A DNA stretch of 64,000 bases from Conexibacter woesei Iso977N (GTDB taxonomy: Bacteria > Actinomycetota > Thermoleophilia > Solirubrobacterales > Solirubrobacteraceae): NCBI RefSeq assembly GCF_000424625.1, contig NZ_AUKG01000002.1:806001-870000 (forward strand). The letters run 5' to 3'. The position numbers were made by a program, and so were the translations under genes. Shown piece after piece: positions 1 through 64,000 of the stretch. The stretch's first letter is position 1. Each line of letters opens with the position of its first letter. A model generated the notes under the pieces. That model had not been told where the DNA came from. It was given only the letters and a program-made list of their open reading frames with translations, and did no database searches.

Positions 1-19
1 CTACGCGCTTCGCGCTGCG

Positions 20-1846
20 CTACGCCGGCAGGCGGAACTCGCCGACCATGCGGGCCAGCTCGACCGCGGTCGAGGCCAGCGTGTCCGCCGATGCCGCGAT
101 CTCCTGCGACGCGGCCGACGTCTGCTGCGTCGAGGCCGAGACCTGCTCGGTCGCGGCGCTCGTCTGCTCGCTGATCGCGGCGACGTCGGCGATCTCGGCG
201 TCCATGCGGGCGCTCGTCTCCGACAGCTGCGCCACCGCGGCGGCGATCTCGCCGACGCGGCCGCCGACGGCCTCGACCTCGGTCGTGATCCGCTCGAACG
301 CGTCACGGGCGGAGGCGACGGTCGCGGTGCCCTGGTCGGTCCGGGTCGCGCCGAGCTCGACGACCTCGACCGCGCGGGTCGTCTCGGCCTGGATCTCGGT
401 GATCAGCGACGCGATCGACGCCGCGGCGCTCTGGGACTCCTCGGCGAGCTTGCGGACCTCCTCCGCAACGACGGCGAAGCCGCGGCCCTGCTCGCCCGCG
501 CGCGCCGCCTCGATGGCGGCGTTCAAGGCCAACAGGTTGGTCTGCTCGGCGATGCCGGTGATGGCATCGACGATGCCGCCGATCTGCTCCGACTTCGCGC
601 CGAGCTCGCGGATCGCCTCGGTCGCCTGCGTGCTCGCCTCGCGGACCGACGCCATCGCGTCGGTCGCCTCGCGCACGGCCTCGGCGCCGTCGACCGCGAC
701 CTGGCGGGCCGCGTCGGCCGCGCCGGCGGTCTCCTGCGCCACGCCCGCGGACGAGCGCGCGGCCGCGACCATGTCGCCCGTCAGCACCCGCGCGCCGTCG
801 ATCGCCTTGACCTGGCGCTCGGCGCCGGTCGCGACGTCCTCGACCGCGCTGGCGATCTCGCCGACCGCACGGCCGCTGTCGCGCGACGTCGCGGCCATCT
901 GGCCGGACGCGGCCGACAGCGTCGACACGGACTCGGAGACCGCGCCGATCATCGTGCCGAGGCCGTCGAGCGACTTGTTGTAGGACGTGATCGACGCCGC
1001 CGTGTCGGTACGGATCGCATCGACCATCTCCGCGATCTCGCCGATCTCGTCGCGGCTGCGCGCGACGATCGGCTCGGTGACCGGCTCCGCGTGCAGCGTC
1101 AGGTCGCCATGGGCGATGCCGTCCAGGCCCTCGCGCAGCGCGGCGGTGTCGCGGTCGCGCAGCGAGGTCAGCGTGCGCAGGATGTCGCGGACGCCGCGGC
1201 GGATGACCGCCGACAGGCGCAGCGCCGAGGCCAACCCCACCAACAACGTGACAACCAGCGAGATGACGACCCAGTTGCGGCCCGTGTCGTGCGCGCTCTT
1301 GATGTCGCTCTTGGCCTGCTCGGCGTAGACGGCGCTGTCGGCGGCGAACTTCGCCGAGTCGCCGCGCAGCGCCGCGATCACACGGTTCAGCGCGTCGAGC
1401 GTCGACTTGACCGCGACGGGGCCCTTGGCGACGCGCGCGGCGTCCAGCGCCTTGCCGAAGGCGACGACCTCGCGCTGGATCCGGTGCGCGAGGGCGCGCT
1501 GCTCCGGCGGCGCGGCGTCGAGCTGCTTGGAGAGGCCGGCGAGCGCCTTGAGGTCCTGACCGGTCGCGGCGTCCAACACCTTGAACTCGGGCCGCCTGTC
1601 GGCCTCGATCGGGCCGTACTGCGCGACCAGCAGCGAGAACGTGGTGCTCTGGAGCGCGAGGTCGGTCGTGCGCTGCTGGACCTGCAGCGCGGCGGACGTC
1701 GGGAGGTAGGCGTGGTCGTGCATCGCGACGCCGGACGTCTCGACCGAGCCGAGGCGCGAGAGCGCGATGAGGGAGCCGATCGTCGCGAGGGCGATCAGCA
1801 GCAGCGAGCTGCCGAGCAGCTTGCCGCGCAGGGACAATGCGGGCAC
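20..1846 (-). CDS. Methyl-accepting chemotaxis protein
   Basis: A transmembrane chemoreceptor of 608 residues that should signal to a CheA/CheW array. The first membrane segment is at about residues 9-30 and the second at about 191-213. They bracket a roughly 160-residue helical sensor region. A HAMP linker and a long methyl-accepting coiled coil follow. The conserved cytoplasmic hairpin ([20 protein letters not shown], about 434-453) is intact. No CheR-binding pentapeptide is seen at the C terminus, which ends RLPA. The start is a GTG preceded by AAGGA. It lies downstream of a paralogue on the same strand (1982-3796) and may share a transcript with it. No cheA, cheW or cheR is in the window, so it looks like an orphan receptor. 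The ligand cannot be predicted. Confidence 0.93.
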
Positions 1847-1865
1847 AGAGGATCCTTCGAAGGTC

Positions 1866-1896
1866 GTGGGGGGAGTACTGCGGGTACTTCTCCCAC
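1866..1896 (-). other. Hairpin in the leader of the first chemoreceptor gene
   Basis: Two 13-base arms (1866-1878 and 1884-1896) pair with two G-U wobbles around a 5-base loop. The hairpin sits about 20 bases upstream of the GTG start of the receptor at 20-1846. It could be a leader structure or part of the read-through control between the two receptor genes. No T-tract follows it. Confidence 0.4.
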
Positions 1897-1931
1897 GTCC
1901 GTCGCCCGCCCGGCCGCGCGCTGGACGGCGA

Positions 1932-1960
1932 CCGGACGAACGGCTGAGCCGCTCGTCCGG
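1932..1960 (-). terminator. Hairpin terminator after the second chemoreceptor
   Basis: Thirteen-base arms (1932-1944 and 1948-1960) with one wobble and a 3-base loop form a very GC-rich hairpin 22 bases beyond the stop codon of the 1982-3796 gene. A T-tract is lacking, as is usual in such genomes, so the terminator role is inferred from position. Confidence 0.5.
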
Positions 1961-1981
1961 CCGGTGTCCGAAGGGGAACGA

Positions 1982-3796
1982 CTAGGCGACGGTGAAGCGC
2001 GAGACGAGCGTCTCGAGCTCCTGCGCGGTCGTCGCCAGCTCCTGCGCGGCGGCCGCGATCTGCTGGGTCGACGCGGAGGTCTGCTCGGTCGAGGCGGACA
2101 CCTCTTCCGACGTCGCCGACGACGCCTCGGCGACCGCGCCGACGGCGTCCAGCTCCTCCTCCATGCGCTGCGAGGACTGGGCGATCTCCTCGACCGCGGC
2201 GGCGATCCCGGCGACGCGGGCGTCCATGTCGCGGACGCCGGCGCCGATGCGGTCGAACGCGGCGCGGGCCTGGTCGACGACCTCGGCGCCCTGCGCGGTC
2301 CGCGCGGCGCCGTCGTCGACGACGCCGACCGCGCGGCTCGTCTCGGAGACGATCTCACCGATCAGCGAAGCGATGGACGCCGCGGCCTGCGACGACTCCT
2401 CGGCGAGCTTGCGGACCTCCTCGGCCACGACGGCGAAGCCGCGGCCCTGCTCGCCCGCGCGAGCCGCCTCGATGGCGGCGTTCAAGGCCAACAGGTTGGT
2501 CTGCTCGGCGATCGTGGTGATCGTGTCGACGATCCCGCCGATCTGGCCGGACTTGTCGCCCAGCGAGCGGATCGCGGCGGTGACGTCGGCGCTCGACGCC
2601 TGGACCGACGCCATCGCGGCGGTCGCGGCGCCGACCGCGTCGGAGCCCTCCTCGGCGGCGCGGGCCGCGTCGGCGGCGGCGGCCGCGGTCTCGCGGGCGC
2701 CGTCGGCCCCCACGGACACGGCGCCGCTCAGCGAGGCGGCCGACGAGCGGGCGGACTGGATCGCGCCGACCTGGCGCTCGGCACCCGCGGCGACGTCGCC
2801 GACGGCGCGGGCGATGTCGTCGACCGCGCGGCCGGTCTCGGTCGAGGTGTTCGCCATCTCCTGCGCGGCCGTGGAGAGCGTGCGCGAGGACGACGTCAGC
2901 TTCGCGACGAGCGCGCGCAGGTCCTCGATCATCTTCGCGAACGCGCGGCCGAGGACGTCGCGCTCGGAGCGCGGCGTCACGGTGGCCGTGAGGTCGCCGG
3001 CGGCGACGCGCTCGGCGGCCGAGCTCATCTCGCGCAGCGAGTCCACGACCGATCCGAAGTGCTTGGCGGTCACGGCCAGCTCGTCGTCGCCGGAGACGTC
3101 GAGCGTGTGCTCGGTGTCGCCCTCGGCGAGGTGCCGGGCGGCGATGCCGATCTTCTTGGCGCGGCCCGCGAGCGAGCGCGTGATCAGGACCGAGACGAGC
3201 GCCGCGAGGACGATCCCGAGGATCAGCGCGATGATCGTGACGCGCTTGGCGTTGTTGGAGGCGTCGATCGCCTTGGCCTCGGACCGCTCGCGGCCCTTCT
3301 GCAGGTAGGCGGCGATCTTCGCCGACGCGCCGATCGGCCCGCGGACGTAGGTGTCGGCCTTGCGCAGCGCGGCGACGGCGGCGGCGTGGTCGCCGCGGGC
3401 GACGGCCGGGAAGAGCAGCTTGTGCACGGCGTTGTCGTGCTTGTGGTCGGTCGCGGCGGCGGACTCCGAGATCTTCGTGATCTGCGGGTCGTGCAGCTTG
3501 GCGGCGGCGGCGGACGCGGCGTCGGAGATCTTGACGCCCGCCTGCCACTCGGCCTTGTACTTGGGGTCGAACGTGGCGACGTACAGCGCCTGGGCGGACT
3601 GCTGCTGGCGCGAGCCGGTGACCTGGCGCGCGATCGCGTCCTGGCCGGCCTGCCAGCGGTCGAGCTCCCGCCAGTGGTTGTTGGCGGACGACTGCATCGT
3701 CACGGCGACGATCAGGGCCAACGAGAAGAGCGCGACGATCGCGCCGAAGGCGGCCGCGAGCTTGCGGCCGATGGTCCAGCGGAACAGCTGAGACAT
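1982..3796 (-). CDS. Methyl-accepting chemotaxis protein (paralogue)
   Basis: A second chemoreceptor, 604 residues from the ATG at 3794-3796. The open frame runs further upstream, but the extension is arginine-rich and not receptor-like, whereas this start gives [10 protein letters not shown] followed at once by the first membrane segment (about 12-34). The second segment is at about 187-206. HAMP-like sequence follows, then the methyl-accepting domain with the intact signalling hairpin near residues 430-455. Parts of the signalling domain are nearly identical in DNA to the neighbour at 20-1846, pointing to duplication or gene conversion. The sensor regions differ, so the ligands probably differ. 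No clear ribosome-binding site precedes the start; the upstream bases are pyrimidine-rich. Confidence 0.92.
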
Positions 3797-3909
3797 GTGG
3801 GGGGAAGCTCCAGGGGCTAGGGAGGGCTTCCCGAGTGATCGACCGGCGCGCCGCCCCATTGAGACGGCGCGCGAGTCGATGGTCCGCGCGTGGCGCGCGG
3901 ACGTTCGCG

Positions 3910-4278
3910 CTAGGCGGGGCCTTCGTCGGCGGCGATCGCCGCCGCGTCGATGCGCTCGTTGCGGTGCGTGTGCGCGTCGTCGGTGTGGCCCTCGACGACG
4001 AGGTCGTTCCAGGAGTACAGGATCGGGATCTGGTACAGCGACTGGTTCACCGCGCGGAAGCGGTTGAACTCCGGGCCGTACCAGAACGCCTCCCACTGCT
4101 CGTGGGTCGCGAACTCCGCCATCTGCAGGATCTTGTAGGCATCGTCGCGGTTGCGGTGCACCGCGTAGGACGTCGCTCCGTAGCGCAGCGCGACCGGCGC
4201 GATCTCGGCGACCGCGGCCTCGAGCTTGTCACCACGGAAGACCGTGGCGTACCAGGGGACGTAGACGATTCCTGCCAT
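3910..4278 (-). CDS. Conserved hypothetical protein downstream of ccr
   Basis: A 122-residue soluble protein without signal peptide or membrane segment. It starts 4 bases beyond the stop of the crotonyl-CoA carboxylase/reductase gene and is surely co-transcribed with it. The sequence is rich in Trp and Tyr, and the pattern (a short beta-alpha N terminus, then [20 protein letters not shown]) resembles small dimeric alpha-beta barrel or monooxygenase-like folds. That is an impression, not a family assignment. The last 20 residues are polar and probably disordered. Coupling to ccr suggests a role in acyl-CoA metabolism, but the sequence does not show a function. Confidence 0.8.
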
Positions 4279-4282
4279 GGGC

Positions 4283-5536
4283 CTAGCCCACCTCCGCGTA
4301 AATGGCTCCGGGGCCCTCGGCGGTCTTGCCCAGGCCCTCCTTCTCGGCGCCGACCAAGATGGAGATCTTGCCCGCGTGCTTGTTGTCCTTCATCAGCTGG
4401 TGGGCCTCGGCGACGCCATCGAACCCAAGCGTACGCCACAGGACCGGTCGGATGGCGCCCGACTCGATCAGCTCGTTGGCCTTCAGGCACTCGTACGCGT
4501 TCGCGAAGTGCGAGCCGACGATCTCCTTCTGCTTCATCCACAGGTAGCGGACGTCGAAGTCGAGGTTGAAGCCCGTGGTGCCGGCGCAGATGACGACCTT
4601 GCCGAACGGCTTGACGGTCAGGACCGACGTCGGGAACGTGGCCGCGCCGACGTGCTCGAAGACGATGTCGGGCGCGCCGCCGAGGATCTCGCTGACGGCG
4701 TTGCCGAAGCGGCGGGACTCCTTGAAGCGCGCCTTCTCCTCCTCGGGCGTCTCGCCGCCCCTGCGCATCATCCCCGCGAACTCGTTGCGGTTGATGAAGC
4801 CCTTGGCGCCGAGCTGCTTGACCAGCTCGCCCTTCTCGTCGGAGTTGACGACGCCGACGCACTCCGCGCCCGCGGCCTTGCAGATCTGCACGGCGAAGAC
4901 GCCGAGGCCGCCCGCCGCGCCCCAGATCAGGACCTTCTGGCCGGCCTGGAGGTTGCAGCGCGTCATCAGCATGCGCCAGGCGGTGAAGTAGGTCAGGCCG
5001 TAGGAGGCGGCCTCTTCCCAGGTCAGGTTGGTCGGCTTGGGCAGCAGCTGCTGAGCCTGGACCTTCGTGAACTGCGCGAACGAGCCCCAGGTCGTCTCGT
5101 AGCCCCAGATCCGCTGCGACGGCGCGGCCATCGGGTCGAGGCCGTGGACCTCGGGGTCCTCGTAGGAGGCCTGGTTGCAGTGGATGACGACCTCGTCGCC
5201 GACCTTCCAGCGCGTGACGCCGGGGCCGACCTTCCAGACGACGCCGGACGCGTCGGAGCCGCCGATGTGGTGGCCGTACTCCGGGTGGTCGCCGTACTTC
5301 ATGACCGAGATCGGCTTGCCGAGCGCCGCCCAGACGTTGTTGTAGTTCACGCCGGCGGCCATCACACGGACGATGACCTCGAACGCGGCGGGCTCGGGTA
5401 CCTCGATCTCCTCGAGCTGGAAGGCGTCGAGCGGCTCGCCTTCGCGCTCGGGGCGGATGACCCAGGCGGTCATCTGCGCCGGCAGCGTGCCCGGCTCCGT
5501 GTCGACGGTGGCGACCTGCGTCACATCAACGGCCAT
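4283..5536 (-). CDS. ccr: Crotonyl-CoA carboxylase/reductase
   Basis: An MDR-superfamily enzyme of 417 residues that carries out NADPH-dependent reductive carboxylation of crotonyl-CoA to ethylmalonyl-CoA. This feeds the ethylmalonyl-CoA pathway for acetate assimilation or polyketide extender units. The Rossmann motif WGAAGGLG is at about 205-212. Residues matching those that bind CO2 in studied carboxylases are present: Asn in GVNYNN (about 64-67), Glu147 in WGYETTWG, and His343 in GSHFANAY. The residue before that Glu is Tyr rather than the Phe of the Kitasatospora enzyme. The length fits the family. The other ethylmalonyl-CoA pathway genes are not in the window. A small unknown gene follows 4 bases downstream. 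Confidence 0.93.
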   Translation of the reverse strand: MAVDVTQVATVDTEPGTLPAQMTAWVIRPEREGEPLDAFQLEEIEVPEPAAFEVIVRVMAAGVNYNNVWAALGKPISVMKYGDHPEYGHHIGGSDASGVVWKVGPGVTRWKVGDEVVIHCNQASYEDPEVHGLDPMAAPSQRIWGYETTWGSFAQFTKVQAQQLLPKPTNLTWEEAASYGLTYFTAWRMLMTRCNLQAGQKVLIWGAAGGLGVFAVQICKAAGAECVGVVNSDEKGELVKQLGAKGFINRNEFAGMMRRGGETPEEEKARFKESRRFGNAVSEILGGAPDIVFEHVGAATFPTSVLTVKPFGKVVICAGTTGFNLDFDVRYLWMKQKEIVGSHFANAYECLKANELIESGAIRPVLWRTLGFDGVAEAHQLMKDNKHAGKISILVGAEKEGLGKTAEGPGAIYAEVG

Positions 5537-5646
5537 GTTCTCGGAAGGACCCTTTGGAAATCGTGGTTCGGTCGGGCCTGCAGGGGGCTGCAGGGGCGGC
5601 GAACCATACGCCAGATCGGGTTAAGGCGAGCCGCCGACGCGAACGT

Positions 5647-6570
5647 TCATTCGTCGCCGAGGAACCCCGCGCGGCGGAAGTAGCCGAGCAGCAGGACCGC
5701 GGAGAGCAGCATGCCGCCGACGCCGTAGCCCCAGAAGGCGGCCGGCGTGTTGATGTGGCGGACGAGCGTCCCGAAGTTCTGGCCGAAGAAGCCGGTGACG
5801 AACGTCAGGGGCAGGAAGATCGTCGCGACGACCGTGAGCTGCTTGGAGATCGCGTTGAGGCGGTTGGAGACGGTGGAGAGGTAGAGGTCGAGGGCGCCGG
5901 ACAGCAGGTCGCGGTAGGAGTCGATCAGCTCCGAGATCCGGACGAGGTGGTCGTAGACGTCGCGGAACCAGTCCCGCGCGTCGTCGGCTTCCAGGCCGGG
6001 GAGGCGGCCGAGGATGTCGCCGCCGCGCGCGAGGATGTCGCGCTGGGGCGTGGCGATGCGGCGGAGTTCGATGAGCTTCCGGCGGAGGTGGAAGAGCTCC
6101 TCGCGCTGGTCCTGGGAGGGAGACTCGAGCATCTGGTCCATGAGCTCGTCGATCCGCTCGTCGACGCCGTCGAGGACCGGGAAGAAGCTGTCGGTGAGCG
6201 CGTCGATGACCCGGTAGATCGCCTCCTCCTCCGTCCTCGGCGGGTCGCCGACGAAGCGCTGCTGGGCGGCGTGGAGCAGCTCGTGCAGGCCGTGGTGGAC
6301 GGTGATCATCCACTGGCCGGAGAGGTGGAAGTGCATCTCGAGCGGCTGGCCCTGGGGCTCGACGCCGTAGAAGACCAGCAGCGCCGTGTCGCCGTAGTCA
6401 TCGATCTTCGGCCGCTGCCCGAACTCCTGCGTGTCCTCGACGGCGAGCGGATGCAGCCTGAACCGCCGCCCGAGCTCGGCGATGTCGTCATGCGAGCAGC
6501 CATGGAGCTTCAACCAGAAGAACTCGTTCCTCTCGAGCAGCTCAGGGATCTTCGGATCATCGACCGACAT
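5647..6570 (-). CDS. corA: CorA-family divalent cation transporter
   Basis: A 307-residue CorA-type pentameric channel for Mg2+ or a related divalent metal. It has a large cytoplasmic N-terminal funnel with long charged helices, then two C-terminal membrane helices (about 241-261 and 279-297). The pore signature is GQN (263-265, in TGFFGQNFG) instead of the classical GMN, a variant found in part of the superfamily that makes ion choice uncertain. The ATG at 6568-6570 gives MSVDDPKIPE and has GGAAG upstream. The frame extends further, but that part lies in an intergenic repeat. It stands alone, with repeat copies in its upstream region. The charged C terminus (RRAGFLGDE) is typical. Confidence 0.88.
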   Translation of the reverse strand: MSVDDPKIPELLERNEFFWLKLHGCSHDDIAELGRRFRLHPLAVEDTQEFGQRPKIDDYGDTALLVFYGVEPQGQPLEMHFHLSGQWMITVHHGLHELLHAAQQRFVGDPPRTEEEAIYRVIDALTDSFFPVLDGVDERIDELMDQMLESPSQDQREELFHLRRKLIELRRIATPQRDILARGGDILGRLPGLEADDARDWFRDVYDHLVRISELIDSYRDLLSGALDLYLSTVSNRLNAISKQLTVVATIFLPLTFVTGFFGQNFGTLVRHINTPAAFWGYGVGGMLLSAVLLLGYFRRAGFLGDE

Positions 6571-6599
6571 CAGGACTTCCACACCGCGCAGTCTCCCGC

Positions 6600-6974
6600 C
6601 GCTCCCAGTCGGAACCCCTCGCTCCACGCGCCACGTCGCCCCGGCACGACCACCGCCCACTCCGCGACACCAGACCACGACACCGCGACCGTCTCGGATG
6701 AAGGCGCTTCGCTTGATCGTCGTCGCCCGCGGCAGCGCGCAGCGATCGCGGCCTTCGCCGCCATCCGCTCGGCATCGCGTGACGCCCCCGACTTGCCGCG
6801 GCACCGCCGCCCTCGTTCCGCGACATCACTTCGCGGTATCGCGAGCCTCTCGGGTGAAGGCGCTTCGCTTGATCGTCGTCGCCGCGGTAGCGCTCAGCGA
6901 TTGCGGTCTTCGCCGTAGACGGTGCGGCCGTAACTCGCGACGCCGCCATCACTCCGCACGGGTCGCGGAATGGA
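6600..6974 (+). repeat. Extragenic repeat locus 1 (two tandem units)
   Basis: This gene-free stretch holds two copies of a repeat whose core is GAAGGCGCTTCGCTTGATCG, continuing TCGTCGCC. The cores begin at about 6700 and 6856, 156 bases apart. Each is followed at a similar distance by a CGCGGnCTTCGCCG block. A TTCCGCGACATCACTTCGCG block (about 6816-6835) precedes the second copy. The core holds a small inverted repeat, GAAG-GCG-CTTC. The same elements recur near 23.7 and 46.2 kb. The locus lies between the start of corA and the end of the acetyltransferase gene. No convincing gene is seen in it. Confidence 0.8.
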
Positions 6975-7493
6975 TCAGCCCCCAGGCAGCTCGCCCCAGC
7001 GCTGGATCAGGTCCGGTCGTGGGTCGTCGCGCTGGTCGGTGAGCCCGATGCGATCGAGGAGGGTGAGGCTGCGGGTGTTGCGTCGATCGACCCGGACGAA
7101 CGTGCGTCGGTGGCGGCCGAGGCGGATCATCTGCCGGAAGATCGTCAGCAACATGAAGTGCCCGAGGCTGACCGGGTCGTTGTCCGGCAGCTCGATGAGC
7201 ACGCCGCGTGCGGCCAGCGCCACGGCGATGACCTCGGTGTAGCCGACGTCCGGCATCATCGCGGGCTCGATGTGGTGCGCGCCGACCACGATCAGGTCGT
7301 CGCCCGGCCCGAATCCGAGCAGCATGCGGCCGTCGAAGTAGGGCGGGCTCGACAGGTACCGGTCGGGCAGCGGTCCGCGGATCTGGTCCTGGACGAGGTC
7401 CTCCCAGGGCTCTCCGGTGCTGCACGTGAAGCCGCGCAGCGCCGTGCGATCCGACGACCGGACGGCGCGGATCGTGACGTCGGCTGCCTTCAC
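6975..7493 (-). CDS. GNAT-family N-acetyltransferase
   Basis: A protein of about 172 residues with the outline of a GNAT acetyltransferase. It starts with a strand reading VTIRAVRSSDRTALRGF. A hydrophobic core follows, then the C-terminal pattern RTFVRVDRRNTRSLTLLDRIGL that in this fold carries the last helix and strand near acetyl-CoA. The GTG start at 7491-7493 shares 4 bases (GTGA) with the stop of the gene before it, so translation is coupled and the two products probably work together. The acetyl-CoA pyrophosphate loop (Q/R-x-x-G-x-G/A) is not obvious, so catalysis is not certain. An N-terminal extension is possible in frame but would lie inside the neighbour. The substrate is unknown. 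Confidence 0.75.
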   Translation of the reverse strand: MKAADVTIRAVRSSDRTALRGFTCSTGEPWEDLVQDQIRGPLPDRYLSSPPYFDGRMLLGFGPGDDLIVVGAHHIEPAMMPDVGYTEVIAVALAARGVLIELPDNDPVSLGHFMLLTIFRQMIRLGRHRRTFVRVDRRNTRSLTLLDRIGLTDQRDDPRPDLIQRWGELPGG

Positions 7494-8284
7494 TCCACGT
7501 CGGGGGTGCCCGCGGGTATCGCGATGGTCGCCGTGCCGGAGACCGCGAGCGCTTCCGGATCGGCTGCGCTCAGCACCTGGCCCCACGGCGTCCCGTACAT
7601 GTCGACCAGCGGTTCGCCGAGGGCGTTGATGTCTGGCATGTCGATTGCCGGCTCCACCGAGAGCATCGTCCGCCCGTTGCCGAGCATCTCCCAGCTCGCG
7701 ACGACGGCGCTGCCGACGGCGCCCACACCGGCCGCCTGCATGGTCGCCGTCGGGACAGGGATGTGCGAAGGAAGCCCGTCGAGCTCGACCAACGCCGCGA
7801 CCTTGGTCAACGCGACGACGCGGCCGACGAACTGGGCCGGAACGGTGCCCTCCTTCAAGCCGCGACGAGCACGTGCCTGCTTGCGCTGCAGCCCGGCCAG
7901 CGCGGAGGCGAGCTGAGGAGCGGCGAGAAGGCGGGCGAGATCGGCGGCGCCGCCGATCGCCGGCCCGCTGAGCGAGCTCAGCTGGGCGACGATCTTCTTC
8001 GCCTCGGGCGAGGCCTCGAGACGGGCGGCCGCCTTGCTGAGGCGTTCGGCCGACTCATAGTCCTTGTGTCGCGCCGCACGCGCAGCATCTCGGTTGAGCG
8101 TGCTGTAGAGGTGCACGCGCCCACCCAGATGTCCCGCAGTGCCGCGGGTGGTGAAGCTCAGGCCAGGCGAGAGAGCGCGCTTGTCCTTCAGCGCACGGAT
8201 CCCGTTGTCGATCGTCGTGGTCTCATCGAGACGGAAGTCGCGAACGATCTCTTGACGCGTCACGAGCGGGAGCGCAGCCGGCAT
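7490..8284 (-). CDS. Unknown protein coupled to the acetyltransferase
   Basis: A 264-residue soluble protein that I do not recognise. The N-terminal 60 residues (VTRQEIVRDFRLDETTTIDN then KDKRALSPGLSFTTRGTAG) have the helix-turn-helix then wing-like rhythm of a DNA-binding domain. Next come charged helices rich in Ala, Arg and Lys (about 65-140), then a strand-rich C-terminal part (about 140-264). The ATG at 8282-8284 was chosen because upstream codons overlap a perfect hairpin. The gene overlaps the acetyltransferase by GTGA. A regulator or antitoxin with a GNAT partner is one reading; a two-subunit enzyme is another. Neither can be decided from the sequence. Confidence 0.7.
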   Translation of the reverse strand: MPAALPLVTRQEIVRDFRLDETTTIDNGIRALKDKRALSPGLSFTTRGTAGHLGGRVHLYSTLNRDAARAARHKDYESAERLSKAAARLEASPEAKKIVAQLSSLSGPAIGGAADLARLLAAPQLASALAGLQRKQARARRGLKEGTVPAQFVGRVVALTKVAALVELDGLPSHIPVPTATMQAAGVGAVGSAVVASWEMLGNGRTMLSVEPAIDMPDINALGEPLVDMYGTPWGQVLSAADPEALAVSGTATIAIPAGTPDVE

Positions 8285-8300
8285 GGGATCAGTATAGGTC

Positions 8301-8327
8301 GCCGACGCCGCAAATTGCGGCGTCGGC
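8301..8327 (-). terminator. Perfect hairpin after the MFS exporter gene
   Basis: Arms GCCGACGCCGCA and TGCGGCGTCGGC (12 bases, no mismatch, 3-base loop AAT) lie 13 bases beyond the MFS stop codon and 17 bases before the next start on the same strand. Position and stability suggest an intrinsic-type terminator isolating the exporter from the following pair. There is no T-tract. Confidence 0.6.
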
Positions 8328-8339
8328 CATGCATCTCGT

Positions 8340-9947
8340 CTAGGCCAGCGCCGTCTCGGCTGCCGCGCCGAGCTCGGCACCCGCGTCGCCGGTGCCTGCC
8401 TCGGCGGAGGCTGCGTCGTGGACCGGCTTGCGGGCGGGCACGCCCGGGGCGACGAGCCACCAGGCTGCTACCGCGCCCAGTGCTGACACGACCGCTGCGA
8501 TGCGGAGGCCGTCGTTGAGGGCGTAGAGGAAGGCCTGCTGCACCGCGTGGCCGATCGTCGAGTCGCCGGAGCTCAGGGCTGAGCCGCCGGCGCCGAGGTT
8601 CTCGGCCAGCGTGTGGCGGGTGGAGTCCGGGACGGAGGGCAGGGACTCGTCGAGCTTGTGGCGGCCCAGCGCCGTGATCAGCGCGCCCATCGCTGCCACG
8701 CCGAACGTGCCGCCGACCATGCGCGACATCGACAGGACGCCGGACGCGACGCCGGCCTTGGTCGGGTCCACGGCGTTCATCGCCGCGGTCGACATGGGGG
8801 ACATGACCAGGCCCATCCCGAGGCCCATCAGCACGAACGCGCCGACCAGGAACCCGTAGGACGTGTCCGCCGCCACGTGGCCCTGCCAGAACAGCGACAC
8901 CGCGTTCAGCAGCAGCCCGAGCGTCATCAGCGGCCGCGGGCCGATCCTGTCGCTCAGGCGGCCGGCGATCGGCCCGACCACGATGATCACCGCGGTCGTC
9001 GGCAGAAACCGCACGCCGGTCTGCAATGGCGAGTAGTGGTGGATGTTCTGCAGGTACAGCGCGAAGAAGAAGAACGTCGCCAGCATCGCGAAGGACACGA
9101 TGAACGCGACCACGTTGGCACCGGCGAACGAGCGCGACTTGAAGAACTTGAAGTCGACCATCGGGTTGGCCACGCGCGCCTCGGTGACCGCGAACGACAC
9201 CAGCCCGACGACCGCGACCACCAGGAGCCCGATCACACGCGCCGAGCCCCAACCCCAGCCGTTGCCCTCGACCAGCGCCAGCACCAACGCGCCGAGCCCG
9301 ATCGTCAGCGTCACGACGCCGAGGAGATCAACCTGCCGCGGTGCCGTCTCGTCGCGCGACTCGTGCGTCGCGAACAACGTCACGACGACCGCCAGGACCG
9401 CCACCGGCAGGTTGAGGAAGAAGATCGACTGCCACGACACGTTCTCGACCAGGAACCCGCCGACGACCGGCCCGATCGCCAGCGCCATCGCCGACACGCC
9501 GGCCCACGTCCCGATCGCCTTGCCGCGCTCCTCCGGCGGGAACGCGTTCGAGATGATGGACAACGTCGCGGGCATCATGAACGCGGCGCCGACGCCCTGG
9601 ACGGCGCGGAACGTCACCAGCCACGCGTCGGACTGGGCCAGGCCGATCAGCCCGGACGAGATCCCGAACGTCACGACGCCGAACAGGAACATCCGGCGCC
9701 GCCCGAAGACGTCGCCGAGCCGCCCACCGGTCACCAGCAGGACGGCGAACGACAAGGTGTAGGCGTTGACCGTCCACTCGAGGCCGGAGATCGACGCGCC
9801 GAGGTCGCGCTGGATCGACGGCAGCGCGACATTCACGACCGTGTTGTCCAACATGATCATGAACAGCGCGAAGCACATCGCCGCGAGCGTCCACCAACGC
9901 CGGTTGTCGTCGTTCACGAAGCGCGCGCGCAGGTCTGGGGAGTTCAT
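8340..9947 (-). CDS. MFS drug exporter, DHA2 (EmrB/QacA) family
   Basis: A 535-residue proton-coupled multidrug exporter of the 14-helix DHA2 type. After a short polar N terminus come helix 1 with LDNTVVNVALPSIQ (the motif D1 region, about 33-46) and motif A between helices 2 and 3 (GGRLGDVFGRRRMFLFG, about 77-93). Regularly spaced hydrophobic helices follow to about residue 500. The polar tail, rich in Ala and Glu, is cytoplasmic. The length is normal for the subfamily. A MarR regulator is encoded 67 bases upstream on the same strand, so expression is probably relieved when that repressor binds an effector, often a phenolic or antibiotic compound. The transported compound cannot be predicted. 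Confidence 0.93.
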   Translation of the reverse strand: MNSPDLRARFVNDDNRRWWTLAAMCFALFMIMLDNTVVNVALPSIQRDLGASISGLEWTVNAYTLSFAVLLVTGGRLGDVFGRRRMFLFGVVTFGISSGLIGLAQSDAWLVTFRAVQGVGAAFMMPATLSIISNAFPPEERGKAIGTWAGVSAMALAIGPVVGGFLVENVSWQSIFFLNLPVAVLAVVVTLFATHESRDETAPRQVDLLGVVTLTIGLGALVLALVEGNGWGWGSARVIGLLVVAVVGLVSFAVTEARVANPMVDFKFFKSRSFAGANVVAFIVSFAMLATFFFFALYLQNIHHYSPLQTGVRFLPTTAVIIVVGPIAGRLSDRIGPRPLMTLGLLLNAVSLFWQGHVAADTSYGFLVGAFVLMGLGMGLVMSPMSTAAMNAVDPTKAGVASGVLSMSRMVGGTFGVAAMGALITALGRHKLDESLPSVPDSTRHTLAENLGAGGSALSSGDSTIGHAVQQAFLYALNDGLRIAAVVSALGAVAAWWLVAPGVPARKPVHDAASAEAGTGDAGAELGAAAETALA

Positions 9948-10014
9948 GGAGGGGTTGCTCCTTGGGGGACGGGGGAGAGGGAGAGGGGGAACTGCAGGGT
10001 GCTACGGGTGGAGG

Positions 10015-10485
10015 TCAGGAACGGTCCGCATCCTCCCTGGGCGGGATCAGCGCGAGCGCCTCCATCAGCGCGCTCCGCGCGTCCTGCGGCAGGTGCGCGG
10101 CCCAGTCCTCCAGGCCGTGCAGGCGGGCCGTGTCGACCCTGTCGATGAGCTCGCGCGCGGCCTGGGTCGCGCTGACGCGCTTCATCCGCCGGTCGTCGGT
10201 GTCCTCCCGGCGCTCGACGAGCCCGCGCTGGAGCAGGGCGTCGACGGTCCGGGACGCGCTCGGCAGCGAGATCGACATCGCCTCGGCGAGCTCCTTGACG
10301 GAGACCTCGGCCTCGCGCTCGACCAGCACATGCAGGAGCTTCAGCTGCGTGAGCGAGAGCTCGATCTCGTCGAGCAGCCGGTACAGCTCACGCGTCGACC
10401 CCTTCAGGATCACGCGCCACAGATCGAGCAGCTCGCCGGCCAGGGCCGCCGGCGTCGCTTCCACGTCTGCACTGCTTGCTTTCAT
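10015..10485 (-). CDS. MarR-family repressor of the MFS exporter
   Basis: A 156-residue winged-helix regulator. The recognition region EVSVKELAEAMSISLPSASR (about 60-79) is followed by the wing with a conserved DDRR (LVERREDTDDRRMKRVSAT). It is the first gene of a marR-exporter unit. The ATG at 10483-10485 was chosen although the frame opens at 10539, because a promoter (TTGACC at 10516-10521, 17-base spacer, AATGCT at 10493-10498) would start transcription at about this ATG, giving a leaderless mRNA. A 7+7 inverted repeat covers that -10 region, so autorepression is likely. It is divergent from the Xre-RES pair. Confidence 0.9.
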   Translation of the reverse strand: MKASSADVEATPAALAGELLDLWRVILKGSTRELYRLLDEIELSLTQLKLLHVLVEREAEVSVKELAEAMSISLPSASRTVDALLQRGLVERREDTDDRRMKRVSATQAARELIDRVDTARLHGLEDWAAHLPQDARSALMEALALIPPREDADRS

Positions 10486-10521
10486 GCACGCAAGCATTTC
10501 ACGGGCGCATGCATCGGTCAA
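10473..10521 (-). promoter_or_regulatory. marR promoter and operator
   Basis: On the minus strand TTGACC and AATGCT are separated by 17 bases and point to a start at or very near the ATG of marR. The inverted repeat TGCTTGC-N10-GCAAGCA (10473-10496) spans the -10 element and the start codon, where a bound MarR dimer would block transcription. The boxes are seen directly; the function is inferred. Confidence 0.55.
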
Positions 10522-10532
10522 GGCTTTGGGTT

Positions 10533-10572
10533 TTGACATCTGTCGGGAGCGTGTCGTATCGTGACGACAGAT
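10533..10572 (+). promoter_or_regulatory. Promoter and operator of the Xre-RES toxin-antitoxin pair
   Basis: TTGACA (10533-10538), an 18-base spacer and TATCGT (10557-10562) form a good sigma-70-type promoter 18 bases before the antitoxin ATG. A perfect 8-base inverted repeat (ATCTGTCG at 10538-10545, CGACAGAT at 10565-10572) frames the -10 region, as expected for an operator bound by the antitoxin. A shorter inner repeat GTCGT-N6-ACGAC lies inside it. Confidence 0.65.
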
Positions 10573-10579
10573 ACCCGCC

Positions 10580-11266
10580 ATGCCCACCGTCGCCTTCGAC
10601 ATCGCTGACCCGCAGGCCGTCGTCCACGAGCTGGATGAGGCCAACCGCCGCCTCGCGCGCGAGCGGACGGTCCCGGCCGCCGTCGAGGGGCTGGTCCTCG
10701 ACGTCGCCGCGGCGGTGCTGGAGACGAGCAGGGAGGACCGCCTCGCCGCGGGGGTCGATCCGGACGTGTGGATCGACGTCCAACAGGCCGCCGGGCGCGC
10801 GCAGGCGGTCGTCTTCCGCGAGCACGACGCCCGCAGGAAGCGGCGCGAGCTGCGGCTGCTGCTGGAGGAGCTGCGGTTCCGCTTCGCGCGGCTCGCCGAG
10901 CAGGAGCGACTGTCCGACGAGCGCCCGATCGAAGAGGTCGTCGCGTGGTTCGACGCCGCGCTCGGCCTGAGCCAGCCGGCGAAGGCCGCGCTGCTCGGGG
11001 TCGGTGAGCGCACCTACCAGCGCTGGGTCTCCTCGAGCGCGGCGCGCCCGATCGGCGACGACGAGCGGCGGCTGCGGATCGTCGCCTGGCTGATCGCCGA
11101 CCTGCGCCACGTGCTGACCGCCGTCGGCGCCGCGGGCTGGCTCTGGCGGCCCCATCCCGCGCTCGGCGGCCACACGCCGAACGACATCATCATGGTCGGC
11201 CATCCTGAGGAGCTGAAGACCCTGTACCGGATCGCGGCGGAGGCGCGCTCCGGGGCGGCCGCGTGA
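10580..11266 (+). CDS. Xre/MbcA/ParS-type antitoxin
   Basis: A 228-residue protein whose C-terminal half fits the Xre/MbcA/ParS antitoxin family that neutralises RES toxins. A helix-turn-helix-like segment (LGLSQPAKAALLGVGERTYQ, about 128-147) is followed by the toxin-binding region with LGGHTPNDIIMVGHPEELKT (about 194-213). The first 110 residues are a charged helical extension not needed in short members such as MbcA. The toxin gene overlaps by GTGA, the classical antitoxin-first order. A strong promoter with an inverted repeat lies just upstream, so autoregulation is likely. Confidence 0.85.
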   Translation: MPTVAFDIADPQAVVHELDEANRRLARERTVPAAVEGLVLDVAAAVLETSREDRLAAGVDPDVWIDVQQAAGRAQAVVFREHDARRKRRELRLLLEELRFRFARLAEQERLSDERPIEEVVAWFDAALGLSQPAKAALLGVGERTYQRWVSSSAARPIGDDERRLRIVAWLIADLRHVLTAVGAAGWLWRPHPALGGHTPNDIIMVGHPEELKTLYRIAAEARSGAAA

Positions 11267-11895
11267 GCTACGAGGCGGTCGCCTTCCGCGCCTGCGCGTT
11301 CGAGACGCCGCTGTGGGCGTTCCCGAACCTCGTGCCCGGACGCTGGAACCGCGCGGGCGGGCGCCCGGTGCAGTACCTGTCGCTGCATCCGATGACGCCC
11401 TGGGCGGAGCTGCTGCGCAACCTGCATCTCCGGACCGCCGAGGAGGCGCGCGAGCTGCGGCTGCCGATCTGGGCGATCCGCGCGCACCTCGACGAGGAGC
11501 CGTTGGAGATCGGCTTCGCCGACGCCAAGCGCCACGGGCTGACGCCCGCCGACCTCATCGCCGACGACCGCACCCGCTGCCAGGGGCTCGCCGACACCCT
11601 GGTCGCCGCCGGCCACCGCAGCATCCTCGTGCCGAGCGCCGCGCTGCCGGGCACGCGCAACCTGGTGTTGTTCGATCCCGCGCTGGTGATCGACTACGAC
11701 CAGATCCCGCTCGACGTCGAGGACGTCCCGACGGCGCTGGTCAGCCAGGGCGGCCGCTGCCCGGAGGGTCTGTGGGAATCGGTCCACCACCTGGGCGCCG
11801 CGAAGCCCCACTCCGGCCTGCAGGCGTTCCTGGACGGCAACGACTTCACCTTCACACAGCCGCCCGTCACCGCGGCAAGCCTCGTGCCGGTCTAG
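11263..11895 (+). CDS. RES-domain toxin (NAD+-degrading family)
   Basis: A 210-residue RES-family protein. Relatives such as MbcT and ParT consume or transfer the ADP-ribose of NAD+, halting growth. The family signature is intact: Arg27 in PGRWNRAGG, Tyr38 in VQYLS, Glu49 in PWAELLRN, and Ser125 in ILVPSAALPG followed by NLVLF. The GTG start lies within the antitoxin stop (GTGA), so the toxin is made only with its antitoxin. The C terminus (about 150-210) is slightly longer than in short RES proteins. All expected catalytic positions are present, so it is predicted to be active. Confidence 0.88.
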   Translation: MSYEAVAFRACAFETPLWAFPNLVPGRWNRAGGRPVQYLSLHPMTPWAELLRNLHLRTAEEARELRLPIWAIRAHLDEEPLEIGFADAKRHGLTPADLIADDRTRCQGLADTLVAAGHRSILVPSAALPGTRNLVLFDPALVIDYDQIPLDVEDVPTALVSQGGRCPEGLWESVHHLGAAKPHSGLQAFLDGNDFTFTQPPVTAASLVPV

Positions 11896-12061
11896 CTCGG
11901 GCGGTCGCCGTCGGCGCCGTGCGTGTCGCCCCGCCGCAGGACCTCACGACGCCGAATACTGCGAGATGCTCCGCAACGCACGGGATGTCACCTCGTCCAG
12001 TCCCGGCCGACTTCGTGCACCCGGCGGCCGGCGGACCGTGAGTCCGTAAGATGGGGCCGGC

Positions 12062-12607
12062 ATGGGTCGCCCCGTCCGCCGCACCGCAGCTGCTGTGCTC
12101 GCCGCCGCATCGACGCTCGCCGCCGCGGGTGCGGCGCTGCCCGCCGCGACGACCGCGGCGCCCACGCAGTCCCAGACGGTCTTCACGCAGAAGCTCCTGG
12201 ACGACCCCGCGACGTCGGCGGGGATCAAGCGCATGTTGAAGTCCAAGCAGGCGATCGTGAGCCCGGGCAGCGGCTTCGTCGACGTCACGGGCGACAGGCG
12301 CCAGGACGCGGTGATCTTGGTGTCGACCGGCGGCGCGTCCGGCGTCGTCGGGCTCTACGTGTTCTCGACGCACGGCCAGACGAGCGCCGACCAGACGTCG
12401 CTGAGGGTGATCTTCCGGCTCCAGACGCTCGACGACGCGTCGCTGCGCCTGAACGGGACGACGCTGTCGATCCTGGAGCCGAGGTGGTCCAAGGGCGACG
12501 ACCTCTGCTGCCCGGCCAGGCTGCGCGAGCGCGACTACGCGTTCGACGCCAAGGCGCTGACGTTCCGCCGCACGGCGGACCACACGACGCCGTTCACGAC
12601 GTCGTAA
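12062..12607 (+). CDS. Predicted secreted protein
   Basis: A 181-residue protein with a signal peptide: Arg-rich N terminus, an Ala-rich hydrophobic stretch, and probable cleavage near ALPAATTAA (about 24-34). The mature part (residues 40-181) is mixed alpha/beta with a run reading VDVTGDRRQDAVILVSTGG, recalling calcium-binding or integrin-like repeat blades. A single blade is seen, so this is only a resemblance. It ends in two Cys (LCCPARL). There is no operon partner; the downstream gene converges. No function can be given. Confidence 0.75.
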   Translation: MGRPVRRTAAAVLAAASTLAAAGAALPAATTAAPTQSQTVFTQKLLDDPATSAGIKRMLKSKQAIVSPGSGFVDVTGDRRQDAVILVSTGGASGVVGLYVFSTHGQTSADQTSLRVIFRLQTLDDASLRLNGTTLSILEPRWSKGDDLCCPARLRERDYAFDAKALTFRRTADHTTPFTTS

Positions 12608-12624
12608 GCGCCGCGCGGCGCGCT
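12608..12624. terminator. GC hairpin between convergent genes
   Basis: GCGCCG-CG-CGGCGC begins at the base after the TAA of the upstream gene and lies between two convergent genes. It could end transcription in both directions. No T-tract is present. Confidence 0.4.
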
Positions 12625-12679
12625 CAGCCGACGTCCCTGTCGGTCGCGGCCGGTCGTGAAGCTTCAGTGGTCGGCGCGC

Positions 12680-13126
12680 TTACGGCTGCAGCAGGTCGTT
12701 CTGCGCGGACTCGCGCTGCCTGCCGACCGTGACCCTGGCGGCCCTGATGTCGGCGCCGCCGACCTTCAGCGCGTAGACGCCCCTGATGACCTCGCCCTTG
12801 ACCGACGCGGTCTCGCGCGGGTTGATCGGGCCGGTTTGGATCGCCTTCTGCCCGGGCGAGGAGTCGCCGGCCTGCGAGTCGGTCTCCAGCGTCACCTGCT
12901 GGGACTGCGAGGACTGGTTGCTGATGATCAGCGTGATCGGGCCGGCGCCGAACCTCTTGGGCGACACGACCACCGACCTGTCGTTGATCGCCGCGCTGAT
13001 GACGATCGGCGACGGGGGTCGCTCTGAGTTCTTGTAGACGTGATCGCTCCCGCCACAAGAGGCCAGTGCCCCGGCGACCGCGAGTACGCAGGCAGCGATA
13101 GCTGCCTGTCGGGGCGTCCTGCGCAT
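12680..13126 (-). CDS. Predicted lipoprotein
   Basis: A 148-residue protein with an Arg-rich start, a hydrophobic segment and the lipobox LASC (Cys near residue 23), so it should be exported and lipid-anchored. The mature part is beta-rich (ITLIISNQSSQSQQVTLET) and looks like a small Ig-like or cupredoxin-like sandwich without metal ligands. The ATG at 13124-13126 has AAAGG 9 bases upstream and is preferred to an ATG 21 bases earlier that has GAGG directly adjoining it. It is a single gene, convergent with the secreted-protein gene. The role is unknown. Confidence 0.78.
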   Translation of the reverse strand: MRRTPRQAAIAACVLAVAGALASCGGSDHVYKNSERPPSPIVISAAINDRSVVVSPKRFGAGPITLIISNQSSQSQQVTLETDSQAGDSSPGQKAIQTGPINPRETASVKGEVIRGVYALKVGGADIRAARVTVGRQRESAQNDLLQP

Positions 13127-13252
13127 GGCTGGCCTTTGGCTCCTCATCCTCGACCCGGACCAACCCGGTACCCACTGGGGGCTCGGTTGATCCGCGCGGA
13201 ACCCTAGCCGAGCGCGCCGTCTCGTGCCAACGACCGCTCTAGAAGTGCTGAC

Positions 13253-13456
13253 TCAACCGCTGGTGTCTCCACCGCTCTGAGATGCCGCGCGGTCGGACGC
13301 GATCGCCTCCAGCTCCTGCTGCAGAAGGTCCCAGGCCTCGGCTTCAGCGTTGTCGTAGTTGCGCCCGGTGAGGTCGGTGAGGCCGTCGCGGTAGGCGCTC
13401 CAGGCCTGGCGTGTGCGCTCGTCAAGCGCGGGGTCGTGCGGGGCGAACGTCGTCAT
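13253..13456 (-). CDS. Small hypothetical protein
   Basis: A 67-residue acidic helical protein (MTTFAPHDPALDERTRQAWS then DLTGRNYDNAEAEAWDLLQQ) encoded divergently from the nuclease gene. It is rich in Trp, Tyr and charged residues, like genuine small cytosolic proteins and unlike out-of-frame translations in this genome, which are Arg-rich. No good ribosome-binding site is seen. The function is unknown. Confidence 0.6.
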   Translation of the reverse strand: MTTFAPHDPALDERTRQAWSAYRDGLTDLTGRNYDNAEAEAWDLLQQELEAIASDRAASQSGGDTSG

Positions 13457-13515
13457 GCAGATGGACGGTAGCCCCCTTGGCGGTCGTCCATGCATGCCGT
13501 CCGACATGGGGTCTA

Positions 13516-13529
13516 CAAACATACGTTCG
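13516..13529 (+). promoter_or_regulatory. LexA-like SOS box
   Basis: CAAACATACGTTCG matches the actinobacterial/Gram-positive LexA consensus CGAAC-N4-GTTCG except for one base in the left half (AAAC for GAAC). It lies directly upstream of the ATG of a DNA-repair nuclease, where LexA would block transcription. Confidence 0.6.
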
Positions 13530-13531
13530 TG

Positions 13532-15250
13532 ATGGCTGTTGATGTGACCGATACCGCGGCGCTGCTGGACGCGCCCCTCGCGACCGCCGAGTTCCTGGTC
13601 GTGGACACCGAGACCAACGGGCTCGGTGGCGATCGCTGCGAGCTGACGGAGATCGGGGCGGTGCTCGTCGGCGGCGGCGAGCTGCACGAGCGGTGGGAGA
13701 CGCTGGTGCCGGTCCGGACGCCGCTGTCGCGGGGGATCCAGCGGTTCACGGGGATCTCGCAGACGATGGTCGACGAGGCGCCGCCGGCGGAGGTGTCGCT
13801 GCCGGAGCTGGCCGAGCAGATGGACGGGCGCGTGCTCGTGGCTCATAACGCGGCGTTCGACAAGCGGGTGCTGGCGCAGGCGTTCTCGCGCGCGGGGCTG
13901 GGGTGGCCGGACCCGCCGGTGCTGTGCACGGTCGCGCTGGCGCGGCAGCTGCACCCGCTGGCGCGGCAGCGCAGGCTGCGGGCGCTGGCGGAGTCGCTGG
14001 GGATCGAGGTGGAGGTCTCGCACCGCGCGCTGGCGGACGCGGAGACGTGCGCGCGCGTGTTCTGCGCGCTGTTCCCGCGGCTGTGCGCGAACGCGGGGAG
14101 CGTGGGGCAGGCGCTGGGGCTCCTGAGGTCGAGGCGGCGGCGGACGCCGAGGGGGCGGACGGACGGGAGCGGTGCGGCGGGCTCGGGCGCGATGCTCGGT
14201 GTGCGGCGGCGGAAGGTCGACTGCAGCGCGCTGCCGAGCGAGCCGGGCGTCTACATCTTCCGCAACCCGGAGGGGCAACCGCTGTACGTCGGGAAGTCGG
14301 TCGACGTGCGCGCGCGGGCGAAGGCGCACTTCCGGCCGTCGTCGCCGGACGGGGCGTGGGTGGCGCAGGCCGAGATGGTCGACCACATCGAGACGCACTC
14401 CGAGGTCGGCGCGCTGCTGACCGAGCACCGGCTGATCCGGGAGCTGCGCCCGCCGGGCAACGAGCGCATGAAGCACGACGACCGCTGGGTGTACGTGCGC
14501 TGCCGGCTGGACATCGCGTATCCGGTCCTGGAGGTCGGGGTGGAGCCGGCGCCGGGGCTGGCGGTCAACGTGGGGCCGCTGGCGGGACGGTTCGCGGCGG
14601 CGGAGCTGGTCGAGCAGCTGACATCGCTGTTCGCGCTGCGCCACTGCGGGCGGGGGATGAGGCGGCGGGAGTTCCCGAGCGTGTACGGGCAGATGGGGCG
14701 GTGCCTGTCGCCGTGCCTGGGCGATCTCGACCCGAACGCGTACCGGCGGCGGCTCGACGAGGTGCTGGCGCTGTTCGCGGGGGAGGGCGACGGCGGGAAG
14801 GCGTTGTTGTCGCACTTGGATGCGGAGATGCGGCGTGCGTCGTCGGAGCTCCAGTTCGAGCGGGCGGGCTGGCTGCGCCGGCGCCGTGCGCGCCTGGCGG
14901 TGCTGCTGGACCGCCTGGGTGGGACGCCTTCGGCCACGCACGCCCACGCCCGCCTGGTCCTGGCCTCGCACCCCGAGGCGGCGCGCTTCGACGCCCTCTG
15001 GCTCGTGGGCGGCCGCATCGCCTCCTGGGCACCGCTGACCCCCGACCTCGACACCTGGGATCACACCCAACGCGCGCTGTCCGGCATCGGCTACGCCACC
15101 CCAACCCTGACCCCCGACGAAGCGGCCCAGGTCCGCATCGCCACGACCTGGCTGGCCTCCCATCCCTCCCTGGATCTCCGCCTCACCCGCGACACAACAC
15201 CCACCCGCGTCGAGCGCTTCACCGCCCGCGCACTCGCGGCAGCAGCCTGA
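13532..15250 (+). CDS. DnaQ-type exonuclease fused to a GIY-YIG/UvrC-like nuclease
   Basis: A 572-residue two-nuclease fusion. The N-terminal DEDDh 3'-5' exonuclease shows Exo I DTE (Asp25, Glu27), Exo II HNAAFD (Asp110) and Exo III HRALADA (His164, Asp169). After an Arg-rich linker (about 200-228), a GIY-YIG domain of UvrC type begins (GVYIF 239-243, YVGKS 252-256). A UvrC-like middle part follows, including a Cys-containing CGRGMRR/MGRCLSPC segment and a UvrBC-type helical pair. Similar exonuclease-UvrC fusions occur in mycobacteria and other actinobacteria. It probably incises and trims damaged DNA. ATG 13532 was chosen because it follows the LexA-like box; an upstream extension would run through that box. 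A GTG directly before it is an alternative start. Confidence 0.88.
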   Translation: MAVDVTDTAALLDAPLATAEFLVVDTETNGLGGDRCELTEIGAVLVGGGELHERWETLVPVRTPLSRGIQRFTGISQTMVDEAPPAEVSLPELAEQMDGRVLVAHNAAFDKRVLAQAFSRAGLGWPDPPVLCTVALARQLHPLARQRRLRALAESLGIEVEVSHRALADAETCARVFCALFPRLCANAGSVGQALGLLRSRRRRTPRGRTDGSGAAGSGAMLGVRRRKVDCSALPSEPGVYIFRNPEGQPLYVGKSVDVRARAKAHFRPSSPDGAWVAQAEMVDHIETHSEVGALLTEHRLIRELRPPGNERMKHDDRWVYVRCRLDIAYPVLEVGVEPAPGLAVNVGPLAGRFAAAELVEQLTSLFALRHCGRGMRRREFPSVYGQMGRCLSPCLGDLDPNAYRRRLDEVLALFAGEGDGGKALLSHLDAEMRRASSELQFERAGWLRRRRARLAVLLDRLGGTPSATHAHARLVLASHPEAARFDALWLVGGRIASWAPLTPDLDTWDHTQRALSGIGYATPTLTPDEAAQVRIATTWLASHPSLDLRLTRDTTPTRVERFTARALAAAA

Positions 15251-15820
15251 GCGAACACATGTCCGCGCCACTCCGCGCCGCGTCGCCGAGCGGAGTCGCG
15301 TTGCTCCGCCGGTCGTCACTTTGCCCGCCGCGCGTCGCGTCGTGTCGCGCGCGGTCATCGCCGCGCGGTGCGGAGCGCGTCCGGCGAGGCGTCGCGCGTC
15401 GCGCCTTTCGGGTCGTTCCTGGGGATCGGCTGGGCGCTTGCTGTGCCGTTTTGGCGCGTTGGCGCTCGAACTCGACCTTTGGGGTCCCTGGAAGTGGGGG
15501 ATGAGTTCGGCAGATGTTCGAGCGCAATTCGTGCTGAACCTCTGCAAAATCTGTCGCAGGAAAGTTCTTGGCGGTCGGACCGGTCTCCTCGGGGGCTCCG
15601 GGCCGGCGGCCTGTGGCACGGAAAGCCACGGTTGGACCAGGTTCGGGCGGCTCGCGCCGCCCGAACCAGGCTTGAACGCGCGCCCGGCGTTGGCTGAGGG
15701 CCGGGCACGCGCTCACGCTCCGACCGCTGGTGCGAGGGCGGTCGTTAGGACGGACGCGACCGCCTTCGCACCAGCGGCCGGAGTCCTGCTGCGCGCCGAG
15801 CGATCGCGCGCGTCCTCGGG
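15251..15820. other. Gene-free stretch with strong hairpins between convergent genes
   Basis: No frame here looks coding: translations are Arg-rich and lack domains. It contains a perfect 12-base hairpin (GGTTCGGGCGGC-TCGC-GCCGCCCGAACC, 15640-15667) and a larger inverted repeat at 15718-15784. The base composition of 15420-15620 is more even than the surroundings. It may hold terminators only, or a structured non-coding RNA. Confidence 0.6.
15718..15784. terminator. Long inverted repeat, probable bidirectional terminator
   Basis: Arms of about 27 bases (15718-15744 and 15757-15784) pair with three mismatches around a 12-base loop. The innermost 21 bases have one mismatch. It lies 37 bases past the stop of the minus-strand ygfZ gene and faces the nuclease gene from the other side, so it can end both transcripts. 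Confidence 0.65.
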
Positions 15821-16888
15821 CTAGGCGAAGGGGGTCGTGACGACTTCGGCGTCGGTGCCGGCGACCGTGACGTGGTCGCCGGGCGAGACCTCGCGGCGGA
15901 GGATCGCGAGGGCGATGGGGCCGAGGTGGGGTGAGGTGACCGAGGAGGCGAGGTGGCCGACCTCGCGGTCGCCGGAGAGGACGGGTGTTCCCGGCTCGGA
16001 GGGCGCCGAGAGGCGCAGGCCGCGCAGGTGGCGGTTCGGCTTGCCCTTCCAGTGCAGCCGCGCGACGGTCTCCTGGCCGACGTAGCAGCCCTTCCTGAAG
16101 CTCACGGCCCGGTCGACGATCCCGGCCTCCTCGGGCATGACGCCGTCGTCGAGGTCGATCCCGTACCGCGGCCGGCCGGACTCGACCCGGACGATCTCCG
16201 CCGCCGCCTCCGGCACCTCGACCGCGCCCGCGCCGAGCAGCGCCGCCCGGACCGCCGCGACATCCGCGGCCGCCGGCAGGACGTCCAACCCCTCGCTCGT
16301 CCGGACGACCACCCCGACGACCGCCGCCGAAGGCTCGAGCCCCGGCGGAACCACCGCCGCTGTCAGGACCGGTGGCGCCGCGCCGAGCGATGCGTCGTCG
16401 TCCGCCGTCGTTGCAGCGGCGCCGGTCGCGCCTCCGGCGGCCGGGAAGGCGACCGTCGCGTGCTCCTCCGGGCCCGGCACCGGCAGCCCGGCGGCCGCCG
16501 CGACGGCGTCGGCCTGCGGGCCGATCAGCGAGAGCAACCCCAGCTCCAGCGTGCGCTTGTGGAGCTCCGCCTGCCAGCCGATGAGGCCGCGGCGGGTCTG
16601 GTCGAACAGCGCCTGAAGGGCGGGGCGTTCGGTGATCAGCAACAGCGAGGCGTCGTCGACCGCCAGCGCGCGGAGGTCGCCGAGCATGCGGCCCTTGTTG
16701 GTCAACAACGTCGCGTAGACGCCGGAGCCCGCCGCCAGCTCGGCGACAGCGTTCGACACCTGGCCGTCCAGGAACTCCCGCGCCTGCGGCCCGACGAGCA
16801 ACAGCTTTCCCGCCTCCGACCGATCGACCAGGCCGACGCCGGTGCGCAACGTCTCGTAGGCGGACTCGACGGCATCGATCGTGGCCAT
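15821..16888 (-). CDS. ygfZ: YgfZ/GcvT-family folate-binding protein
   Basis: A 355-residue protein of the YgfZ family, which uses tetrahydrofolate to help assemble or repair iron-sulfur clusters. The hallmark KGCYVGQE (266-273, with Cys268) is intact in a context (RKGCYVGQETVARLHWKGK) typical of the family. The N-terminal part resembles the aminomethyltransferase fold. An Ala/Thr-rich insertion (about 150-185) is a lineage-specific loop. The length is close to that of other actinobacterial members. It is divergent from mntR, and the two starts are 72 bases apart. Confidence 0.9.
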   Translation of the reverse strand: MATIDAVESAYETLRTGVGLVDRSEAGKLLLVGPQAREFLDGQVSNAVAELAAGSGVYATLLTNKGRMLGDLRALAVDDASLLLITERPALQALFDQTRRGLIGWQAELHKRTLELGLLSLIGPQADAVAAAAGLPVPGPEEHATVAFPAAGGATGAAATTADDDASLGAAPPVLTAAVVPPGLEPSAAVVGVVVRTSEGLDVLPAAADVAAVRAALLGAGAVEVPEAAAEIVRVESGRPRYGIDLDDGVMPEEAGIVDRAVSFRKGCYVGQETVARLHWKGKPNRHLRGLRLSAPSEPGTPVLSGDREVGHLASSVTSPHLGPIALAILRREVSPGDHVTVAGTDAEVVTTPFA

Positions 16889-16924
16889 GTGCTGAGCATA
16901 CGAAGGCCCAACTCGAACATCGTC

Positions 16925-16952
16925 TGGACAAATTTTCAGCCTCGGCTAAACT
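16925..16952 (+). promoter_or_regulatory. mntR promoter with DtxR/MntR-like operator
   Basis: TGGACA (16925-16930), a 16-base spacer and TAAACT (16947-16952) place the start about 8 bases later, at the mntR ATG, so the message may be leaderless. The palindrome TTTCAGCC-TC-GGCTAAAC (16934-16951) overlaps the -10 region and resembles DtxR-family metal boxes (TTnAGCC...GGCTnAA). Confidence 0.55.
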
Positions 16953-16960
16953 CCAACTCG

Positions 16961-17644
16961 ATGACCCTCGAAGTCTCATCCGCGGTCCAGGACTACGCCA
17001 AGGCGATCTACTCGCTGGAGCTCCGCTGCGACGGCGGCGCGGTCTCCACGAACGCGCTCGCCGAGCGCATGGGCGTCAGCGCGGCCTCGGCGTCGTCGAT
17101 GGTCAAGAAGCTCGACGGCCTCGGCCTCGTCGAGCACGTCCCGTACCGCGGCGTCGTCCTGACCGAGCGCGGGATGAGGGTCGCGCTGGAGGTCCTGCGC
17201 CACCACCGCCTGCTCGAGCGCTACCTGGCCGAGGAGCTCGGCGTGCCCTGGGATCGCGTCCACGACGAGGCCGAGGTCCTGGAGCACGTCCTCTCCGAGG
17301 AGCTGGAAGAGCTGATCGCCGCCAAGCTCGGCCATCCGACGATCGACCCGCACGGCGACCCGATCCCGACCAAGGACCTCAGGATCGTCGAGTCCGACAC
17401 CGCCCCGATGGACGCCTGCGAGATCGGCGACACCGGCACCCTCGTGCGCGTCTCCGACTCCGACCCCGAGATGCTCCGCTACCTCGGCGCGCGCGGGATC
17501 CGCCCCGGCGACGCGTTCGCCATCATCGACAAGCAGCCCTTCGGCGGCCCGATCTTCGCGCGCTTCGGCGACGACCCCGAGTCGGTCCACCCGCTCGGCG
17601 GCCGCCTCGCCGCCGCGATGCGCGTCGAGGTCGACCCCCGGTGA
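16961..17644 (+). CDS. mntR: DtxR/MntR-family metal-dependent regulator
   Basis: A 227-residue regulator with three family domains. These are a winged helix (about 8-70, TNALAERMGVSAASASSMVK), a metal-binding dimerisation domain (about 71-140, with HHRLLERYLAEELGV and HDEAEVLEHVLSEELEE), and a C-terminal FeoA/SH3-like domain (about 150-227). It is the first gene of a unit with mntH, whose start overlaps its stop by GTGA. Control of manganese uptake is therefore more likely than iron control, though DtxR/IdeR and MntR are hard to separate by sequence. A palindrome over its own promoter suggests autoregulation. Confidence 0.9.
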   Translation: MTLEVSSAVQDYAKAIYSLELRCDGGAVSTNALAERMGVSAASASSMVKKLDGLGLVEHVPYRGVVLTERGMRVALEVLRHHRLLERYLAEELGVPWDRVHDEAEVLEHVLSEELEELIAAKLGHPTIDPHGDPIPTKDLRIVESDTAPMDACEIGDTGTLVRVSDSDPEMLRYLGARGIRPGDAFAIIDKQPFGGPIFARFGDDPESVHPLGGRLAAAMRVEVDPR

Positions 17645-19035
17645 CGCCGCCACCGCGCAACGACGACCGCGGCGGAGCGGGACGCTCCGGCGGCGGCAGC
17701 TTCAGCGGGTCCGGAGCGGGCGGAGCCGACGCCGCGGCGCTCCCCGCGCCGGCCGCGCTCCGCCACCGTGAAGGCGCTGGCACGACGATGACCCACGCGC
17801 CGCGCGCCACCTTCCGGCCCCCGCGCACCCTCAAGGCGCGCCTCACCTTCCTCGGCCCGGCCTTCGTCGCCTGCATCGCCTACGTCGACCCCGGCAACTT
17901 CGCCACCAACATCGCCGGCGGCAGCAAGTACGGGTACTTGCTCCTGTGGGTCCTGCTCGCGGCCAACCTGATGGCCATGCTGATCCAGAACCTGTCGGCC
18001 AAGGTCGGGATCGCCACCGGCCAGAACCTCCCGGAGCTCGCCCGCGAGCACTTCCCGAAGCCGGTCACCTACGGCCTCTGGATCCAGGCCGAGCTGATCG
18101 CGATGGCCACCGACCTCGCGGAGTTCGTCGGCGCCGCGATCGCCCTCAACCTGCTCTTCAACATCCCGCTCCTGCCCGCGGGCCTGATCACCGCGGTCGT
18201 CGCGTTCGCGATCCTCGGCCTGCAGGCGCGCGGCTACCGCCGCTTCGAGATGGTGATCATCGGCTTCCTCGGAGTGATCCTGCTCGGGTTCCTCTACGAC
18301 ACGCTGAAGATCGGCTTCGACGCCGGCGACGCCGCCAAGGGCTTCTCACCGCACTTCGACGGCAGCGACTCGATCCTGCTGGCCGCCGGCATCCTCGGCG
18401 CGACCGTGATGCCCCACGTCATCTACCTGCACTCGGCGCTCGTCCAGCACCGCGGGCGCGCCGCCGACGACAGCGAACGGCGATTGCTCCTCAGGTTCAA
18501 CCGAGTGGACGTCACGATCGCGATGACGCTCGCGGGCCTGATCAACATGTCCATGTTGGTCATCGCCGCATCGTTGTTCTTCAAGAACGGCGGCAGCGAC
18601 GTCGACACGATCGAGAAGGCGCACGCGGGCTTCAGGGACCTCGTCGCGCCGAGCGCGGCCGTCGCGTTCGCGCTCGCGCTGCTGGCGTCCGGCTTCGCGA
18701 GCAGCAGCGTCGGCACCTACGCGGGCCAGGTCGTCATGCAGGGCTTCATCGCCCGGACCGTCCCGCTCGCGCTGCGCCGTGCGGTCACGATGGCGCCCGC
18801 GCTGATCGTCCTGGCGATCGGCGTCGACCCGACGCGCGCGCTCGTGATCTCCCAGGTCGTGCTGAGCTTCGGGATCCCGTTCGCGCTCGTCCCGCTCGTC
18901 CTGCTCACGCGTCGCAAGGACATCATGGGGTCCTTGGTCAACCGCCCGCTGACGACGGCGACCGCGAGCCTCGTGGCGTTGATCATCATCGCGCTCAACC
19001 TGTTCCTGCTGGCCGACACCTTCGGCCTGACCTAG
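17641..19035 (+). CDS. mntH: Nramp-family Mn2+/Fe2+ transporter
   Basis: A proton-coupled divalent metal importer with about 11 membrane helices. The two metal-site motifs are intact: DPGNFATN in helix 1 and MPHVIYLHSA in helix 6. The GTG at 17641 overlaps the mntR stop and gives 464 residues, with a low-complexity Gly/Ser/Ala leader of about 48 residues. An ATG at 17788 would give 415 residues, the more usual length. Coupling favours the GTG; family length favours the ATG. Overlap with mntR supports manganese as substrate and control by that regulator. Confidence 0.92.
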   Translation: MTPPPRNDDRGGAGRSGGGSFSGSGAGGADAAALPAPAALRHREGAGTTMTHAPRATFRPPRTLKARLTFLGPAFVACIAYVDPGNFATNIAGGSKYGYLLLWVLLAANLMAMLIQNLSAKVGIATGQNLPELAREHFPKPVTYGLWIQAELIAMATDLAEFVGAAIALNLLFNIPLLPAGLITAVVAFAILGLQARGYRRFEMVIIGFLGVILLGFLYDTLKIGFDAGDAAKGFSPHFDGSDSILLAAGILGATVMPHVIYLHSALVQHRGRAADDSERRLLLRFNRVDVTIAMTLAGLINMSMLVIAASLFFKNGGSDVDTIEKAHAGFRDLVAPSAAVAFALALLASGFASSSVGTYAGQVVMQGFIARTVPLALRRAVTMAPALIVLAIGVDPTRALVISQVVLSFGIPFALVPLVLLTRRKDIMGSLVNRPLTTATASLVALIIIALNLFLLADTFGLT

Positions 19036-19059
19036 CGCTCGATACGATCCCCAGCAGCC

Positions 19060-19425
19060 ATGGCCGCACTTGCCGACACGTTCAACGAGATCATCGCCTC
19101 GCTCCCCGACGACTGGACCGACCTCGAGGTCGACGTCCGGATCCACGACGAGTCCCGCTACGTCGATGGCGCGGTCTACCTCGCGACGGTCAACGCGCAG
19201 CCGTACTCCAAGAACGACTGGCACTGGCGGATCCTCGTCGCCCATCGCTTCGGCCACGCGTCGGCCGCGCCCGCGGTCCACGGCGCGCTGAAGCTGCTCG
19301 ACGAGGCCGGCCTGGAGGGCGAGCTCGCCGTGCGCGAGGTCCGCAGCGGCCGCGTCGAGGTCGTCCAGATGTGGGGCCGGCCGGAGTCGGTCCGCCAGGA
19401 GTTCAGGAAGCTCCGCGCGCAGTAG
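19060..19425 (+). CDS. Conserved hypothetical protein
   Basis: A 121-residue soluble alpha/beta protein (MAALADTFNEIIASLPDDWT then LEVDVRIHDESRYVDGAVYL). It starts 24 bases after mntH and may be co-transcribed. Trp-rich strands (NDWHWRILVAHRFGH) suggest a compact fold. No signal, membrane segment or known motif is seen. I do not recognise it. Confidence 0.75.
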   Translation: MAALADTFNEIIASLPDDWTDLEVDVRIHDESRYVDGAVYLATVNAQPYSKNDWHWRILVAHRFGHASAAPAVHGALKLLDEAGLEGELAVREVRSGRVEVVQMWGRPESVRQEFRKLRAQ

Positions 19426-19431
19426 CTCGCG

Positions 19432-20445
19432 CTACGAGTCCGGGTCCTGATTGAGCCCGGTCTTCGCGACCGAGGGGTCGAACATCCTCGTGACGTCGGG
19501 CTTCTTGGCCACGACGCCGAACTTCTGCTCCCACGTCGCCCACTTGGCGAGCACGTCCGGCTGGAGCTGGCCGAAGAAGTCGGCGCCCGCCATGAACGAC
19601 GGCGAGACCGCCTGCAGCTCGTCGTCCTGGAGCGTGCGGTCGAGCGTCGGCTCCTCGTCGAGCAGCGCCGAGATCGCGGAGTCCGGGTCGTTGATCGCAC
19701 CCTCGTAGCCGCGGCGCAGCGCGCGGATCGTCGCGCGCACGACCGGCTCGTTGGTCTCGAGCGTCTCGCGGCTGACCGCGAGGACGACCTCGGGGTAGGA
19801 CGGCGCGCCGAAGTCGTCGACCAGGAACGCCTTGGCGTGCGGCTTCCTCTCGGTGAGCGCGACGCCGTCGGTGCTCCAGCGCCCGATCGCGCCCGCGACC
19901 TTCCCGGCCAGCAGCGCGGGCACGGCGCCGCCCCTCAGCGCCACCTTGTCGACCTTCGCCGGATCCCCGCCGTCGCCGCGCACGACCGAGTCCAGCACCG
20001 CCTCGTCGGCGGCGCCACCCGTCACGCCGACCCTGTGCCCCTCCAGGTCGCGCGGGCGCCGGAACGCCGTCCCGTCGGCCGTCAGGACCGCGCCGAGCGG
20101 GGTCTGGACCAAGGCCATCACACCGACGAGGTCCTTGCCCTGCGCGTCGGCGGCCGCGAGGTCGTGGATGTCGAGCAGCGCGAGGTCGACCTGGCGCGAG
20201 GTGAGTGCCTTCACGCCGTCCTCGCCGGCGTCCGGCTGCTCGACGTCGAGGTGCACGCCCTCGGCGTCGTCGTAGCCGCGTTCGGTCGCCAGGTAGATCC
20301 CGGAGTGGATCGCGTTCGGCGCCGAATCGAGCATCAGACGGGCGTCCTGGTCGGGCCGGCTGTCGCTGCTGGTGGTGCTCGCGCAGCCGGCGGCGGTGGC
20401 CGTCAGAGCGGCGGCGAGGAGGGCGAGGAGGGCACGGCGGACCAT
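19432..20445 (-). CDS. ABC transporter substrate-binding lipoprotein (NMT1/THI5-like)
   Basis: A 337-residue periplasmic-binding-type protein. A signal sequence with lipobox AAGC (Cys near residue 20) is followed by a two-lobed domain with the NMT1/THI5 pattern: ALTSRQVDLALLDIHDLAAA, then a RDLEGHRVGVTGG segment. Relatives bind hydroxymethylpyrimidine precursors of thiamine, or nitrate, sulfonates and taurine. The line AIHSGIYLATERGY favours the ThiY-like side. No permease or ATPase is adjacent, so partners must be elsewhere. The ATG at 20443-20445 gives a proper signal peptide. It is divergent from fbiC with only 43 bases between starts. Confidence 0.85.
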   Translation of the reverse strand: MVRRALLALLAAALTATAAGCASTTSSDSRPDQDARLMLDSAPNAIHSGIYLATERGYDDAEGVHLDVEQPDAGEDGVKALTSRQVDLALLDIHDLAAADAQGKDLVGVMALVQTPLGAVLTADGTAFRRPRDLEGHRVGVTGGAADEAVLDSVVRGDGGDPAKVDKVALRGGAVPALLAGKVAGAIGRWSTDGVALTERKPHAKAFLVDDFGAPSYPEVVLAVSRETLETNEPVVRATIRALRRGYEGAINDPDSAISALLDEEPTLDRTLQDDELQAVSPSFMAGADFFGQLQPDVLAKWATWEQKFGVVAKKPDVTRMFDPSVAKTGLNQDPDS

Positions 20446-20488
20446 CGGCGGCGCAGGGTACTGGCGGCGGCGTCGTAGGATCAGGCAG

Positions 20489-22717
20489 GTGCGCCGCCGT
20501 GTGACCTTCTCGCGCAACGTGACTTTGTCTCTGTCACGGACCTGCGTCAGCCACTGCAAGTACTGCGCCTTCCAGACGCACCAACCTCATCTGCACACGC
20601 CCGAGGAAGTGCTCGCGCTGCTCGATGGGGCGTCGAGGCGGTCTGTTAAGGAGCTGTTGGTTCTGACGGGAGACGACCCGGGGCACCACCCTGGCGTCGT
20701 CGCGCGTCTGAGGGAGCTGGGCTTCGACGACTTCGTCGCCTACGTCGTGTGGTGCTGCGAGCAGGCGCTCGATCGCGGGCTGCTGCCGCACACGAACCTC
20801 GGCGCGGTGACGCGCGAGGAGCTGGCGCGGCTGCGCGAGGTGACGGCGTCGCAGGGGCTGATGGTGGAGTCGGTGCGCGACGACCTCGTCGCGCACCAGG
20901 GCTCGCCGACCAAGGACCCGGAGCTGCGGCTGCAGACGATCCGCTGGGCGGGCGAGCTGAGGATCCCGTTCACGAGCGGGATCCTGATGGGGATCGGGGA
21001 GACGCCATCCGACCGGGTCGATGCCTTGCGCGCGCTGGCCGAGATCCACGCCGAGCACGGCCACCTGCAGGAGGTCATCCTCCAGAACTTCGTCCCGCAC
21101 CGGAAGTACTACGGCGAGGAGCCGGCGGAGATCGCGACCGACGCCGCGGAGCGGTTCTGGCGGACCGGGCTGCGGGACGTCCCGATCGCGGGCGTGCCCG
21201 CGTGGGCGACGCCGGTGACGTTGGACGACATCAAGTCGGTGATCGCGACGGCGCGTGAGCTGATGCCCGACGTCGGGATCCAGGTGCCGCCGAACCTGTC
21301 CGAGTTCTGGCCGGAGCTGGTCGCGGCGGGCGCGACCGATCTCGGCGGGCTGTCCGCCAACGGCGACCACATCTCGCCCGAGCACCCGTTCCCGTCGCCG
21401 CACCAGGTGCGCAAGCGCCTCGCCGAGGACGGCGTCGCGCTGACCGAGCGGCTGTGCGTCTACGGCAAGTACCTGGACCCGGAGTGGGTCGAGCAGCATG
21501 TGCTGGATGTCGTGAAGACCAAGTACTGGTCCTTCATCCCGCGTCGGGGGTCCGGACGGACCGAAGCGCCGTTCAGCATCAACAACGACTTGGTCGGACC
21601 GGCGGTGTCGCGCGCCGTGGCGGGCGAGCCGCTGGGCGTCGAGGAGCTGACCGCGATGTTCGCGTCGACCGACGCGGGCGCCGTGGAGGAGATGCGCGCG
21701 GGCGCGGACGCGCTGCGTTCCGAGCTGGCGGGGGACGTCGTGACGTTCGTCGTCAACCGCAACATCAACGTGTCGAACGTGTGCGTCGTCGGGTGCGCGT
21801 TCTGCGGGTTCGGGCAGGGCAAGCGCTCGCCGGACGCCTACCAGCACGACGAGGAGGAGTTCCGGTCGCGCGTGCGGCAGGCGGTCGACTACGGCGCGAC
21901 CGAGTTGTGCATGCAGTCGGGGATCCACCCGGACTGGGACCTCGACGAGTACTTGAAGTGGTTGCGGGTCGCCAAGGACGAAGCGCCGCAGCTGCACCTG
22001 CACGCGTACTCGCCGATGGAGATCGCGCACATGCAGGACATCAGCGGCGGGCTGGGGCTCGACGAGATCTTCGCGCGGCTGCGCGACGCCGGGCTGGGCT
22101 CGACGCCGGGCACCGCGGCGGAAGTCCTACATGATGGCGTCCGCGAGCGGATCTCCCCCAACAAGCTGCCGGTGGCGCGGTGGGTCGAGGTGATCGAGGC
22201 GTCGCACCGGGCGGGGCTGCGGTCGACGTCGACCGTGATGTTCGGGCACATCGAGGAGCCGTGGGAGCTGGCGGAGCACCTCCGGGTGGTCCGGGAGCTG
22301 CAGGAGCGGACCGGCGGGATCACGGAGTTCGTGCCGCTGTCGTTCATCCCGTTCATGACGCTGCTGGGGCGGACGCACGGGGTCGAGGAGATCTCGCGCG
22401 AGGAGAACCTGAAGCACACCGCGGTGTTCCGCCTGGCCCTGGGTCGCTCGATCAGGAACGTGCAGGCGTCATGGGTGAAGATGGGCCTGGATGCCGCCAC
22501 CGAGGCGCTGCGCTGGGGCGTCAACGACCTCGGCGGGACGTTGATGGAGGAGTCGATCTCGCGGCTGGCGGGGTCCTACCACGGCGTGAAGCTGGACCCG
22601 CCGGAGCTGATCGCGGCCGCGCATCGCGCGGGGCGGCCGGCCGCGGAGCGGTCGACGTTGTACGACGTGCTGCGCTCGTACCCGGTGGGTGGCGCGGCGC
22701 GCGAGGCGGTGGCGTAG
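20489..22717 (+). CDS. fbiC: FO synthase, CofG-CofH fusion
   Basis: A 742-residue protein joining both radical-SAM halves of FO synthase. It makes the deazaflavin chromophore FO from tyrosine and a ribityl-pyrimidine for coenzyme F420. The CofG cluster motif is CVSHCKYC (Cys19, 23, 26) and the CofH motif CVVGCAFC (Cys432, 436, 439), both intact. The fused form is typical of actinobacteria; archaea have two proteins. The GTG at 20489 has AGGA 8 bases upstream. The open frame extends further but would overlap the divergent lipoprotein gene. The other F420 genes lie at 43.3-45.7 kb. Confidence 0.95.
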   Translation: MRRRVTFSRNVTLSLSRTCVSHCKYCAFQTHQPHLHTPEEVLALLDGASRRSVKELLVLTGDDPGHHPGVVARLRELGFDDFVAYVVWCCEQALDRGLLPHTNLGAVTREELARLREVTASQGLMVESVRDDLVAHQGSPTKDPELRLQTIRWAGELRIPFTSGILMGIGETPSDRVDALRALAEIHAEHGHLQEVILQNFVPHRKYYGEEPAEIATDAAERFWRTGLRDVPIAGVPAWATPVTLDDIKSVIATARELMPDVGIQVPPNLSEFWPELVAAGATDLGGLSANGDHISPEHPFPSPHQVRKRLAEDGVALTERLCVYGKYLDPEWVEQHVLDVVKTKYWSFIPRRGSGRTEAPFSINNDLVGPAVSRAVAGEPLGVEELTAMFASTDAGAVEEMRAGADALRSELAGDVVTFVVNRNINVSNVCVVGCAFCGFGQGKRSPDAYQHDEEEFRSRVRQAVDYGATELCMQSGIHPDWDLDEYLKWLRVAKDEAPQLHLHAYSPMEIAHMQDISGGLGLDEIFARLRDAGLGSTPGTAAEVLHDGVRERISPNKLPVARWVEVIEASHRAGLRSTSTVMFGHIEEPWELAEHLRVVRELQERTGGITEFVPLSFIPFMTLLGRTHGVEEISREENLKHTAVFRLALGRSIRNVQASWVKMGLDAATEALRWGVNDLGGTLMEESISRLAGSYHGVKLDPPELIAAAHRAGRPAAERSTLYDVLRSYPVGGAAREAVA

Positions 22718-22720
22718 GCC

Positions 22721-23107
22721 GTGGGGCGTCGTTCGCGAGCGCGGGGTGGGGGCGGCGGCGGCGCGGTGGCTGCGCCCGCGCGGCCCGCTGCTGTTGCGGC
22801 TCCGCCGCCGGTCGCAGTCGACCCGCGGGTGCTGCGCAAGACGCTCGGCGCGTACCTGGCGGGTGCGATCGCGCTGGCGATCTTGGTGTTGTTGGGGACG
22901 ATCGGCCTGGGCGGGAAGCTGACGCCCTGGGCGGTGCTGGTTGTTGATGCCATTGCCTCGGTCGCGTTGTTCCAGTGGTCGCAGTCGCGGCTGTCCGGGC
23001 TGGCGCTGAGCGACGAGGACCGCGTCATGCAGACGCTCGCCGGCGGGATGTTGGCGTTGGTGTTGGTGTTCGCCGCGGTTGCGGCCGTGGTCCTGACCGT
23101 CGCCTGA
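22721..23107 (+). CDS. Small membrane protein
   Basis: A 128-residue protein that starts 3 bases after fbiC. A Gly/Ala/Pro-rich N terminus (about 1-35) is followed by three probable membrane helices: GAYLAGAIALAILVLLGTIG, a short one over LTPWAVLVVDAIASVALF, and MLALVLVFAAVAAVVLTVA. It is co-transcribed with fbiC by spacing, but no known F420 function is suggested. I do not recognise the family. Confidence 0.7.
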   Translation: MGRRSRARGGGGGGAVAAPARPAAVAAPPPVAVDPRVLRKTLGAYLAGAIALAILVLLGTIGLGGKLTPWAVLVVDAIASVALFQWSQSRLSGLALSDEDRVMQTLAGGMLALVLVFAAVAAVVLTVA

Positions 23108-23133
23108 GGGCGACGGGCGCTAGGGTTCCTCGG

Positions 23134-23595
23134 ATGGCCGAAGCGATCACCCGCGAGGGATTGGCACAGCTCAAGACGGAGCTCGAGGACCTCGAAGGGG
23201 AGGGCCGCCGCGCGATCGCGCAGCGCATCCTCGTCGCCCGCGAGCTCGGTGACCTGAGCGAGAACGCCGAGTACCACGCGGCCAAGGAGGACCAGGCCCA
23301 TCTCGAGACGAAGATCCTCCGCCTGACCGAGCGCCTCCGCAACGCGCTGGTCGTCGAGTCCGACGCCGACGCGACCGTCGTCACCTTCGGCGCGACCGTC
23401 AACGTCACCGACGTCAAGTCGGGCCGCGAGGCGTCCTACACCATCGTCGGGCCGACCGAAGCCGACCTCAGGACCGGCAAGCTGTCGGCGGAATCGCCGG
23501 TGGCGAAGGCGCTGATCGGCTCGGCGCCGGGCGACACGATCTCCGTGTCGACCCCCTCCGGCACCCGCGAGTTCCGCGTCGAGTCGCTGGGCTAG
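23134..23595 (+). CDS. greA: Transcription elongation factor GreA
   Basis: A 153-residue GreA, which enters the RNA polymerase secondary channel and stimulates cleavage of backtracked RNA. The N-terminal coiled coil carries the acidic tip with the family motif LGDLSENAEYHAAKEDQ (about 39-55, including Asp41 and Glu44). The C-terminal FKBP-like domain ends with SVSTPSGTREFRVESLG. The length is slightly under the usual 158-164. It starts 26 bases after the preceding gene. An extragenic repeat lies downstream. Confidence 0.95.
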   Translation: MAEAITREGLAQLKTELEDLEGEGRRAIAQRILVARELGDLSENAEYHAAKEDQAHLETKILRLTERLRNALVVESDADATVVTFGATVNVTDVKSGREASYTIVGPTEADLRTGKLSAESPVAKALIGSAPGDTISVSTPSGTREFRVESLG

Positions 23596-23639
23596 GCGAA
23601 GGCACCTCAAGTCACGCGCGCCGTCGCTGTCGGCGGCGC

Positions 23640-23817
23640 TCATCCCAGTCCGCGTCGCCAGCCAGCGGCACCGCGATCGTTGTGGTTGAAGGCGCTTCGC
23701 TCGATCGTCGTCGCCCCTGGCATAGCGTCGCGCTCGCTCTTCGCCGCCATCCGTTCGGCACCACCCCACGCGCCGTATGGCGCGACGGCGCGTGCTTTGT
23801 GGCCGCGGCGCCCTTCC
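23640..23817 (+). repeat. Extragenic repeat locus 2 (one unit)
   Basis: One copy of the repeat: core GAAGGCGCTTCGCTCGATCG starts at about 23688, one base different from the other copies. A block matching CTTCGCCGCCATCCG follows at about 23739. It lies between the convergent greA and immunity-like genes. Confidence 0.75.
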
Positions 23818-24369
23818 TCACTCGCTCCGCGGTTCCGTTCCGTCGGTCGGGATGCCCGTTGACCTCACTGCGTCGGAGACTGCCGCCACGAACTCGGCGC
23901 CCACCTTCTGTAGCGCCCCGCGCGGCAGCACGGCATGACGCACTACCCACGTCTCAGGGTCGCCTCGCTGCACACGCCAGAGCAGCCACTGCTCGTCGCC
24001 GGGCGGCTCGAACAGAATCAGGGTCACTTCGTCGAACGCCGACATCCCCAGCCGGTTGATGTGATACCGACCGAAGGCGCCAAGCGTGACGTCTGCGTCG
24101 TCACCGAAGACATCGTCGTAGACGACGTCGAACGCCTCCTCGGGGCTCAAGCCGTCGAGTCGATGCTCCCATCGTTCTACGGGCTCAGCGACGAACGACT
24201 CCCACCACGCGACGATGCCCCGGACCATCGCCAGGTCGTCCCAGTCCCCGATCCCCTCTCCTTGGACCACGAGCCGGAAGTGCCCGAACCACCTCCCCGG
24301 ATCGATCGGCTCTTCGAGTTCGGCTTCGATCGCCACGACTTCAGGGTCACCCACGAGGAATCGCATCAT
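23818..24369 (-). CDS. Immunity-like protein (Imm42-like)
   Basis: A 183-residue acidic protein. Its N terminus (MMRFLVGDPEVVAIEAELEE then GHFRLVVQGEGIGDWDDLAM) follows the pattern I know for polymorphic-toxin immunity family Imm42. It has no signal or membrane segment and would act in the cytosol. It is the last of three immunity-type genes downstream of the giant Rhs gene on the same strand. It may be an orphan left from an earlier toxin tail. Family assignment is from memory of motifs and was not checked. Confidence 0.65.
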   Translation of the reverse strand: MMRFLVGDPEVVAIEAELEEPIDPGRWFGHFRLVVQGEGIGDWDDLAMVRGIVAWWESFVAEPVERWEHRLDGLSPEEAFDVVYDDVFGDDADVTLGAFGRYHINRLGMSAFDEVTLILFEPPGDEQWLLWRVQRGDPETWVVRHAVLPRGALQKVGAEFVAAVSDAVRSTGIPTDGTEPRSE

Positions 24370-24474
24370 CGCCCCGCGAGTCGGTCCTTGGCATCGTGGG
24401 GTGGTTCGTCAACCCGCCGCGCTGGTCACTGCAGCCACGAACTAGTACTGCTCCTCCCAGCGGTCCTCGCTCCA

Positions 24475-24831
24475 TCAGCAGCCTGATCGCACGAACTCGT
24501 CGACCACAAGTCTCACGTGCTCACGATTCACGATGTAGCGCGCTTCGACGTCGCCTGCTTGTCCTCCGGCGGTGACTGACACGTTCCCCGTCGCCGTCGG
24601 ATCGCCCACGAGCATCGAGTAGACACCACTTTTGCCGCCGAACGTGACGACGTACTCACCGCCCGAACCGCCCCCGACGCACAGTTCTGGGAAATCGGCC
24701 TCACCTTGCAGGACGAGCAACGTGCGTCGATTGCCATCGAGCTTGTCGACAGCGCCCAGCACGTCAGCGATCGACGGCTCGACCAAGTCGACGCCGTGCT
24801 CGTAGTTCCGCGACCACTCGTCGGCGTGCAT
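24475..24831 (-). CDS. Immunity-like protein (Imm1-like)
   Basis: A 118-residue protein ending in a pattern like immunity family Imm1: LCVGGGSGGEYVVTFGG, a short strand set, SVTAGGQAGDVEARYIV, then a C-terminal helix LVVDEFVRSGC. The ATG at 24829-24831 gives MHADEWSRNYEHG; the frame is open further upstream through non-coding-looking sequence. It belongs to the run of small same-strand genes behind the Rhs gene, so immunity to a secreted nuclease or deaminase-type tail is a fair guess. The cognate toxin is not obvious in the window. Confidence 0.6.
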   Translation of the reverse strand: MHADEWSRNYEHGVDLVEPSIADVLGAVDKLDGNRRTLLVLQGEADFPELCVGGGSGGEYVVTFGGKSGVYSMLVGDPTATGNVSVTAGGQAGDVEARYIVNREHVRLVVDEFVRSGC

Positions 24832-24967
24832 GCTCCGAACGAACGTCACGGCTTCACGCGCTGCGAGCCGTATTGCGTGACCACGAGCAGATCCTCGACC
24901 CCGACTTGCGATGCCATACGACGCAATCCTGACGCACTCTGACAGGGCTTGCAGGGCGGCGCCCGAT

Positions 24968-25317
24968 CTACATGCCAGCTCCGCGCGCTGCCGGCTCGCT
25001 CCTTCTACGGGCAGCAGCGGGCACGTCCCAAGCCGCATCGAGAATCTCATCGAAGTGGGCGACAAACTATTCGGAATATGGCTCTAGGCCGAGAACCCCA
25101 CCGTGCTCGCGGTACCACTCATACCCGGGCGGTACGTCGGGTGTGTCGGTCCGGGCGCGATACTCGTCGAGGATGGCAGTGTTGTGATCTAGCCCGTAGG
25201 GGTGCGCAGGCCCCAGTACGGCCGGGACCTCACGATGAGGTCGACGCTGTGCTGGGGGAGCGCGAGCAGCCCGTCGCGGGCGTCGCAGCAGAGGACGCGA
25301 AAATCACCCGGGTGAGA
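24968..25317 (-). pseudogene. Remnant of a site-specific DNA methyltransferase
   Basis: Two minus-strand frames together give a recognisable methyltransferase piece. The first reads RVLCCDARDGLLALPQHSVD then LIVRSRPYWGLR, matching the family line DLIVTSPPYWGLR with one Pro lost. It stops at about 25195. In the next frame follow LDEYRARTDTPDVPPGYEWY and GVLGLEPYSE, a TAG stop, then FVAHFDEILDAAW, like the GLEP...FV.H..E.L segment after the catalytic motif. A frameshift, a stop codon and absent ends mark it as decayed. It lies between two immunity-type genes. Confidence 0.6.
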
Positions 25318-25540
25318 CGGGCGCTGAGAGAAGGTCGTCTACGAGCAATGACGTCACGTGCGTATTCGGGCGGCCGCGGCCGAGACCATCAAGGCCGACG
25401 GGACGACGTTCGATCTCTCGTCGCCTTAGCGATGAGCATGACAACCAAGAAGCGGCGCATCGCCCGCAAGATCGATCCGTCTGGTGGCGCCTTGAGAGCG
25501 AGCACTTCTGTGTCGCGCGAACGACGCGCAAACTGTGGAC

Positions 25541-25978
25541 TTAGTGATCGGGCGTGTGCGCGGGGTCGGTCGGATCGAGATCATGGATCTCCACCGTGCA
25601 CTCGCGTCCGGCGACGTACTGGTGTGACTTCCTGACGTCCTCCTCCGTCCACGGTCGCTCGTTCCAGGGGGAAAGATCTATGAAAATGCCATCGGCGCGG
25701 AAGTGGATGCCGATCCCGAGTGACAAGACCACATTCGATACGCGAGGGGACTCGCCAAAGAGGAACGACGTTACGCCAGACACTTTGAAGGCAAGCAGTG
25801 CCCAGGTGCCGTCGTCAGCCCTCGCCTCCACGCGGATCCGTGCGACCGGCTCAGTCGCGCGTCCGTCGAGGTGTTCCAGCGTGAACCCGACGACCAGACC
25901 GTCGTAGAAGTCGTAGAAACGCTTCAGAAGAGCGTCTGCGTCGGGCTGATCGGCGAGCCGAAGTTCCTCTGATGTCAC
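25541..25978 (-). CDS. Candidate cognate immunity protein of the Rhs toxin tail
   Basis: A 145-residue acidic protein whose GTG start (25976-25978) overlaps the Rhs stop as GTGA. A TTG at 25993 would add five residues. Translation is thus coupled to the toxin-bearing tail, the standard place for the cognate immunity gene. The sequence alternates strands and short helices (LLKRFYDFYDGLVVGFTLEH then VVLSLGIGIHFRADGIFIDL) with no signal peptide, so it would act inside the producer. I do not recognise a named Imm family. Codon use is less G+C-biased than in the flanking chromosome. Confidence 0.7.
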   Translation of the reverse strand: MTSEELRLADQPDADALLKRFYDFYDGLVVGFTLEHLDGRATEPVARIRVEARADDGTWALLAFKVSGVTSFLFGESPRVSNVVLSLGIGIHFRADGIFIDLSPWNERPWTEEDVRKSHQYVAGRECTVEIHDLDPTDPAHTPDH

Positions 25979-28900
25979 GGCGTCTGCTTCCAATCGTCAG
26001 GAACGTTGCTGGGGTCTACGTGCGGCGCAGTTGGTCCATGGCCTAGGCCAGGTTTCCCTGGCGGAAACACGTGAGCGTGCCCGGGCGGCGCCTCCCCATG
26101 CCTCTTGAAGTCCACATGGGCAATGACATCGCCATTGCTGTCGTAGACGGCATTCTGGACGGGCGCGCCGTTTGGGGCTAGCTGCGTGTAGATCGAGTCC
26201 GGAGTCGCACCAGTTGTCCACGGTCGTTCCGTGCCCGAGAATCGTGCATACCGTGTTCCCTTTCTGGCTTTGCGGATCGCTGCGGCTAGACGCGAAGCTC
26301 CGATGCCGGCGCCTCGACCGATGAGGGCAGAGGTCGCAGCGTACCCAAGGCACCCAGCCGGCCCGCGCGCCTGGCAGTCATGGATTGCGCCGGATGCCGC
26401 CGCCCCCGGATTATTGACCGACCATACGAACGCACTGGCGGTCTGGCGCGGATACAGAAAGAGGTCCGCGGTGTCGGTCGTGGCGTCAACTGCTCCCGTC
26501 GCTGCGTCGTTGACGTCCTTCGGGTCGGTATGGAGAAACCGTCCGAGGGGGTCGCTGAGCTTCTTTAGCGGGTCGCCAAGCCAGCCGCCACCACCGCCAC
26601 CGCCGCCACCAGTGCTGGACCCCGGGGATACGGGTTCGCCGTCGGTGGGAACGACACCGTAGCTCGGCTTAGGCGGTCTGGGCAGCGCGTTGTCCTGGGC
26701 CTGCCTGACCCTCTCCGATTCATTCGAGTACTGGCTCCAACCCCTGTTCCTCTGCGAGGCGTAGTGATTCTCGGTCTGGTTAATCTGCTGCTGGCTGCCG
26801 CCATTGCCATGTCCGTGCGGCAGGCCGGCGCGCCCTCCTTGATTGCTGCACGGCCCGTCGTCGCAGACGTGTCCGTCGAACTCGACGTTGTCCACCGGGT
26901 TGCCGCCCGCGAAGGCGTAGCGGTTCTGGGTCAGGGGGTCGCCGACGAGGGTGAGGTCGGCGTTGGATGCCTCGTAGGTGTCCTGCTGCAGGAAGCGGCC
27001 GACGTCGGGCCGGTAGTCGCGGGCCTGCATGTCGTAGGTCTTGATCGCCGCGTCGTAGTAGAAGCCTTCGAAGCGGAACGGGTTGGCCCTGGCGTCGGCT
27101 GAGCCGGCGCTGTCGGGCGTCTCGCCGGACCCTGTGCCGGAGGTGTCGAGCTCGCCGAACGGGTCGTAGGTGTACCTGTCGCCGGACCCGACGGTGCCGT
27201 CGGAGCCTTCCAGGCCCATGACCGACCCGTTGGAGTCCTTGGCGTACACCTTGGTCCGCACGGTCGAGGAGCCGGCGGCCTTCTCCAGCACGTCCAGGCG
27301 CTCGCCGGTGCCGTCGTAGTCGAAGGTGTTGCGCCCGCCGTCGTCGGTCGTCTCGCGCGACATGCTCGGCGTCGTGCCGACGTAGCTGAGGTCGCGGGTG
27401 ACGTCGGTGCCGGTCGCGGGCCTCAGCGTCTTCTTGTCGCGCCGGTCCAGCGGGTCGTAGGTGACGACCTGGTGGTCGTCGCTGCCCTTGCCGCGCGTGT
27501 CGAGCAGGCGGTCGAACTCGTCGTAGCAGTAGTACGTCGTGTTCGCGTCGGCCCGGTCGGGCAGCGCCGAGCAGGTCGGCGTCGACGCCCTGCCGCCGTT
27601 GCTGTTCTGGGCACCGCAGGTGGCGGCGCTCTGGATCGACGTGACCGAGCCGAAGTCGTTGTAGCAGTAGTACGACGTCAACGGGCTGTTGGAGGCGCCC
27701 GACTGCGACACCACCGTCTTCTTGAGCTTCTCGCCCGAGAACGTGTAGTCGGTGATCGTGTCGCCCAGGCCGCCTGCGGCGTGGTAGGTGTCGACCGTGT
27801 GCGTCACCGAACCGCTCGGCGACATCGTGTAGGTCACCGTCCCCGTCCGGCTCACCGTCCCGCCGCGCCTCCACTGCGTCAGCTGGTCGCGGGCGTTGTA
27901 CTGGTAGTCGCCGCGCTCGTCGGTCGTGCGGTTGCCGCGCGCGTCGTAGCCGTAATCGATCTGGTAGCTGGAGCCCGCCGACGGATCGCGGCGGCGCGAG
28001 CTCGGCTCTCCGTACTCGTCGTACAGCGTGCTCACCAGCGTGTTGTTGGCGTTGCGCCGGGTCTCGCGCTGGCCGCCCGGGTGGTAGGTGCTGCGCACGC
28101 AGCGGGTGCCGCTCGGCGGGCCGGGGCTCGCGCCCAGGTCGCAGTTGTCGGCCGTCGGCTCGGGGCTGACGTTCGTCGGCTCCCACGTCGCCGAGGTCAG
28201 CTCCTCGTCGGCGCGGTTGTACTTGAACCGCGCGTACTTGCGCAGGCTCCCGGTCTGGTCGTCCATGGCGCCGGTCGCCGTGCTTGTCAGATGCCCGTCG
28301 ACCTTGCGCGACGTGACGTTGCCGGCCGCGTCGTAGTCGAACCAGCTGTCCTTGCCGGTCGACCACGTCTCGTTGACCGACTTCTCACGCTCGGCGGCGT
28401 CACGCACGATCACCGTGTCGTGCCCGGTGTTGTCCACGTCGCGGATCGCGGTCAGCGAGTGGTTGCCGTTGTAGTAGTAGGAGTAGGTCCGGGTGGTCGT
28501 CGTGTCGTCGGTGTCGCTGCCGCTCGTCGACACCTGGACCTTGCGACCCACGCGGCTCTTCAGCGTCCCGTTGGGCCAGAACTCGCGCGTGACCTTGCCG
28601 CCGACGGTCGCGGTCGTGGCGTTGTAGCGCGACGTGCGCCACAGCGTCTGCAACCCGTGCTCGTCGTAGTCATAGACCGCGTCACGGTTCTCGATGGCGG
28701 TCGTGTTGGGCGTGTCGCCCTCGCGGAAGTCCTTCGCGCCCTTGATCCAGCCGTTGGCGAAGTAGTCGTAGCCCGTGTGCGGATGGGCGACGGTGGCGCC
28801 CCTCGTGTACGCCGTGGTCGCGTCCTGCAGGCGGCCGCGCTGGTCGTACGTGTAGTCCATCTTGTCGCGGTCGTCGCCGGAGCTGCTGCGCGGCAGCCAG

Positions 28901-31900
28901 ACCGCGGTCGCCAGCCCGTCCTCGCCGCCCGGGCTGTCGACGTCGTACTGGCGCAGGGTGGCGCCCATCGTCGCGTTGGCGATGTTGCCGTCCGGGTCGC
29001 TCGTCGACGCGTAGTCGTCGAGGTTCTTGGGCCTGGTCGGGACGCCGTCGACCACGCCGTTGGTCGTGTCGACGCCCGACGGGTTGACGATACGGCGCAG
29101 GTTCCCGTTGGGGTCGAACTCCCACATGGACGTCCGGCTGCCGCTCAGGAACGCGCCGCCGGCGTCCATCGGCCGCGACGTCTTGCGGTCGACGTTGCCG
29201 CGCCCGTCGTAGTCGTAGTCGGTGACCCGCGTCACGTCGCCGCCACCGAAGATCCGCCTGGCGCCCGGCTCCCGCGACTGCTTGAGCGTGTCGTCGTCGT
29301 AGTAGGTGTAGGTGCTGGTCGGGCGCATCTCGCCGGCGGTGTCGTCGCTGACCACCGCGCCCTGCTCCTGGACCAGCCGGTCCGCCGCGTCGTAGGTGCG
29401 CAGCGTCTTCCAGTTGGGCTGGTCGGCCGCCGTGGCGGTGAACCCGCGCGGTGGCGTGACCGCCGTGACGTTGTCGTCGGCGTCGTACCTCCACCCGGTC
29501 GCCTCGCCCGCGGCGTTGCTCTGCACCAGCAGGCGGTCCAGCGAGTCGTACAGGGAGTGCTCGACGAAGCTGCTGGCCACCGAGTCGGGCTGGCGCGGCA
29601 GGCCTTTGGTCAGGATGTTGTCGTTGGGGTCGTAGGTGTAGGTCGTCGGCTCGCGGTGCGAGGACTGCCCGATCGTGTCCGCCGACCCCGGAGCCTCGCT
29701 CGTCGTCAGCCGGTCGTAGCCGTCATAGGTGTTGGTCGTGTACCAGTCGGCGTTGCCGAGCTGGCGCTGGGTCGTGACGTCGCCGTCGAGGTCGTAGTCG
29801 TAGCGCTGGGCGATCAACCGCTGGCCGGCCGGGAACGCTCCGGTCCCGCCGCTGTTGGCCGGGTCGTTGGCGCGATCGCTCGGCGCCCCGATGTCGAACG
29901 GCTGGGTCGTGCCGACCACGCGGCCGGCCGGGTCGTAGTCGATCCGCGAGCGGTCGCCGGCCACGTCGAGAACCGACGTGACGCGACCCTCGTCGTCGTA
30001 GCTGAACGTCGTCAGCCCGCGCTTGGGCAGCCAGCTCGGCGGGTCGTTGGCGTCGACCTGGCCGAACTTGCCGTGCTCCTGCCCGGACGGGTGACCGGCG
30101 GTCGGCGTGTCGGTGTCGGTCAGCGGCGTGTCGCGCTCCGACAGCGACGGGGCACCGGCGGCGGGACCACCGTCGCCCCAGCTCAGCTGCCACCACGAGG
30201 GCCGCGTCGTCGACACGAGCTCGCCCGTGTCCTGGAACCTGTTGGTCATCACGCGCTGGCGCGGGTCGGAGATGTGCTCGGCGTCGCCGACGGCGTTGCG
30301 GTCGTAGGTGACCTTCCAGCCCGCGAACTCGGCGTCGGTCCGCCCGTACTGGCCCTGCGCGAAGGGCACCGTGCGCGTGAGCAGATCACCGCCGGCGTCG
30401 TAGGTGTAGTTCTCGGTGAAGTAGGTGTAGGGGGTGCTCCTCGTCCCGGTCCCGTCGGTCACGCCGCGCGGCGAGGTCATCGAGACGACCGCCCCGTCGG
30501 CCCGGCGCTGCTCGACGGTCCGGTGGCCGAGCGGATCGACCGACTGCACGATCTGGTCGCGGTGGTCGTAGACGTAGGTGTCGGCCACGTCGCCGCTGAA
30601 CCCGGCCGGCCGGTCGTTGAAGTTGCGCGGCAGGCGATGCGTGACCGCGTTGCCGTCGGCGTCGTAGTCGTACTCGTCGACCTTCGGTGTCTGGCTCGGG
30701 TCGCCGGGCGCGGGCTGCTCGGTCTGGCGCGTCAGCTCGTCGGCGCGGTCGTAGACCCGCGCGAACCGCAGGTTCGCCGCCGTCGCGGTGGCGTCGATCG
30801 CTGCCTGCTCGGTGCGGGCGTCGCTGTAGTTGCCGTTGCCGTCCGGGTCGGCGTTGCGCTTCGCGTCGATCTCGCCGACCACGTTGCCGCGCGGATCCAG
30901 CGCCAGCGAGTGGATCTTGCGATCCGGCGTCTCACCGGGAGCGTGCACGACCTCGGCGACGACGCGGCCGGCGTCGTCGCGCCGCCACTCCGTCGTGTGC
31001 GGCAGGTGCAGCGTCGTGATCGTCGCCGGGATCGACGCCCGGCCGAGCGGATCGGTCCGTGCGACGAGCAGGTCGGTGGGGTCGTACTGGAACGTCGTCG
31101 TCTCGTCGCGCGACGCGTAGCCGCTCGCCGTGCGCGACCAGGCGCGCTGGGTGACGGTCAGCGGCTGGTCGGTCCTCGAGAACGTCGCCGTCGTGGTGCG
31201 GCCGGTGCCCGCGTTGGTGTCGGTCAGCTGGTTGCCGTTGCGGTCGTAGGTCCAGCTCTCGGTGATGTACCTGTTGTTGGCCGAGTCCTTGGGCGTGACC
31301 TGCTGGATGACGCGGTCGAACGCGTCGTAGGTGAAGGCGGTCGTGAACCTCGCGTTCGGCGTCGCCGCCGAGGGTGCGGACTGCGCGTCGGGGTTGCGCG
31401 GATCGCTGACCGACAGCAGGTTGCCGACCGCGTCGTAGCGGTACAGCCAGCGGTGCTCGGCGGCGTGCGCCGAGCCCGGGTGGGCGGCCGGGACCGGGAA
31501 TCCCGAGGCGATGTCGTTGCCCTTGGGGTCGACCATCGTCTTCGGCATGCCGTTGTCGTCGAAGTCGCCGTAGGTCGTGACGTCGCCGACCTCGTCGGTC
31601 TCGCTCTTGACCAGGCCCTTCGGGCAGTCGGTGCCGTTGCAGTACGTCGCGCTCGTCGGGTCGCTGCCGTCGGCGTCCGTCACAGCTGTGACGTTGCCGG
31701 TCGCGGTGTCGACGGTGTACTTGGTCCCGACGTGCGCGCCGCCCTGCAGGACGCGCGGCTGGTCGACCTCGGTGAGGTCGGCGACGAACCCGTCGGCCGG
31801 ATCGCCGGAAGGCCGCAGCGACGACTGACCGGCGCTGATCGCGTACCTCAGCGTCGTCGTGCGCGCGGTGTCGGTGTTGGTCGTGCCGTCCGGGTAGCTC

Positions 31901-34900
31901 GTCTGCGACGCCAGCCGCCCGCTGACCGGCTCGTAGGTCATGGTCTTGACCGCGCCCGGATCGCTGCCCCGGACACCGGTGGCGACCTCGAGCAGGTCGT
32001 TGCGGCGCGGGGACCCGTTGTCCCAGCGCAGCGCGGTCGCGTCGCCGATCGGGTCGGTGATCCTCGTCGGCCGGCCGTAGCCGTCGACGTCGCGCGTCCA
32101 GGTCTTCGAGCGCGCGTCGGTGACCGTCAGCTCGTGGGTCGCCGCGCCGTAGGCGCTGAACCCGTAGGTCGTGACGTTGTTGTTGCGGTCGGTGATCCTC
32201 TGCGGGACGAGCGCCGCGGTGTCGCCGGCCGGCGGCGTGCCGGTGCGCGTCTGGTAGGTGATCGCCGTCGCGCGGTTGCCGCCCTCGTCGGTGTCGCGGA
32301 CCTCGGTCACGGTCCTCAGCCGGTGCGACGACACGGCGTCGTCGGCCGCGAAGTAGTCGAAGGCCCAGCGCCGTGCGCGGTCGCCCGCGGGCGCCAGCGT
32401 GCCGGCGTTGGCGACCTCGACCAGCGACGTCAGGTCACCGTTGGTGTAGTCGAACGTGTACTGGCGCCCGGCGTGGTCGGTGAGCGTGGCGAGCTGCGGC
32501 GGGGCCATCAGCAGGCCGATGCCGAGGTCGGCGCTCGCCGCCCTGGTCAGCAGCGACGCCAGCGTCCTGGACCCGCCGCCGAGCGCGGTCGAGAGATCGC
32601 CGTCGAGCTGGGTCTGGTTCGCCGAGCTCCGCGACTTGTAGGACAACGTCAGGTCGTGTCCGGCGGGGTCGGTGACCTTCGTCAGCCGCAGCGTGCAGAG
32701 CTTGCCGGCGACCGCCGAGACGGTCGCACCCGCGGCCGTCTGCAGCCCCCAGCCGTTGGCGGCCGACGGCGTCCCGGAGATGCTGCCCAGCAGCGCGCTC
32801 ACGCCGCAGGCGGTCGCCGCCGAGCCCGATGCGCCGGTGAGCAGGTCGTACTTCTCGTAGGTGTAGGTGAGGTGGTTGCCGTTGCGGTCCTGGGTCTTGA
32901 TGAGGTAGCCGAGGCGGTCGAAGAAGTAGGCGACGCCGTCGGCGCGCGTCATGACCCAGGCCGGGTCGATGATCGGGTCGCCGGTCGTCGCCCAGCGGCG
33001 CAGCGTGAGGTGCACGCCGGGCGGCGCGATCCACTTCCTGTCGTCGTCGGGATCGCGCGTGAAGTGGTGCGTCGTGCCGTCGGCGTCGGTCAAGGCGATG
33101 TCGTTGCCGAGGCCGGTGGGCAGCCCGGAGACGGTGCCGTTCAGGCCGTCCCGGACGTCGGCCAGGCCGACGCCGCCGAGCGGCTCGTTCAGCCGCGTCG
33201 GGCCCGACACGCTCAGCGAGATGCCACGCCCGGCCGCGTTGTAGAGCAGGCGATCCCTCACCGAGACGCTGGCCAGCGGGTCGATCCCGCCCTGGACACC
33301 GAGACCCGGCGCGCGCTCGAGCGAGTTGTAGTCCACGTTGACGAACGTCGAGAGCCCGCGGCCGGGGTTGACGATCGGGACGTCGTGCCAGATCAGGTTC
33401 CCGTTGTCGGAGTTGACCATCAACTGGCTGCCCGAGCCGGTGTCGGTGCTGTCGTAGTCCCAGAACTTCTCCAGGCCCAGCCGGCTGGAGCCGCTGACCG
33501 GTGCGACCGGCGCGTCGTTGTAGGTGACGCGGTCGCGCGCGTCGTGGCAGTAGGTCGTGACCCTCGCGTCGGGCTGGGTGACGACGACCTTGCCGATGTC
33601 GCCGACGCTCGCCTCGCACGGAGCGGTCGGCGCCGAGTAGGCGTAGGTGGTGGTCGGGCCGGTCGTCCCGGTCGGCGTCGACGGGCGGACGATCGACGCG
33701 ACGCGGCGCGACGTCCCGTCGTAGGTCAGCAGCGCGACGCTGCTGTCCGGCGCCTGGACCTTCGTCACCCGGCCGGAGCTGTCGTAGGTGTAGGTGTAGA
33801 TCGAGCCGTCGACCGACGTCTCGGTCCTGATGTGCGCGGACGAGTCGTAGGTGAACGTCCAGTGGTGGGCGTCGGCCGGGTCGGCGATGTTGTCGAGCGT
33901 CTCGTTCTCCGTCGCCGTGCGGTCGACGTCGTAGTAGTCGCCGTGCGTGTCGGTGATCCCGCTGAGCGCGGTCGGCGACGTGTAGCCGCCCGGGTTGTAG
34001 ATGAACGTCAGGTGGTGGCCCGAGACGTCGGCCATCGACGTCAGCGAGCCGTCGGACGCGAACGTCAGGACCAGGTGCCTCCCGGGCAGCGACGGCAGGC
34101 CGTGCTTGGCGTCCAGCGTCCAGGTGCAGGCCGCGTCGTCCTGGGTGAGCGTGACGCCGGGCAGGTCGTCGGGCGTCGTGTAGGTGGTGGTCCCGCCGCT
34201 GGAGTGGGCGTCCAGGAACGGCTCGATCACGCCGTCGCCGCGGCGGAACGTCACCGAGTCGTCCTGCTGCTCGACGAGGCGGAGGTCGCGGCCGAGGCTG
34301 CCGGTGCCGCGCACGCCCATGCCGTCGACCACGGTGCCGTCGGCGAGGCTGTTGAGGTAGTGGTCGAACTCGAGGTCCAGGCCGCCGACGCCCGCGACCG
34401 ACACGTCCCTGGTCGTCAGCGCGAGGTTGCCGTTGGCGACGTTGACGGCCAGGTCCGCGCGGTTGCCGACCGTCTGCCTGGTGAAGGTGTAGGCGTCGAG
34501 CAGGCCGGTGCGCGGAGCCCACGCGACGTCGAGCTCGGGCGCGGTGATCTCCTCGGCGTCCTCGGTCGAGGAGAAGTCCTTCTCGGCGGCGATCCTCGGG
34601 CCGTCCGCGTCGGTGATCGCGACGCCGTAGTTCGGGACGGCCCTCGTGATCCACTGCTGGGTCAGCCGCGTGATCGAGAAGTCGACGTAGCCGGTGAAGC
34701 CGTTCGGGACGTTCGCGATCCCGGACTGGTCGGGGTCGTAATCGCCGCCGGGCGTCTGCCAGCTGTGGGTGGCGTCGTAGCGCGACCACGAGGCGTCGTT
34801 GGTCCAGTCGCGGCGCATGCGGTGGACGGCGAGGTCCTTGTCGGCGTCCGGGTCCGGGACGTTGGCGTGGTAGAGGTCGACGTTGCCCCAGAGCGCGACG

Positions 34901-35910
34901 GCGTCCTGCGGGATGCTGCTCGTGTCCCACTTCAGCAGCGAGTGGTGGTCGTGGTCGCCGTCGTAGCCGACCCACAGCGAGGCGCTGCAGAAGCTGGTCG
35001 TCGGGGCGTCGGAGGAGAGCGCGCAGTCCTGCGCGTCGTCCTGGAGCTCCAGCGTCGGGTCGATCGTCACCGTGCCGTGCGCCCTGACGGCGGCGGCCAG
35101 CCAGGCAGGGTCGACCGACAGCGTGACGCGCCAGCCGCCGTCCACGCGCTGCAGATCGGTCCTGACCGCGTCGGCGTCACGGGTGCCGCCGACGAGTGCG
35201 AAGGACGGCGCGAGCGTGGCGATCGTCCTGCCGTCCCTGCCGGTGACCGTGATCGTGCCGTTGTCGTCGCGGTGCGCGGTCGCGCCGTCGGAGGCGCCGA
35301 GGGCGAAGGCGTAGCGCGCCGGCGCGTGCGGGTCGTCGATCTTGATGTCCTCGCTCAGCGTCGAGGCCGAGGTGTGGTACTCGACGTCCACGCCGGGCAC
35401 GGCGTTGGTGTAGGACATGGTCGTGCCGTCGGCGCGGCCGGTGCCCTGCGCGCCTTCGAGCTGCATCGACAGCGCGCCCGCGCCGCGAGCGATCCGGATC
35501 GGCGTCGCCAGCGTCCTGGGCAGCACGGCGTTCCAGCCCTGGCCGGTCGTCGCGTAGCCACCGGAGACTGCGGCCAGCGTCGGGTCGATCAGCCGCTCCT
35601 TGCCGCTCGCGTCGCGGTAGCTCGGCGGTCGGGCGAAGACGCGGGAGACGAACGTGCCGTCGGCGCGCCGGTAGGTCCGCGACGTCGCCGTCGACATCTC
35701 GGGGACGAGCGTGGCGTCCTTGAGCAGCCTGGCGAGCCTGCCGCGCGGGGCGGGGGCGAGCGTCGCGGAGTTCACGTCCGCTGCCGTCGCGCGGTTGCGC
35801 GCACGGCCGCCGCCGAGTGCGACGATCAGCGCCGCGAGCGCCACGATCGCCACCAGTGGCACCAGCCATCGCGCACGCGTCATCCTCCGCAGACCGGCCA
35901 CAGCTCGCAT
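25975..35910 (-). CDS. Giant Rhs/YD-repeat protein with variable C-terminal toxin-like tail
   Basis: A 3311-residue surface or secreted protein. A membrane or signal segment (about 14-33) is followed by an N-terminal region with DNRLRE-like sequence (about 300-460), then dozens of YD/Rhs repeats of the Y-D-x-x-G-N type. These should form the hollow beta-barrel shell that encloses toxins in this class. The Rhs core ends near RFEGFYYDAAIKTYDMQARD and YAFAGGNPVDNVEFDGH (about residue 3014). The last 297 residues are unlike the core: a Gly-rich linker, a small hydrophobic helix region and a terminal piece with RHGEAPPGHAHVFPPGKPG, whose His residues could be catalytic or metal-binding. The tail DNA is less G+C-rich, which fits exchange of tips. 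A probable immunity gene overlaps the stop. Toxin activity is inferred. Confidence 0.92.
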   Translation of the reverse strand: MRAVAGLRRMTRARWLVPLVAIVALAALIVALGGGRARNRATAADVNSATLAPAPRGRLARLLKDATLVPEMSTATSRTYRRADGTFVSRVFARPPSYRDASGKERLIDPTLAAVSGGYATTGQGWNAVLPRTLATPIRIARGAGALSMQLEGAQGTGRADGTTMSYTNAVPGVDVEYHTSASTLSEDIKIDDPHAPARYAFALGASDGATAHRDDNGTITVTGRDGRTIATLAPSFALVGGTRDADAVRTDLQRVDGGWRVTLSVDPAWLAAAVRAHGTVTIDPTLELQDDAQDCALSSDAPTTSFCSASLWVGYDGDHDHHSLLKWDTSSIPQDAVALWGNVDLYHANVPDPDADKDLAVHRMRRDWTNDASWSRYDATHSWQTPGGDYDPDQSGIANVPNGFTGYVDFSITRLTQQWITRAVPNYGVAITDADGPRIAAEKDFSSTEDAEEITAPELDVAWAPRTGLLDAYTFTRQTVGNRADLAVNVANGNLALTTRDVSVAGVGGLDLEFDHYLNSLADGTVVDGMGVRGTGSLGRDLRLVEQQDDSVTFRRGDGVIEPFLDAHSSGGTTTYTTPDDLPGVTLTQDDAACTWTLDAKHGLPSLPGRHLVLTFASDGSLTSMADVSGHHLTFIYNPGGYTSPTALSGITDTHGDYYDVDRTATENETLDNIADPADAHHWTFTYDSSAHIRTETSVDGSIYTYTYDSSGRVTKVQAPDSSVALLTYDGTSRRVASIVRPSTPTGTTGPTTTYAYSAPTAPCEASVGDIGKVVVTQPDARVTTYCHDARDRVTYNDAPVAPVSGSSRLGLEKFWDYDSTDTGSGSQLMVNSDNGNLIWHDVPIVNPGRGLSTFVNVDYNSLERAPGLGVQGGIDPLASVSVRDRLLYNAAGRGISLSVSGPTRLNEPLGGVGLADVRDGLNGTVSGLPTGLGNDIALTDADGTTHHFTRDPDDDRKWIAPPGVHLTLRRWATTGDPIIDPAWVMTRADGVAYFFDRLGYLIKTQDRNGNHLTYTYEKYDLLTGASGSAATACGVSALLGSISGTPSAANGWGLQTAAGATVSAVAGKLCTLRLTKVTDPAGHDLTLSYKSRSSANQTQLDGDLSTALGGGSRTLASLLTRAASADLGIGLLMAPPQLATLTDHAGRQYTFDYTNGDLTSLVEVANAGTLAPAGDRARRWAFDYFAADDAVSSHRLRTVTEVRDTDEGGNRATAITYQTRTGTPPAGDTAALVPQRITDRNNNVTTYGFSAYGAATHELTVTDARSKTWTRDVDGYGRPTRITDPIGDATALRWDNGSPRRNDLLEVATGVRGSDPGAVKTMTYEPVSGRLASQTSYPDGTTNTDTARTTTLRYAISAGQSSLRPSGDPADGFVADLTEVDQPRVLQGGAHVGTKYTVDTATGNVTAVTDADGSDPTSATYCNGTDCPKGLVKSETDEVGDVTTYGDFDDNGMPKTMVDPKGNDIASGFPVPAAHPGSAHAAEHRWLYRYDAVGNLLSVSDPRNPDAQSAPSAATPNARFTTAFTYDAFDRVIQQVTPKDSANNRYITESWTYDRNGNQLTDTNAGTGRTTTATFSRTDQPLTVTQRAWSRTASGYASRDETTTFQYDPTDLLVARTDPLGRASIPATITTLHLPHTTEWRRDDAGRVVAEVVHAPGETPDRKIHSLALDPRGNVVGEIDAKRNADPDGNGNYSDARTEQAAIDATATAANLRFARVYDRADELTRQTEQPAPGDPSQTPKVDEYDYDADGNAVTHRLPRNFNDRPAGFSGDVADTYVYDHRDQIVQSVDPLGHRTVEQRRADGAVVSMTSPRGVTDGTGTRSTPYTYFTENYTYDAGGDLLTRTVPFAQGQYGRTDAEFAGWKVTYDRNAVGDAEHISDPRQRVMTNRFQDTGELVSTTRPSWWQLSWGDGGPAAGAPSLSERDTPLTDTDTPTAGHPSGQEHGKFGQVDANDPPSWLPKRGLTTFSYDDEGRVTSVLDVAGDRSRIDYDPAGRVVGTTQPFDIGAPSDRANDPANSGGTGAFPAGQRLIAQRYDYDLDGDVTTQRQLGNADWYTTNTYDGYDRLTTSEAPGSADTIGQSSHREPTTYTYDPNDNILTKGLPRQPDSVASSFVEHSLYDSLDRLLVQSNAAGEATGWRYDADDNVTAVTPPRGFTATAADQPNWKTLRTYDAADRLVQEQGAVVSDDTAGEMRPTSTYTYYDDDTLKQSREPGARRIFGGGDVTRVTDYDYDGRGNVDRKTSRPMDAGGAFLSGSRTSMWEFDPNGNLRRIVNPSGVDTTNGVVDGVPTRPKNLDDYASTSDPDGNIANATMGATLRQYDVDSPGGEDGLATAVWLPRSSSGDDRDKMDYTYDQRGRLQDATTAYTRGATVAHPHTGYDYFANGWIKGAKDFREGDTPNTTAIENRDAVYDYDEHGLQTLWRTSRYNATTATVGGKVTREFWPNGTLKSRVGRKVQVSTSGSDTDDTTTTRTYSYYYNGNHSLTAIRDVDNTGHDTVIVRDAAEREKSVNETWSTGKDSWFDYDAAGNVTSRKVDGHLTSTATGAMDDQTGSLRKYARFKYNRADEELTSATWEPTNVSPEPTADNCDLGASPGPPSGTRCVRSTYHPGGQRETRRNANNTLVSTLYDEYGEPSSRRRDPSAGSSYQIDYGYDARGNRTTDERGDYQYNARDQLTQWRRGGTVSRTGTVTYTMSPSGSVTHTVDTYHAAGGLGDTITDYTFSGEKLKKTVVSQSGASNSPLTSYYCYNDFGSVTSIQSAATCGAQNSNGGRASTPTCSALPDRADANTTYYCYDEFDRLLDTRGKGSDDHQVVTYDPLDRRDKKTLRPATGTDVTRDLSYVGTTPSMSRETTDDGGRNTFDYDGTGERLDVLEKAAGSSTVRTKVYAKDSNGSVMGLEGSDGTVGSGDRYTYDPFGELDTSGTGSGETPDSAGSADARANPFRFEGFYYDAAIKTYDMQARDYRPDVGRFLQQDTYEASNADLTLVGDPLTQNRYAFAGGNPVDNVEFDGHVCDDGPCSNQGGRAGLPHGHGNGGSQQQINQTENHYASQRNRGWSQYSNESERVRQAQDNALPRPPKPSYGVVPTDGEPVSPGSSTGGGGGGGGGWLGDPLKKLSDPLGRFLHTDPKDVNDAATGAVDATTDTADLFLYPRQTASAFVWSVNNPGAAASGAIHDCQARGPAGCLGYAATSALIGRGAGIGASRLAAAIRKARKGTRYARFSGTERPWTTGATPDSIYTQLAPNGAPVQNAVYDSNGDVIAHVDFKRHGEAPPGHAHVFPPGKPGLGHGPTAPHVDPSNVPDDWKQTP

Positions 35911-35998
35911 CCCAGCGCTCCTCGCCTTATCGATGTGTGCCGCTCAGCGATCGGGCGACGCGCGCACTCTGTCGGGACGCAGTGGCCGCTGTCAAGGT

Positions 35999-36026
35999 GT
36001 TCGCGTGCGAACGTTCTTTAGCGAAC
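35999..36026. promoter_or_regulatory. Palindrome cluster upstream of the Rhs gene
   Basis: GTTCGC-GT-GCGAAC (35999-36012) is a perfect inverted repeat. It is followed by overlapping GAACGTTC (36009-36016) and another GCGAAC (36021-36026). The cluster lies 90-115 bases before the rhs start, next to a TTGACA on the minus strand (35990-35995) that has no convincing -10 partner. It may be an operator. Confidence 0.35.
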
Positions 36027-36066
36027 TAATAATTCGCCAATGACGTTTGCCGACGGCCGCGCCGGG

Positions 36067-36083
36067 GAGGGCTTCGCGCCCTC
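36067..36083 (-). terminator. Hairpin after the first lrp gene
   Basis: GAGGGC-TTCGC-GCCCTC lies 18 bases past the stop codon of the Lrp gene, before the upstream region of the Rhs gene. A short but perfect stem; no T-tract. Confidence 0.4.
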
Positions 36084-36100
36084 GGCCCTGCCTGGCGCTG

Positions 36101-36550
36101 TTAGGGCGCCGTCGGAGGCCGGTCGATGACGGCTTCCATGATCACGGTGGTGCGGGTGGAGCGGACCTCGGGGCGGCGGCGGAGGCGGTTGATCGTGTCC
36201 TGGAGGTGGGGTGTGTCCCGGACGCGGATGCGGGTGATGAGGTCGAAGTCGCCGGCGACGGTGAAGGCGGAGATGATCTCGGGGGTCTGCTTCAGGGACT
36301 GGGCGGCTTCGTGGGGTGGGGCGGAGCCTTCGAGGCGGAGCTCGATGATCGCTTCGAGGCCCCAGCCGAGCGCGGTCTGGTCGACGATCGCGGTGTAGCC
36401 GCGGATCGTCCCGCTCGCCTCCAGCTGGTCGACGCGGCGCTTGACCGCGGGCGTCGACAGCCCGACCTCGCGGCCGATGTCGGCGAGCGTGCGGCGGCCG
36501 TCGGCGATCAGGAGGGAGACGATCTGCTGGTCGAGGGCGTCGAGGGGCAT
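36101..36550 (-). CDS. Lrp/AsnC-family regulator
   Basis: A 149-residue feast/famine regulator. The winged helix (about 4-60, RTLADIGREVGLSTPAVKRR) is followed by the RAM ligand and assembly domain (about 65-145, with SAFTVAGDFDLITRIRV). The ATG at 36548-36550 gives the usual MPLDALDQQIVSLL start. It is divergent from a PLP-dependent amino-acid decarboxylase gene. The shared region holds several GTTGCGCA-type half-sites at about 10-base spacing, so it probably controls that gene and itself. The ligand is probably an amino acid. Confidence 0.9.
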   Translation of the reverse strand: MPLDALDQQIVSLLIADGRRTLADIGREVGLSTPAVKRRVDQLEASGTIRGYTAIVDQTALGWGLEAIIELRLEGSAPPHEAAQSLKQTPEIISAFTVAGDFDLITRIRVRDTPHLQDTINRLRRRPEVRSTRTTVIMEAVIDRPPTAP

Positions 36551-36551
36551 C

Positions 36552-36590
36552 GCGCAACATCGTTGCGCAGGATGCAACGAGGCGCAACGA
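36552..36590. promoter_or_regulatory. Lrp-type operator half-sites (first locus)
   Basis: GCGCAAC-ATC-GTTGCGC (36552-36568) is a perfect inverted repeat. Two further GCAACG copies begin at 36574 and 36584, one helical turn apart. They lie directly upstream of the lrp start. The same GTTGCGCA word occurs upstream of the second lrp gene near 61.57 kb. Confidence 0.6.
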
Positions 36591-36661
36591 TGGGCCGCGT
36601 GTGAGCAAGGATCGATGAGATCGTTGTGTGACGCGCGGCGGCCGGGAGTAGCGTCGCGCGC

Positions 36662-38080
36662 ATGTCCTCCGACCTCTCGCCGCTCGGTCTCGCCGGCGCC
36701 GACGCGATCGCGCTCGGCCGCCTGACCCAGGAGCTCGCCACCGCCTGGGACGGCTTCCGCCGTGCCCGCCCCGAGGAGCCGGTCGAAGACGACGCCCTGC
36801 GCGCCCTGCTGCGCGAGCCGCTCCCGGAGCACGGCGCCCCGTTGCCCCAGGCGATCGACGACACCATGATGGTCCTCGACCGCAGCCTCGCGCAGTCGCG
36901 CCCGCGCTACTTCGGGTTCGTCGGGGGCTCGGGGCTCGAGTCGGGCGTCCTGGCCGACGCGCTCGCCGAGTCGTTCGACATCAACATGGCCTCCTGGTCG
37001 GCCGCCGCGACCGACCTGGAGCCCCAGGCGATCGGCTGGCTGGCCGACTTCATCAACTACCCGGCGGCCGACGGGCACTTCACCAGCGGCGGCACCGTCT
37101 CCAACGTCACCGCGCTCGCGGCGGCGCGCCGGCGCGCGCTCCCGGACGTCCGGACGCAGGGGATCGGCGGCCGCCGCGCCGCGCTGTACTGCTCGGCCGA
37201 GGCGCACGCGTCGATCGTCCGTGCGGCGGAGCTGCTGGGGCTCGGAAGCGAGGCGGTGCGGTCGCTGCCGCAGCACCCGGGCGACCGCGGGGTGGACCCG
37301 GACGCGGTCGCGCAGGCGATCGAGGCGGACAAGAGCGCGGGCGTCATCCCGCTCGCCGTCGTCGCCACCGCCGGCACCACGCTGACCGGCGCGATCGACC
37401 CGCTCGACGCGCTCGCCGACGTCTGCGAGCGGCACGGCGTCTGGCTCCACGTCGATGGCGCCTACGGGGCGCCCGCGGCGGCGGTCCCGAGCATGCGCGA
37501 GCGCTTCAAGGGCATGGAACGCGCGGACTCCCTAACCGTCGACCCGCACAAGTGGCTGTACCTCCCCAAGGCCTGCGGCGCGATCCTCGTCAAGGACCCC
37601 GACGTCCTCTACGACACCTTCGGCCACGCCAAGTCCTACATGCCCGACGAGGACGAGCTGCCCAACGCGGTGGACCGGACGCTCGAGTACTCGCGGCCGT
37701 TCCGCGCGCTGAAGCTGTGGCTGGCCTTCCGCCTCCACGGCGCCGAGCGCTTCCGCACGGCGATCGAGCGCAACCTCGCCCACGCGCAGCTCCTCTACGC
37801 GATGGTCGAAGAGCATCCGCGGCTACGCGCGCTGACCGGCCCGCCGGTCCTGTCGGTCCTCCCGTTCCAACATGTACCGGAAGACCCGGCGGTCGACATC
37901 GACACTCACAACGCCCGGATCGCCCGGCGCCTGCAGCGCGACGGCCACGTCTGGGTCGCCAGCGCCGTGGTCGACGGCGCGGTCGCGATCCGGCCGTGCT
38001 TCGTGAACTTCCGGACCACCGACGCCGACGTGCAGGCGCTGGTCGACGAGGTCTGCGCGGTCGGCGACGCGTTGACCTGA
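36662..38080 (+). CDS. PLP-dependent group II amino-acid decarboxylase
   Basis: A 472-residue decarboxylase of the aromatic-L-amino-acid/glutamate/aspartate family. The cofactor Lys297 is in DPHKWLY. The Asp contacting the pyridine ring is in VWLHVDGAYG, and the PLP phosphate/substrate loop HFTSGGTVSNVTALAAAR is near residue 139. The substrate may be an aromatic amino acid (Phe, Tyr, Trp) or aspartate; motifs do not settle it. It is controlled, by position, by the divergent Lrp regulator with its operator cluster. The downstream cobK gene follows after 25 bases, but the pathways are unrelated. Confidence 0.9.
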   Translation: MSSDLSPLGLAGADAIALGRLTQELATAWDGFRRARPEEPVEDDALRALLREPLPEHGAPLPQAIDDTMMVLDRSLAQSRPRYFGFVGGSGLESGVLADALAESFDINMASWSAAATDLEPQAIGWLADFINYPAADGHFTSGGTVSNVTALAAARRRALPDVRTQGIGGRRAALYCSAEAHASIVRAAELLGLGSEAVRSLPQHPGDRGVDPDAVAQAIEADKSAGVIPLAVVATAGTTLTGAIDPLDALADVCERHGVWLHVDGAYGAPAAAVPSMRERFKGMERADSLTVDPHKWLYLPKACGAILVKDPDVLYDTFGHAKSYMPDEDELPNAVDRTLEYSRPFRALKLWLAFRLHGAERFRTAIERNLAHAQLLYAMVEEHPRLRALTGPPVLSVLPFQHVPEDPAVDIDTHNARIARRLQRDGHVWVASAVVDGAVAIRPCFVNFRTTDADVQALVDEVCAVGDALT

Positions 38081-38105
38081 GCCCGGCGCGCGTAGGATCC
38101 GGCCC

Positions 38106-38768
38106 ATGACGGTCCTGGTCCTCGGCGGCACGCGGGAGGCGCGCGAGCTCGCGACGCGGCTGGTCGGCGAGGGCGTGGCGGTCGTCACCGCCCTCGCGGG
38201 CCGGACCGAGGCGCCGCTGATGCCGCCCGGCGAGGTCCGGATCGGTGGGTTCGGCGGGCCGGAGGGGCTTGCGCGGTGGCTGACCGAGCGCCGCGTCGAG
38301 CAGGTCGTCGATGCCACGCACCCGTTCGCCGCGCGGATCTCGCAGTCCGCCCGGACGGCGTGCGCGGCGGCCGGCGTGCCGCTGGAGACCGTCGAGCGCG
38401 CGGGCTACGAGGAAGGCGCCGGCGACGATTGGCGCTGGGTGGACTCGCTGGAGGAGGCGGCGCGCGCGGCGGAGGGACACCGCGTGCTGCTGACCACCGG
38501 ACGCCTCGGGCTGGACGCATTCACCGACGCCCGCAGCGCCTGGTTCCTCATCCGCTGCATCACGCGCCCCGACACCCCGCTCCCGCCCGGCGAGCTGCTG
38601 CTCGAACGCGGCCCGTTCACCCTCGACGGCGAGCTGGACCTCATCGACCGCTACAACATCGACATGGTCATCACCAAGGACAGCGGCGGTCCCGCGCCCA
38701 AGCTCGAGGCTGCGCGTTGCCGCGGGCTGCCCGTCGTGATCGTGCGCCGGCCGGAGGCCACGGCGTGA
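38106..38768 (+). CDS. cobK: Precorrin-6A reductase
   Basis: A 220-residue NAD(P)H-dependent reductase of the CobK/CbiJ family in the cobalamin corrin-ring pathway. It starts with the nucleotide-binding segment VLVLGGTREARELATRL. It has DATHPFAARIS (about 69-79) and ends with the typical ITKDSGGPAPKLEAARCRGL. It is translationally coupled to the next gene (GTGA), a CobF-type enzyme, making a two-gene cob unit apart from the remainder of the pathway. Confidence 0.92.
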   Translation: MTVLVLGGTREARELATRLVGEGVAVVTALAGRTEAPLMPPGEVRIGGFGGPEGLARWLTERRVEQVVDATHPFAARISQSARTACAAAGVPLETVERAGYEEGAGDDWRWVDSLEEAARAAEGHRVLLTTGRLGLDAFTDARSAWFLIRCITRPDTPLPPGELLLERGPFTLDGELDLIDRYNIDMVITKDSGGPAPKLEAARCRGLPVVIVRRPEATA

Positions 38769-39499
38769 GACGCGTCGTCGTCATCGGCGTGGGCGTCGGC
38801 GACCCGGACCAGCTGACCTTCCAGGGCGCGGCCGCCCTCGCGCACGCTGACGTCCTGCTGACCGTCGAGCACCGCGCCGCCGTCGAGGAGCTGGAGGCGC
38901 CCCGCCGCGCGATCAAGGACCGCCACGCGCGCGCCGACGTCCGCGAGATCGCGATCGCCGACGACGAGCGCGGCCGCGGCGCCGAGGCCGTCGCCGCCTG
39001 GCGCGCCCGTCGCGCCGCCCGCTTCGCCGACGCGCTCTCGACCCTCCAGGACGGCCAGACCGCCGCGATCCTCGCCTGGGGCGACCCGTCCCTCTACGAC
39101 GGAACGCTCGCCGTCCTGGAGGACGCGCGCGCGGCGCCCGGCGTGCCGCCGTTCGACGTCGAGGTCATCCCCGGCGTCTCGGCGCCGCACGCGCTCGCCG
39201 CCCGCCACGGCGTCGTCCTGACCCGCACCGGCCGGCCCGTCACGATCCTCCCGGGGCGACTCCTACAAGATGGCCGCGCGCCCGAAGGCGACCTGGTGGT
39301 CATGCTCGACCCCGCCTGCGCGTTCCTGACGCGACCCGACCACATCATCTACTGGGGCGCGTACATCAACATGCCCGGCGAGCTGCTGATCAGCGGCCGC
39401 GTGGGCGACGTCGGCGAGGAGATCGCCGCGACCCGCGCCCGCGCCAAGGACGAGCGCGGCTGGATGTTCGACACCTACCTCCTGCGCACGCCGGACTGA
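38765..39499 (+). CDS. cobF: Precorrin-6A synthase (deacetylating)
   Basis: A 244-residue SAM-dependent tetrapyrrole methylase of CobF type, adding the C1 methyl group with loss of acetate in the aerobic cobalamin route. The N-terminal glycine-rich VIGVGVGDPDQLTFQ and the later LAWGDPSLYDGTL and VIPGVSAPHALAA match the methylase fold. The GTG start overlaps the cobK stop by GTGA. CobF is specific to the aerobic pathway, so this organism should make B12 in an oxygen-dependent way. It converges on a small membrane-protein gene with a 25-base overlap. Confidence 0.9.
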   Translation: MRRVVVIGVGVGDPDQLTFQGAAALAHADVLLTVEHRAAVEELEAPRRAIKDRHARADVREIAIADDERGRGAEAVAAWRARRAARFADALSTLQDGQTAAILAWGDPSLYDGTLAVLEDARAAPGVPPFDVEVIPGVSAPHALAARHGVVLTRTGRPVTILPGRLLQDGRAPEGDLVVMLDPACAFLTRPDHIIYWGAYINMPGELLISGRVGDVGEEIAATRARAKDERGWMFDTYLLRTPD

Positions 39500-39726
39500 C
39501 GCTCGATCCTGCGCTCCACGACGAAGCGCACGACCAGGACCAGCGCGAAGACGACGAACAGCCCGGCCGCGGTGCCGACCGGGTTCCTGAACCCCGCCCT
39601 GTCGCCGACGACCGCGGCGAACGCGAACAGGATCGCGTAGGCCGCCAGCGCGGCGGTCAGCTCCTGCACGCCGAACGGGTGCCCCGGCCGCGACGGCGCC
39701 AGGCCGAACAGCCGCCGCCATCTCAC
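39475..39726 (-). CDS. Small membrane protein of the ABC unit
   Basis: An 83-residue protein with two membrane helices (about 24-42 and 49-68), a basic N terminus and an Arg-rich C terminus. It overlaps the ABC ATPase gene by ATGA, so it is the third gene of that unit. It could be an accessory subunit; no family is recognised. Confidence 0.7.
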   Translation of the reverse strand: MRWRRLFGLAPSRPGHPFGVQELTAALAAYAILFAFAAVVGDRAGFRNPVGTAAGLFVVFALVLVVRFVVERRIERQSGVRRR

Positions 39727-40460
39727 GGCCGGTGCTCTCCGGCCAGCAGCGCGGGGATGTCGACGTCGGTGGTCAGCAGGTCGATGTCGTCGGTCACGTG
39801 GCCGTCCTGGAGCCGGACGAGGCGGTCGCAGCGCGCGGCCACGACCGGGTCGTGCGTGGCCAGCAGGATCGTGGTACCCCGTTGACGCCGGATCTCCAGC
39901 AGCAGGTCGAGGATCGCGGCGCCCGTGCGCGAGTCGAGGTTGCCGGTCGGCTCGTCAGCGAGCAGCAGCCCGGGCTCCCAGATCAGCGCCCGCGCGATCG
40001 CCACGCGCTGCTGCTGGCCGCCGCTCAACCGGGACGGCAGCGAGGACTCGCGGCCGGCGAGACCCACGGCCTCCAGGAGGTCGTGCGCGCGCGCCGAGGC
40101 GTCGAAGCCCAGCCGCCTGAACGGCACGGTCGGCGCCAGCACGTTGTCGAGCGCGGTCAGCGCCGCGAGCAGGTTGAAGCGCTGGAAGACGAACCCGACC
40201 GCGCGGCGGTGCGCCGCCAGCGCGTCGCCCGACAGCGCGGTGACCTCGCGGTCGTCGACGACGATGCGGCCGTCGTCGGCGCGGTCGACGCCGCCGACCA
40301 GGTGCAACAACGTGGACTTGCCCGAGCCGGACGGGCCGGTCAAGGCCACCAACTCGCCCGCGGCGACGTCGAGCGTCACGCTGTCGGCGGCGACCAGCTC
40401 GGCCCCCGAGTCCAACATGTAGCGCTTGACGACGTTCTCGATGTGGACGGTGCTGGTCAT
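39723..40460 (-). CDS. ABC transporter ATPase (LolD/MacB type)
   Basis: A 245-residue ATPase of the MacB/LolD/FtsE class. Walker A is GPSGSGKST (about 41-49), the signature [17 protein letters not shown], Walker [14 protein letters not shown], with the H-loop in LATHDP. The DEPTGNLDS sequence marks the mechanotransmission ABC group that works with FtsX-like permeases. The ATG overlaps the stop of the permease gene (ATGA), so the two form one complex, probably for antimicrobial resistance or cell-envelope tasks. Confidence 0.93.
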
Positions 40461-43201
40461 TCCTCGGCGAGCAGGGTCGCGGTGTTCAGGCGCCGCAGCG
40501 CGGCGGCGGGTGGGAGGGACGCGAGCACCGCGGACAGGATCCCGCATCCGGCGGCGGCCGCGGCGACGAGCGGCATCGTGGTGGTCAGCTGGCCTGTGAA
40601 GGCCCAGGCGGCGCCGAGGCCGAGCAGCGCGCCGCCCATGCCGCCGAGCAACCCAAGGCCTATGCCTTCGAAGACGACGAGGCGGGTCAGCTGGCGCTCG
40701 CGCCAGCCGGTCGCGCGCAGCGTCGCGATCTCGGCGGAGCGGTCGCGCAGGTTGAGGTACAACACGTCGGCGACCGACAGCGCGCCCAGGACCAGCGTCG
40801 CGGCGACCGCGAGGTAGTCGGCGGTCCGGACCTGGACGGCGACCGCGTCGCCCAGCACGGTCCCGACGACCGCGCCCCGGAACGCCGCGGTGACCGCCAG
40901 CAGCGCGGTCAGCGCGAACACGCCGACGCCGAGCGAGGCGACGCCGAGCACGCTGCGCCCGGGGACGCGCACGAGGTTGGTCCGGGCCAGCCCGGCGAGG
41001 CTGCGCACGCCGCGGCGCGTCGTCCGGCCGGTCCGGACCGCGGGGCGCACGGCGGCGAGCGGTTCGGCGCGGGCGGCACGCAGCGCGGGGATCGTCCCGG
41101 CCAGCAGCGCCAGCAGCGTCGCGCCCGGGATCGCCGCCGCGGCGCGCCAGCCGCCGACCGGCAGGCCCAGCGCGGCGCCGAGCGGCAACGCCACCAACAA
41201 CCCGGCGAGGCCCGCGAGGGCGCCGACGAGCGCGACCTCGGTCAGCATGTAGGTGAACAGCTTGCGCGCCGGCCAGCCGACGCAGGCCAAGATCCCCAAC
41301 TCGGTCGAGCGCGAGCGCACGGCGGCGCTCGTCGCGTTGATGGTGAACAGCGCGCAGACCAAGAGCACCAGGAAGAACAAGGCCACCGACTTGCGGTCGA
41401 CCGCGTTGAGGATCGTCGTCGCGACGCCCTTCCTGGTCCAGCCCTCGCGCAGCGTCGCGGCGGGGCGGCCGAGCTTGGAGCGGTCCAGCGCGACATTGAC
41501 CGGCGTCGGCGACGAGCCCGCGGTGACGTCGACCTGCAGGCCGGTGCGCTTGGCGATCGCCTCGGCGGCGAGCCGGATCCGCTCGCGCGACGCCTTGTCC
41601 GGGCCGGTCACGCCGGCGACCCGGACGCGGACGACGCTGATCGGCGCGGCGGCCTGGGCGTCGTTCTCCTGGCCGAACAGGTTGGGCTGCAGCAGCCCGA
41701 TCCCGGCCTTCAGCGTCGTCAGCAGCGCGGGCGGGGCGATTAAGTAGCCCGCGGGGTTGCCGTCGGGCGCGAGCGTCCCGCCGCCCTCGATCTGCGCGTC
41801 GGGCGCGTGGAAGGGATCGAGCGCGCGGGCGGCGCCAGCGAGCTTGTTGGGGTCGAACGTCCCGACGACCTTGGTCATGGTGAAGTACGGCGGCGGGACG
41901 GCGGGCACCTGCAGGTGCTCGCGGAACTCGCGGTAGCCGGTGTCGCGGCCGAGCATCGGCGCCTGGATGAAGCCGGTGCCGGTGCCGTCGAGCTTGGACG
42001 CGGCGCCCCAGGCGAAGCGATCGGTCTTGGCGACCAGCGGGCGCACGGTCCCGGCGCGGGCGGTCAGCGCGTAGCGCTGCGGGCCGGTGGTCCAGAGGCC
42101 CGGCACGTCCTGCACCGCGCGCATCTGGCGCAGGAGCACGTTGTAGGCGTCGGTCGCGGTGATCGTGCGGCGTGCGACGGTCGGCCCGGAGGCGGCCCGC
42201 AGGATGCGGTTGGCGCGGGTGGTGTCGTCCTTGGCGCGGCCGTAGGCGTCGGCTGCGGCGCGCGGGAGCTGGTCGATCGCGTAGTCGGCCCTGAGCTGCG
42301 TGGGCGTCGTCGAGGCCGCGAGGATCGGCATCACGCGGAACTTGGTGTACTCCTTGCCCAGGAGCTGGGCGTCCTCGTCGCCCTTGAACCAGCGGCCGGA
42401 GACGACCGCGCGGTCGGCGCCGTCGAGGGCGGCCTCGGCCTTGGGGTCGATCCCGGCGACGAGCAGCGGGAACGGGTACTGGACGCGCGCGCCGATCGTC
42501 GCGGGCGCGTGGCGCTCGACGCCGTAGTCGCTGCGGCCGAGGGTGCCGTCGGTCGACCAGCACCAGAGCCAGCGGCGCGCGGCGGGCGCGTAGGCGGAGG
42601 CCGCCGACGAGCGCGACGGGCAGATCCCGGCAAAGCTCTGGGACGAGAAGAACTCAGTTGCGCGGGTCTGGTTCGGCGTGCCGACCGCGCGCGGCGGTGG
42701 GGCCTGGATCCTGTTGGGCGTGACGTAGATGTAGGAGTCGGCGTCCCTCAGGTGGATCGCGCCGCCGTCGGCGGTCCAGGACGAGCGCAGGCGGAAGAGG
42801 GCGCGCTGCTTGGGCTTGAGGTGCTTCGCCACCGGCAGCGTGATCTGCGCGGTCGGCATGATGTAGCCGTAGATCGCCAGCGGCGCGGCGATCTGGACGC
42901 CGGGCGCGTGGCGGATCGTCTTGAGCTGGTCCATCGTGATCCCGCCGAAGGTCCCGGCAAGGAAGTTCTGCTGGACGAGCCCGCGTTGGCGCTCCAGCGC
43001 CGAGGGCGCGCCGCGCGGGCGGACGAGGACGTCGTAGGCGGTCCGGAAGTGGCGCGCGACCTGGCCGCGGACCTCGAGCTTGGAGGACTGCGATGCGCCC
43101 GTCAGCACCGTGAACGACGCGGTCGCGACGGCGATCCCGGCCAGCAGCGCCAGCGCGCGGCCGCGGCGGAAGCGCAGCTCGGCCGCGATCAGGCGCAGCA
43201 T
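40457..43201 (-). CDS. FtsX/MacB-like ABC permease with large extracellular domain
   Basis: A 914-residue permease of the FtsX-like family. An N-terminal membrane helix (about 12-36) is followed by an extracellular region of nearly 600 residues. The core membrane helices come next, from about residue 615 (SVALFFLVLLVCALFTINAT) to the C terminus, with two FtsX repeats (the ELGILACVGWPARKLFTYML and EIATLRATGWRERQLTRLVV pattern). The length is usual for the larger actinobacterial members. It is the first gene of a three-gene unit and its cargo is unknown. Confidence 0.9.
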   Translation of the reverse strand: MLRLIAAELRFRRGRALALLAGIAVATASFTVLTGASQSSKLEVRGQVARHFRTAYDVLVRPRGAPSALERQRGLVQQNFLAGTFGGITMDQLKTIRHAPGVQIAAPLAIYGYIMPTAQITLPVAKHLKPKQRALFRLRSSWTADGGAIHLRDADSYIYVTPNRIQAPPPRAVGTPNQTRATEFFSSQSFAGICPSRSSAASAYAPAARRWLWCWSTDGTLGRSDYGVERHAPATIGARVQYPFPLLVAGIDPKAEAALDGADRAVVSGRWFKGDEDAQLLGKEYTKFRVMPILAASTTPTQLRADYAIDQLPRAAADAYGRAKDDTTRANRILRAASGPTVARRTITATDAYNVLLRQMRAVQDVPGLWTTGPQRYALTARAGTVRPLVAKTDRFAWGAASKLDGTGTGFIQAPMLGRDTGYREFREHLQVPAVPPPYFTMTKVVGTFDPNKLAGAARALDPFHAPDAQIEGGGTLAPDGNPAGYLIAPPALLTTLKAGIGLLQPNLFGQENDAQAAAPISVVRVRVAGVTGPDKASRERIRLAAEAIAKRTGLQVDVTAGSSPTPVNVALDRSKLGRPAATLREGWTRKGVATTILNAVDRKSVALFFLVLLVCALFTINATSAAVRSRSTELGILACVGWPARKLFTYMLTEVALVGALAGLAGLLVALPLGAALGLPVGGWRAAAAIPGATLLALLAGTIPALRAARAEPLAAVRPAVRTGRTTRRGVRSLAGLARTNLVRVPGRSVLGVASLGVGVFALTALLAVTAAFRGAVVGTVLGDAVAVQVRTADYLAVAATLVLGALSVADVLYLNLRDRSAEIATLRATGWRERQLTRLVVFEGIGLGLLGGMGGALLGLGAAWAFTGQLTTTMPLVAAAAAGCGILSAVLASLPPAAALRRLNTATLLAEE

Positions 43202-43272
43202 GTCGACGGTCCTCCTCCCACACCAGCCAAGACCCGCAACCTACCGGGCGCGTGACGGCGTGGTGGAGGGCG

Positions 43273-44031
43273 CTAACCGAAGAGGTCTTCTTCGCGACTG
43301 CGCAGGAGCGCCTGCGCGCCGGGACCGTCGTCGCCGGGCGCGAGCACGTGGCGCTCCAGGCCGGTGACGACGACCGCGGGCTCCGCGGCGTCCTTGCCGC
43401 CGCGGGCGAGGTCGGCGGCGGCCGCGGCCTGGTCGGCGGTGGCGATCCAGGTCGCCTTCAGCTCGCGGCCGTGGGTGTCCTGCCTGCCGCGCCAGTCCTC
43501 GAGCGGGCGCAGGCCGGCGATGCCGATCGCGACGTCGCACTGGCCGTGGCGCCAGGCGCGGCCGAAGGAGTCGGCGATGACGACGGCGGGGTGGCCGGGA
43601 AGCTGGGCTCGGAGGCGCCGCGCGCTGTCGTCCGGGTCGGTCGGCAGCAGGATCAGGTGGTCCGGGTCGGCGGCGTTGGAGGCGTCGACGCCCGCGTTGG
43701 CGCACACGAACCCGTGGTGGGTGCGGGAGATCAGGACGCCGTGCTCGGCGCGGACGACCTCGGCGGTCTCGCGCAGGACGACCTCGACGTGGCGGGGATC
43801 GTCCTTGCCGAGGCTCGCCGCAAGGCGTAGGGCTTGCTCGGAGGGCGTGACGTCGGCAAGTGCTATGACTCGCCCCTCGGCCTTGGACACCACCTTGTGA
43901 GCGACCACCAGCACTTCTCCGGGCGCGAAGCCGTCGGCGCCGCGGGCCGCGCTCAGGAGCGCCGCCAGGTCGTCGCCCGGCCGGACCTCGGGGATCCCGG
44001 GCAGCGGCCGCGCGGCGACCGCCGGGCTCAT
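43273..44031 (-). CDS. cofE: Coenzyme F420-0:L-glutamate ligase
   Basis: A 252-residue CofE that adds glutamates to F420-0 with GTP. Family features include LVVAHKVVSKAEGRVIALAD (about 41-60), the metal and nucleotide region LISRTHHGFVCANAGVDASN (about 99-118), and DSFGRAWRHGQCDVAIGIAG. Unlike mycobacterial FbiB (about 450 residues), it lacks the C-terminal nitroreductase-like domain that reduces dehydro-F420-0. That step must be done by another protein or not be needed. It overlaps cofC by ATGA. Confidence 0.92.
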   Translation of the reverse strand: MSPAVAARPLPGIPEVRPGDDLAALLSAARGADGFAPGEVLVVAHKVVSKAEGRVIALADVTPSEQALRLAASLGKDDPRHVEVVLRETAEVVRAEHGVLISRTHHGFVCANAGVDASNAADPDHLILLPTDPDDSARRLRAQLPGHPAVVIADSFGRAWRHGQCDVAIGIAGLRPLEDWRGRQDTHGRELKATWIATADQAAAAADLARGGKDAAEPAVVVTGLERHVLAPGDDGPGAQALLRSREEDLFG

Positions 44032-44741
44032 CCCGCGCCGCCGCCGACGCGGCTGAAGCGCGCGAGCAGGCCGCGGGTGTGGGAGGCGCCGCCGCGCACG
44101 TCCTCCAGCGCGACACGTAGCGCCGCGAGGTCGTCGACGGTGTCGACGTCGAGGCCGAGCGTCGGGATGTCCGCCGACTCCACGCGCGCGCCCGCCTCCT
44201 GGGCGAGGCGGCGGTGGCGCTCGTGCGATCCGGGGCCGAAGGCGGGGGCGATCGCGTCCGGGGGCAGGAGCAGCAGCGCGTTGGTGCCGGTGCCGTGGCG
44301 GTCGGGGACGACGACGACCTCCGGGGTGCCGTCGCCCGCGCCGACGGTGGCGGGGTGGTCGGAGAGCAGTTCGTCGACCTCGGCGGGGTCGAGCGCGGGG
44401 CAGTCGCCGGGGACGAGCAGGACGCGCGTGGCGCCGCGCTCGATCGCGGCGGCGACGCCGCGGGCGGCGGCGGCGCTGTGGCCGTCGTCGGTGGGGTCGT
44501 CGACGACCGCGGCGGCGTCGTAGCCGGCGGCGAGGGCGACCGCGAGCGTCTCGCCGGAGACGACGAGGACCTCGTCGACGCGCTTGGCGCGGCGCAGGGC
44601 GATCAGGACGTCGGTGACCATCGCCTCGGCGAGCGCGCGGCGGGTGCCGTCGGAGAGGTCGTTGTCGAGGCGCTGCTTGGCGGCGCCGAAGCGCTTGACG
44701 GGGAGGACGGCGATCGTCCTGCCGCGGGGCGGGGTGGCCAT
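44028..44741 (-). CDS. cofC: Phospho(enol)pyruvate/2-phospho-L-lactate guanylyltransferase
   Basis: A 237-residue nucleotidyltransferase of the CofC/FbiD family that activates 2-phospholactate or phosphoenolpyruvate with GTP. It has the start VLPVKRFGAAKQRL (about 12-25), VLLVPGDCPALDP with the metal-binding Asp, and VVVVPDRHGTGTNALLLLPP. It sits between cofD (4-base gap) and cofE (overlap). In actinobacteria the substrate is usually PEP; the sequence does not decide. Confidence 0.92.
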   Translation of the reverse strand: MATPPRGRTIAVLPVKRFGAAKQRLDNDLSDGTRRALAEAMVTDVLIALRRAKRVDEVLVVSGETLAVALAAGYDAAAVVDDPTDDGHSAAAARGVAAAIERGATRVLLVPGDCPALDPAEVDELLSDHPATVGAGDGTPEVVVVPDRHGTGTNALLLLPPDAIAPAFGPGSHERHRRLAQEAGARVESADIPTLGLDVDTVDDLAALRVALEDVRGGASHTRGLLARFSRVGGGAG

Positions 44742-44745
44742 CGCG

Positions 44746-45675
44746 TTACGCCAGCCCCTCGGCGAAGGCCAGCGTCTCGCTCGCCACGCGCTTGGCGGCC
44801 TCGGGGTCGCTCATCATCGTGTCGGTCGTGTGGGACGGGAGCGTCGAGTCGGCCGGGAGGGTCTCGTCGGCGACGAGGCCGTCGAGCAGGTCGGCGTAGA
44901 AGCTGACGATGCCCGCGGCGTCGAAGGTCACGCCCGCCCAGTCCAGGAACGGCTCGGTCGGGCCCTTGACGACCTGGCCCTTGACGATGGGGGACACCGC
45001 GACCACGGGCGCGGGCGCGTCGCGCAGGGCGGCGGCCAGGCCGGGGACGGCGAGGATGGGGCCGATCGAGATCACCGGGTTGGAGGGTCCCACGATGATC
45101 GCGCGCGCGCTTTGCAGTGCCTGCGCGATCTCGGGCGAGAGCGTGGCGTCGGCGGCGCCGTCGTAGCGGACGTCCTCGATCGGCAGGGCCGCGCGGTGGC
45201 GGACCATGAACTCCTGGAACGGGACCCAGGTGCCGCCGGAGCGGATCGCGGTGCGGACGGGCTCGTCGGCCATCGGCAGGACGCGGGCGCCGAGGCCGAG
45301 CGCCTGCGTGAGCTCTGCGATGGCGTCCGTGAGGCGGGTGCCCTGCGCGAGCAGCTCCGCCCGGCGGATGCCGTAGGCGAGGTCGCGGTCGCCGAGGTTG
45401 AACCAGACGTCCACGCCGAGCTCCTTGAGGCCCTCCATCACGTGGAAGGTGTCGCCGTCGAGGCCCCAGCCGCGGGGGTCGATGCGGTCGGCGAGGTGGA
45501 AGCTGACGAGGTCCGGGTCGGGGGCGACGTAGGCGCCGTACAGCTCGACGTCGTCGCCGGTGTTGGCGATCACGACGAGGTCGTCTCCGGCGACGTCGGC
45601 CATCCCGCGGGCGAGCTTCGCGCCTCCGGTGCCTCCGGCCAGGACGACCACCGGGGAACGGGAGTCGAAGTCCAT
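44746..45675 (-). CDS. cofD: 2-phospho-L-lactate transferase
   Basis: A 309-residue CofD/FbiA that joins the activated phospho-C3 unit to FO, giving F420-0 or its dehydro form. The N terminus VVVLAGGTGGAKLARGM is characteristic, followed by VIANTGDDVELYGAYVAPD and the IIVGPSNPVISIGPIL segment. It is the first gene of cofD-cofC-cofE. The ATG is only 18 bases from the divergent GTG of a thioesterase gene, so its promoter must overlap that gene and its message is probably nearly leaderless. FO comes from fbiC at 20.5 kb. Confidence 0.93.
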   Translation of the reverse strand: MDFDSRSPVVVLAGGTGGAKLARGMADVAGDDLVVIANTGDDVELYGAYVAPDPDLVSFHLADRIDPRGWGLDGDTFHVMEGLKELGVDVWFNLGDRDLAYGIRRAELLAQGTRLTDAIAELTQALGLGARVLPMADEPVRTAIRSGGTWVPFQEFMVRHRAALPIEDVRYDGAADATLSPEIAQALQSARAIIVGPSNPVISIGPILAVPGLAAALRDAPAPVVAVSPIVKGQVVKGPTEPFLDWAGVTFDAAGIVSFYADLLDGLVADETLPADSTLPSHTTDTMMSDPEAAKRVASETLAFAEGLA

Positions 45676-45693
45676 GCGGCGGCTGACGATAAC
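45676..45693. promoter_or_regulatory. Shared divergent promoter region, cofD and thioesterase
   Basis: Only 18 bases separate the two starts. The sequence GACGATAACGT reads GATAAC on one strand and GTTATC on the other, so one patch could supply -10 elements in both directions. Both messages would have almost no leader. Confidence 0.4.
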
Positions 45694-46059
45694 GTGCCGC
45701 TCGTGGGCACCACTGAGATCCACGAGCACGCGTTCGTCGCGGAGGGCGTCCTGCTCACCGACGTGCGCGGCTCGCTGCCCCGCCGCGTGCTGTCCACGCC
45801 GGGGATGATCGGCATGATGGAGTACGCCGCGACGACCCTCGCGCAGTCCCACATCCCACCCGGATCGACGACCGTGGGCTTCGAGGTCTGCATCAAGCAC
45901 GTGGCGGGCGCCTTCGAGGGCTCCCACTGCGTGGCACGCGCGGTCCTGCGCGAGATCGTGGACGAGCGGAAGCTCCGGTTCGACGTTGAAGTGCTGGAAG
46001 ACGACCGCACGATCGGCGTGGGAACACACGAGCGCCGCGTGGTGCCGGGCGCGTTCTAG
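45694..46059 (+). CDS. Hot-dog thioesterase, FlK-like
   Basis: A 121-residue hot-dog-fold acyl-CoA thioesterase resembling fluoroacetyl-CoA thioesterase FlK. It has the STPGMIGMMEYAA segment, with Thr and Glu where FlK has its catalytic Thr42 and Glu50. It also has a VGFEVCIKHVAGAFEGS segment, with His matching FlK His76. The start is GTG at 45694, or GTG at 45703. Many such proteins act on ordinary short acyl-CoAs, so fluoroacetate resistance is only one option. A possible link to crotonyl/ethylmalonyl-CoA metabolism is speculative. Confidence 0.82.
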   Translation: MPLVGTTEIHEHAFVAEGVLLTDVRGSLPRRVLSTPGMIGMMEYAATTLAQSHIPPGSTTVGFEVCIKHVAGAFEGSHCVARAVLREIVDERKLRFDVEVLEDDRTIGVGTHERRVVPGAF

Positions 46060-46389
46060 CGACGCGCCTCTCAGCTCACGCGCTCTGGCCTCTCAGCACT
46101 GCCGACGCCGGCGACCGCGTCATCAGTCCTCGCGCCGCCGACGTCGTGGATGAAGGCGCTTCGCTTGGTCGTCATCGCGTCTGGTCACGCGGAGCGGTCG
46201 CGCCCTTTGCCGTCACCCGTCTGGCATCGCTCCACGCGCCCGACGCCACATGGCGACGCGACCGTCCGTTTCCGCGACATCACTTCGCGCCTCCGCACGC
46301 GCCGGGGTTGAAGGCGCTTCGCTTGATCGTCGTCGCCCTGGCGGGCGCGGAGTGGTCGCGGTCTTCGCCGTCGCCCGTCCGGAGAACGC
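46060..46389 (+). repeat. Extragenic repeat locus 3 (two tandem units)
   Basis: Two repeat cores begin at about 46152 and 46310, 158 bases apart, almost the same spacing as at locus 1. The first differs by three bases within the core (CTTGGTCGTCATCGC). A TTCCGCGACATCACTTCGCG block (46270-46289) precedes the second copy, exactly as at locus 1. No gene is seen in these 330 bases. The locus lies between convergent genes. Confidence 0.8.
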
Positions 46390-47007
46390 CTACGGCACCC
46401 CGGCCAACACCACCGGGTCGCCGACAGCCCGCGTCAGCGAGAAGGTCTTGAAGGGGCCGACAGCGTCCAGACGGTAGGCGCCCGAAGGCGTGATCGGGAT
46501 GGTCGTCGTCGCGCCGGACTGCAGGAGGGCCGAGGCGGTCTGGAAGCCGATGGGGGCCAGGCCCATGAAGGACCCGACGTCGCCGGCGTCCCTGGCCGGT
46601 GTGAAGAACATCAGCTTGCCGGCGGTCGCGTTGGCCGTCACGGTGCACGTGCCCGCGGCGGTGTCGGCGAACAGGCAGATGCCCTTGGTGCCCGGGATCG
46701 CGTACCAGGTGCCGCCGCGCAGCCCGGTAATCGCGCGGGCCTGGCGGGGGTCGGTCCCGAACATCTGGACGGTGCGCGAGTCCTGGAACGTGCGCAGCAC
46801 GACGTCGGGCGCTCTCACCGCGGGCTGGTTGAACACCGGGAACGCGGCCACCAGCTCGGCCGGGATCGCCTGCAACTTGGGCACGTGCGCCAGGTCCGGC
46901 TTGATGTGGCCGTGCTTCGGCCTGCCCTTCGCGGAGGCAGCGCCCGCGAACGCGAGCGCGGCGAGCGAGGACACCACAACGACAACGACGAGCGAGCGGA
47001 ACCGCAT
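46390..47007 (-). CDS. Predicted secreted protein
   Basis: A 205-residue protein with a clear signal peptide (MRFRSLVVVVVVSSLAALAF, cleavage near ASA-KG at about 26). The mature part has two Cys (ICLFADTAAGTCTVTANATA) that could form a disulfide. The ATG at 47005-47007 has GGAG 6 bases upstream. No family is recognised. It is convergent with the thioesterase gene across repeat locus 3. Confidence 0.75.
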   Translation of the reverse strand: MRFRSLVVVVVVSSLAALAFAGAASAKGRPKHGHIKPDLAHVPKLQAIPAELVAAFPVFNQPAVRAPDVVLRTFQDSRTVQMFGTDPRQARAITGLRGGTWYAIPGTKGICLFADTAAGTCTVTANATAGKLMFFTPARDAGDVGSFMGLAPIGFQTASALLQSGATTTIPITPSGAYRLDAVGPFKTFSLTRAVGDPVVLAGVP

Positions 47008-47106
47008 GAGCACTCCAAGCACTTGGACAGTGAGCGTCCGCGACCGTATCCGCCACGTTACGGCCGTGCAAATCCAGCAGCGTCTACCGGGTGAGCGTCG
47101 CTGCGC

Positions 47107-47334
47107 TCAGGCGGCCTGCTGAGCGCGCCGGAACTCCTCGAAGCGCACGCGGGTCTCCTCGCGCACGCGATCCTGCGCGGCCTTGAACGCCGCATCGACC
47201 TTCGGGTCGCGATCCTTGGTCTCGACGATGAGGATGTCGCCGTTGGGGAGGCGGATCTCGAAGTCGTGTCGGTTCCGGGGCATGAGGAAGGGTGGAGTGT
47301 GAAGGGGTGGGCGGATGGAACGCTGTTGCTTCAT
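47107..47334 (-). CDS. Small protein coupled to the SIR2-domain gene
   Basis: A 75-residue charged protein whose ATG overlaps the SIR2-gene stop (ATGA). A downstream ATG would leave 58 residues starting MPRNRHDFEIRLPNGDILIV. The body is a short beta hairpin (DFEIRLPNGDILIVETKDRD) and a long charged helix. Its coupling suggests a helper or immunity-like partner of the SIR2 protein. I do not recognise the family. Confidence 0.7.
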   Translation of the reverse strand: MKQQRSIRPPLHTPPFLMPRNRHDFEIRLPNGDILIVETKDRDPKVDAAFKAAQDRVREETRVRFEEFRRAQQAA

Positions 47335-48821
47335 GTGGTGCCGATAGAGGCGAGATCCAGGATATAGAGGGCGAGTTCCTGGATGGTGTCGTCGAAGGAC
47401 ACCTCGACGGCGGGGTCCATCGCGTTGAGGATGGTCTCGTCCTCGGCGAGCATGCTGGAGATCGTGATGGCGCCAGCGGGGATGCCATCACGTGTGACGA
47501 GCGGGAGGCCGCGCACGAAGTGCCAGCGCGACGCGTAGACGTTGCGCGGCTCGCCCAGCGCGGTCCCGCGGCAGAAGCAGCGGACCGCGACCCAGCGGCT
47601 GTGCTCGTCGATCGGGATCGGGTCTATCGTCCTGGGGTCCCGGTGGACACGATCCGTCGTCGCCCAGTTCGTCAGCGTGTCGCCGGCCGCGTCCACCAGC
47701 CAGAGCGTCGCCGACAGCACCTCGTCGACCGGCTGGCCGACGAGCGGCTCGAGCGTGCCGACCGCGGCGTGGAGCAGGGCGTTCATCGAGAAGTGCAGGA
47801 AGTCCTGCGCCGCCGCGAAGTCCGGTGGCAGAAGCAGCTCGTCGGCGACCTGCGCGTGCCAGTCCGCGAGGCGGCCCGGAAGCGGCCGGTAGCTGGCGCC
47901 GCCACGCTTGGCGCGGGCGATCTCAGCGAGGGCCAAGGCAATCTCGGCGTAGTGGTCGACGAAGACGATCTCCAGCCGGTTGCTGCGCCAGCGCGCCTTG
48001 AGCGCGTTCTCGTAGGCGTCGATCACCTCGGGTGGCGTGCCCTTCGGGTACGCGTCCTGGCGCGTGAAGATCGCGTAGTGCTGTGGGCTGCCCGGGCCCG
48101 CGTGGGCGTGCAGGTAGCGCAGTAGGTTGGGATCGGTGAGGCTGGAGCCGATGAACAGGCAGGAGCCGTCGATCAGTGCGGAACCGACCACGCTGCGCTG
48201 CCAGTCGTCGGTCGCGACGTGCTGGTAGTCGCGCTCGGTCAGGACGACCGTGCCCTCGGCGTGGCCGTCACGCGCGAGGTACCCGTGCAGATGGACCACG
48301 CGCTGGTGGTCGGCATCGGTCTCCGGGAGGGCGGCGAGGCCGGCCGGGCCCGTGTACACGCACGGCGCCACGCCCGGGAGCGCGTCGGTGAGCGCCTGCT
48401 CGACGAGGTCGTCGTAGTTGGTGGTCATCAACCGCAGAGCGGGGCCGTAGGCCGCCCGCAGGACAGGCAGCTGGCGAGCGATCGGGCCGGGTGCGAACCG
48501 GGCCGCGTCGGCTCCGTAGAGTGCCTCCGGGATCCAGTTGGCGAGGTCGTCGCCCGCGAGCGCTTCGGCCATCGCGGCGGCGCCAAGCGGGGACTCACCG
48601 CCGAGGATCTTGGCGATCCAGGTCGCCCGCGCACCATCGTCGGAGAGGGCGAGACGCTCGCGTCCGGCACGGTCGAGCAGGTCTGACACGAGCCGGTTCC
48701 ACGTCGGCAGGCCGGCCTCGGCCGAGACACCGGCGCCGACGACGACCGTCAGCGAAGAGCGGCCGGCCAGGTGCCGGATCATCTTCGAGAGCGGTGCGGT
48801 CGCGAACTGGCTCAAGGCCAT
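47331..48821 (-). CDS. SIR2-domain protein, possible defence NADase
   Basis: A 496-residue protein. The N-terminal half is a SIR2-like NAD+-binding domain: VVVGAGVSAEAGLPTW (about 26-41), TTNYDD (Asn135), and VVHLHG (about 175-180) with the expected His. Proteins with such domains act as NAD+-depleting effectors in anti-phage systems (Thoeris, DSR, SIR2-APAZ and others). The C-terminal part (about 310-496) is not from those families. It has a GAF-like feel (WVAVRCFCRGTALGEPRNVY, PAGAITISSMLAEDE) and may sense a signal. No signal peptide. Defence function is an inference. Confidence 0.78.
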   Translation of the reverse strand: MALSQFATAPLSKMIRHLAGRSSLTVVVGAGVSAEAGLPTWNRLVSDLLDRAGRERLALSDDGARATWIAKILGGESPLGAAAMAEALAGDDLANWIPEALYGADAARFAPGPIARQLPVLRAAYGPALRLMTTNYDDLVEQALTDALPGVAPCVYTGPAGLAALPETDADHQRVVHLHGYLARDGHAEGTVVLTERDYQHVATDDWQRSVVGSALIDGSCLFIGSSLTDPNLLRYLHAHAGPGSPQHYAIFTRQDAYPKGTPPEVIDAYENALKARWRSNRLEIVFVDHYAEIALALAEIARAKRGGASYRPLPGRLADWHAQVADELLLPPDFAAAQDFLHFSMNALLHAAVGTLEPLVGQPVDEVLSATLWLVDAAGDTLTNWATTDRVHRDPRTIDPIPIDEHSRWVAVRCFCRGTALGEPRNVYASRWHFVRGLPLVTRDGIPAGAITISSMLAEDETILNAMDPAVEVSFDDTIQELALYILDLASIGTT

Positions 48822-48840
48822 TCGCGGAGTCCTACATCAT

Positions 48841-48859
48841 CGGTCGGTGAGAACGACCG
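48841..48859 (-). terminator. Small hairpin between Nudix and SIR2 genes
   Basis: CGGTCG-GTGAGAA-CGACCG lies between the Nudix stop and the SIR2 start on the same strand. It may be a weak terminator or an operator for the SIR2 gene. Confidence 0.35.
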
Positions 48860-48860
48860 T

Positions 48861-49262
48861 TCAGGCCTTGCTCGTATCGCCGAGCGCGCCCGCTGCGCGC
48901 AGGCGCGGTACCGCGATGTGCTCGATCGGTGGTGCCAGCGCGATGCCCTCCGCCGGCCACCACGCCATCCTTGCGATCTCCGCGGCCGGCGCCGGCGTCC
49001 CGTTCAACGACGCGCGGTAGAGCACGAGGTGCATCGGGACGCGTTCCAACGTCGCCTCCGCGTGGATGTCCGTGAACCGGACCGGGTCGACCACGCCGAC
49101 CCCCAGCTCCTCGCGGACCTCGCGCGCCAAGGCCTCCAACTCGCTCTCGCCGTCATCCGGCTTCCCGCCTGGCAGGTAATGGACGTCCGGCGCGGCGTGC
49201 TTGGACACCACCAGCAACCGCCCTCGCGCATCAACAACGGCCGCTGCGATCACCCGAAGCAT
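48861..49262 (-). CDS. Nudix hydrolase
   Basis: A 133-residue Nudix protein with a complete box GGKPDDGESELEALAREVREELGV (GX5EX7REUXEEXGU, about 32-55), which binds the metal that cleaves a nucleoside diphosphate linkage. The ATG at 49260-49262 gives MLRVIAAAVVDARGRLLVVS, a normal first strand. The gene lies upstream of the SIR2-domain gene on the same strand, 39 bases apart. A housekeeping clean-up role or handling of an ADP-ribose-type nucleotide made by the neighbour are both possible; the context only hints at the second. Confidence 0.9.
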   Translation of the reverse strand: MLRVIAAAVVDARGRLLVVSKHAAPDVHYLPGGKPDDGESELEALAREVREELGVGVVDPVRFTDIHAEATLERVPMHLVLYRASLNGTPAPAAEIARMAWWPAEGIALAPPIEHIAVPRLRAAGALGDTSKA

Positions 49263-49353
49263 CTGCGCCCAATGTAAGCAGTCCGACACGCCTGCCCGGG
49301 CCAGCGCGCCAACGCCGCGTTTGCCAACGAGCACGTCGGGCACGGCAAGATGC

Positions 49354-50193
49354 ATGACCGTGACTCCTTCCTCCCAAGTACCGGCCGTCACGCTCCGCGA
49401 CGGCGAGCAGATCCCGCAGCTCGGCTTCGGCGTCTTCCAGATCCCGCCGGAGGACACGGCCGACATCACCACGCGCGCCCTGCTGGCGGGCTACCGCCAC
49501 GTCGACACCGCCAAGGCCTACAACAACGAAGCGGGCGTCGGGCAGGCGATCCACGCCGCCAACCTGCAGCGCGAGGACGTGTACATCACGACCAAGCTGT
49601 GGAACTCCGACCACGGCTACGACTCCGCCAAGCGCGCGCTGCGCACGTCGCTGGACCAGCTGGAGGTCGAGCACGTCGACCTCTACCTGATCCACTGGCC
49701 GACGCCCGCCAAGGACAACTACGTCGAGACCTGGAAGGCCCTGATCGAGCTGCAGCAGGAGGGCCTGACGCGCTCGATCGGCGTCTCCAACTTCCAGCAG
49801 GCGCACCTGGAGCGGATCATCGCCGAGACCGGCGTCGCGCCCGCCGTCAACCAGATCGAGCTGCACCCCTACTTCGCCCAGACCGGCCTGCGCCGCGAGC
49901 ACGCCGACCACAACATCGTCACCGAGGCGTGGTCGCCGCTGGCCCAGGGCGCGGTCCTGGACGATCCGGCGATCGTCGAGATCGCGCAGGCCGTCGGCAA
50001 GACGCCGGGCCAGGTCGTCATCCGCTGGCACCTGCAGCACGGCAACGTGGTCTTCCCGAAGTCCGTGACCCAGTCGCGGATCGAGGAGAACATCGACGTC
50101 TTCGACTTCACGCTGACCGACGACCAGATGGCCGCGATCGACGCCCTGGACCGCGGCGAGCGCATCGGCCCGGACCCCGACACGTTCAACTAG
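49354..50193 (+). CDS. Aldo/keto reductase
   Basis: A 279-residue NADPH-dependent oxidoreductase of the AKR5-like group (2,5-diketo-D-gluconate reductase relatives). The tetrad is visible: Asp and Tyr in GYRHVDTAKAYNNEAGVG (about 45-62), Lys in VYITTKLWN and His in LYLIHWP. The NADPH-binding end has VIRWHLQHGNVVFPKSVTQS. A typical length and intact catalytic residues suggest an active enzyme of broad carbonyl specificity. It is divergent from the Nudix gene. Confidence 0.93.
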   Translation: MTVTPSSQVPAVTLRDGEQIPQLGFGVFQIPPEDTADITTRALLAGYRHVDTAKAYNNEAGVGQAIHAANLQREDVYITTKLWNSDHGYDSAKRALRTSLDQLEVEHVDLYLIHWPTPAKDNYVETWKALIELQQEGLTRSIGVSNFQQAHLERIIAETGVAPAVNQIELHPYFAQTGLRREHADHNIVTEAWSPLAQGAVLDDPAIVEIAQAVGKTPGQVVIRWHLQHGNVVFPKSVTQSRIEENIDVFDFTLTDDQMAAIDALDRGERIGPDPDTFN

Positions 50194-50214
50194 CCCGCAC
50201 GCAGGATCGCCGCG

Positions 50215-51228
50215 GTGCGCGGCGAAGGGCGCGGCGTGTTGAACGCGCTGCGCCCCAAGCCGTTCCGCGGTGACGTGATCGCCGCCGGCGTGGTCGTGCT
50301 GGCCACGTTGGTGTGGTTGGTCCGGCTGCGCTTCGCGGCCGCCTGGGGCGACGGCGGCCAGCTCGTGTGGGCGACGCTGCCGTGGGCGTTCGTGACGCTG
50401 CTGGCCGTGCTCGCCGAGCCGGAGGGCGACGCGCCGCGCGCCTACCAGAGCGTCCTGTACATCGCGAGCGTCGCGCTGTGGATCGCCGTCGTGACGTCGT
50501 TCGGCGACGTCCTTGGCGCTGAGCGGTCGTTCTCCACCGAAGGGTGCACGACGTGGGAGGCCGGCGCCGTCGCCGCGCTGGCGTTCGCCTTCGCGATCGG
50601 GCGCAACAGCGCGGTCTGCACGTTGTTGGGGTCGTTGTTCGGTGGCGTCACGGTCATCGCGCTGGTCGCGTGGATCTTCGCGCCCGGCATCGGGACGTTC
50701 CGCTGGGTGCTCGTCGGGTTGATGGTGGTCTACGGCTTCGCCGCGATCGGCCAGCGCGACCGCCACCTGCGCCACGGCGTCGCGCTGATCGACGCCGCCG
50801 GGGTCGCCGTCCTGACGATCGGCGTGAGCTTCGCCATCTCCGTGGTGCTGCGGCGCCTGGTGGGCGGCGACGACGCCTACAGCGCGGTCTCCGAGCTCTC
50901 GATCGGCTTCTTCACCGTCGGCTACGGCGACACCGCGGTCGGCTGGGGTTGGGAGCTGCTGATCGTGGCCGCCGGCTTCGGCCTGATCGCCTACAGCTCC
51001 GTCGACCGCCAGCCCGGACCGGCCTACATCGGCGTCCTCAACCTCGTCGTCTTCGCCGTGATGACGTCCTTCGGCATCACGGCCTCGGGCGCGACGCTCG
51101 TCGGCTGGCCCCTGGTCCTGGCGCTCGCCGCGCTCGCACTGCTGATCATCGGCCTCCGACCGACGACGCCCGCACCGCCGCCGCCGGACCTCGACGCCCC
51201 CGAGGCGCCGCCGCTGCCGCTGCGCTAG
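50215..51228 (+). CDS. Polytopic membrane protein
   Basis: A 337-residue protein with about nine membrane helices and a Pro-rich cytoplasmic tail. The GTG start has AGGA 8 bases upstream. Between helices near residue 240 stands GFFTVGYGDTAVGWGW, whose TVGYGD is the K+-channel filter word. The surrounding helices are not the usual pore layout, so this may be chance. It follows the aldo/keto reductase by 21 bases and converges on the next gene with a 4-base overlap. No family is recognised. Confidence 0.75.
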   Translation: MRGEGRGVLNALRPKPFRGDVIAAGVVVLATLVWLVRLRFAAAWGDGGQLVWATLPWAFVTLLAVLAEPEGDAPRAYQSVLYIASVALWIAVVTSFGDVLGAERSFSTEGCTTWEAGAVAALAFAFAIGRNSAVCTLLGSLFGGVTVIALVAWIFAPGIGTFRWVLVGLMVVYGFAAIGQRDRHLRHGVALIDAAGVAVLTIGVSFAISVVLRRLVGGDDAYSAVSELSIGFFTVGYGDTAVGWGWELLIVAAGFGLIAYSSVDRQPGPAYIGVLNLVVFAVMTSFGITASGATLVGWPLVLALAALALLIIGLRPTTPAPPPPDLDAPEAPPLPLR

Positions 51229-51827
51229 CCGCGGCGACGGCGGTCCAGGCCGCGGGAGGCGAGGATCGCCGACACGACGATCGGCGCGAGCGCCAGCACG
51301 GCGACCTCGATAATCGAGCCGATGTGCGGCCCGTCGCAGCCGGTCCCGTCGCAGGCGTAGCCGCCGACGAGGCCGCTCAGGATGAGCGTCGCGCTGGTCG
51401 CCAGACCACCGGGGATGACGAGCGTGCCGAGCACCTTCTCGCCGACCGTCCAGCGCGGCGACCACCACAGCAGCACGACGCCGGCGAGCCAGCCGAACCC
51501 GGCGACGAAGCCGCCGAACAGCAGGAGCACCAGGGCGGCGGGCTCACGCCACCCCGGGCCGCCGTCGGCGCCGGCTGCCGGGGCGAAGTCCTGCCGCTCC
51601 TCGGCCGCGATGTCGGTCGGCTGGCCGAGGCGCGCCAGGATCAGGAGCACCGCGACCTCGTCGGAGGGATCGGGCAGCTGCGCGCGCGCCTCGGCGATGT
51701 GCGCCCGCAGGTCGGCGACGAGCTCGCGGCGCCGGCCGCGCGGCAGGTCGCGCAGTGTCAGCTCGAGATCCTCGACGTACTCGGCGATCGCCGCGTCCGC
51801 GGCGCCCTCCGTCCGGGTCATCATCAT
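51225..51827 (-). CDS. PadR-associated membrane protein
   Basis: A 200-residue protein. A helical cytoplasmic N-terminal domain (IAEYVEDLELTLRDLPRGRR then LVADLRAHIAEARAQLP) resembles the DUF1700/HAAS-type domain often paired with PadR. About three membrane helices follow. The start shares one base with the PadR stop (TGATG). Together they probably form a PadR-controlled unit sensing envelope conditions. The paired layout is well known; the biochemical role is not. Confidence 0.8.
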   Translation of the reverse strand: MMMTRTEGAADAAIAEYVEDLELTLRDLPRGRRRELVADLRAHIAEARAQLPDPSDEVAVLLILARLGQPTDIAAEERQDFAPAAGADGGPGWREPAALVLLLFGGFVAGFGWLAGVVLLWWSPRWTVGEKVLGTLVIPGGLATSATLILSGLVGGYACDGTGCDGPHIGSIIEVAVLALAPIVVSAILASRGLDRRRRG

Positions 51828-52177
51828 CAGGTCGTGGCCCTCCCGGCCAGCAGGTGGTCGACGGCGCCGCTGAACATGCGCCATTGATCGGTGAAGTGCT
51901 CCAGCGCCGCCTGCCCGGCGGCCGTCAGCTCGTAGTAGCGCCGCGGCGGTCCCGAGGTCGACTCGCGCCAGGACGTCGACACGAGCCCGTCGCGGCGCAG
52001 CCGGCTCAACAAGGGGTAGATGGTCCCCTCGCTGGTGACCATGCCCTCGACCTCGCCGAGGTCGCGGACCACGTCGAACGCGTAGCGCGGTTCCCCGGCC
52101 AGCAGCGCGAGCACGCAGAACTGGAGCGTCCCACGACGCAGCTGCGCCAGCAGCGCGTCGTCGGCGTCCGGTGCCAT
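51827..52177 (-). CDS. PadR-family transcriptional regulator
   Basis: A 116-residue winged-helix regulator. The N-terminal domain reads LRRGTLQFCVLALLAGEPRY, then VTSEGTIYPLLSRLRRDGLV and GPPRRYYELTAAGQAALEHF, the standard PadR signature. A short C-terminal helix is for dimerisation. The ATG at 52175-52177 was chosen over one nine bases earlier. It leads the two-gene unit with the membrane protein downstream and is divergent from soxR, 58 bases away. Confidence 0.9.
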   Translation of the reverse strand: MAPDADDALLAQLRRGTLQFCVLALLAGEPRYAFDVVRDLGEVEGMVTSEGTIYPLLSRLRRDGLVSTSWRESTSGPPRRYYELTAAGQAALEHFTDQWRMFSGAVDHLLAGRATT

Positions 52178-52235
52178 GCGGTGCAAGGTACCTGGTGCGA
52201 CCGTGGCGCGTCAACGTTCAAGTACGCTTGAGGTC

Positions 52236-52679
52236 ATGAGCAGGCTGCTCCCGATCGGCGAGGTCTCCAGGCGCTCCGGTGTTGCTGCGAGCGCGTTGCG
52301 GTTCTACGAGGAGCGGGGGTTGATCACGAGTGAGCGTGCGGGATCGGGGCACCGGATGTTCCCGCGGCCGGTGCTGCGGCGGATCGCGTTCATCGTGTTC
52401 GCCCAGAAGGTCGGGCTGACGCTCGACGAGATCGGCGCCGAGCTGGAGAAGCTGCCGCCGGACCGGGCGCCGACGCGCGCCGACTGGTCGCGGCTGAGCG
52501 CCGGCTGGTCGGGCCGGATCGACGAGCGGATCGCGGAGCTGGAACGGCTGAAGGCCGGCCTGGGCGAGTGCATCGGGTGCGGCTGCCTGTCGCTGGACCG
52601 CTGCAAGCTCGCCAACCCCGACGACCGCGCCGCCCGCGGCGGCCCGGGCCCGCGCTTCTGGATCAGCGCCCCGGGATGA
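52236..52679 (+). CDS. soxR: Redox-sensing MerR-family regulator SoxR
   Basis: A 147-residue SoxR. The MerR helix-turn-helix (about 5-40, [20 protein letters not shown]) is followed by a long dimer helix and the [2Fe-2S] ligand loop [12 protein letters not shown] (Cys112, 115, 117, 123), all intact. In actinobacteria SoxR responds to redox-active compounds rather than superoxide and turns on a few export or detoxification genes. No soxS or obvious target is adjacent. The 3' end overlaps the convergent NHL gene by 17 bases. Confidence 0.93.
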
Positions 52680-54297
52680 TCCGCAGCGCCGCGCGGTCGA
52701 CCGCCGAGGCGGCACCGTCGGTGGCGGTCAGCGTCACGCCGTAGGTCGCAGCGCCGAGCTTCGGCAGCGCGATCTCCTTGCGCCCGCCGGTCTTGTACAC
52801 CGCCTTGCGCGTCGCCACCGTCCTCGTCCCGCGCTTGACGCGCACGACGACCGTCGCGCCGCGCGTCACCACGAGCCGCAGGACCGTGCCCCGGACCGTA
52901 CGGCCGGTGAGCTTGGTGGAGGCGAACGACGCCGCCAGCGTGGGGAGGAGGACGGGGCCCGCAGGGCCCGCGGGGCCGACCGGACCGGTCGCGCCCGCCG
53001 CGCCCGCGGAGCCGTTGACGCCGTCACGGCCCGCCGCGCCATCGGCGCCGTCCGTGCCGGAAGCGCCCGTGGCGCCCGTCAGGCCGGTCGCGCCGGTGAG
53101 ACCCGTGGCGCCGGTCGCGCCCGTGGCGCCCGCCGCGCCCGCAGGCCCCGTCGCGCCCAGCGGATCCGGGATCCGCGCGCGCAGCCGGTTGGTGCCCGCG
53201 TCGCTGAAGATCGTCGACCCGTCCGGCAGGTCGATCGCCGCCCGCGGCGCGTTCAAGGACGCCAGCGCCGCCGGGCCCGCGTCGCCGCACAGCAGCGTCG
53301 CCGTCGCGCACGCCGCACCCGAGCCCGCGATCGTCGTGATCGTCCCGCTGGCGCTCACGCGCCGCACGCGGTTGGACCCCGTGTCGGCGATCAGGAACCC
53401 GCCCGTCGCGCCGGTCGGATCGACCGCGATCGACGACGGCGCGTTCAACAAGGACAACGTCGCCGGGCCGTAGTCACCGCACAACGAGCCGGCCGGGGTG
53501 CAGGCGCTGCCCGTGCCGGCAACAGAGGTGATCCCGCCGCCCGCGTCGACCTTCCGGATCCGGTTGCCGGTCGTGTCGGCGATCAGGAACCCGCCGCCCG
53601 CCAGCGCCGCGACGTCCAGCGGCGCGTTGATGGTGGCGTTGATCGCCGGCGCGCCGTCGCCCGTCGAGGACGCGGTGCCCGTGCCCGCCACCGACGACAG
53701 CGTCCCGCCGGTCACCGCGCGGATCTTGTTGTTGGTGGTGTCGGCGATCAGGATGGTCCCGGACGCGGTCACGCTCAGCCCCGAGGGACCGCTCAGCTGA
53801 CCCAGCGTCGCGGCGGACCCGTCGCCGGTCGCGCCAGCGACACCCGTGCCTGCGAAGGCCGTGATCGCGCCGGAGGAACCGTCCACGAAGCGCACGCGGT
53901 TGCCGCCCGTGTCGGCGATGTAATAGGAGATCCCGTCCGGCGCCACCGCGACGTCGCGCGGGCCGCTGAGCTGCGCCAGCAGCGCCGGCCCCGTGTCGCC
54001 CGTGGACCCGGCCACGCCGGTGCCCGCGACGGTCGTGATCGTGCCGTCCGGGGCGATCTTGCGGATCTTGTTGTTGCCGGTGTCGGCGACGAGGATCGAG
54101 CCGTCGGCCAGGCGCGCGAGCCCGCGCGGGGCGTTCAGCGCCGCGGCGGGCGCCATCGAGCCGTCGCCGATCGCGCCGGCGGCGCCGGTCCCGGCACGCG
54201 TGAGCAGCACGTCTGCACGCGCGGCGGCGGGGGCGAGCAAGGGGAGCGCGGCGAACGCGGCAACGACCGCGAGGTGGCGAGGGCCGACGGTGAGCAT
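52663..54297 (-). CDS. Secreted NHL-repeat protein with collagen-like segment
   Basis: A 544-residue surface protein. A signal peptide (about 1-28) is followed by five or six NHL-type propeller blades, each with an [12 protein letters not shown]-like line and a VAGTGVAG turn (about 35-390). Next comes a collagen-like Gly-X-Y run (about 392-455, [13 protein letters not shown] and similar). A small beta domain (about 460-544) ends the protein. NHL propellers bind proteins or sugars; the Gly-X-Y rod would hold trimers away from the cell. No sortase or lipid signal is seen. Confidence 0.85.
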
Positions 54298-54402
54298 ACC
54301 CTCGTGGTCGGCATGTCCGACCTAGTACAGGCGTCCAAACGCGCCAACTGCAGAGGTTCGCGGTGGCAAAACCCCCGCGAACCCCACCAAACCTGCGACG
54401 AG

Positions 54403-55116
54403 CTAGCCCGCGAGCGGGTCGCCGCCGGAGAGCCCGGAGGACGACGACGGCGCCGCAGGGCTCGTGCCACCCGGCGCCTCGGGCGCCGCGAACGACGCGG
54501 CCGGCAGCCCGCCACCGCTCGACGGCGGCCCTTCGAGCACGCCGTTGCCGCCCGGGTTCGAGAACGCCGGGAACGCCTCGGTCAGCAGCAGGGCGTAGGG
54601 CATGATCCGCGTCTCGTAGGAGAGCCCGAGCTGCGTCATCTCCTGCAGGCCCTTGGGCTGCTTGCCCATGATCACGATCACGATCCACGACAGGAACGAC
54701 CCGAACGTCCACACGAAGCGCATCGCGTAGCCGATGATCGCCACCGGGATCAGCAGGATGAAGCGGAAGAACGTCTTGACGCGGTCGTAGCCGTCCAGTC
54801 GCGGCGGGATCCTCAACTGCGCGGGGTAGGAGGTGTCGTCGCCGCTGAACGGCGGGTAGTCGTCGACCAGCAGCGACAGGTACGCGTTCACCCCGGTCGC
54901 GTACCGCGCGAAGCCTGCGACGAAGTTGTACAGGCCCTCCGGGTAGCGGCCGGTGATGACGATCGCGAACCACGCGATGAAGACCGCGATCTCGGCGAAG
55001 AACCCCCAGAACAGCAGCACGAAGAAGTGGGGGATCACCAGCAGGTAGCGGAAGAAGTTCGAGAGGCGCGAGCGCTTCTCGACGTATTGGGCCTCGAAGA
55101 TGGGCTGATCGTTCAC
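54403..55116 (-). CDS. DUF4389 membrane protein
   Basis: A 237-residue membrane protein with the repeated pattern of DUF4389: RLSNFFRYLLVIPHFFVLLF and, later, RVKTFFRFILLIPVAIIGYA, each with two adjoining helices. The C-terminal 50 residues are Gly/Ser/Pro-rich and unstructured. Such proteins are frequent in actinobacteria and of unknown role. It is a single gene. Confidence 0.85.
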   Translation of the reverse strand: MNDQPIFEAQYVEKRSRLSNFFRYLLVIPHFFVLLFWGFFAEIAVFIAWFAIVITGRYPEGLYNFVAGFARYATGVNAYLSLLVDDYPPFSGDDTSYPAQLRIPPRLDGYDRVKTFFRFILLIPVAIIGYAMRFVWTFGSFLSWIVIVIMGKQPKGLQEMTQLGLSYETRIMPYALLLTEAFPAFSNPGGNGVLEGPPSSGGGLPAASFAAPEAPGGTSPAAPSSSSGLSGGDPLAG

Positions 55117-55158
55117 GGCCGCGAGCCTAACCGCACGGCGCGCCCGCGCAAAGGGGTG

Positions 55159-57150
55159 CTAACCGCCCGTTGACGATTCGGCTGCCATGCGGACGAAGAC
55201 GTCCAGCGCCGCGGGGTTCGCGAGCGAGTCCCGGGACGCGGCGCGGTCCGCGGGCTGACCCATGAGGATGCGCTTGACCGGGACCTCCAGCGCCTTGCCC
55301 GAGAGCGTGCGCGGGACCTCGGCGATCCGCACGACCTCGTTGGGCACGTGGCGCGGCGAGCAGTCCTCGCGCACGCGGGTCCGGATCCGCGCGATCAACT
55401 CATCGCTCAACGAGACGCCCTCGCGCAAGACCACGAACAACGGCATCCAGCCCTCGCTGTAGCCCTCGCGGCCGGGAACATCCACAACAAGGGCGTCGAC
55501 CACATCATCATCGGCCAGGACCGCGCGGTAGATCTCAGCGGTGCCCATCCGGATCCCGCCGCGGTTGATGGTGGAGTCGCTGCGGCCGTAGATGATGGCC
55601 GTCCCGCGCGGCGTGATCTCGATCCAGTCGCCGTGGCGCCAGACGCCGGGGAACAGCTCGAAGTAGGACTCGCGGTAGCGCGCGCCGTCCTCGTCGCCCC
55701 AGAAGAACACCGGCATCGACGGCATCGGCTCGGTGATCACGAGCTCGCCGACCTCGCCGGTCAGCGGCTCGCCGTCCGGCGACCACGCCTCGATCTTGGC
55801 GCCCAGCGCGCGGGCCTGGAGCTCGCCGAGGTGGACCGGGAGCGTGGGCACGCCGCCGACGAACGCGGAGACGACGTCGGTCCCTCCGCTCGTCGAGAAC
55901 AACCACGTGTCCTTGCCCACGTGGTCGTAGACCCACTCGAAGCCCTCGGGCGACAGCGGCGAGCCGGTCGAGCCCACGGCCTTCAGCCTGCTCAGGTCGC
56001 GCTCGCCGCCGGCCGCGGGCTCGATGCCCGCCTTCATGCACGAGGCGATGAACGACGCGCTCGTCCCGAAGGTGGTGACCTCGGTCGCGGCCGCGAGGTC
56101 CCAGAGCCTGTCGAGCGTCGGGGTGCCCGGGTTGCCGTCGAACAGGACGATCGACGCGGGCGTCAGCAGCACGCCGACGAGGAAGTTCCACATCATCCAG
56201 CCGGTCGTCGTGAACCAGAAGACGCGGTCGCCCTCCTGGGCGTCGACGTGCAGGTTCATCAACTTGAGGTGCTCGAGCAGCACACCGCCCTGGCCGTGGA
56301 CGATCGGCTTCGGCAGCCCGGTCGTCCCGGACGAGTAGAGCACCCACAACGGGTGGTCGAACGGCAGCTGGGCGAACTCCAGCGGCTCCTGCTGCTTGAT
56401 CAGCTCGCGCCAGCCGACCACGTTGTCCAACGTGGTCTCGCCCTCGGCGCCGAGGTAGTCGAGCAGGACGACGTGGTGCAGCGAGGGGATCTCGGCGCGC
56501 AGGCCCGCGAGGACGTCGCGGCGGTCGAAGTCCCTGCCGCCGTAGCGGTAGCCGTCGACGGCGATCAGGACCTTCGGCTCGATCTGCGCGAAGCGGTCGA
56601 CGACCGAGCGCGCGCCGAAGTCCGGCGAGCACGACGACCACGTCGCGCCCAGCGCGGCGCAGGCCAGGAACGCCGCGACCGCCTCCGGGATGTTGGGGAT
56701 GTAGGCGGCGACGCGGTCGCCGGGTTCCACACCAAGATGCTTGAGGCCCGTGTAGATCCGGGCGGTCATGTCGCGCAGCTCGCCCCACGTCATCCAGTCC
56801 TGCTCGCGGACCTCGGAGGCGTGCTGGAGCGCGAGCGCGCTGTCGGTCTTGCCGGCGAAGACGTGCTCGGCGTAGTTGAGGCGCGCGCCCGGGAACCACT
56901 CGGCGCCGGGCATGGCGCGGGCGCCGAGGACGCTCGTGTAGGGCTGCGAGGCGCGGACCTCGAAGAACTCCCAGATCGCCGCCCAGAAGCCTTCGAGGTC
57001 GTCGACCGACCAGCGCCACAGGGCGTCGTAGGAGGCCGTCACGTCGACCCCGCGCGTGGCCGAGGCCCAGCGCGCGAAGCGGGTGATGGTCGCCTGCTCG
57101 ATCCGCTCCTCGGTCGGCGCCCACAGCACCGTCGGCTCGTCGCTGGCCAT
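55159..57150 (-). CDS. Acetoacetyl-CoA synthetase
   Basis: A 663-residue AMP-forming acyl-CoA ligase of the acetoacetate-CoA ligase (AacS) group, which activates acetoacetate for lipid or amino-acid carbon flow. The nucleotide-binding P-loop is LYSSGTTGLPKPIVHG (about 272-287). The A8-type segment YGRSDSTINRGGIRMGTAEI and the C-terminal Lys in LSGKALEVPVKRIL are present. The ATG at 57148-57150 is preferred to a TTG just upstream. Length and the N-terminal domain fit AacS rather than acetyl-CoA synthetase. It is a single gene. Confidence 0.92.
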   Translation of the reverse strand: MASDEPTVLWAPTEERIEQATITRFARWASATRGVDVTASYDALWRWSVDDLEGFWAAIWEFFEVRASQPYTSVLGARAMPGAEWFPGARLNYAEHVFAGKTDSALALQHASEVREQDWMTWGELRDMTARIYTGLKHLGVEPGDRVAAYIPNIPEAVAAFLACAALGATWSSCSPDFGARSVVDRFAQIEPKVLIAVDGYRYGGRDFDRRDVLAGLRAEIPSLHHVVLLDYLGAEGETTLDNVVGWRELIKQQEPLEFAQLPFDHPLWVLYSSGTTGLPKPIVHGQGGVLLEHLKLMNLHVDAQEGDRVFWFTTTGWMMWNFLVGVLLTPASIVLFDGNPGTPTLDRLWDLAAATEVTTFGTSASFIASCMKAGIEPAAGGERDLSRLKAVGSTGSPLSPEGFEWVYDHVGKDTWLFSTSGGTDVVSAFVGGVPTLPVHLGELQARALGAKIEAWSPDGEPLTGEVGELVITEPMPSMPVFFWGDEDGARYRESYFELFPGVWRHGDWIEITPRGTAIIYGRSDSTINRGGIRMGTAEIYRAVLADDDVVDALVVDVPGREGYSEGWMPLFVVLREGVSLSDELIARIRTRVREDCSPRHVPNEVVRIAEVPRTLSGKALEVPVKRILMGQPADRAASRDSLANPAALDVFVRMAAESSTGG

Positions 57151-57218
57151 CAACCCGGAACTCTTTCACACCGGCCGGGCGGGGTCGCGAGGTCCGGACC
57201 GATAGCGTGCGCCACGCC

Positions 57219-58607
57219 ATGGACGCCACCGCTCTCGCACTCGCCGGCGCCGCCGAGCAGGCCCGCCTCATCGCTGCCGGGGAGGTGTCGTCCCGCGAGG
57301 TCGTGGAGGCGACGCTGGCCCGGATCTCCGCGGTCAACCCGCAGCTGAACGCGTACCGCGTGGTGCGGGGAGAGCTGGCGCTGGCCGAGGCCGCGCAGGC
57401 CGACGCGCGGCGCGGCGCGGGGCAGGACTCCCGGCCGCTGCTGGGGGTCCCGGTGGCGATCAAGGACGACGTGGACGTCGCGGGCGAGGCGACCGCGTGG
57501 GGGACGGCGGCGCATGCGGGGCCGGTCGCGCGGGATGCGGAGGTGGTCCGGCGGTTGCGGGCCGCCGGCGCGGTGATCGTGGGCAAGACGCTGGTGCCGG
57601 AGCTGACGATGCTGCCGGCGACCGACACCACGACGTTCGGCTCGGCGCGCAACCCGTGGGACCTGGGGCGGACCCCGGGTGGGTCGTCGGGTGGTTCTGC
57701 GGCCGCGATGGCCGCGGGCTTGGCGGGCGTTGCGCTGGGGTCCGACGGCGCGGGGTCGATCCGGAACCCGTCGGCGTGGACCGGGCTGTTCGGGCTGAAG
57801 CCGACGCGCGGGCGCGTGCCGGTCGCGCCGCACGACGACGCGTGGCAGGGGCTGAGCGTGAACGGGCCGATGGCGCGGCGCGTCGCCGACGCAGCGCTGT
57901 TCCTGGACGCAACGGTGGACGGCGGGTCGAGCGCGTTCTCGGAGGCGGCCACGCGGGAGCCGCGGCGTCTTCGGGTTGCTGTGAGCACGAAGGCGATGCC
58001 GGGCGCGCTGCCGTTCCTGGGGCGCGAGGAGAAGCGCTACGTGGGGGAGATCGCCGAGCTGCTGCGCGCGCTGGGGCACGAGGTCGTCGAGCGCGATCCG
58101 GAGTACCCGGCGTCGCTGTATCCCGCCGCGATGGTCCGGGTGCTGCGAGGCGTGAGCGACGATGTGAGTGCGTCGATGCCGTACCCCGAGCGGCTGGAGG
58201 CGCGGACGCGCCGGGTCGCCGCGCTGGGCGGTGCGATGCCGGCGGGGCTGGTGTCGTGGGCGCGTGGTGCGGAGCGCGCGCAGGCGCAGGCGCTGGGGCG
58301 GCTGTGGGACGAGTTCGACGTGCTGTTGACGCCGTGCGCGGCGAACGGGCCGTACCGAGTTGGCGTGGTCGGTCGCTGGGGCGCGGCGCAGTACCTGGCG
58401 CGCGCGTCGGAGCGGCTGTCGTGGATGCCGGCGTGGAACGTGACCGGGCAGCCGGGCGCGGCGGTCCCGGCGGGGCTGGACGACGACGGGCTGCCGGTGG
58501 GCGTGCAGCTCGTGGGGCGGGCCGGCGAAGACGAGTTGTTGGTGTCCTTGTCTGCGCAGCTGGAGCGCGCGCGGCCGTGGATCGACCGCGGGCCGAAGGG
58601 GATCTGA
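57219..58607 (+). CDS. Amidase (amidase-signature family)
   Basis: A 462-residue hydrolase of the amidase-signature family. The Ser-cisSer-Lys triad is present: Lys in GVPVAIKDDVDVAG and two Ser in GGSSGGSAAAMAAGLAGVAL, followed by the GSIRNPSAWTGLFGLKPTRG block. It is likely to cut small amides; without gatB or gatC nearby it is not GatA. The ATG at 57219 is preferred to a GTG 12 bases earlier. It is followed at one base by the inositol-phosphatase family gene, so the two form a pair. Confidence 0.9.
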   Translation: MDATALALAGAAEQARLIAAGEVSSREVVEATLARISAVNPQLNAYRVVRGELALAEAAQADARRGAGQDSRPLLGVPVAIKDDVDVAGEATAWGTAAHAGPVARDAEVVRRLRAAGAVIVGKTLVPELTMLPATDTTTFGSARNPWDLGRTPGGSSGGSAAAMAAGLAGVALGSDGAGSIRNPSAWTGLFGLKPTRGRVPVAPHDDAWQGLSVNGPMARRVADAALFLDATVDGGSSAFSEAATREPRRLRVAVSTKAMPGALPFLGREEKRYVGEIAELLRALGHEVVERDPEYPASLYPAAMVRVLRGVSDDVSASMPYPERLEARTRRVAALGGAMPAGLVSWARGAERAQAQALGRLWDEFDVLLTPCAANGPYRVGVVGRWGAAQYLARASERLSWMPAWNVTGQPGAAVPAGLDDDGLPVGVQLVGRAGEDELLVSLSAQLERARPWIDRGPKGI

Positions 58608-58608
58608 G

Positions 58609-59367
58609 ATGGCCGCTGAGAGCGAGCTCCTGGACATCGCGGTGGACTGCGCACGGACGGCGGGCGCGCTGCTGCTGGAGCGCTTCGGGAGCGAGCGCGT
58701 GCTGGCGACGAAGTCGACGTCGACCGACCTCGTCAGCGCCGCCGACCTCGCCGCCGAGGAGGCGATCCGCGGGATCCTCGCGCGCCGCGCGCCCGACGAC
58801 GCGATCATGGGCGAGGAGGGCGACGACACGCCCGGGACGTCCGGCCGCCGCTGGGTCGTCGACCCGCTCGACGGGACCGTGAACTACTTGTACGGGTTGC
58901 CCCAGTGGTGCGTGTCGATCGCCTGCGAGGACCTGGCGGCGGCGGTCTACGACCCGACGCGCGACGAGCTCTTCACGGCGACGGCGAGCGGGCCGGCCGA
59001 GTGCAACGGCATCACCCTGGCGCCGGAGCCACCGGAGGACCTGGCCCACGCGCTGGTGGCGACCGGCTTCGGCTACGACGCCCAGCGCCGCGCGCTGCAG
59101 GCCGACGTGGTGTCGAAGGTGATCCCCGCAGCCCGCGACATCCGCCGCGGCGGCTCCGCCGCCCTCGACCTCGCCTGGACCGCCGCCGGCCGCCTCGACG
59201 CCTACTACGAACGCGGCGTCAACCTCTGGGACGTCGCCGCCGGCGAGCTCATCTGCACCCGCGCAGGCCTGACCGTAACGCGCCTCGAGCCGTCCGGTGA
59301 TCTGCCCTGGGGCACCTGCACCACCGCGCCCTCGATCTCACCGGACCTGCTGGCGCTGGTCGCCTAG
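58609..59367 (+). CDS. Inositol monophosphatase family protein
   Basis: A 252-residue metal-dependent phosphatase. The metal-binding motifs are complete: GEEG (about 67-70), WVVDPLDGTVNYLYGLP (about 83-99) and NLWDVAAGELI (about 206-216). Members act on inositol phosphates, fructose bisphosphate, histidinol phosphate or PAP. The substrate is not evident. The length is normal. It is translated with the amidase gene (1-base gap) and ends before an inverted repeat. Confidence 0.92.
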   Translation: MAAESELLDIAVDCARTAGALLLERFGSERVLATKSTSTDLVSAADLAAEEAIRGILARRAPDDAIMGEEGDDTPGTSGRRWVVDPLDGTVNYLYGLPQWCVSIACEDLAAAVYDPTRDELFTATASGPAECNGITLAPEPPEDLAHALVATGFGYDAQRRALQADVVSKVIPAARDIRRGGSAALDLAWTAAGRLDAYYERGVNLWDVAAGELICTRAGLTVTRLEPSGDLPWGTCTTAPSISPDLLALVA

Positions 59368-59443
59368 CGCCTCTCGGCACACGCGGTAGAGGAGTGCATC
59401 GGGCAGCGCCACCCGTCGCAGCCGCGCCCGCACTCCCGCCACC

Positions 59444-59507
59444 GCTAGGCCGATTTTGCGGCCCGGATCGTCAGGCGCGGCGAGATGGCCCGCAAAATCG
59501 CCCTAGC
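59444..59507. terminator. Inverted repeat between convergent genes
   Basis: GCTAGGCCGATTTTGCGGCC (59444-59463) and its near-complement (59487-59507) form arms of about 20 bases with one mismatch and one bulge around a 23-base loop. The repeat lies between the convergent phosphatase and PPOX genes, fitting a two-way terminator. The A/T run lies inside the stem, unlike in a classical terminator. Confidence 0.6.
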
Positions 59508-59519
59508 ACCGGGGATCCT

Positions 59520-59918
59520 CTAGGCGCGGTGGGTGATGCGCTCCGGCTCGAGCGTGAACTGGACGCGGGTCTCGGTGTCGGTGTGGCCGGGGTAGACGTC
59601 GGCGTCCATGTACTTCTTGGCGAGGGCGTCGATGCCGGCGTCGGCGTTGGTGTTGTCGTCGCCGACGAGCTTGGCGGTGACGGAGACGAACTCGTAGGGG
59701 TTGCTCGCGTTGGCCCAGCTGAGGGTCGCGCGGCCGGCCTTGCGCAGGAGCTTGGGCCAGGTGCGGCCTTCGGCGGAGTTGACGATCACGTTGCCGTCGG
59801 AGTCGACGTCGGACCAGATCACGACGGAGAGGATCGAGCCGTCCTCGCGTGGCACGGCGAGGTGGGCGTAGTTCTTGTCGGCGACGATGGCGCGCGCGGC
59901 GCCTTCCAGAGCAGGCAT
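59520..59918 (-). CDS. PPOX/FDOR-type F420- or FMN-binding protein
   Basis: A 132-residue split-barrel protein of the pyridoxamine-phosphate-oxidase superfamily. The early strand pattern (YAHLAVPREDGSILSVVIWS) and VNSAEGRTWPKLLRKAGRAT match small FDOR-B-type members, many of which bind F420 in actinobacteria. Full F420 biosynthesis in this window makes F420 a fair cofactor guess, but FMN or heme cannot be excluded. It lies 11 bases past the stop-to-start side of a secreted-protein gene on the same strand, so both may be co-transcribed. Confidence 0.82.
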   Translation of the reverse strand: MPALEGAARAIVADKNYAHLAVPREDGSILSVVIWSDVDSDGNVIVNSAEGRTWPKLLRKAGRATLSWANASNPYEFVSVTAKLVGDDNTNADAGIDALAKKYMDADVYPGHTDTETRVQFTLEPERITHRA

Positions 59919-59929
59919 GCGGTCCTCTT

Positions 59930-61063
59930 TCAGCGTGACGGTTTCGTGCTCAACCTAGCGCGTGCGTAGCGTGCCGCCAGCCGCTGGAACACGCCGCCGT
60001 CGGTCTTCTCGGACGTCGTCCCGTCCGCGCCGCCGCCGAACAGGAACGCGATCACGCCCGCGTCGCGGTAGGCCCTGCGTGTCCTGGGGTCCGGCCCGAG
60101 CAACCTCTGGACGTGCGTGTCGCGGTACCTGCTCTTGGTGTTGGGAAGGTGGGAGTTGCCGAGCGGTATCTGCCACATCACCAGTGGCAGCCTGGTCACC
60201 GCGTGCATGCCGCGCAGCCAGCGCTCGTCGCGCGCGTAGTCGCCGGCGGTCCACCTGGAGTGCCCGTGGTCGTGGTTGACCTTCAGGTCGAAGCCGTCGT
60301 CGCGGTCGCTCGGATCGCTGAACACCAGGTCGAACCGCGCATGCAGGTTGTTGTAGAACGTGCCGCTGTGCCCCGCCAACCCGTCGACGGCCTTCAGCGA
60401 CGGGTTCTGCTGGACCGGGTCGGTCCCCGTGCCCCACGTGGACATGTGGTACCCCAACTTGACCTCGGGCGCGATCACGTCGCGCAGCCGGACCAGCGCC
60501 TGCGCGAAGCCCGCCGCGGTGTCGGGCAGCCCGCCCAGCCGTGGGTCTCCGGACGACGCCACCGCCGCCGGGACGCTCGCCGGGTCGTTGCTCGCGCCCG
60601 CACGCTGCTCGACGTAGCCCCAGAGGTCCGGCTCGACGTGCACGACCGCCCGGCGGCCCTTGTCCTCGTCATGGACGCGCCGCAGCGCCAGCGCGAAGTC
60701 GTTGTAATAGGCCTTCATCGTGTCGGCGTCGTCCAGGTTCGCGAGGTCCCTCTCGGCCTCGCCCTTCCCGTCGCCCGCGCCGCGGGACGGCAACAGCTGG
60801 TAGTACGTGAGCACCGGCGTCACGCCCGCCTGCCGCGACTCGGCCACGTACCTGGAGGCGAACGTCCCGTCCGGGTTCCACGTGCTCCACCCGGACCCCG
60901 TGTTCACGCCGCCCGCGAGGTACTGGTAGCGCCACGTCGCGTGCTCGGCCCGGACGTGCTGCGCCCCGCCGGGCTGCGACGCCAGCCCCAGCTCCACGTG
61001 CGCGGGCGCCCAGGACGGCAGCGCGATCGCGGCAGCGGCGGCCAGCGCGGCGGGAACGATCAC
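59930..61063 (-). CDS. Predicted secreted TIM-barrel-like protein
   Basis: A 377-residue protein. The GTG at 61061-61063 overlaps the Lrp stop (GTGA) and gives a signal peptide (VIVPAALAAAAAIALPSWAP, cleaved near 20). The mature part (WRYQYLAGGVNTGSGWSTWN, VTPVLTYYQLLP, RAVVHVEPDLWGYVEQRAG, then LPLVMWQIPLGNSHLPNTKS) has the alternating rhythm and Glu/Asp positions of a glycosidase-type barrel. No family number can be given. Its overlap with an Lrp regulator may be only positional. Confidence 0.75.
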   Translation of the reverse strand: MIVPAALAAAAAIALPSWAPAHVELGLASQPGGAQHVRAEHATWRYQYLAGGVNTGSGWSTWNPDGTFASRYVAESRQAGVTPVLTYYQLLPSRGAGDGKGEAERDLANLDDADTMKAYYNDFALALRRVHDEDKGRRAVVHVEPDLWGYVEQRAGASNDPASVPAAVASSGDPRLGGLPDTAAGFAQALVRLRDVIAPEVKLGYHMSTWGTGTDPVQQNPSLKAVDGLAGHSGTFYNNLHARFDLVFSDPSDRDDGFDLKVNHDHGHSRWTAGDYARDERWLRGMHAVTRLPLVMWQIPLGNSHLPNTKSRYRDTHVQRLLGPDPRTRRAYRDAGVIAFLFGGGADGTTSEKTDGGVFQRLAARYARARLSTKPSR

Positions 61064-61533
61064 GCGCGCCAGGCCACGTCGACCAGTGGCGCGGTCCGGT
61101 AGGCGATCGGTTGCGACAGCGCGATGTAGCTCGTCGAGCGGCGGATGGCGTTGTTGGACAACAAGCGGTTCACGATCTCCTGCAGGTGTTCGGTGTCGCG
61201 GGCGACGATCCGGCACAGCAGGTCCGATGGCCCGCTGGTCGCCGTCGCCTCGAGGCACTCCGGCGTCGCCTCCAGCACCGCCACGGCCTCCTTGAGCCGG
61301 CCCTGCGCGATCTGCAGGAAGACGAACGCCAGGACGTGGTACCCGAGGCGGCCGGGGTCAACCTCCGGGCCGTGCCCGCGGATGACCCCGCGGTCCTCCA
61401 GCTTGGCCAGGCGCGCCTGGACGGTCCCGCGCGCGACGCCGAGCCGGCGCGAGGCCTCCATCAGCCCGAGGCGCGGCTCGTCCCGGAGCAGCGCGATCAA
61501 CCGCGCGTCGAGCTCGTCGATCTCGCTGGTCAT
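61060..61533 (-). CDS. Lrp/AsnC-family regulator of phenylalanine hydroxylase
   Basis: A 157-residue Lrp-type regulator. The DNA-binding domain is at about 4-55 (PRLGLMEASRRLGVARGTVQ) and the RAM domain at about 65-150 (LEATATSGPSDLLCRIVARD). The ATG at 61531-61533 is divergent from phhA, and GTTGCRCA words lie between them. It is therefore probably a phenylalanine-responsive activator or repressor of that gene. It is a distinct paralogue of the regulator at 36.1 kb, with the same candidate binding word. Confidence 0.9.
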   Translation of the reverse strand: MTSEIDELDARLIALLRDEPRLGLMEASRRLGVARGTVQARLAKLEDRGVIRGHGPEVDPGRLGYHVLAFVFLQIAQGRLKEAVAVLEATPECLEATATSGPSDLLCRIVARDTEHLQEIVNRLLSNNAIRRSTSYIALSQPIAYRTAPLVDVAWRA

Positions 61534-61597
61534 GTTGCACAGCCTAGACCGCGAACCGCTGTACGAGTTGCGCAGAACGCCTCGTTCCCGTTGCGCG
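61534..61597. promoter_or_regulatory. Lrp-type operator half-sites (second locus)
   Basis: GTTGCACA (61534-61541), GTTGCGCA (61567-61574) and GTTGCGCG (61590-61597) lie in the 93-base gap between the divergent lrp and phhA genes, at spacings of 33 and 23 bases. The same word forms the operator cluster at 36.55 kb. Confidence 0.55.
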
Positions 61598-61626
61598 TCC
61601 TGGGCAGCGGTGGTCTCCTTGGCTGC

Positions 61627-62529
61627 ATGTTCGAGGAAGCCCAGCTGTACTCGCCGGTGACGCAGGGCGAGGACGGGCGGGTCGAGGTCCATCTGGGCGC
61701 CGACCATCCCGGGTTCCACGACGAGGCCTACCGCGCGCGGCGCAACGCGATCGCGGCGGGGGCGGTGGCGTGGTCGCCGGGTGACCCGGTCCCGCAGGTC
61801 GCCTACACCGAGGCCGAGAACGCGATCTGGGCGACGGTCTCGCGCGAGCTGCACGTCAAGCACGAGAAGTACGCCTGCGCGGAGTACCTGCAGGCCAAGG
61901 AGGCGCTGGGCCTGCCGGAGGACCAAGTGCCCCAACTCGACTTGGTGTCCTCGAGGCTGCAGCCGCTGACCGACTGGTCCTACTGGCCCGCGCCCGGTCT
62001 GGTGGAGCTGCGCGAGTTCTACGGGTCGCTCGGCCAGCGCGTGTTCCACTCGACGCAATATGTACGCCATCCCAGCGAGCCCCTGTACACGCCCGAGCCC
62101 GACGTCATCCACGAGGTCATCGGGCACGGCAACATGCTGGCCTCGCCGCGCTTCGCGGGGCTCAAGGAGGCGGCGGGCAAGGCGGCGCTGCGGGTGGAGA
62201 CGCCTGAGGCGCTGCAGGCCATCGCCGACGTCTTCTGGTTCACGCTCGAGTTCGGCGTGCTCTGGGAGGGCAGCGAGTTGAAGGCCTACGGCGCGGGCAT
62301 CTTGTCGTCCTACGGCGAGATCGAGGAGTTCCGCGGGATGGAGATCCGGCCGCTGGACTTCGCCGAGATGGCGTCGATCGAGTACGACATCACCAAGTAC
62401 CAGCCGGTGCTCTACGCGGCGGCGTCGATGGACGAGCTGGAGAGCCGCGTGGGGGAGTTCTTCGCCACCGCGGACGACGACACGCCGGCGCGCCTGGGCG
62501 CGGGCGGCGGCGTCGCGGCAGGGAGCTGA
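61627..62529 (+). CDS. phhA: Phenylalanine 4-monooxygenase
   Basis: A 300-residue pterin-dependent, non-heme iron aromatic amino-acid hydroxylase converting phenylalanine to tyrosine. The iron ligands are visible: His162 and His167 in IHEVIGHG, and Glu208 in FWFTLEFG. The length matches bacterial single-domain enzymes. It is divergent from an Lrp regulator with shared half-sites, the usual layout for control by phenylalanine. No pterin carbinolamine dehydratase (phhB) is adjacent. The C terminus is Gly/Ala-rich and probably flexible. Confidence 0.93.
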   Translation: MFEEAQLYSPVTQGEDGRVEVHLGADHPGFHDEAYRARRNAIAAGAVAWSPGDPVPQVAYTEAENAIWATVSRELHVKHEKYACAEYLQAKEALGLPEDQVPQLDLVSSRLQPLTDWSYWPAPGLVELREFYGSLGQRVFHSTQYVRHPSEPLYTPEPDVIHEVIGHGNMLASPRFAGLKEAAGKAALRVETPEALQAIADVFWFTLEFGVLWEGSELKAYGAGILSSYGEIEEFRGMEIRPLDFAEMASIEYDITKYQPVLYAAASMDELESRVGEFFATADDDTPARLGAGGGVAAGS

Positions 62530-62544
62530 CACTCGGGGCGCTCA

Positions 62545-63951
62545 ATGACGGCGCGCGGGCGGTCGATGTCCAAGGTGATGCCGCCTGTCTCGACCGTCCC
62601 CGTCGATCGCGCCCGCCCGTTCGCGATCGACGAGCTGTTCTTCTCCACCACCGACGCCAAGGGCGTGATCCGTTCCGGCAACGACGTGTTCGCACGCGTG
62701 TCCGGGCTCGAGTTGGAGGACTTGGTCGGCAAGGCCCATAACGTGGTCCGCCACCCGGACATGCCGCGCGCGGTGTTCCGGACGTTCTGGGACGCGCTGG
62801 GCGCGGGCCGGGGCGTGGCCGCGTACGTCAAGAACCTCGCGGCCGACGGCGCGTACTACTGGGTGATGGCGTTCGCGGTCCCGGCCGCCGACGGGTTCGT
62901 GTCGGTGCGGCTGAAGCCGTCGAGCCCGCTGTTCGAGGTCGCGCAGCGCGTGTACCGCGAAGTGTTGGCGGTCGAGCGCGTGGTCGAAGGCGACGACGTG
63001 CGCAGGCGCAAGCCGGCGATCGAGGCGGGCGTGGCCAAGTTGGAGGAGCTCCTCGCTGCCGAGGGGTTCGGGTCGTATCGCGAGTTCATGTACGCCGCGC
63101 TGACCGCCGAGGTGGCGGCGCGCGCGGCGGCGGTGTCGGTGGTCGAGGGCGGGCGCGGGCCGGCGGACGACGCCGCGGCCGACGAGGACCCCGCGCTGCT
63201 CGCGTGCCGCGGCGCCGAGCACGCGCTGGAGCGACTTGTAGGAGATCTCGAGCGCTACGCCGAGCTGGCCGTGTCGCTCGGCGAGAAGTCGGAGTTCGTG
63301 CTCGGGCTGGCCGAGGAGATCCGGCTGTTCGCGCTGAACGCGGTGCTGTCGAGCGCGCGGCTGGGCGAGGAGGGGCACGCGCTGGGCGCGGTCGCCGAGA
63401 TCCTCGGGCGGCGCAGCGACGAGGCCGAGCCCGCGATCCGGGCGCTGACCGAGGACATCCACGAGGCGATCACGCTGCTCGGCGCGATGGGCTTCCGGAT
63501 CAGCGCCAGCAAGGTGATGACCGAGATGGTGTCGGTGTTCCTGGCGGATCTGCGCGAGTCGGAGTCGTCTCCCGCCTCGCTGGCGACCGAGCTGACCGCG
63601 CTGGCCGCGGCGCTGGCCGACTCCGGCGAGCGGCTGGCGGCGTCGATCACGGCGTTCGCGGACCGCGTGCGGGCGATCGAGTCCGGAGTCCGGAAGGTCG
63701 ACGGCGAGCTGAAGGTCGTCCGGGCGCTGGAGGTCAACGGCCGCGTCGAGGGCGCGCGCCTGAACGACGACGCGATCTCGTCGCTGTTCTCGACGATCGC
63801 CCACCAGGTCACCGACGCGCGCGAGCAGCTGCAGACGTTCACGACGCTGCGCAGCGCGACCCGCGCCGACGAGGCACCGCGCGAGGCCGCGGCGGTTCAG
63901 GGCGCGATCCGCTCCGCGGCCGACGCGGTGCAGGCGCTGGCCGCGGCGTAG
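62545..63951 (+). CDS. Aer-like PAS protein with degenerate chemoreceptor hairpin
   Basis: A 468-residue soluble protein with no membrane segment. The N-terminal PAS domain (about 25-120) carries the Aer-type line HNVVRHPDMPRAVFRTFWDA then KNLAADGAYYWVMAFAVP, suggesting FAD and redox or oxygen sensing. The remainder is mostly helical (about 140-460). In it, FALNAVLSSARLGEEGHALG sits where receptors have [20 protein letters not shown], with several key positions changed, so it may not couple to CheA in the normal way. ATG 62545 or 62566 may be the start. It is 15 bases after phhA. Confidence 0.8.
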   Translation: MTARGRSMSKVMPPVSTVPVDRARPFAIDELFFSTTDAKGVIRSGNDVFARVSGLELEDLVGKAHNVVRHPDMPRAVFRTFWDALGAGRGVAAYVKNLAADGAYYWVMAFAVPAADGFVSVRLKPSSPLFEVAQRVYREVLAVERVVEGDDVRRRKPAIEAGVAKLEELLAAEGFGSYREFMYAALTAEVAARAAAVSVVEGGRGPADDAAADEDPALLACRGAEHALERLVGDLERYAELAVSLGEKSEFVLGLAEEIRLFALNAVLSSARLGEEGHALGAVAEILGRRSDEAEPAIRALTEDIHEAITLLGAMGFRISASKVMTEMVSVFLADLRESESSPASLATELTALAAALADSGERLAASITAFADRVRAIESGVRKVDGELKVVRALEVNGRVEGARLNDDAISSLFSTIAHQVTDAREQLQTFTTLRSATRADEAPREAAAVQGAIRSAADAVQALAAA

Positions 63952-64000
63952 GCCGAGGGCATAGCACGACGGCCCTGGACGCTCGTTGGATGCAGCTGCA

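Follow-up and report, generated by a model that had tools for sequence, protein, structure and literature searches.

What does the C-terminal end of a giant Rhs protein of Conexibacter woesei Iso977N do, and how did it come to sit on that protein? An earlier note on the 64,000-nucleotide stretch of DNA analysed here (the window) had reported a 3311-residue Rhs protein at positions 25975 to 35910 with a toxin-like tip, which it could not place in a named toxin family and which might therefore have a new activity. We consider it likely that the locus encodes an interbacterial Rhs toxin, predicted to be exported by Sec and to carry an Ntox24-like tip that is probably an RNase, together with a dedicated immunity protein.

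The reported gene (25975..35910) is an exact open frame with an ATG start and lies, like every feature described below, on the minus strand. Its product has the layout of Rhs polymorphic toxins, with YD/RHS repeats (RHS_repeat, 63.2 bits; YD_repeat_2x, 42.8 bits) and an Rhs-associated core followed by a variable tip. A DNRLRE domain occupies residues 294-462 (34525..35031; NCBIfam NF033679, 67.5 bits, cut-off 34), and the Rhs-associated core domain, which marks the conserved core end (residues 2915-3014; 26869..27168; NCBIfam TIGR03696, 48.4 bits), shares 73% identity over 78 residues with a same-genus genome. Residues 1-44 (35779..35910) combine basic residues with a hydrophobic segment, resembling a Sec signal; the hydropathy maximum of the whole protein (2.7 in a 19-residue window) falls on residues 16-34, after the basic residues, and windows above 1.6 are confined to residues 10-38. 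This N-terminus suggests export through Sec. WapA-type Rhs toxins of Gram-positive bacteria (PMC12704120) are likewise very large Rhs proteins with a C-terminal toxin; they are exported by Sec, as is predicted here, and are described with cell-wall binding and a sortase partner. The comparison with them covers the layout of the carrier.

The tail beyond residue 3014 comprises 297 residues, as originally given, with RHGEAPPGHAHVFPPGKPG near the C-terminal end. It divides into a linker or pretoxin region (residues 3015-3208; 26287..26868), which weakly resembles one other tail, L024 (26.5% over 83 residues), and a putative toxin tip (residues 3209-3311; 25978..26286), supported by its relatives, its score against Pfam Ntox24 (PF15529) and a structure model.

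Eight relatives of the tip, at 42-62% identity to it, were found in Rahnella, Pectobacterium, Caballeronia, Pseudomonas (P. entomophila), Planctomycetota and Puniceicoccaceae, spanning three named phyla (Pseudomonadota, Planctomycetota and Verrucomicrobiota). They lie at the ends of Rhs-like proteins and, in one case, of a HINT-like protein. This unnamed family shares with the window a homologous downstream gene in all eight relatives; the window tip differs in being about 11 residues shorter and in having another carrier, a far larger Rhs protein. Two Rahnella tips are near-identical (3 of 100 residues differ), so that the nine loci are not independent. With that kinship ignored, the 26 invariant columns of the nine-tip alignment include five of six histidines (P 0.004), namely H63, H70, H72, H83 and H89, where H63 corresponds to H3271, H70 to H3278 and Y48 to Y3256 of the full protein. 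The histidines that had been proposed as potentially catalytic are thus supported as conserved residues. No relative was found in the viral contigs searched or, with a Rahnella tip as query, in phage records, and a classical Ntox24 sequence matched neither collection. A first scan of species genomes with the window tip alone returned no match; the search of 299 genomes of the class gave two, the own genome and one other (G269, E 3.1e-4), whose frame lacks the motif and whose match was taken as chance.

All nine tips match PF15529 weakly (E up to 5, best 6e-4). For the window tip the score varies between 14.8 and 19.1 bits with the stretch submitted; the Rahnella tip reaches 18.3 and the Caballeronia tip 16.5, the other six being known by E-value. 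As the window tip falls under the curated gathering cut-off of 24, we call it a relative of Ntox24 and not a member. An NCBIfam scan of tail and tip returned no match. Profile comparison (hhalign) of the tips with six Ntox24 sequences scored 28.9, against at most 19.9 for shuffles (n=200) and at most 17.6 in a repeat (n=150), and comparison with nine scored 25.6, against at most 17.5 (n=99), at hhalign probabilities that are low throughout (9-54%) and with a mixed comparison set: L007, L020, L021, L053 and L054 exceed the Pfam cut-off, L055 falls below it and L008 sits at its margin (23.5 to 24), and two more, L049 (annotated type 24) and L050, are related to L020 by tblastn. With the window row removed, the score against the six sequences dropped to 21.5 at a probability of 9%, which still exceeds the 19.2 reached by shuffles. 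The nine-sequence run aligned 38 columns and ended before the histidines, and L007 and L008 alone aligned just 10 C-terminal columns. When hmmsearch was run forward, only two of the six Ntox24 sequences, L049 and L020, exceeded all shuffles, and in the reverse direction shuffles were interspersed among the tips.

Where the alignment extends far enough, the tip pattern YD..G....VD...H......H finds its counterpart in Ntox24; the hhalign output, read by eye, places Y48, H63 and H70 opposite the Ntox24 Y, H and H, the counterpart of Y48 being W in two of the six sequences. A 2012 survey (PMC3482391) lists conserved Y, H and H for Ntox24 in its table, speaks of a single conserved histidine in its text, and calls a metal-independent endoRNase "conceivable". 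The tip shares with Ntox24 its C-terminal position on Rhs/HINT polymorphic toxins, a mainly beta structure and the conserved Y, H and H. The tip model (pLDDT 86.8) has five strands and one four-residue helix, agreeing with the all-beta fold expected of Ntox24. No solved Ntox24 structure was found in the PDB by sequence, where only weak matches to unrelated proteins appeared, and Foldseek gave no PDB match to the tip model at E 0.001 or better. OspA mutants filled most of the top rows of a VIA fold search, whose best Z was 4.6 over 58 residues (3.2 A) and which also listed a polymorphic toxin/immunity entry, 8owu_C (Z 4.2, 61 of 76 residues, 3.4 A); these matches are not conclusive, and the tip model has no clear solved fold match. 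Taken on its sequence, the tip is probably a remote relative of Ntox24. The toxin-like character claimed for it stands. Its unplaceability, and with it the suggestion of a new activity, is not supported, given the weak PF15529 matches of all nine tips and a profile score above every shuffle.

The window family nevertheless differs from Ntox24 in a conserved C-terminal block and in H72, H83 and H89, which are invariant in the nine tips and not so in the Ntox24 sequences gathered. These extra histidines, together with an H-x-H arrangement that may resemble a metal site, the below-threshold Ntox24 support and the lack of a clear solved fold, would fit a tip with a fold and chemistry of its own. 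In that case the five invariant histidines would hold a metal, and the tip would be a metal-dependent nuclease or another kind of hydrolase whose likeness to Ntox24 is superficial. We regard this as a minority possibility, since the shared Y/H/H pattern aligns with Ntox24 and the profile scores exceed all shuffles. Were it true, and we hold the odds to be against it, the nine tips would constitute a toxin family in their own right, paired with a dedicated immunity family and having a metal-bound active site unlike the metal-independent RNase proposed for Ntox24; its range would take in at least Pseudomonadota, Planctomycetota, Verrucomicrobiota and the lineage to which the window belongs.

Downstream of the tip, a GTG-started gene for a 145-residue protein (25541..25978) overlaps the toxin stop by 4 bases. 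A homologous gene, with a product of 119-145 residues, adjoins the tip in all nine loci, and the window protein scores 74.4 bits against a profile of the other eight (best shuffle 8.2, n=1000). By its position and co-occurrence it is probably the cognate immunity gene. None of the nine downstream proteins matched a Pfam immunity family, and an NCBIfam scan recognised no family either. Another difference from Ntox24 is that no Imm50 or Imm53 partner was recognised; immunity partners vary in polymorphic toxin systems, so this absence weighs little against the Ntox24 relationship. Identity with Imm50 (PF15594) was rejected, hhalign to one Imm50 member giving 18.6 against a best shuffle of 18.9 (n=60). 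A search of 149 genomes of the phylum found no Imm50 but matched no control either, and thus says nothing; one of seven genomes with the tip has Imm50 at another place. The model of the probable immunity protein (pLDDT 81.2) had no Foldseek match in the PDB at E 0.001 or better. In VIA, 5v77_A, an uncharacterised Neisseria gonorrhoeae protein, stood apart (Z 8.5, 93 of 106 residues, 3.7 A; next rows 3.9), and a search under the code 5v77 returned an unrelated item only.

Further downstream lie an Imm1 family immunity gene (24475..24828; PF14430, 29.4 bits over 24478-24828, cut-off 22.4) and a broken piece of a DNA methyltransferase gene (25189..25338; PHROG DNA methyltransferase, weak, E 0.0037; no Pfam match). 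The Imm1 gene is unlikely to be the partner of the tip now in place and suggests a trace of earlier tips. The downstream DNA had no match in phage records, and PADLOC found nothing. The Imm1 gene and the methyltransferase piece, and the window tip's lack of the final 11 or so residues, ending PIG[QKS], present in all eight relatives, could mean that the toxin lost its end when the cassette was joined and is now inactive, the locus giving immunity only. We think such decay improbable, given that the frame is open, that the window tip keeps the residues common to the other eight, that the immunity gene overlaps tightly and that the short form is modelled confidently.

Third-position G+C (GC3) falls from 0.970 over the first 3014 codons to 0.742 in the linker and 0.650 in the last 103 codons, bearing out the reported drop; none of 292 overlapping 103-codon windows of the core is as low as the tip (core minimum 0.903). 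The tail is compositionally foreign, and the tip looks horizontally acquired. This tip is absent from the 26 other tails compared on related cores, two of which are incomplete and stop where their stretch ends; these tails differ, among them Ntox50 (L010) and GIY-YIG (L025, L030) domains. The downstream gene occurs in one of 41 genomes searched, the own genome. Together, these observations support the proposed tip exchange, which was apparently recent. Although toxicity of the tip family is predicted only, a structural, non-toxic Rhs cap is very improbable, because tails on related cores vary and include known toxin domains, relatives of the tip on other carriers keep the same downstream gene, and no structural-domain match was found.

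For the toxin and immunity reading, we propose the following course. The giant Rhs/YD-repeat protein would be exported by Sec and would deliver the tip at its C-terminus into a neighbouring bacterium. There the tip of about 100 residues would probably act, and kill, as a nuclease; an RNase is the likeliest kind, and its candidate catalytic residues are the invariant H3271 and H3278, with Y3256 as a further possibility. Within the producer, the product of the stop-overlapping gene would block the tip; tip and immunity gene presumably came in as one cassette by horizontal transfer.

The RNase activity of Ntox24 is itself a proposal made in 2012 (PMC3482391), and no test of it was found in the literature passages searched. 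The probable immunity family was recognised by neither the Pfam nor the NCBIfam scans run here. This locus opens the proposal to direct testing, since it offers a tip of about 100 residues with its likely immunity gene, nine variants that occur in nature and a short list of candidate residues.

The open frame at 25975-35910 (minus strand) encodes a 3311-residue Rhs protein with RHS repeats (63.2 bits), a DNRLRE domain (67.5 bits), YD repeats and an Rhs-associated core; since the core stops at residue 3014, a tail of 297 residues is left, and both frame and tail length are as an earlier note on this DNA had read them. Basic residues followed by a hydrophobic segment at the N-terminus suggest that the protein may be exported by Sec. 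The lower G+C of the tail DNA, also remarked on in that note, was confirmed by GC3, which falls from 0.970 up to residue 3014 to 0.742 in the linker (residues 3015-3208) and 0.650 across the 103 codons of the C-terminal tip (residues 3209-3311), with none of 292 overlapping core windows reaching a GC3 as low as that of the tip. We consider it very likely that this locus encodes a polymorphic Rhs toxin whose tip has been exchanged and, next to it, a probable cognate immunity protein.

A related core end was found in 20 of 146 family genomes, the window's own genome counted. Tails were read in 27 of 29 core loci (two yielded none, and some core matches were never taken as loci), with core identities of 30% to 73% across those read. 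One of these tails is the window's own; the window tip was absent from the other 26, among which L027 and L028 are identical, L023 and L029 are cut by the stretch end, and L045 comes from the own genome. This comparison of tails on related cores supports the proposed exchange of tips. In a same-genus genome (L010), whose core end shares 73% identity with that of the window over 78 residues, the tail carries Ntox50 (67 bits). Among ten tails scanned, three had a toxin-type domain above cut-off (Ntox50 in L010, GIY-YIG in L025 and L030), PT-HINT fell below cut-off in three (L027, L030, L032), four had no match, and one had merely an unrelated weak match. The immunity profile was matched in one of 41 genomes, the own genome, and tip and immunity gene look like a horizontally acquired cassette. 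L045 itself is a second, distant Rhs core end with an 87-residue tail, on the 5.4-kb contig C7.

Two tip relatives were detected by tblastn among 72,556 plasmid records, in Rahnella victoriana (59%) and Caballeronia zhejiangensis (53%), and a three-row tip alignment was used to search 84,980 species genomes. The seven loci obtained come from Rahnella ecdela, Pectobacterium fontis, Caballeronia zhejiangensis, Pseudomonas entomophila, a Pirellula MAG, a Puniceicoccaceae MAG and another Planctomycetota MAG; L005 and L017 are identical across tip and downstream gene, and therefore only one was retained. The resulting alignment (window, L006 and the seven loci) does not amount to nine independent samples, because the two Rahnella tips differ at just 3 of 100 residues. 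Its 26 invariant columns include five of the tip's six histidines (hypergeometric P 0.004, relatedness ignored), and H63, H70 and H72 (tip numbering; residues 3271, 3278 and 3280) lie in the motif whose several histidines had drawn attention earlier. The window tip ends about 11 residues short of all eight relatives, which finish in PIG[QKS]. Read by eye, the carriers end in Rhs-core-like sequence (that of L006 is annotated as Rhs), save L018, a Planctomycetota MAG locus with its tip at 2555-2875, where an apparent HINT pretoxin domain, in place of an Rhs core, precedes the tip. The HINT-like L018 suggests that the tip may move between carriers. For L015 and L019 the frame starts at the edge of a contig; that of L017 is only 169 codons long and is perhaps an orphan tip.

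The earlier note could not confidently assign the tip to a named toxin family. Its top Pfam match, PF15529 (Ntox24, Bacterial toxin 24), scores 19.1 bits, below the cut-off of 24. The tip can still be placed, as Ntox24-like though not as a member of that family. All nine tips matched PF15529 with E-values no higher than 5 (6e-4 for the best), and three and two of them gave weaker matches to two further families. Against six Ntox24 sequences, gathered by PF15529 searches and by tblastn with one of those sequences, the tip profile scored 28.9, with column shuffles at or below 19.9 (n=200) and, in a clean repeat, 17.6 (n=150); removing the window row lowered the score to 21.5, with shuffles no higher than 19.2. 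Against nine Ntox24 sequences the scores were 25.6 and, without the window row, 24.6, with 99 shuffles each reaching at most 17.5 and 16.5 (17.5 and 19.1 in a first run); the hhalign probabilities of these comparisons were low (9-54%). In an hmmsearch with the eight other tips, two of the six Ntox24 sequences exceeded every shuffle (best 8.7), one from Nostoc (L049, 22.7 bits, E 7e-6) and L020 (13.3); the other four did not, and the reverse search left tips and shuffles intermixed. Where the alignment extends that far, the two histidines that are invariant in Ntox24 fall opposite H63 and H70, and its tyrosine opposite Y48 (residue 3256). The tip model has five strands (pLDDT 86.8), with no relative of weight among solved structures. 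A 2012 survey gives Ntox24 in its table as all-beta with residues Y, H and H, mentions one conserved histidine in its text on the family, reports versions of it from type II toxin-antitoxin systems, and considers a metal-independent endoRNase "conceivable" (PMC3482391); in the relevant part of a Pseudomonas CDI paper, PF15529 is a table label. Kinship with Ntox24 is likely, and the odds that the tip is an RNase, as predicted, are roughly even.

The first four bases of the probable immunity gene (25541-25978, minus strand) coincide with the end of the toxin frame, and a small homologous gene adjoins the tip in all nine loci (119-145 residues, with start codons of our choosing). Against a profile built from the other eight proteins, the one from the window reaches 74.4 bits, with 1000 shuffles peaking at 8.2; leave-one-out tests give 59.8 to 149.3 bits, and Pfam and NCBIfam scans recognised no immunity family. 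The model of the window protein resembles 5v77, the crystal structure of an uncharacterised Neisseria gonorrhoeae protein (Z 8.5 over 93 of 106 residues; next rows 3.9), a likeness between structures that we take as a lead only; the neisserial protein may be an immunity protein as well. Further along the minus strand, 25067-25338 reads as DNA methyltransferase-like pieces in two broken frames, with a weak PHROG match (E 0.0037) restricted to 25189-25338, and 24475-24828 is an Imm1 immunity gene (PF14430, 29.4 bits, cut-off 22.4). As we know of no link between Imm1 and the present tip, this gene is probably non-cognate and may be a remnant of an earlier toxin tip. An adjoining 183-residue frame (23818-24369, minus strand), with no Pfam or PHROG match, could be another small immunity gene. 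Tip and immunity gene make a compact pair for testing the Ntox24 activity proposed in the 2012 survey (PMC3482391).
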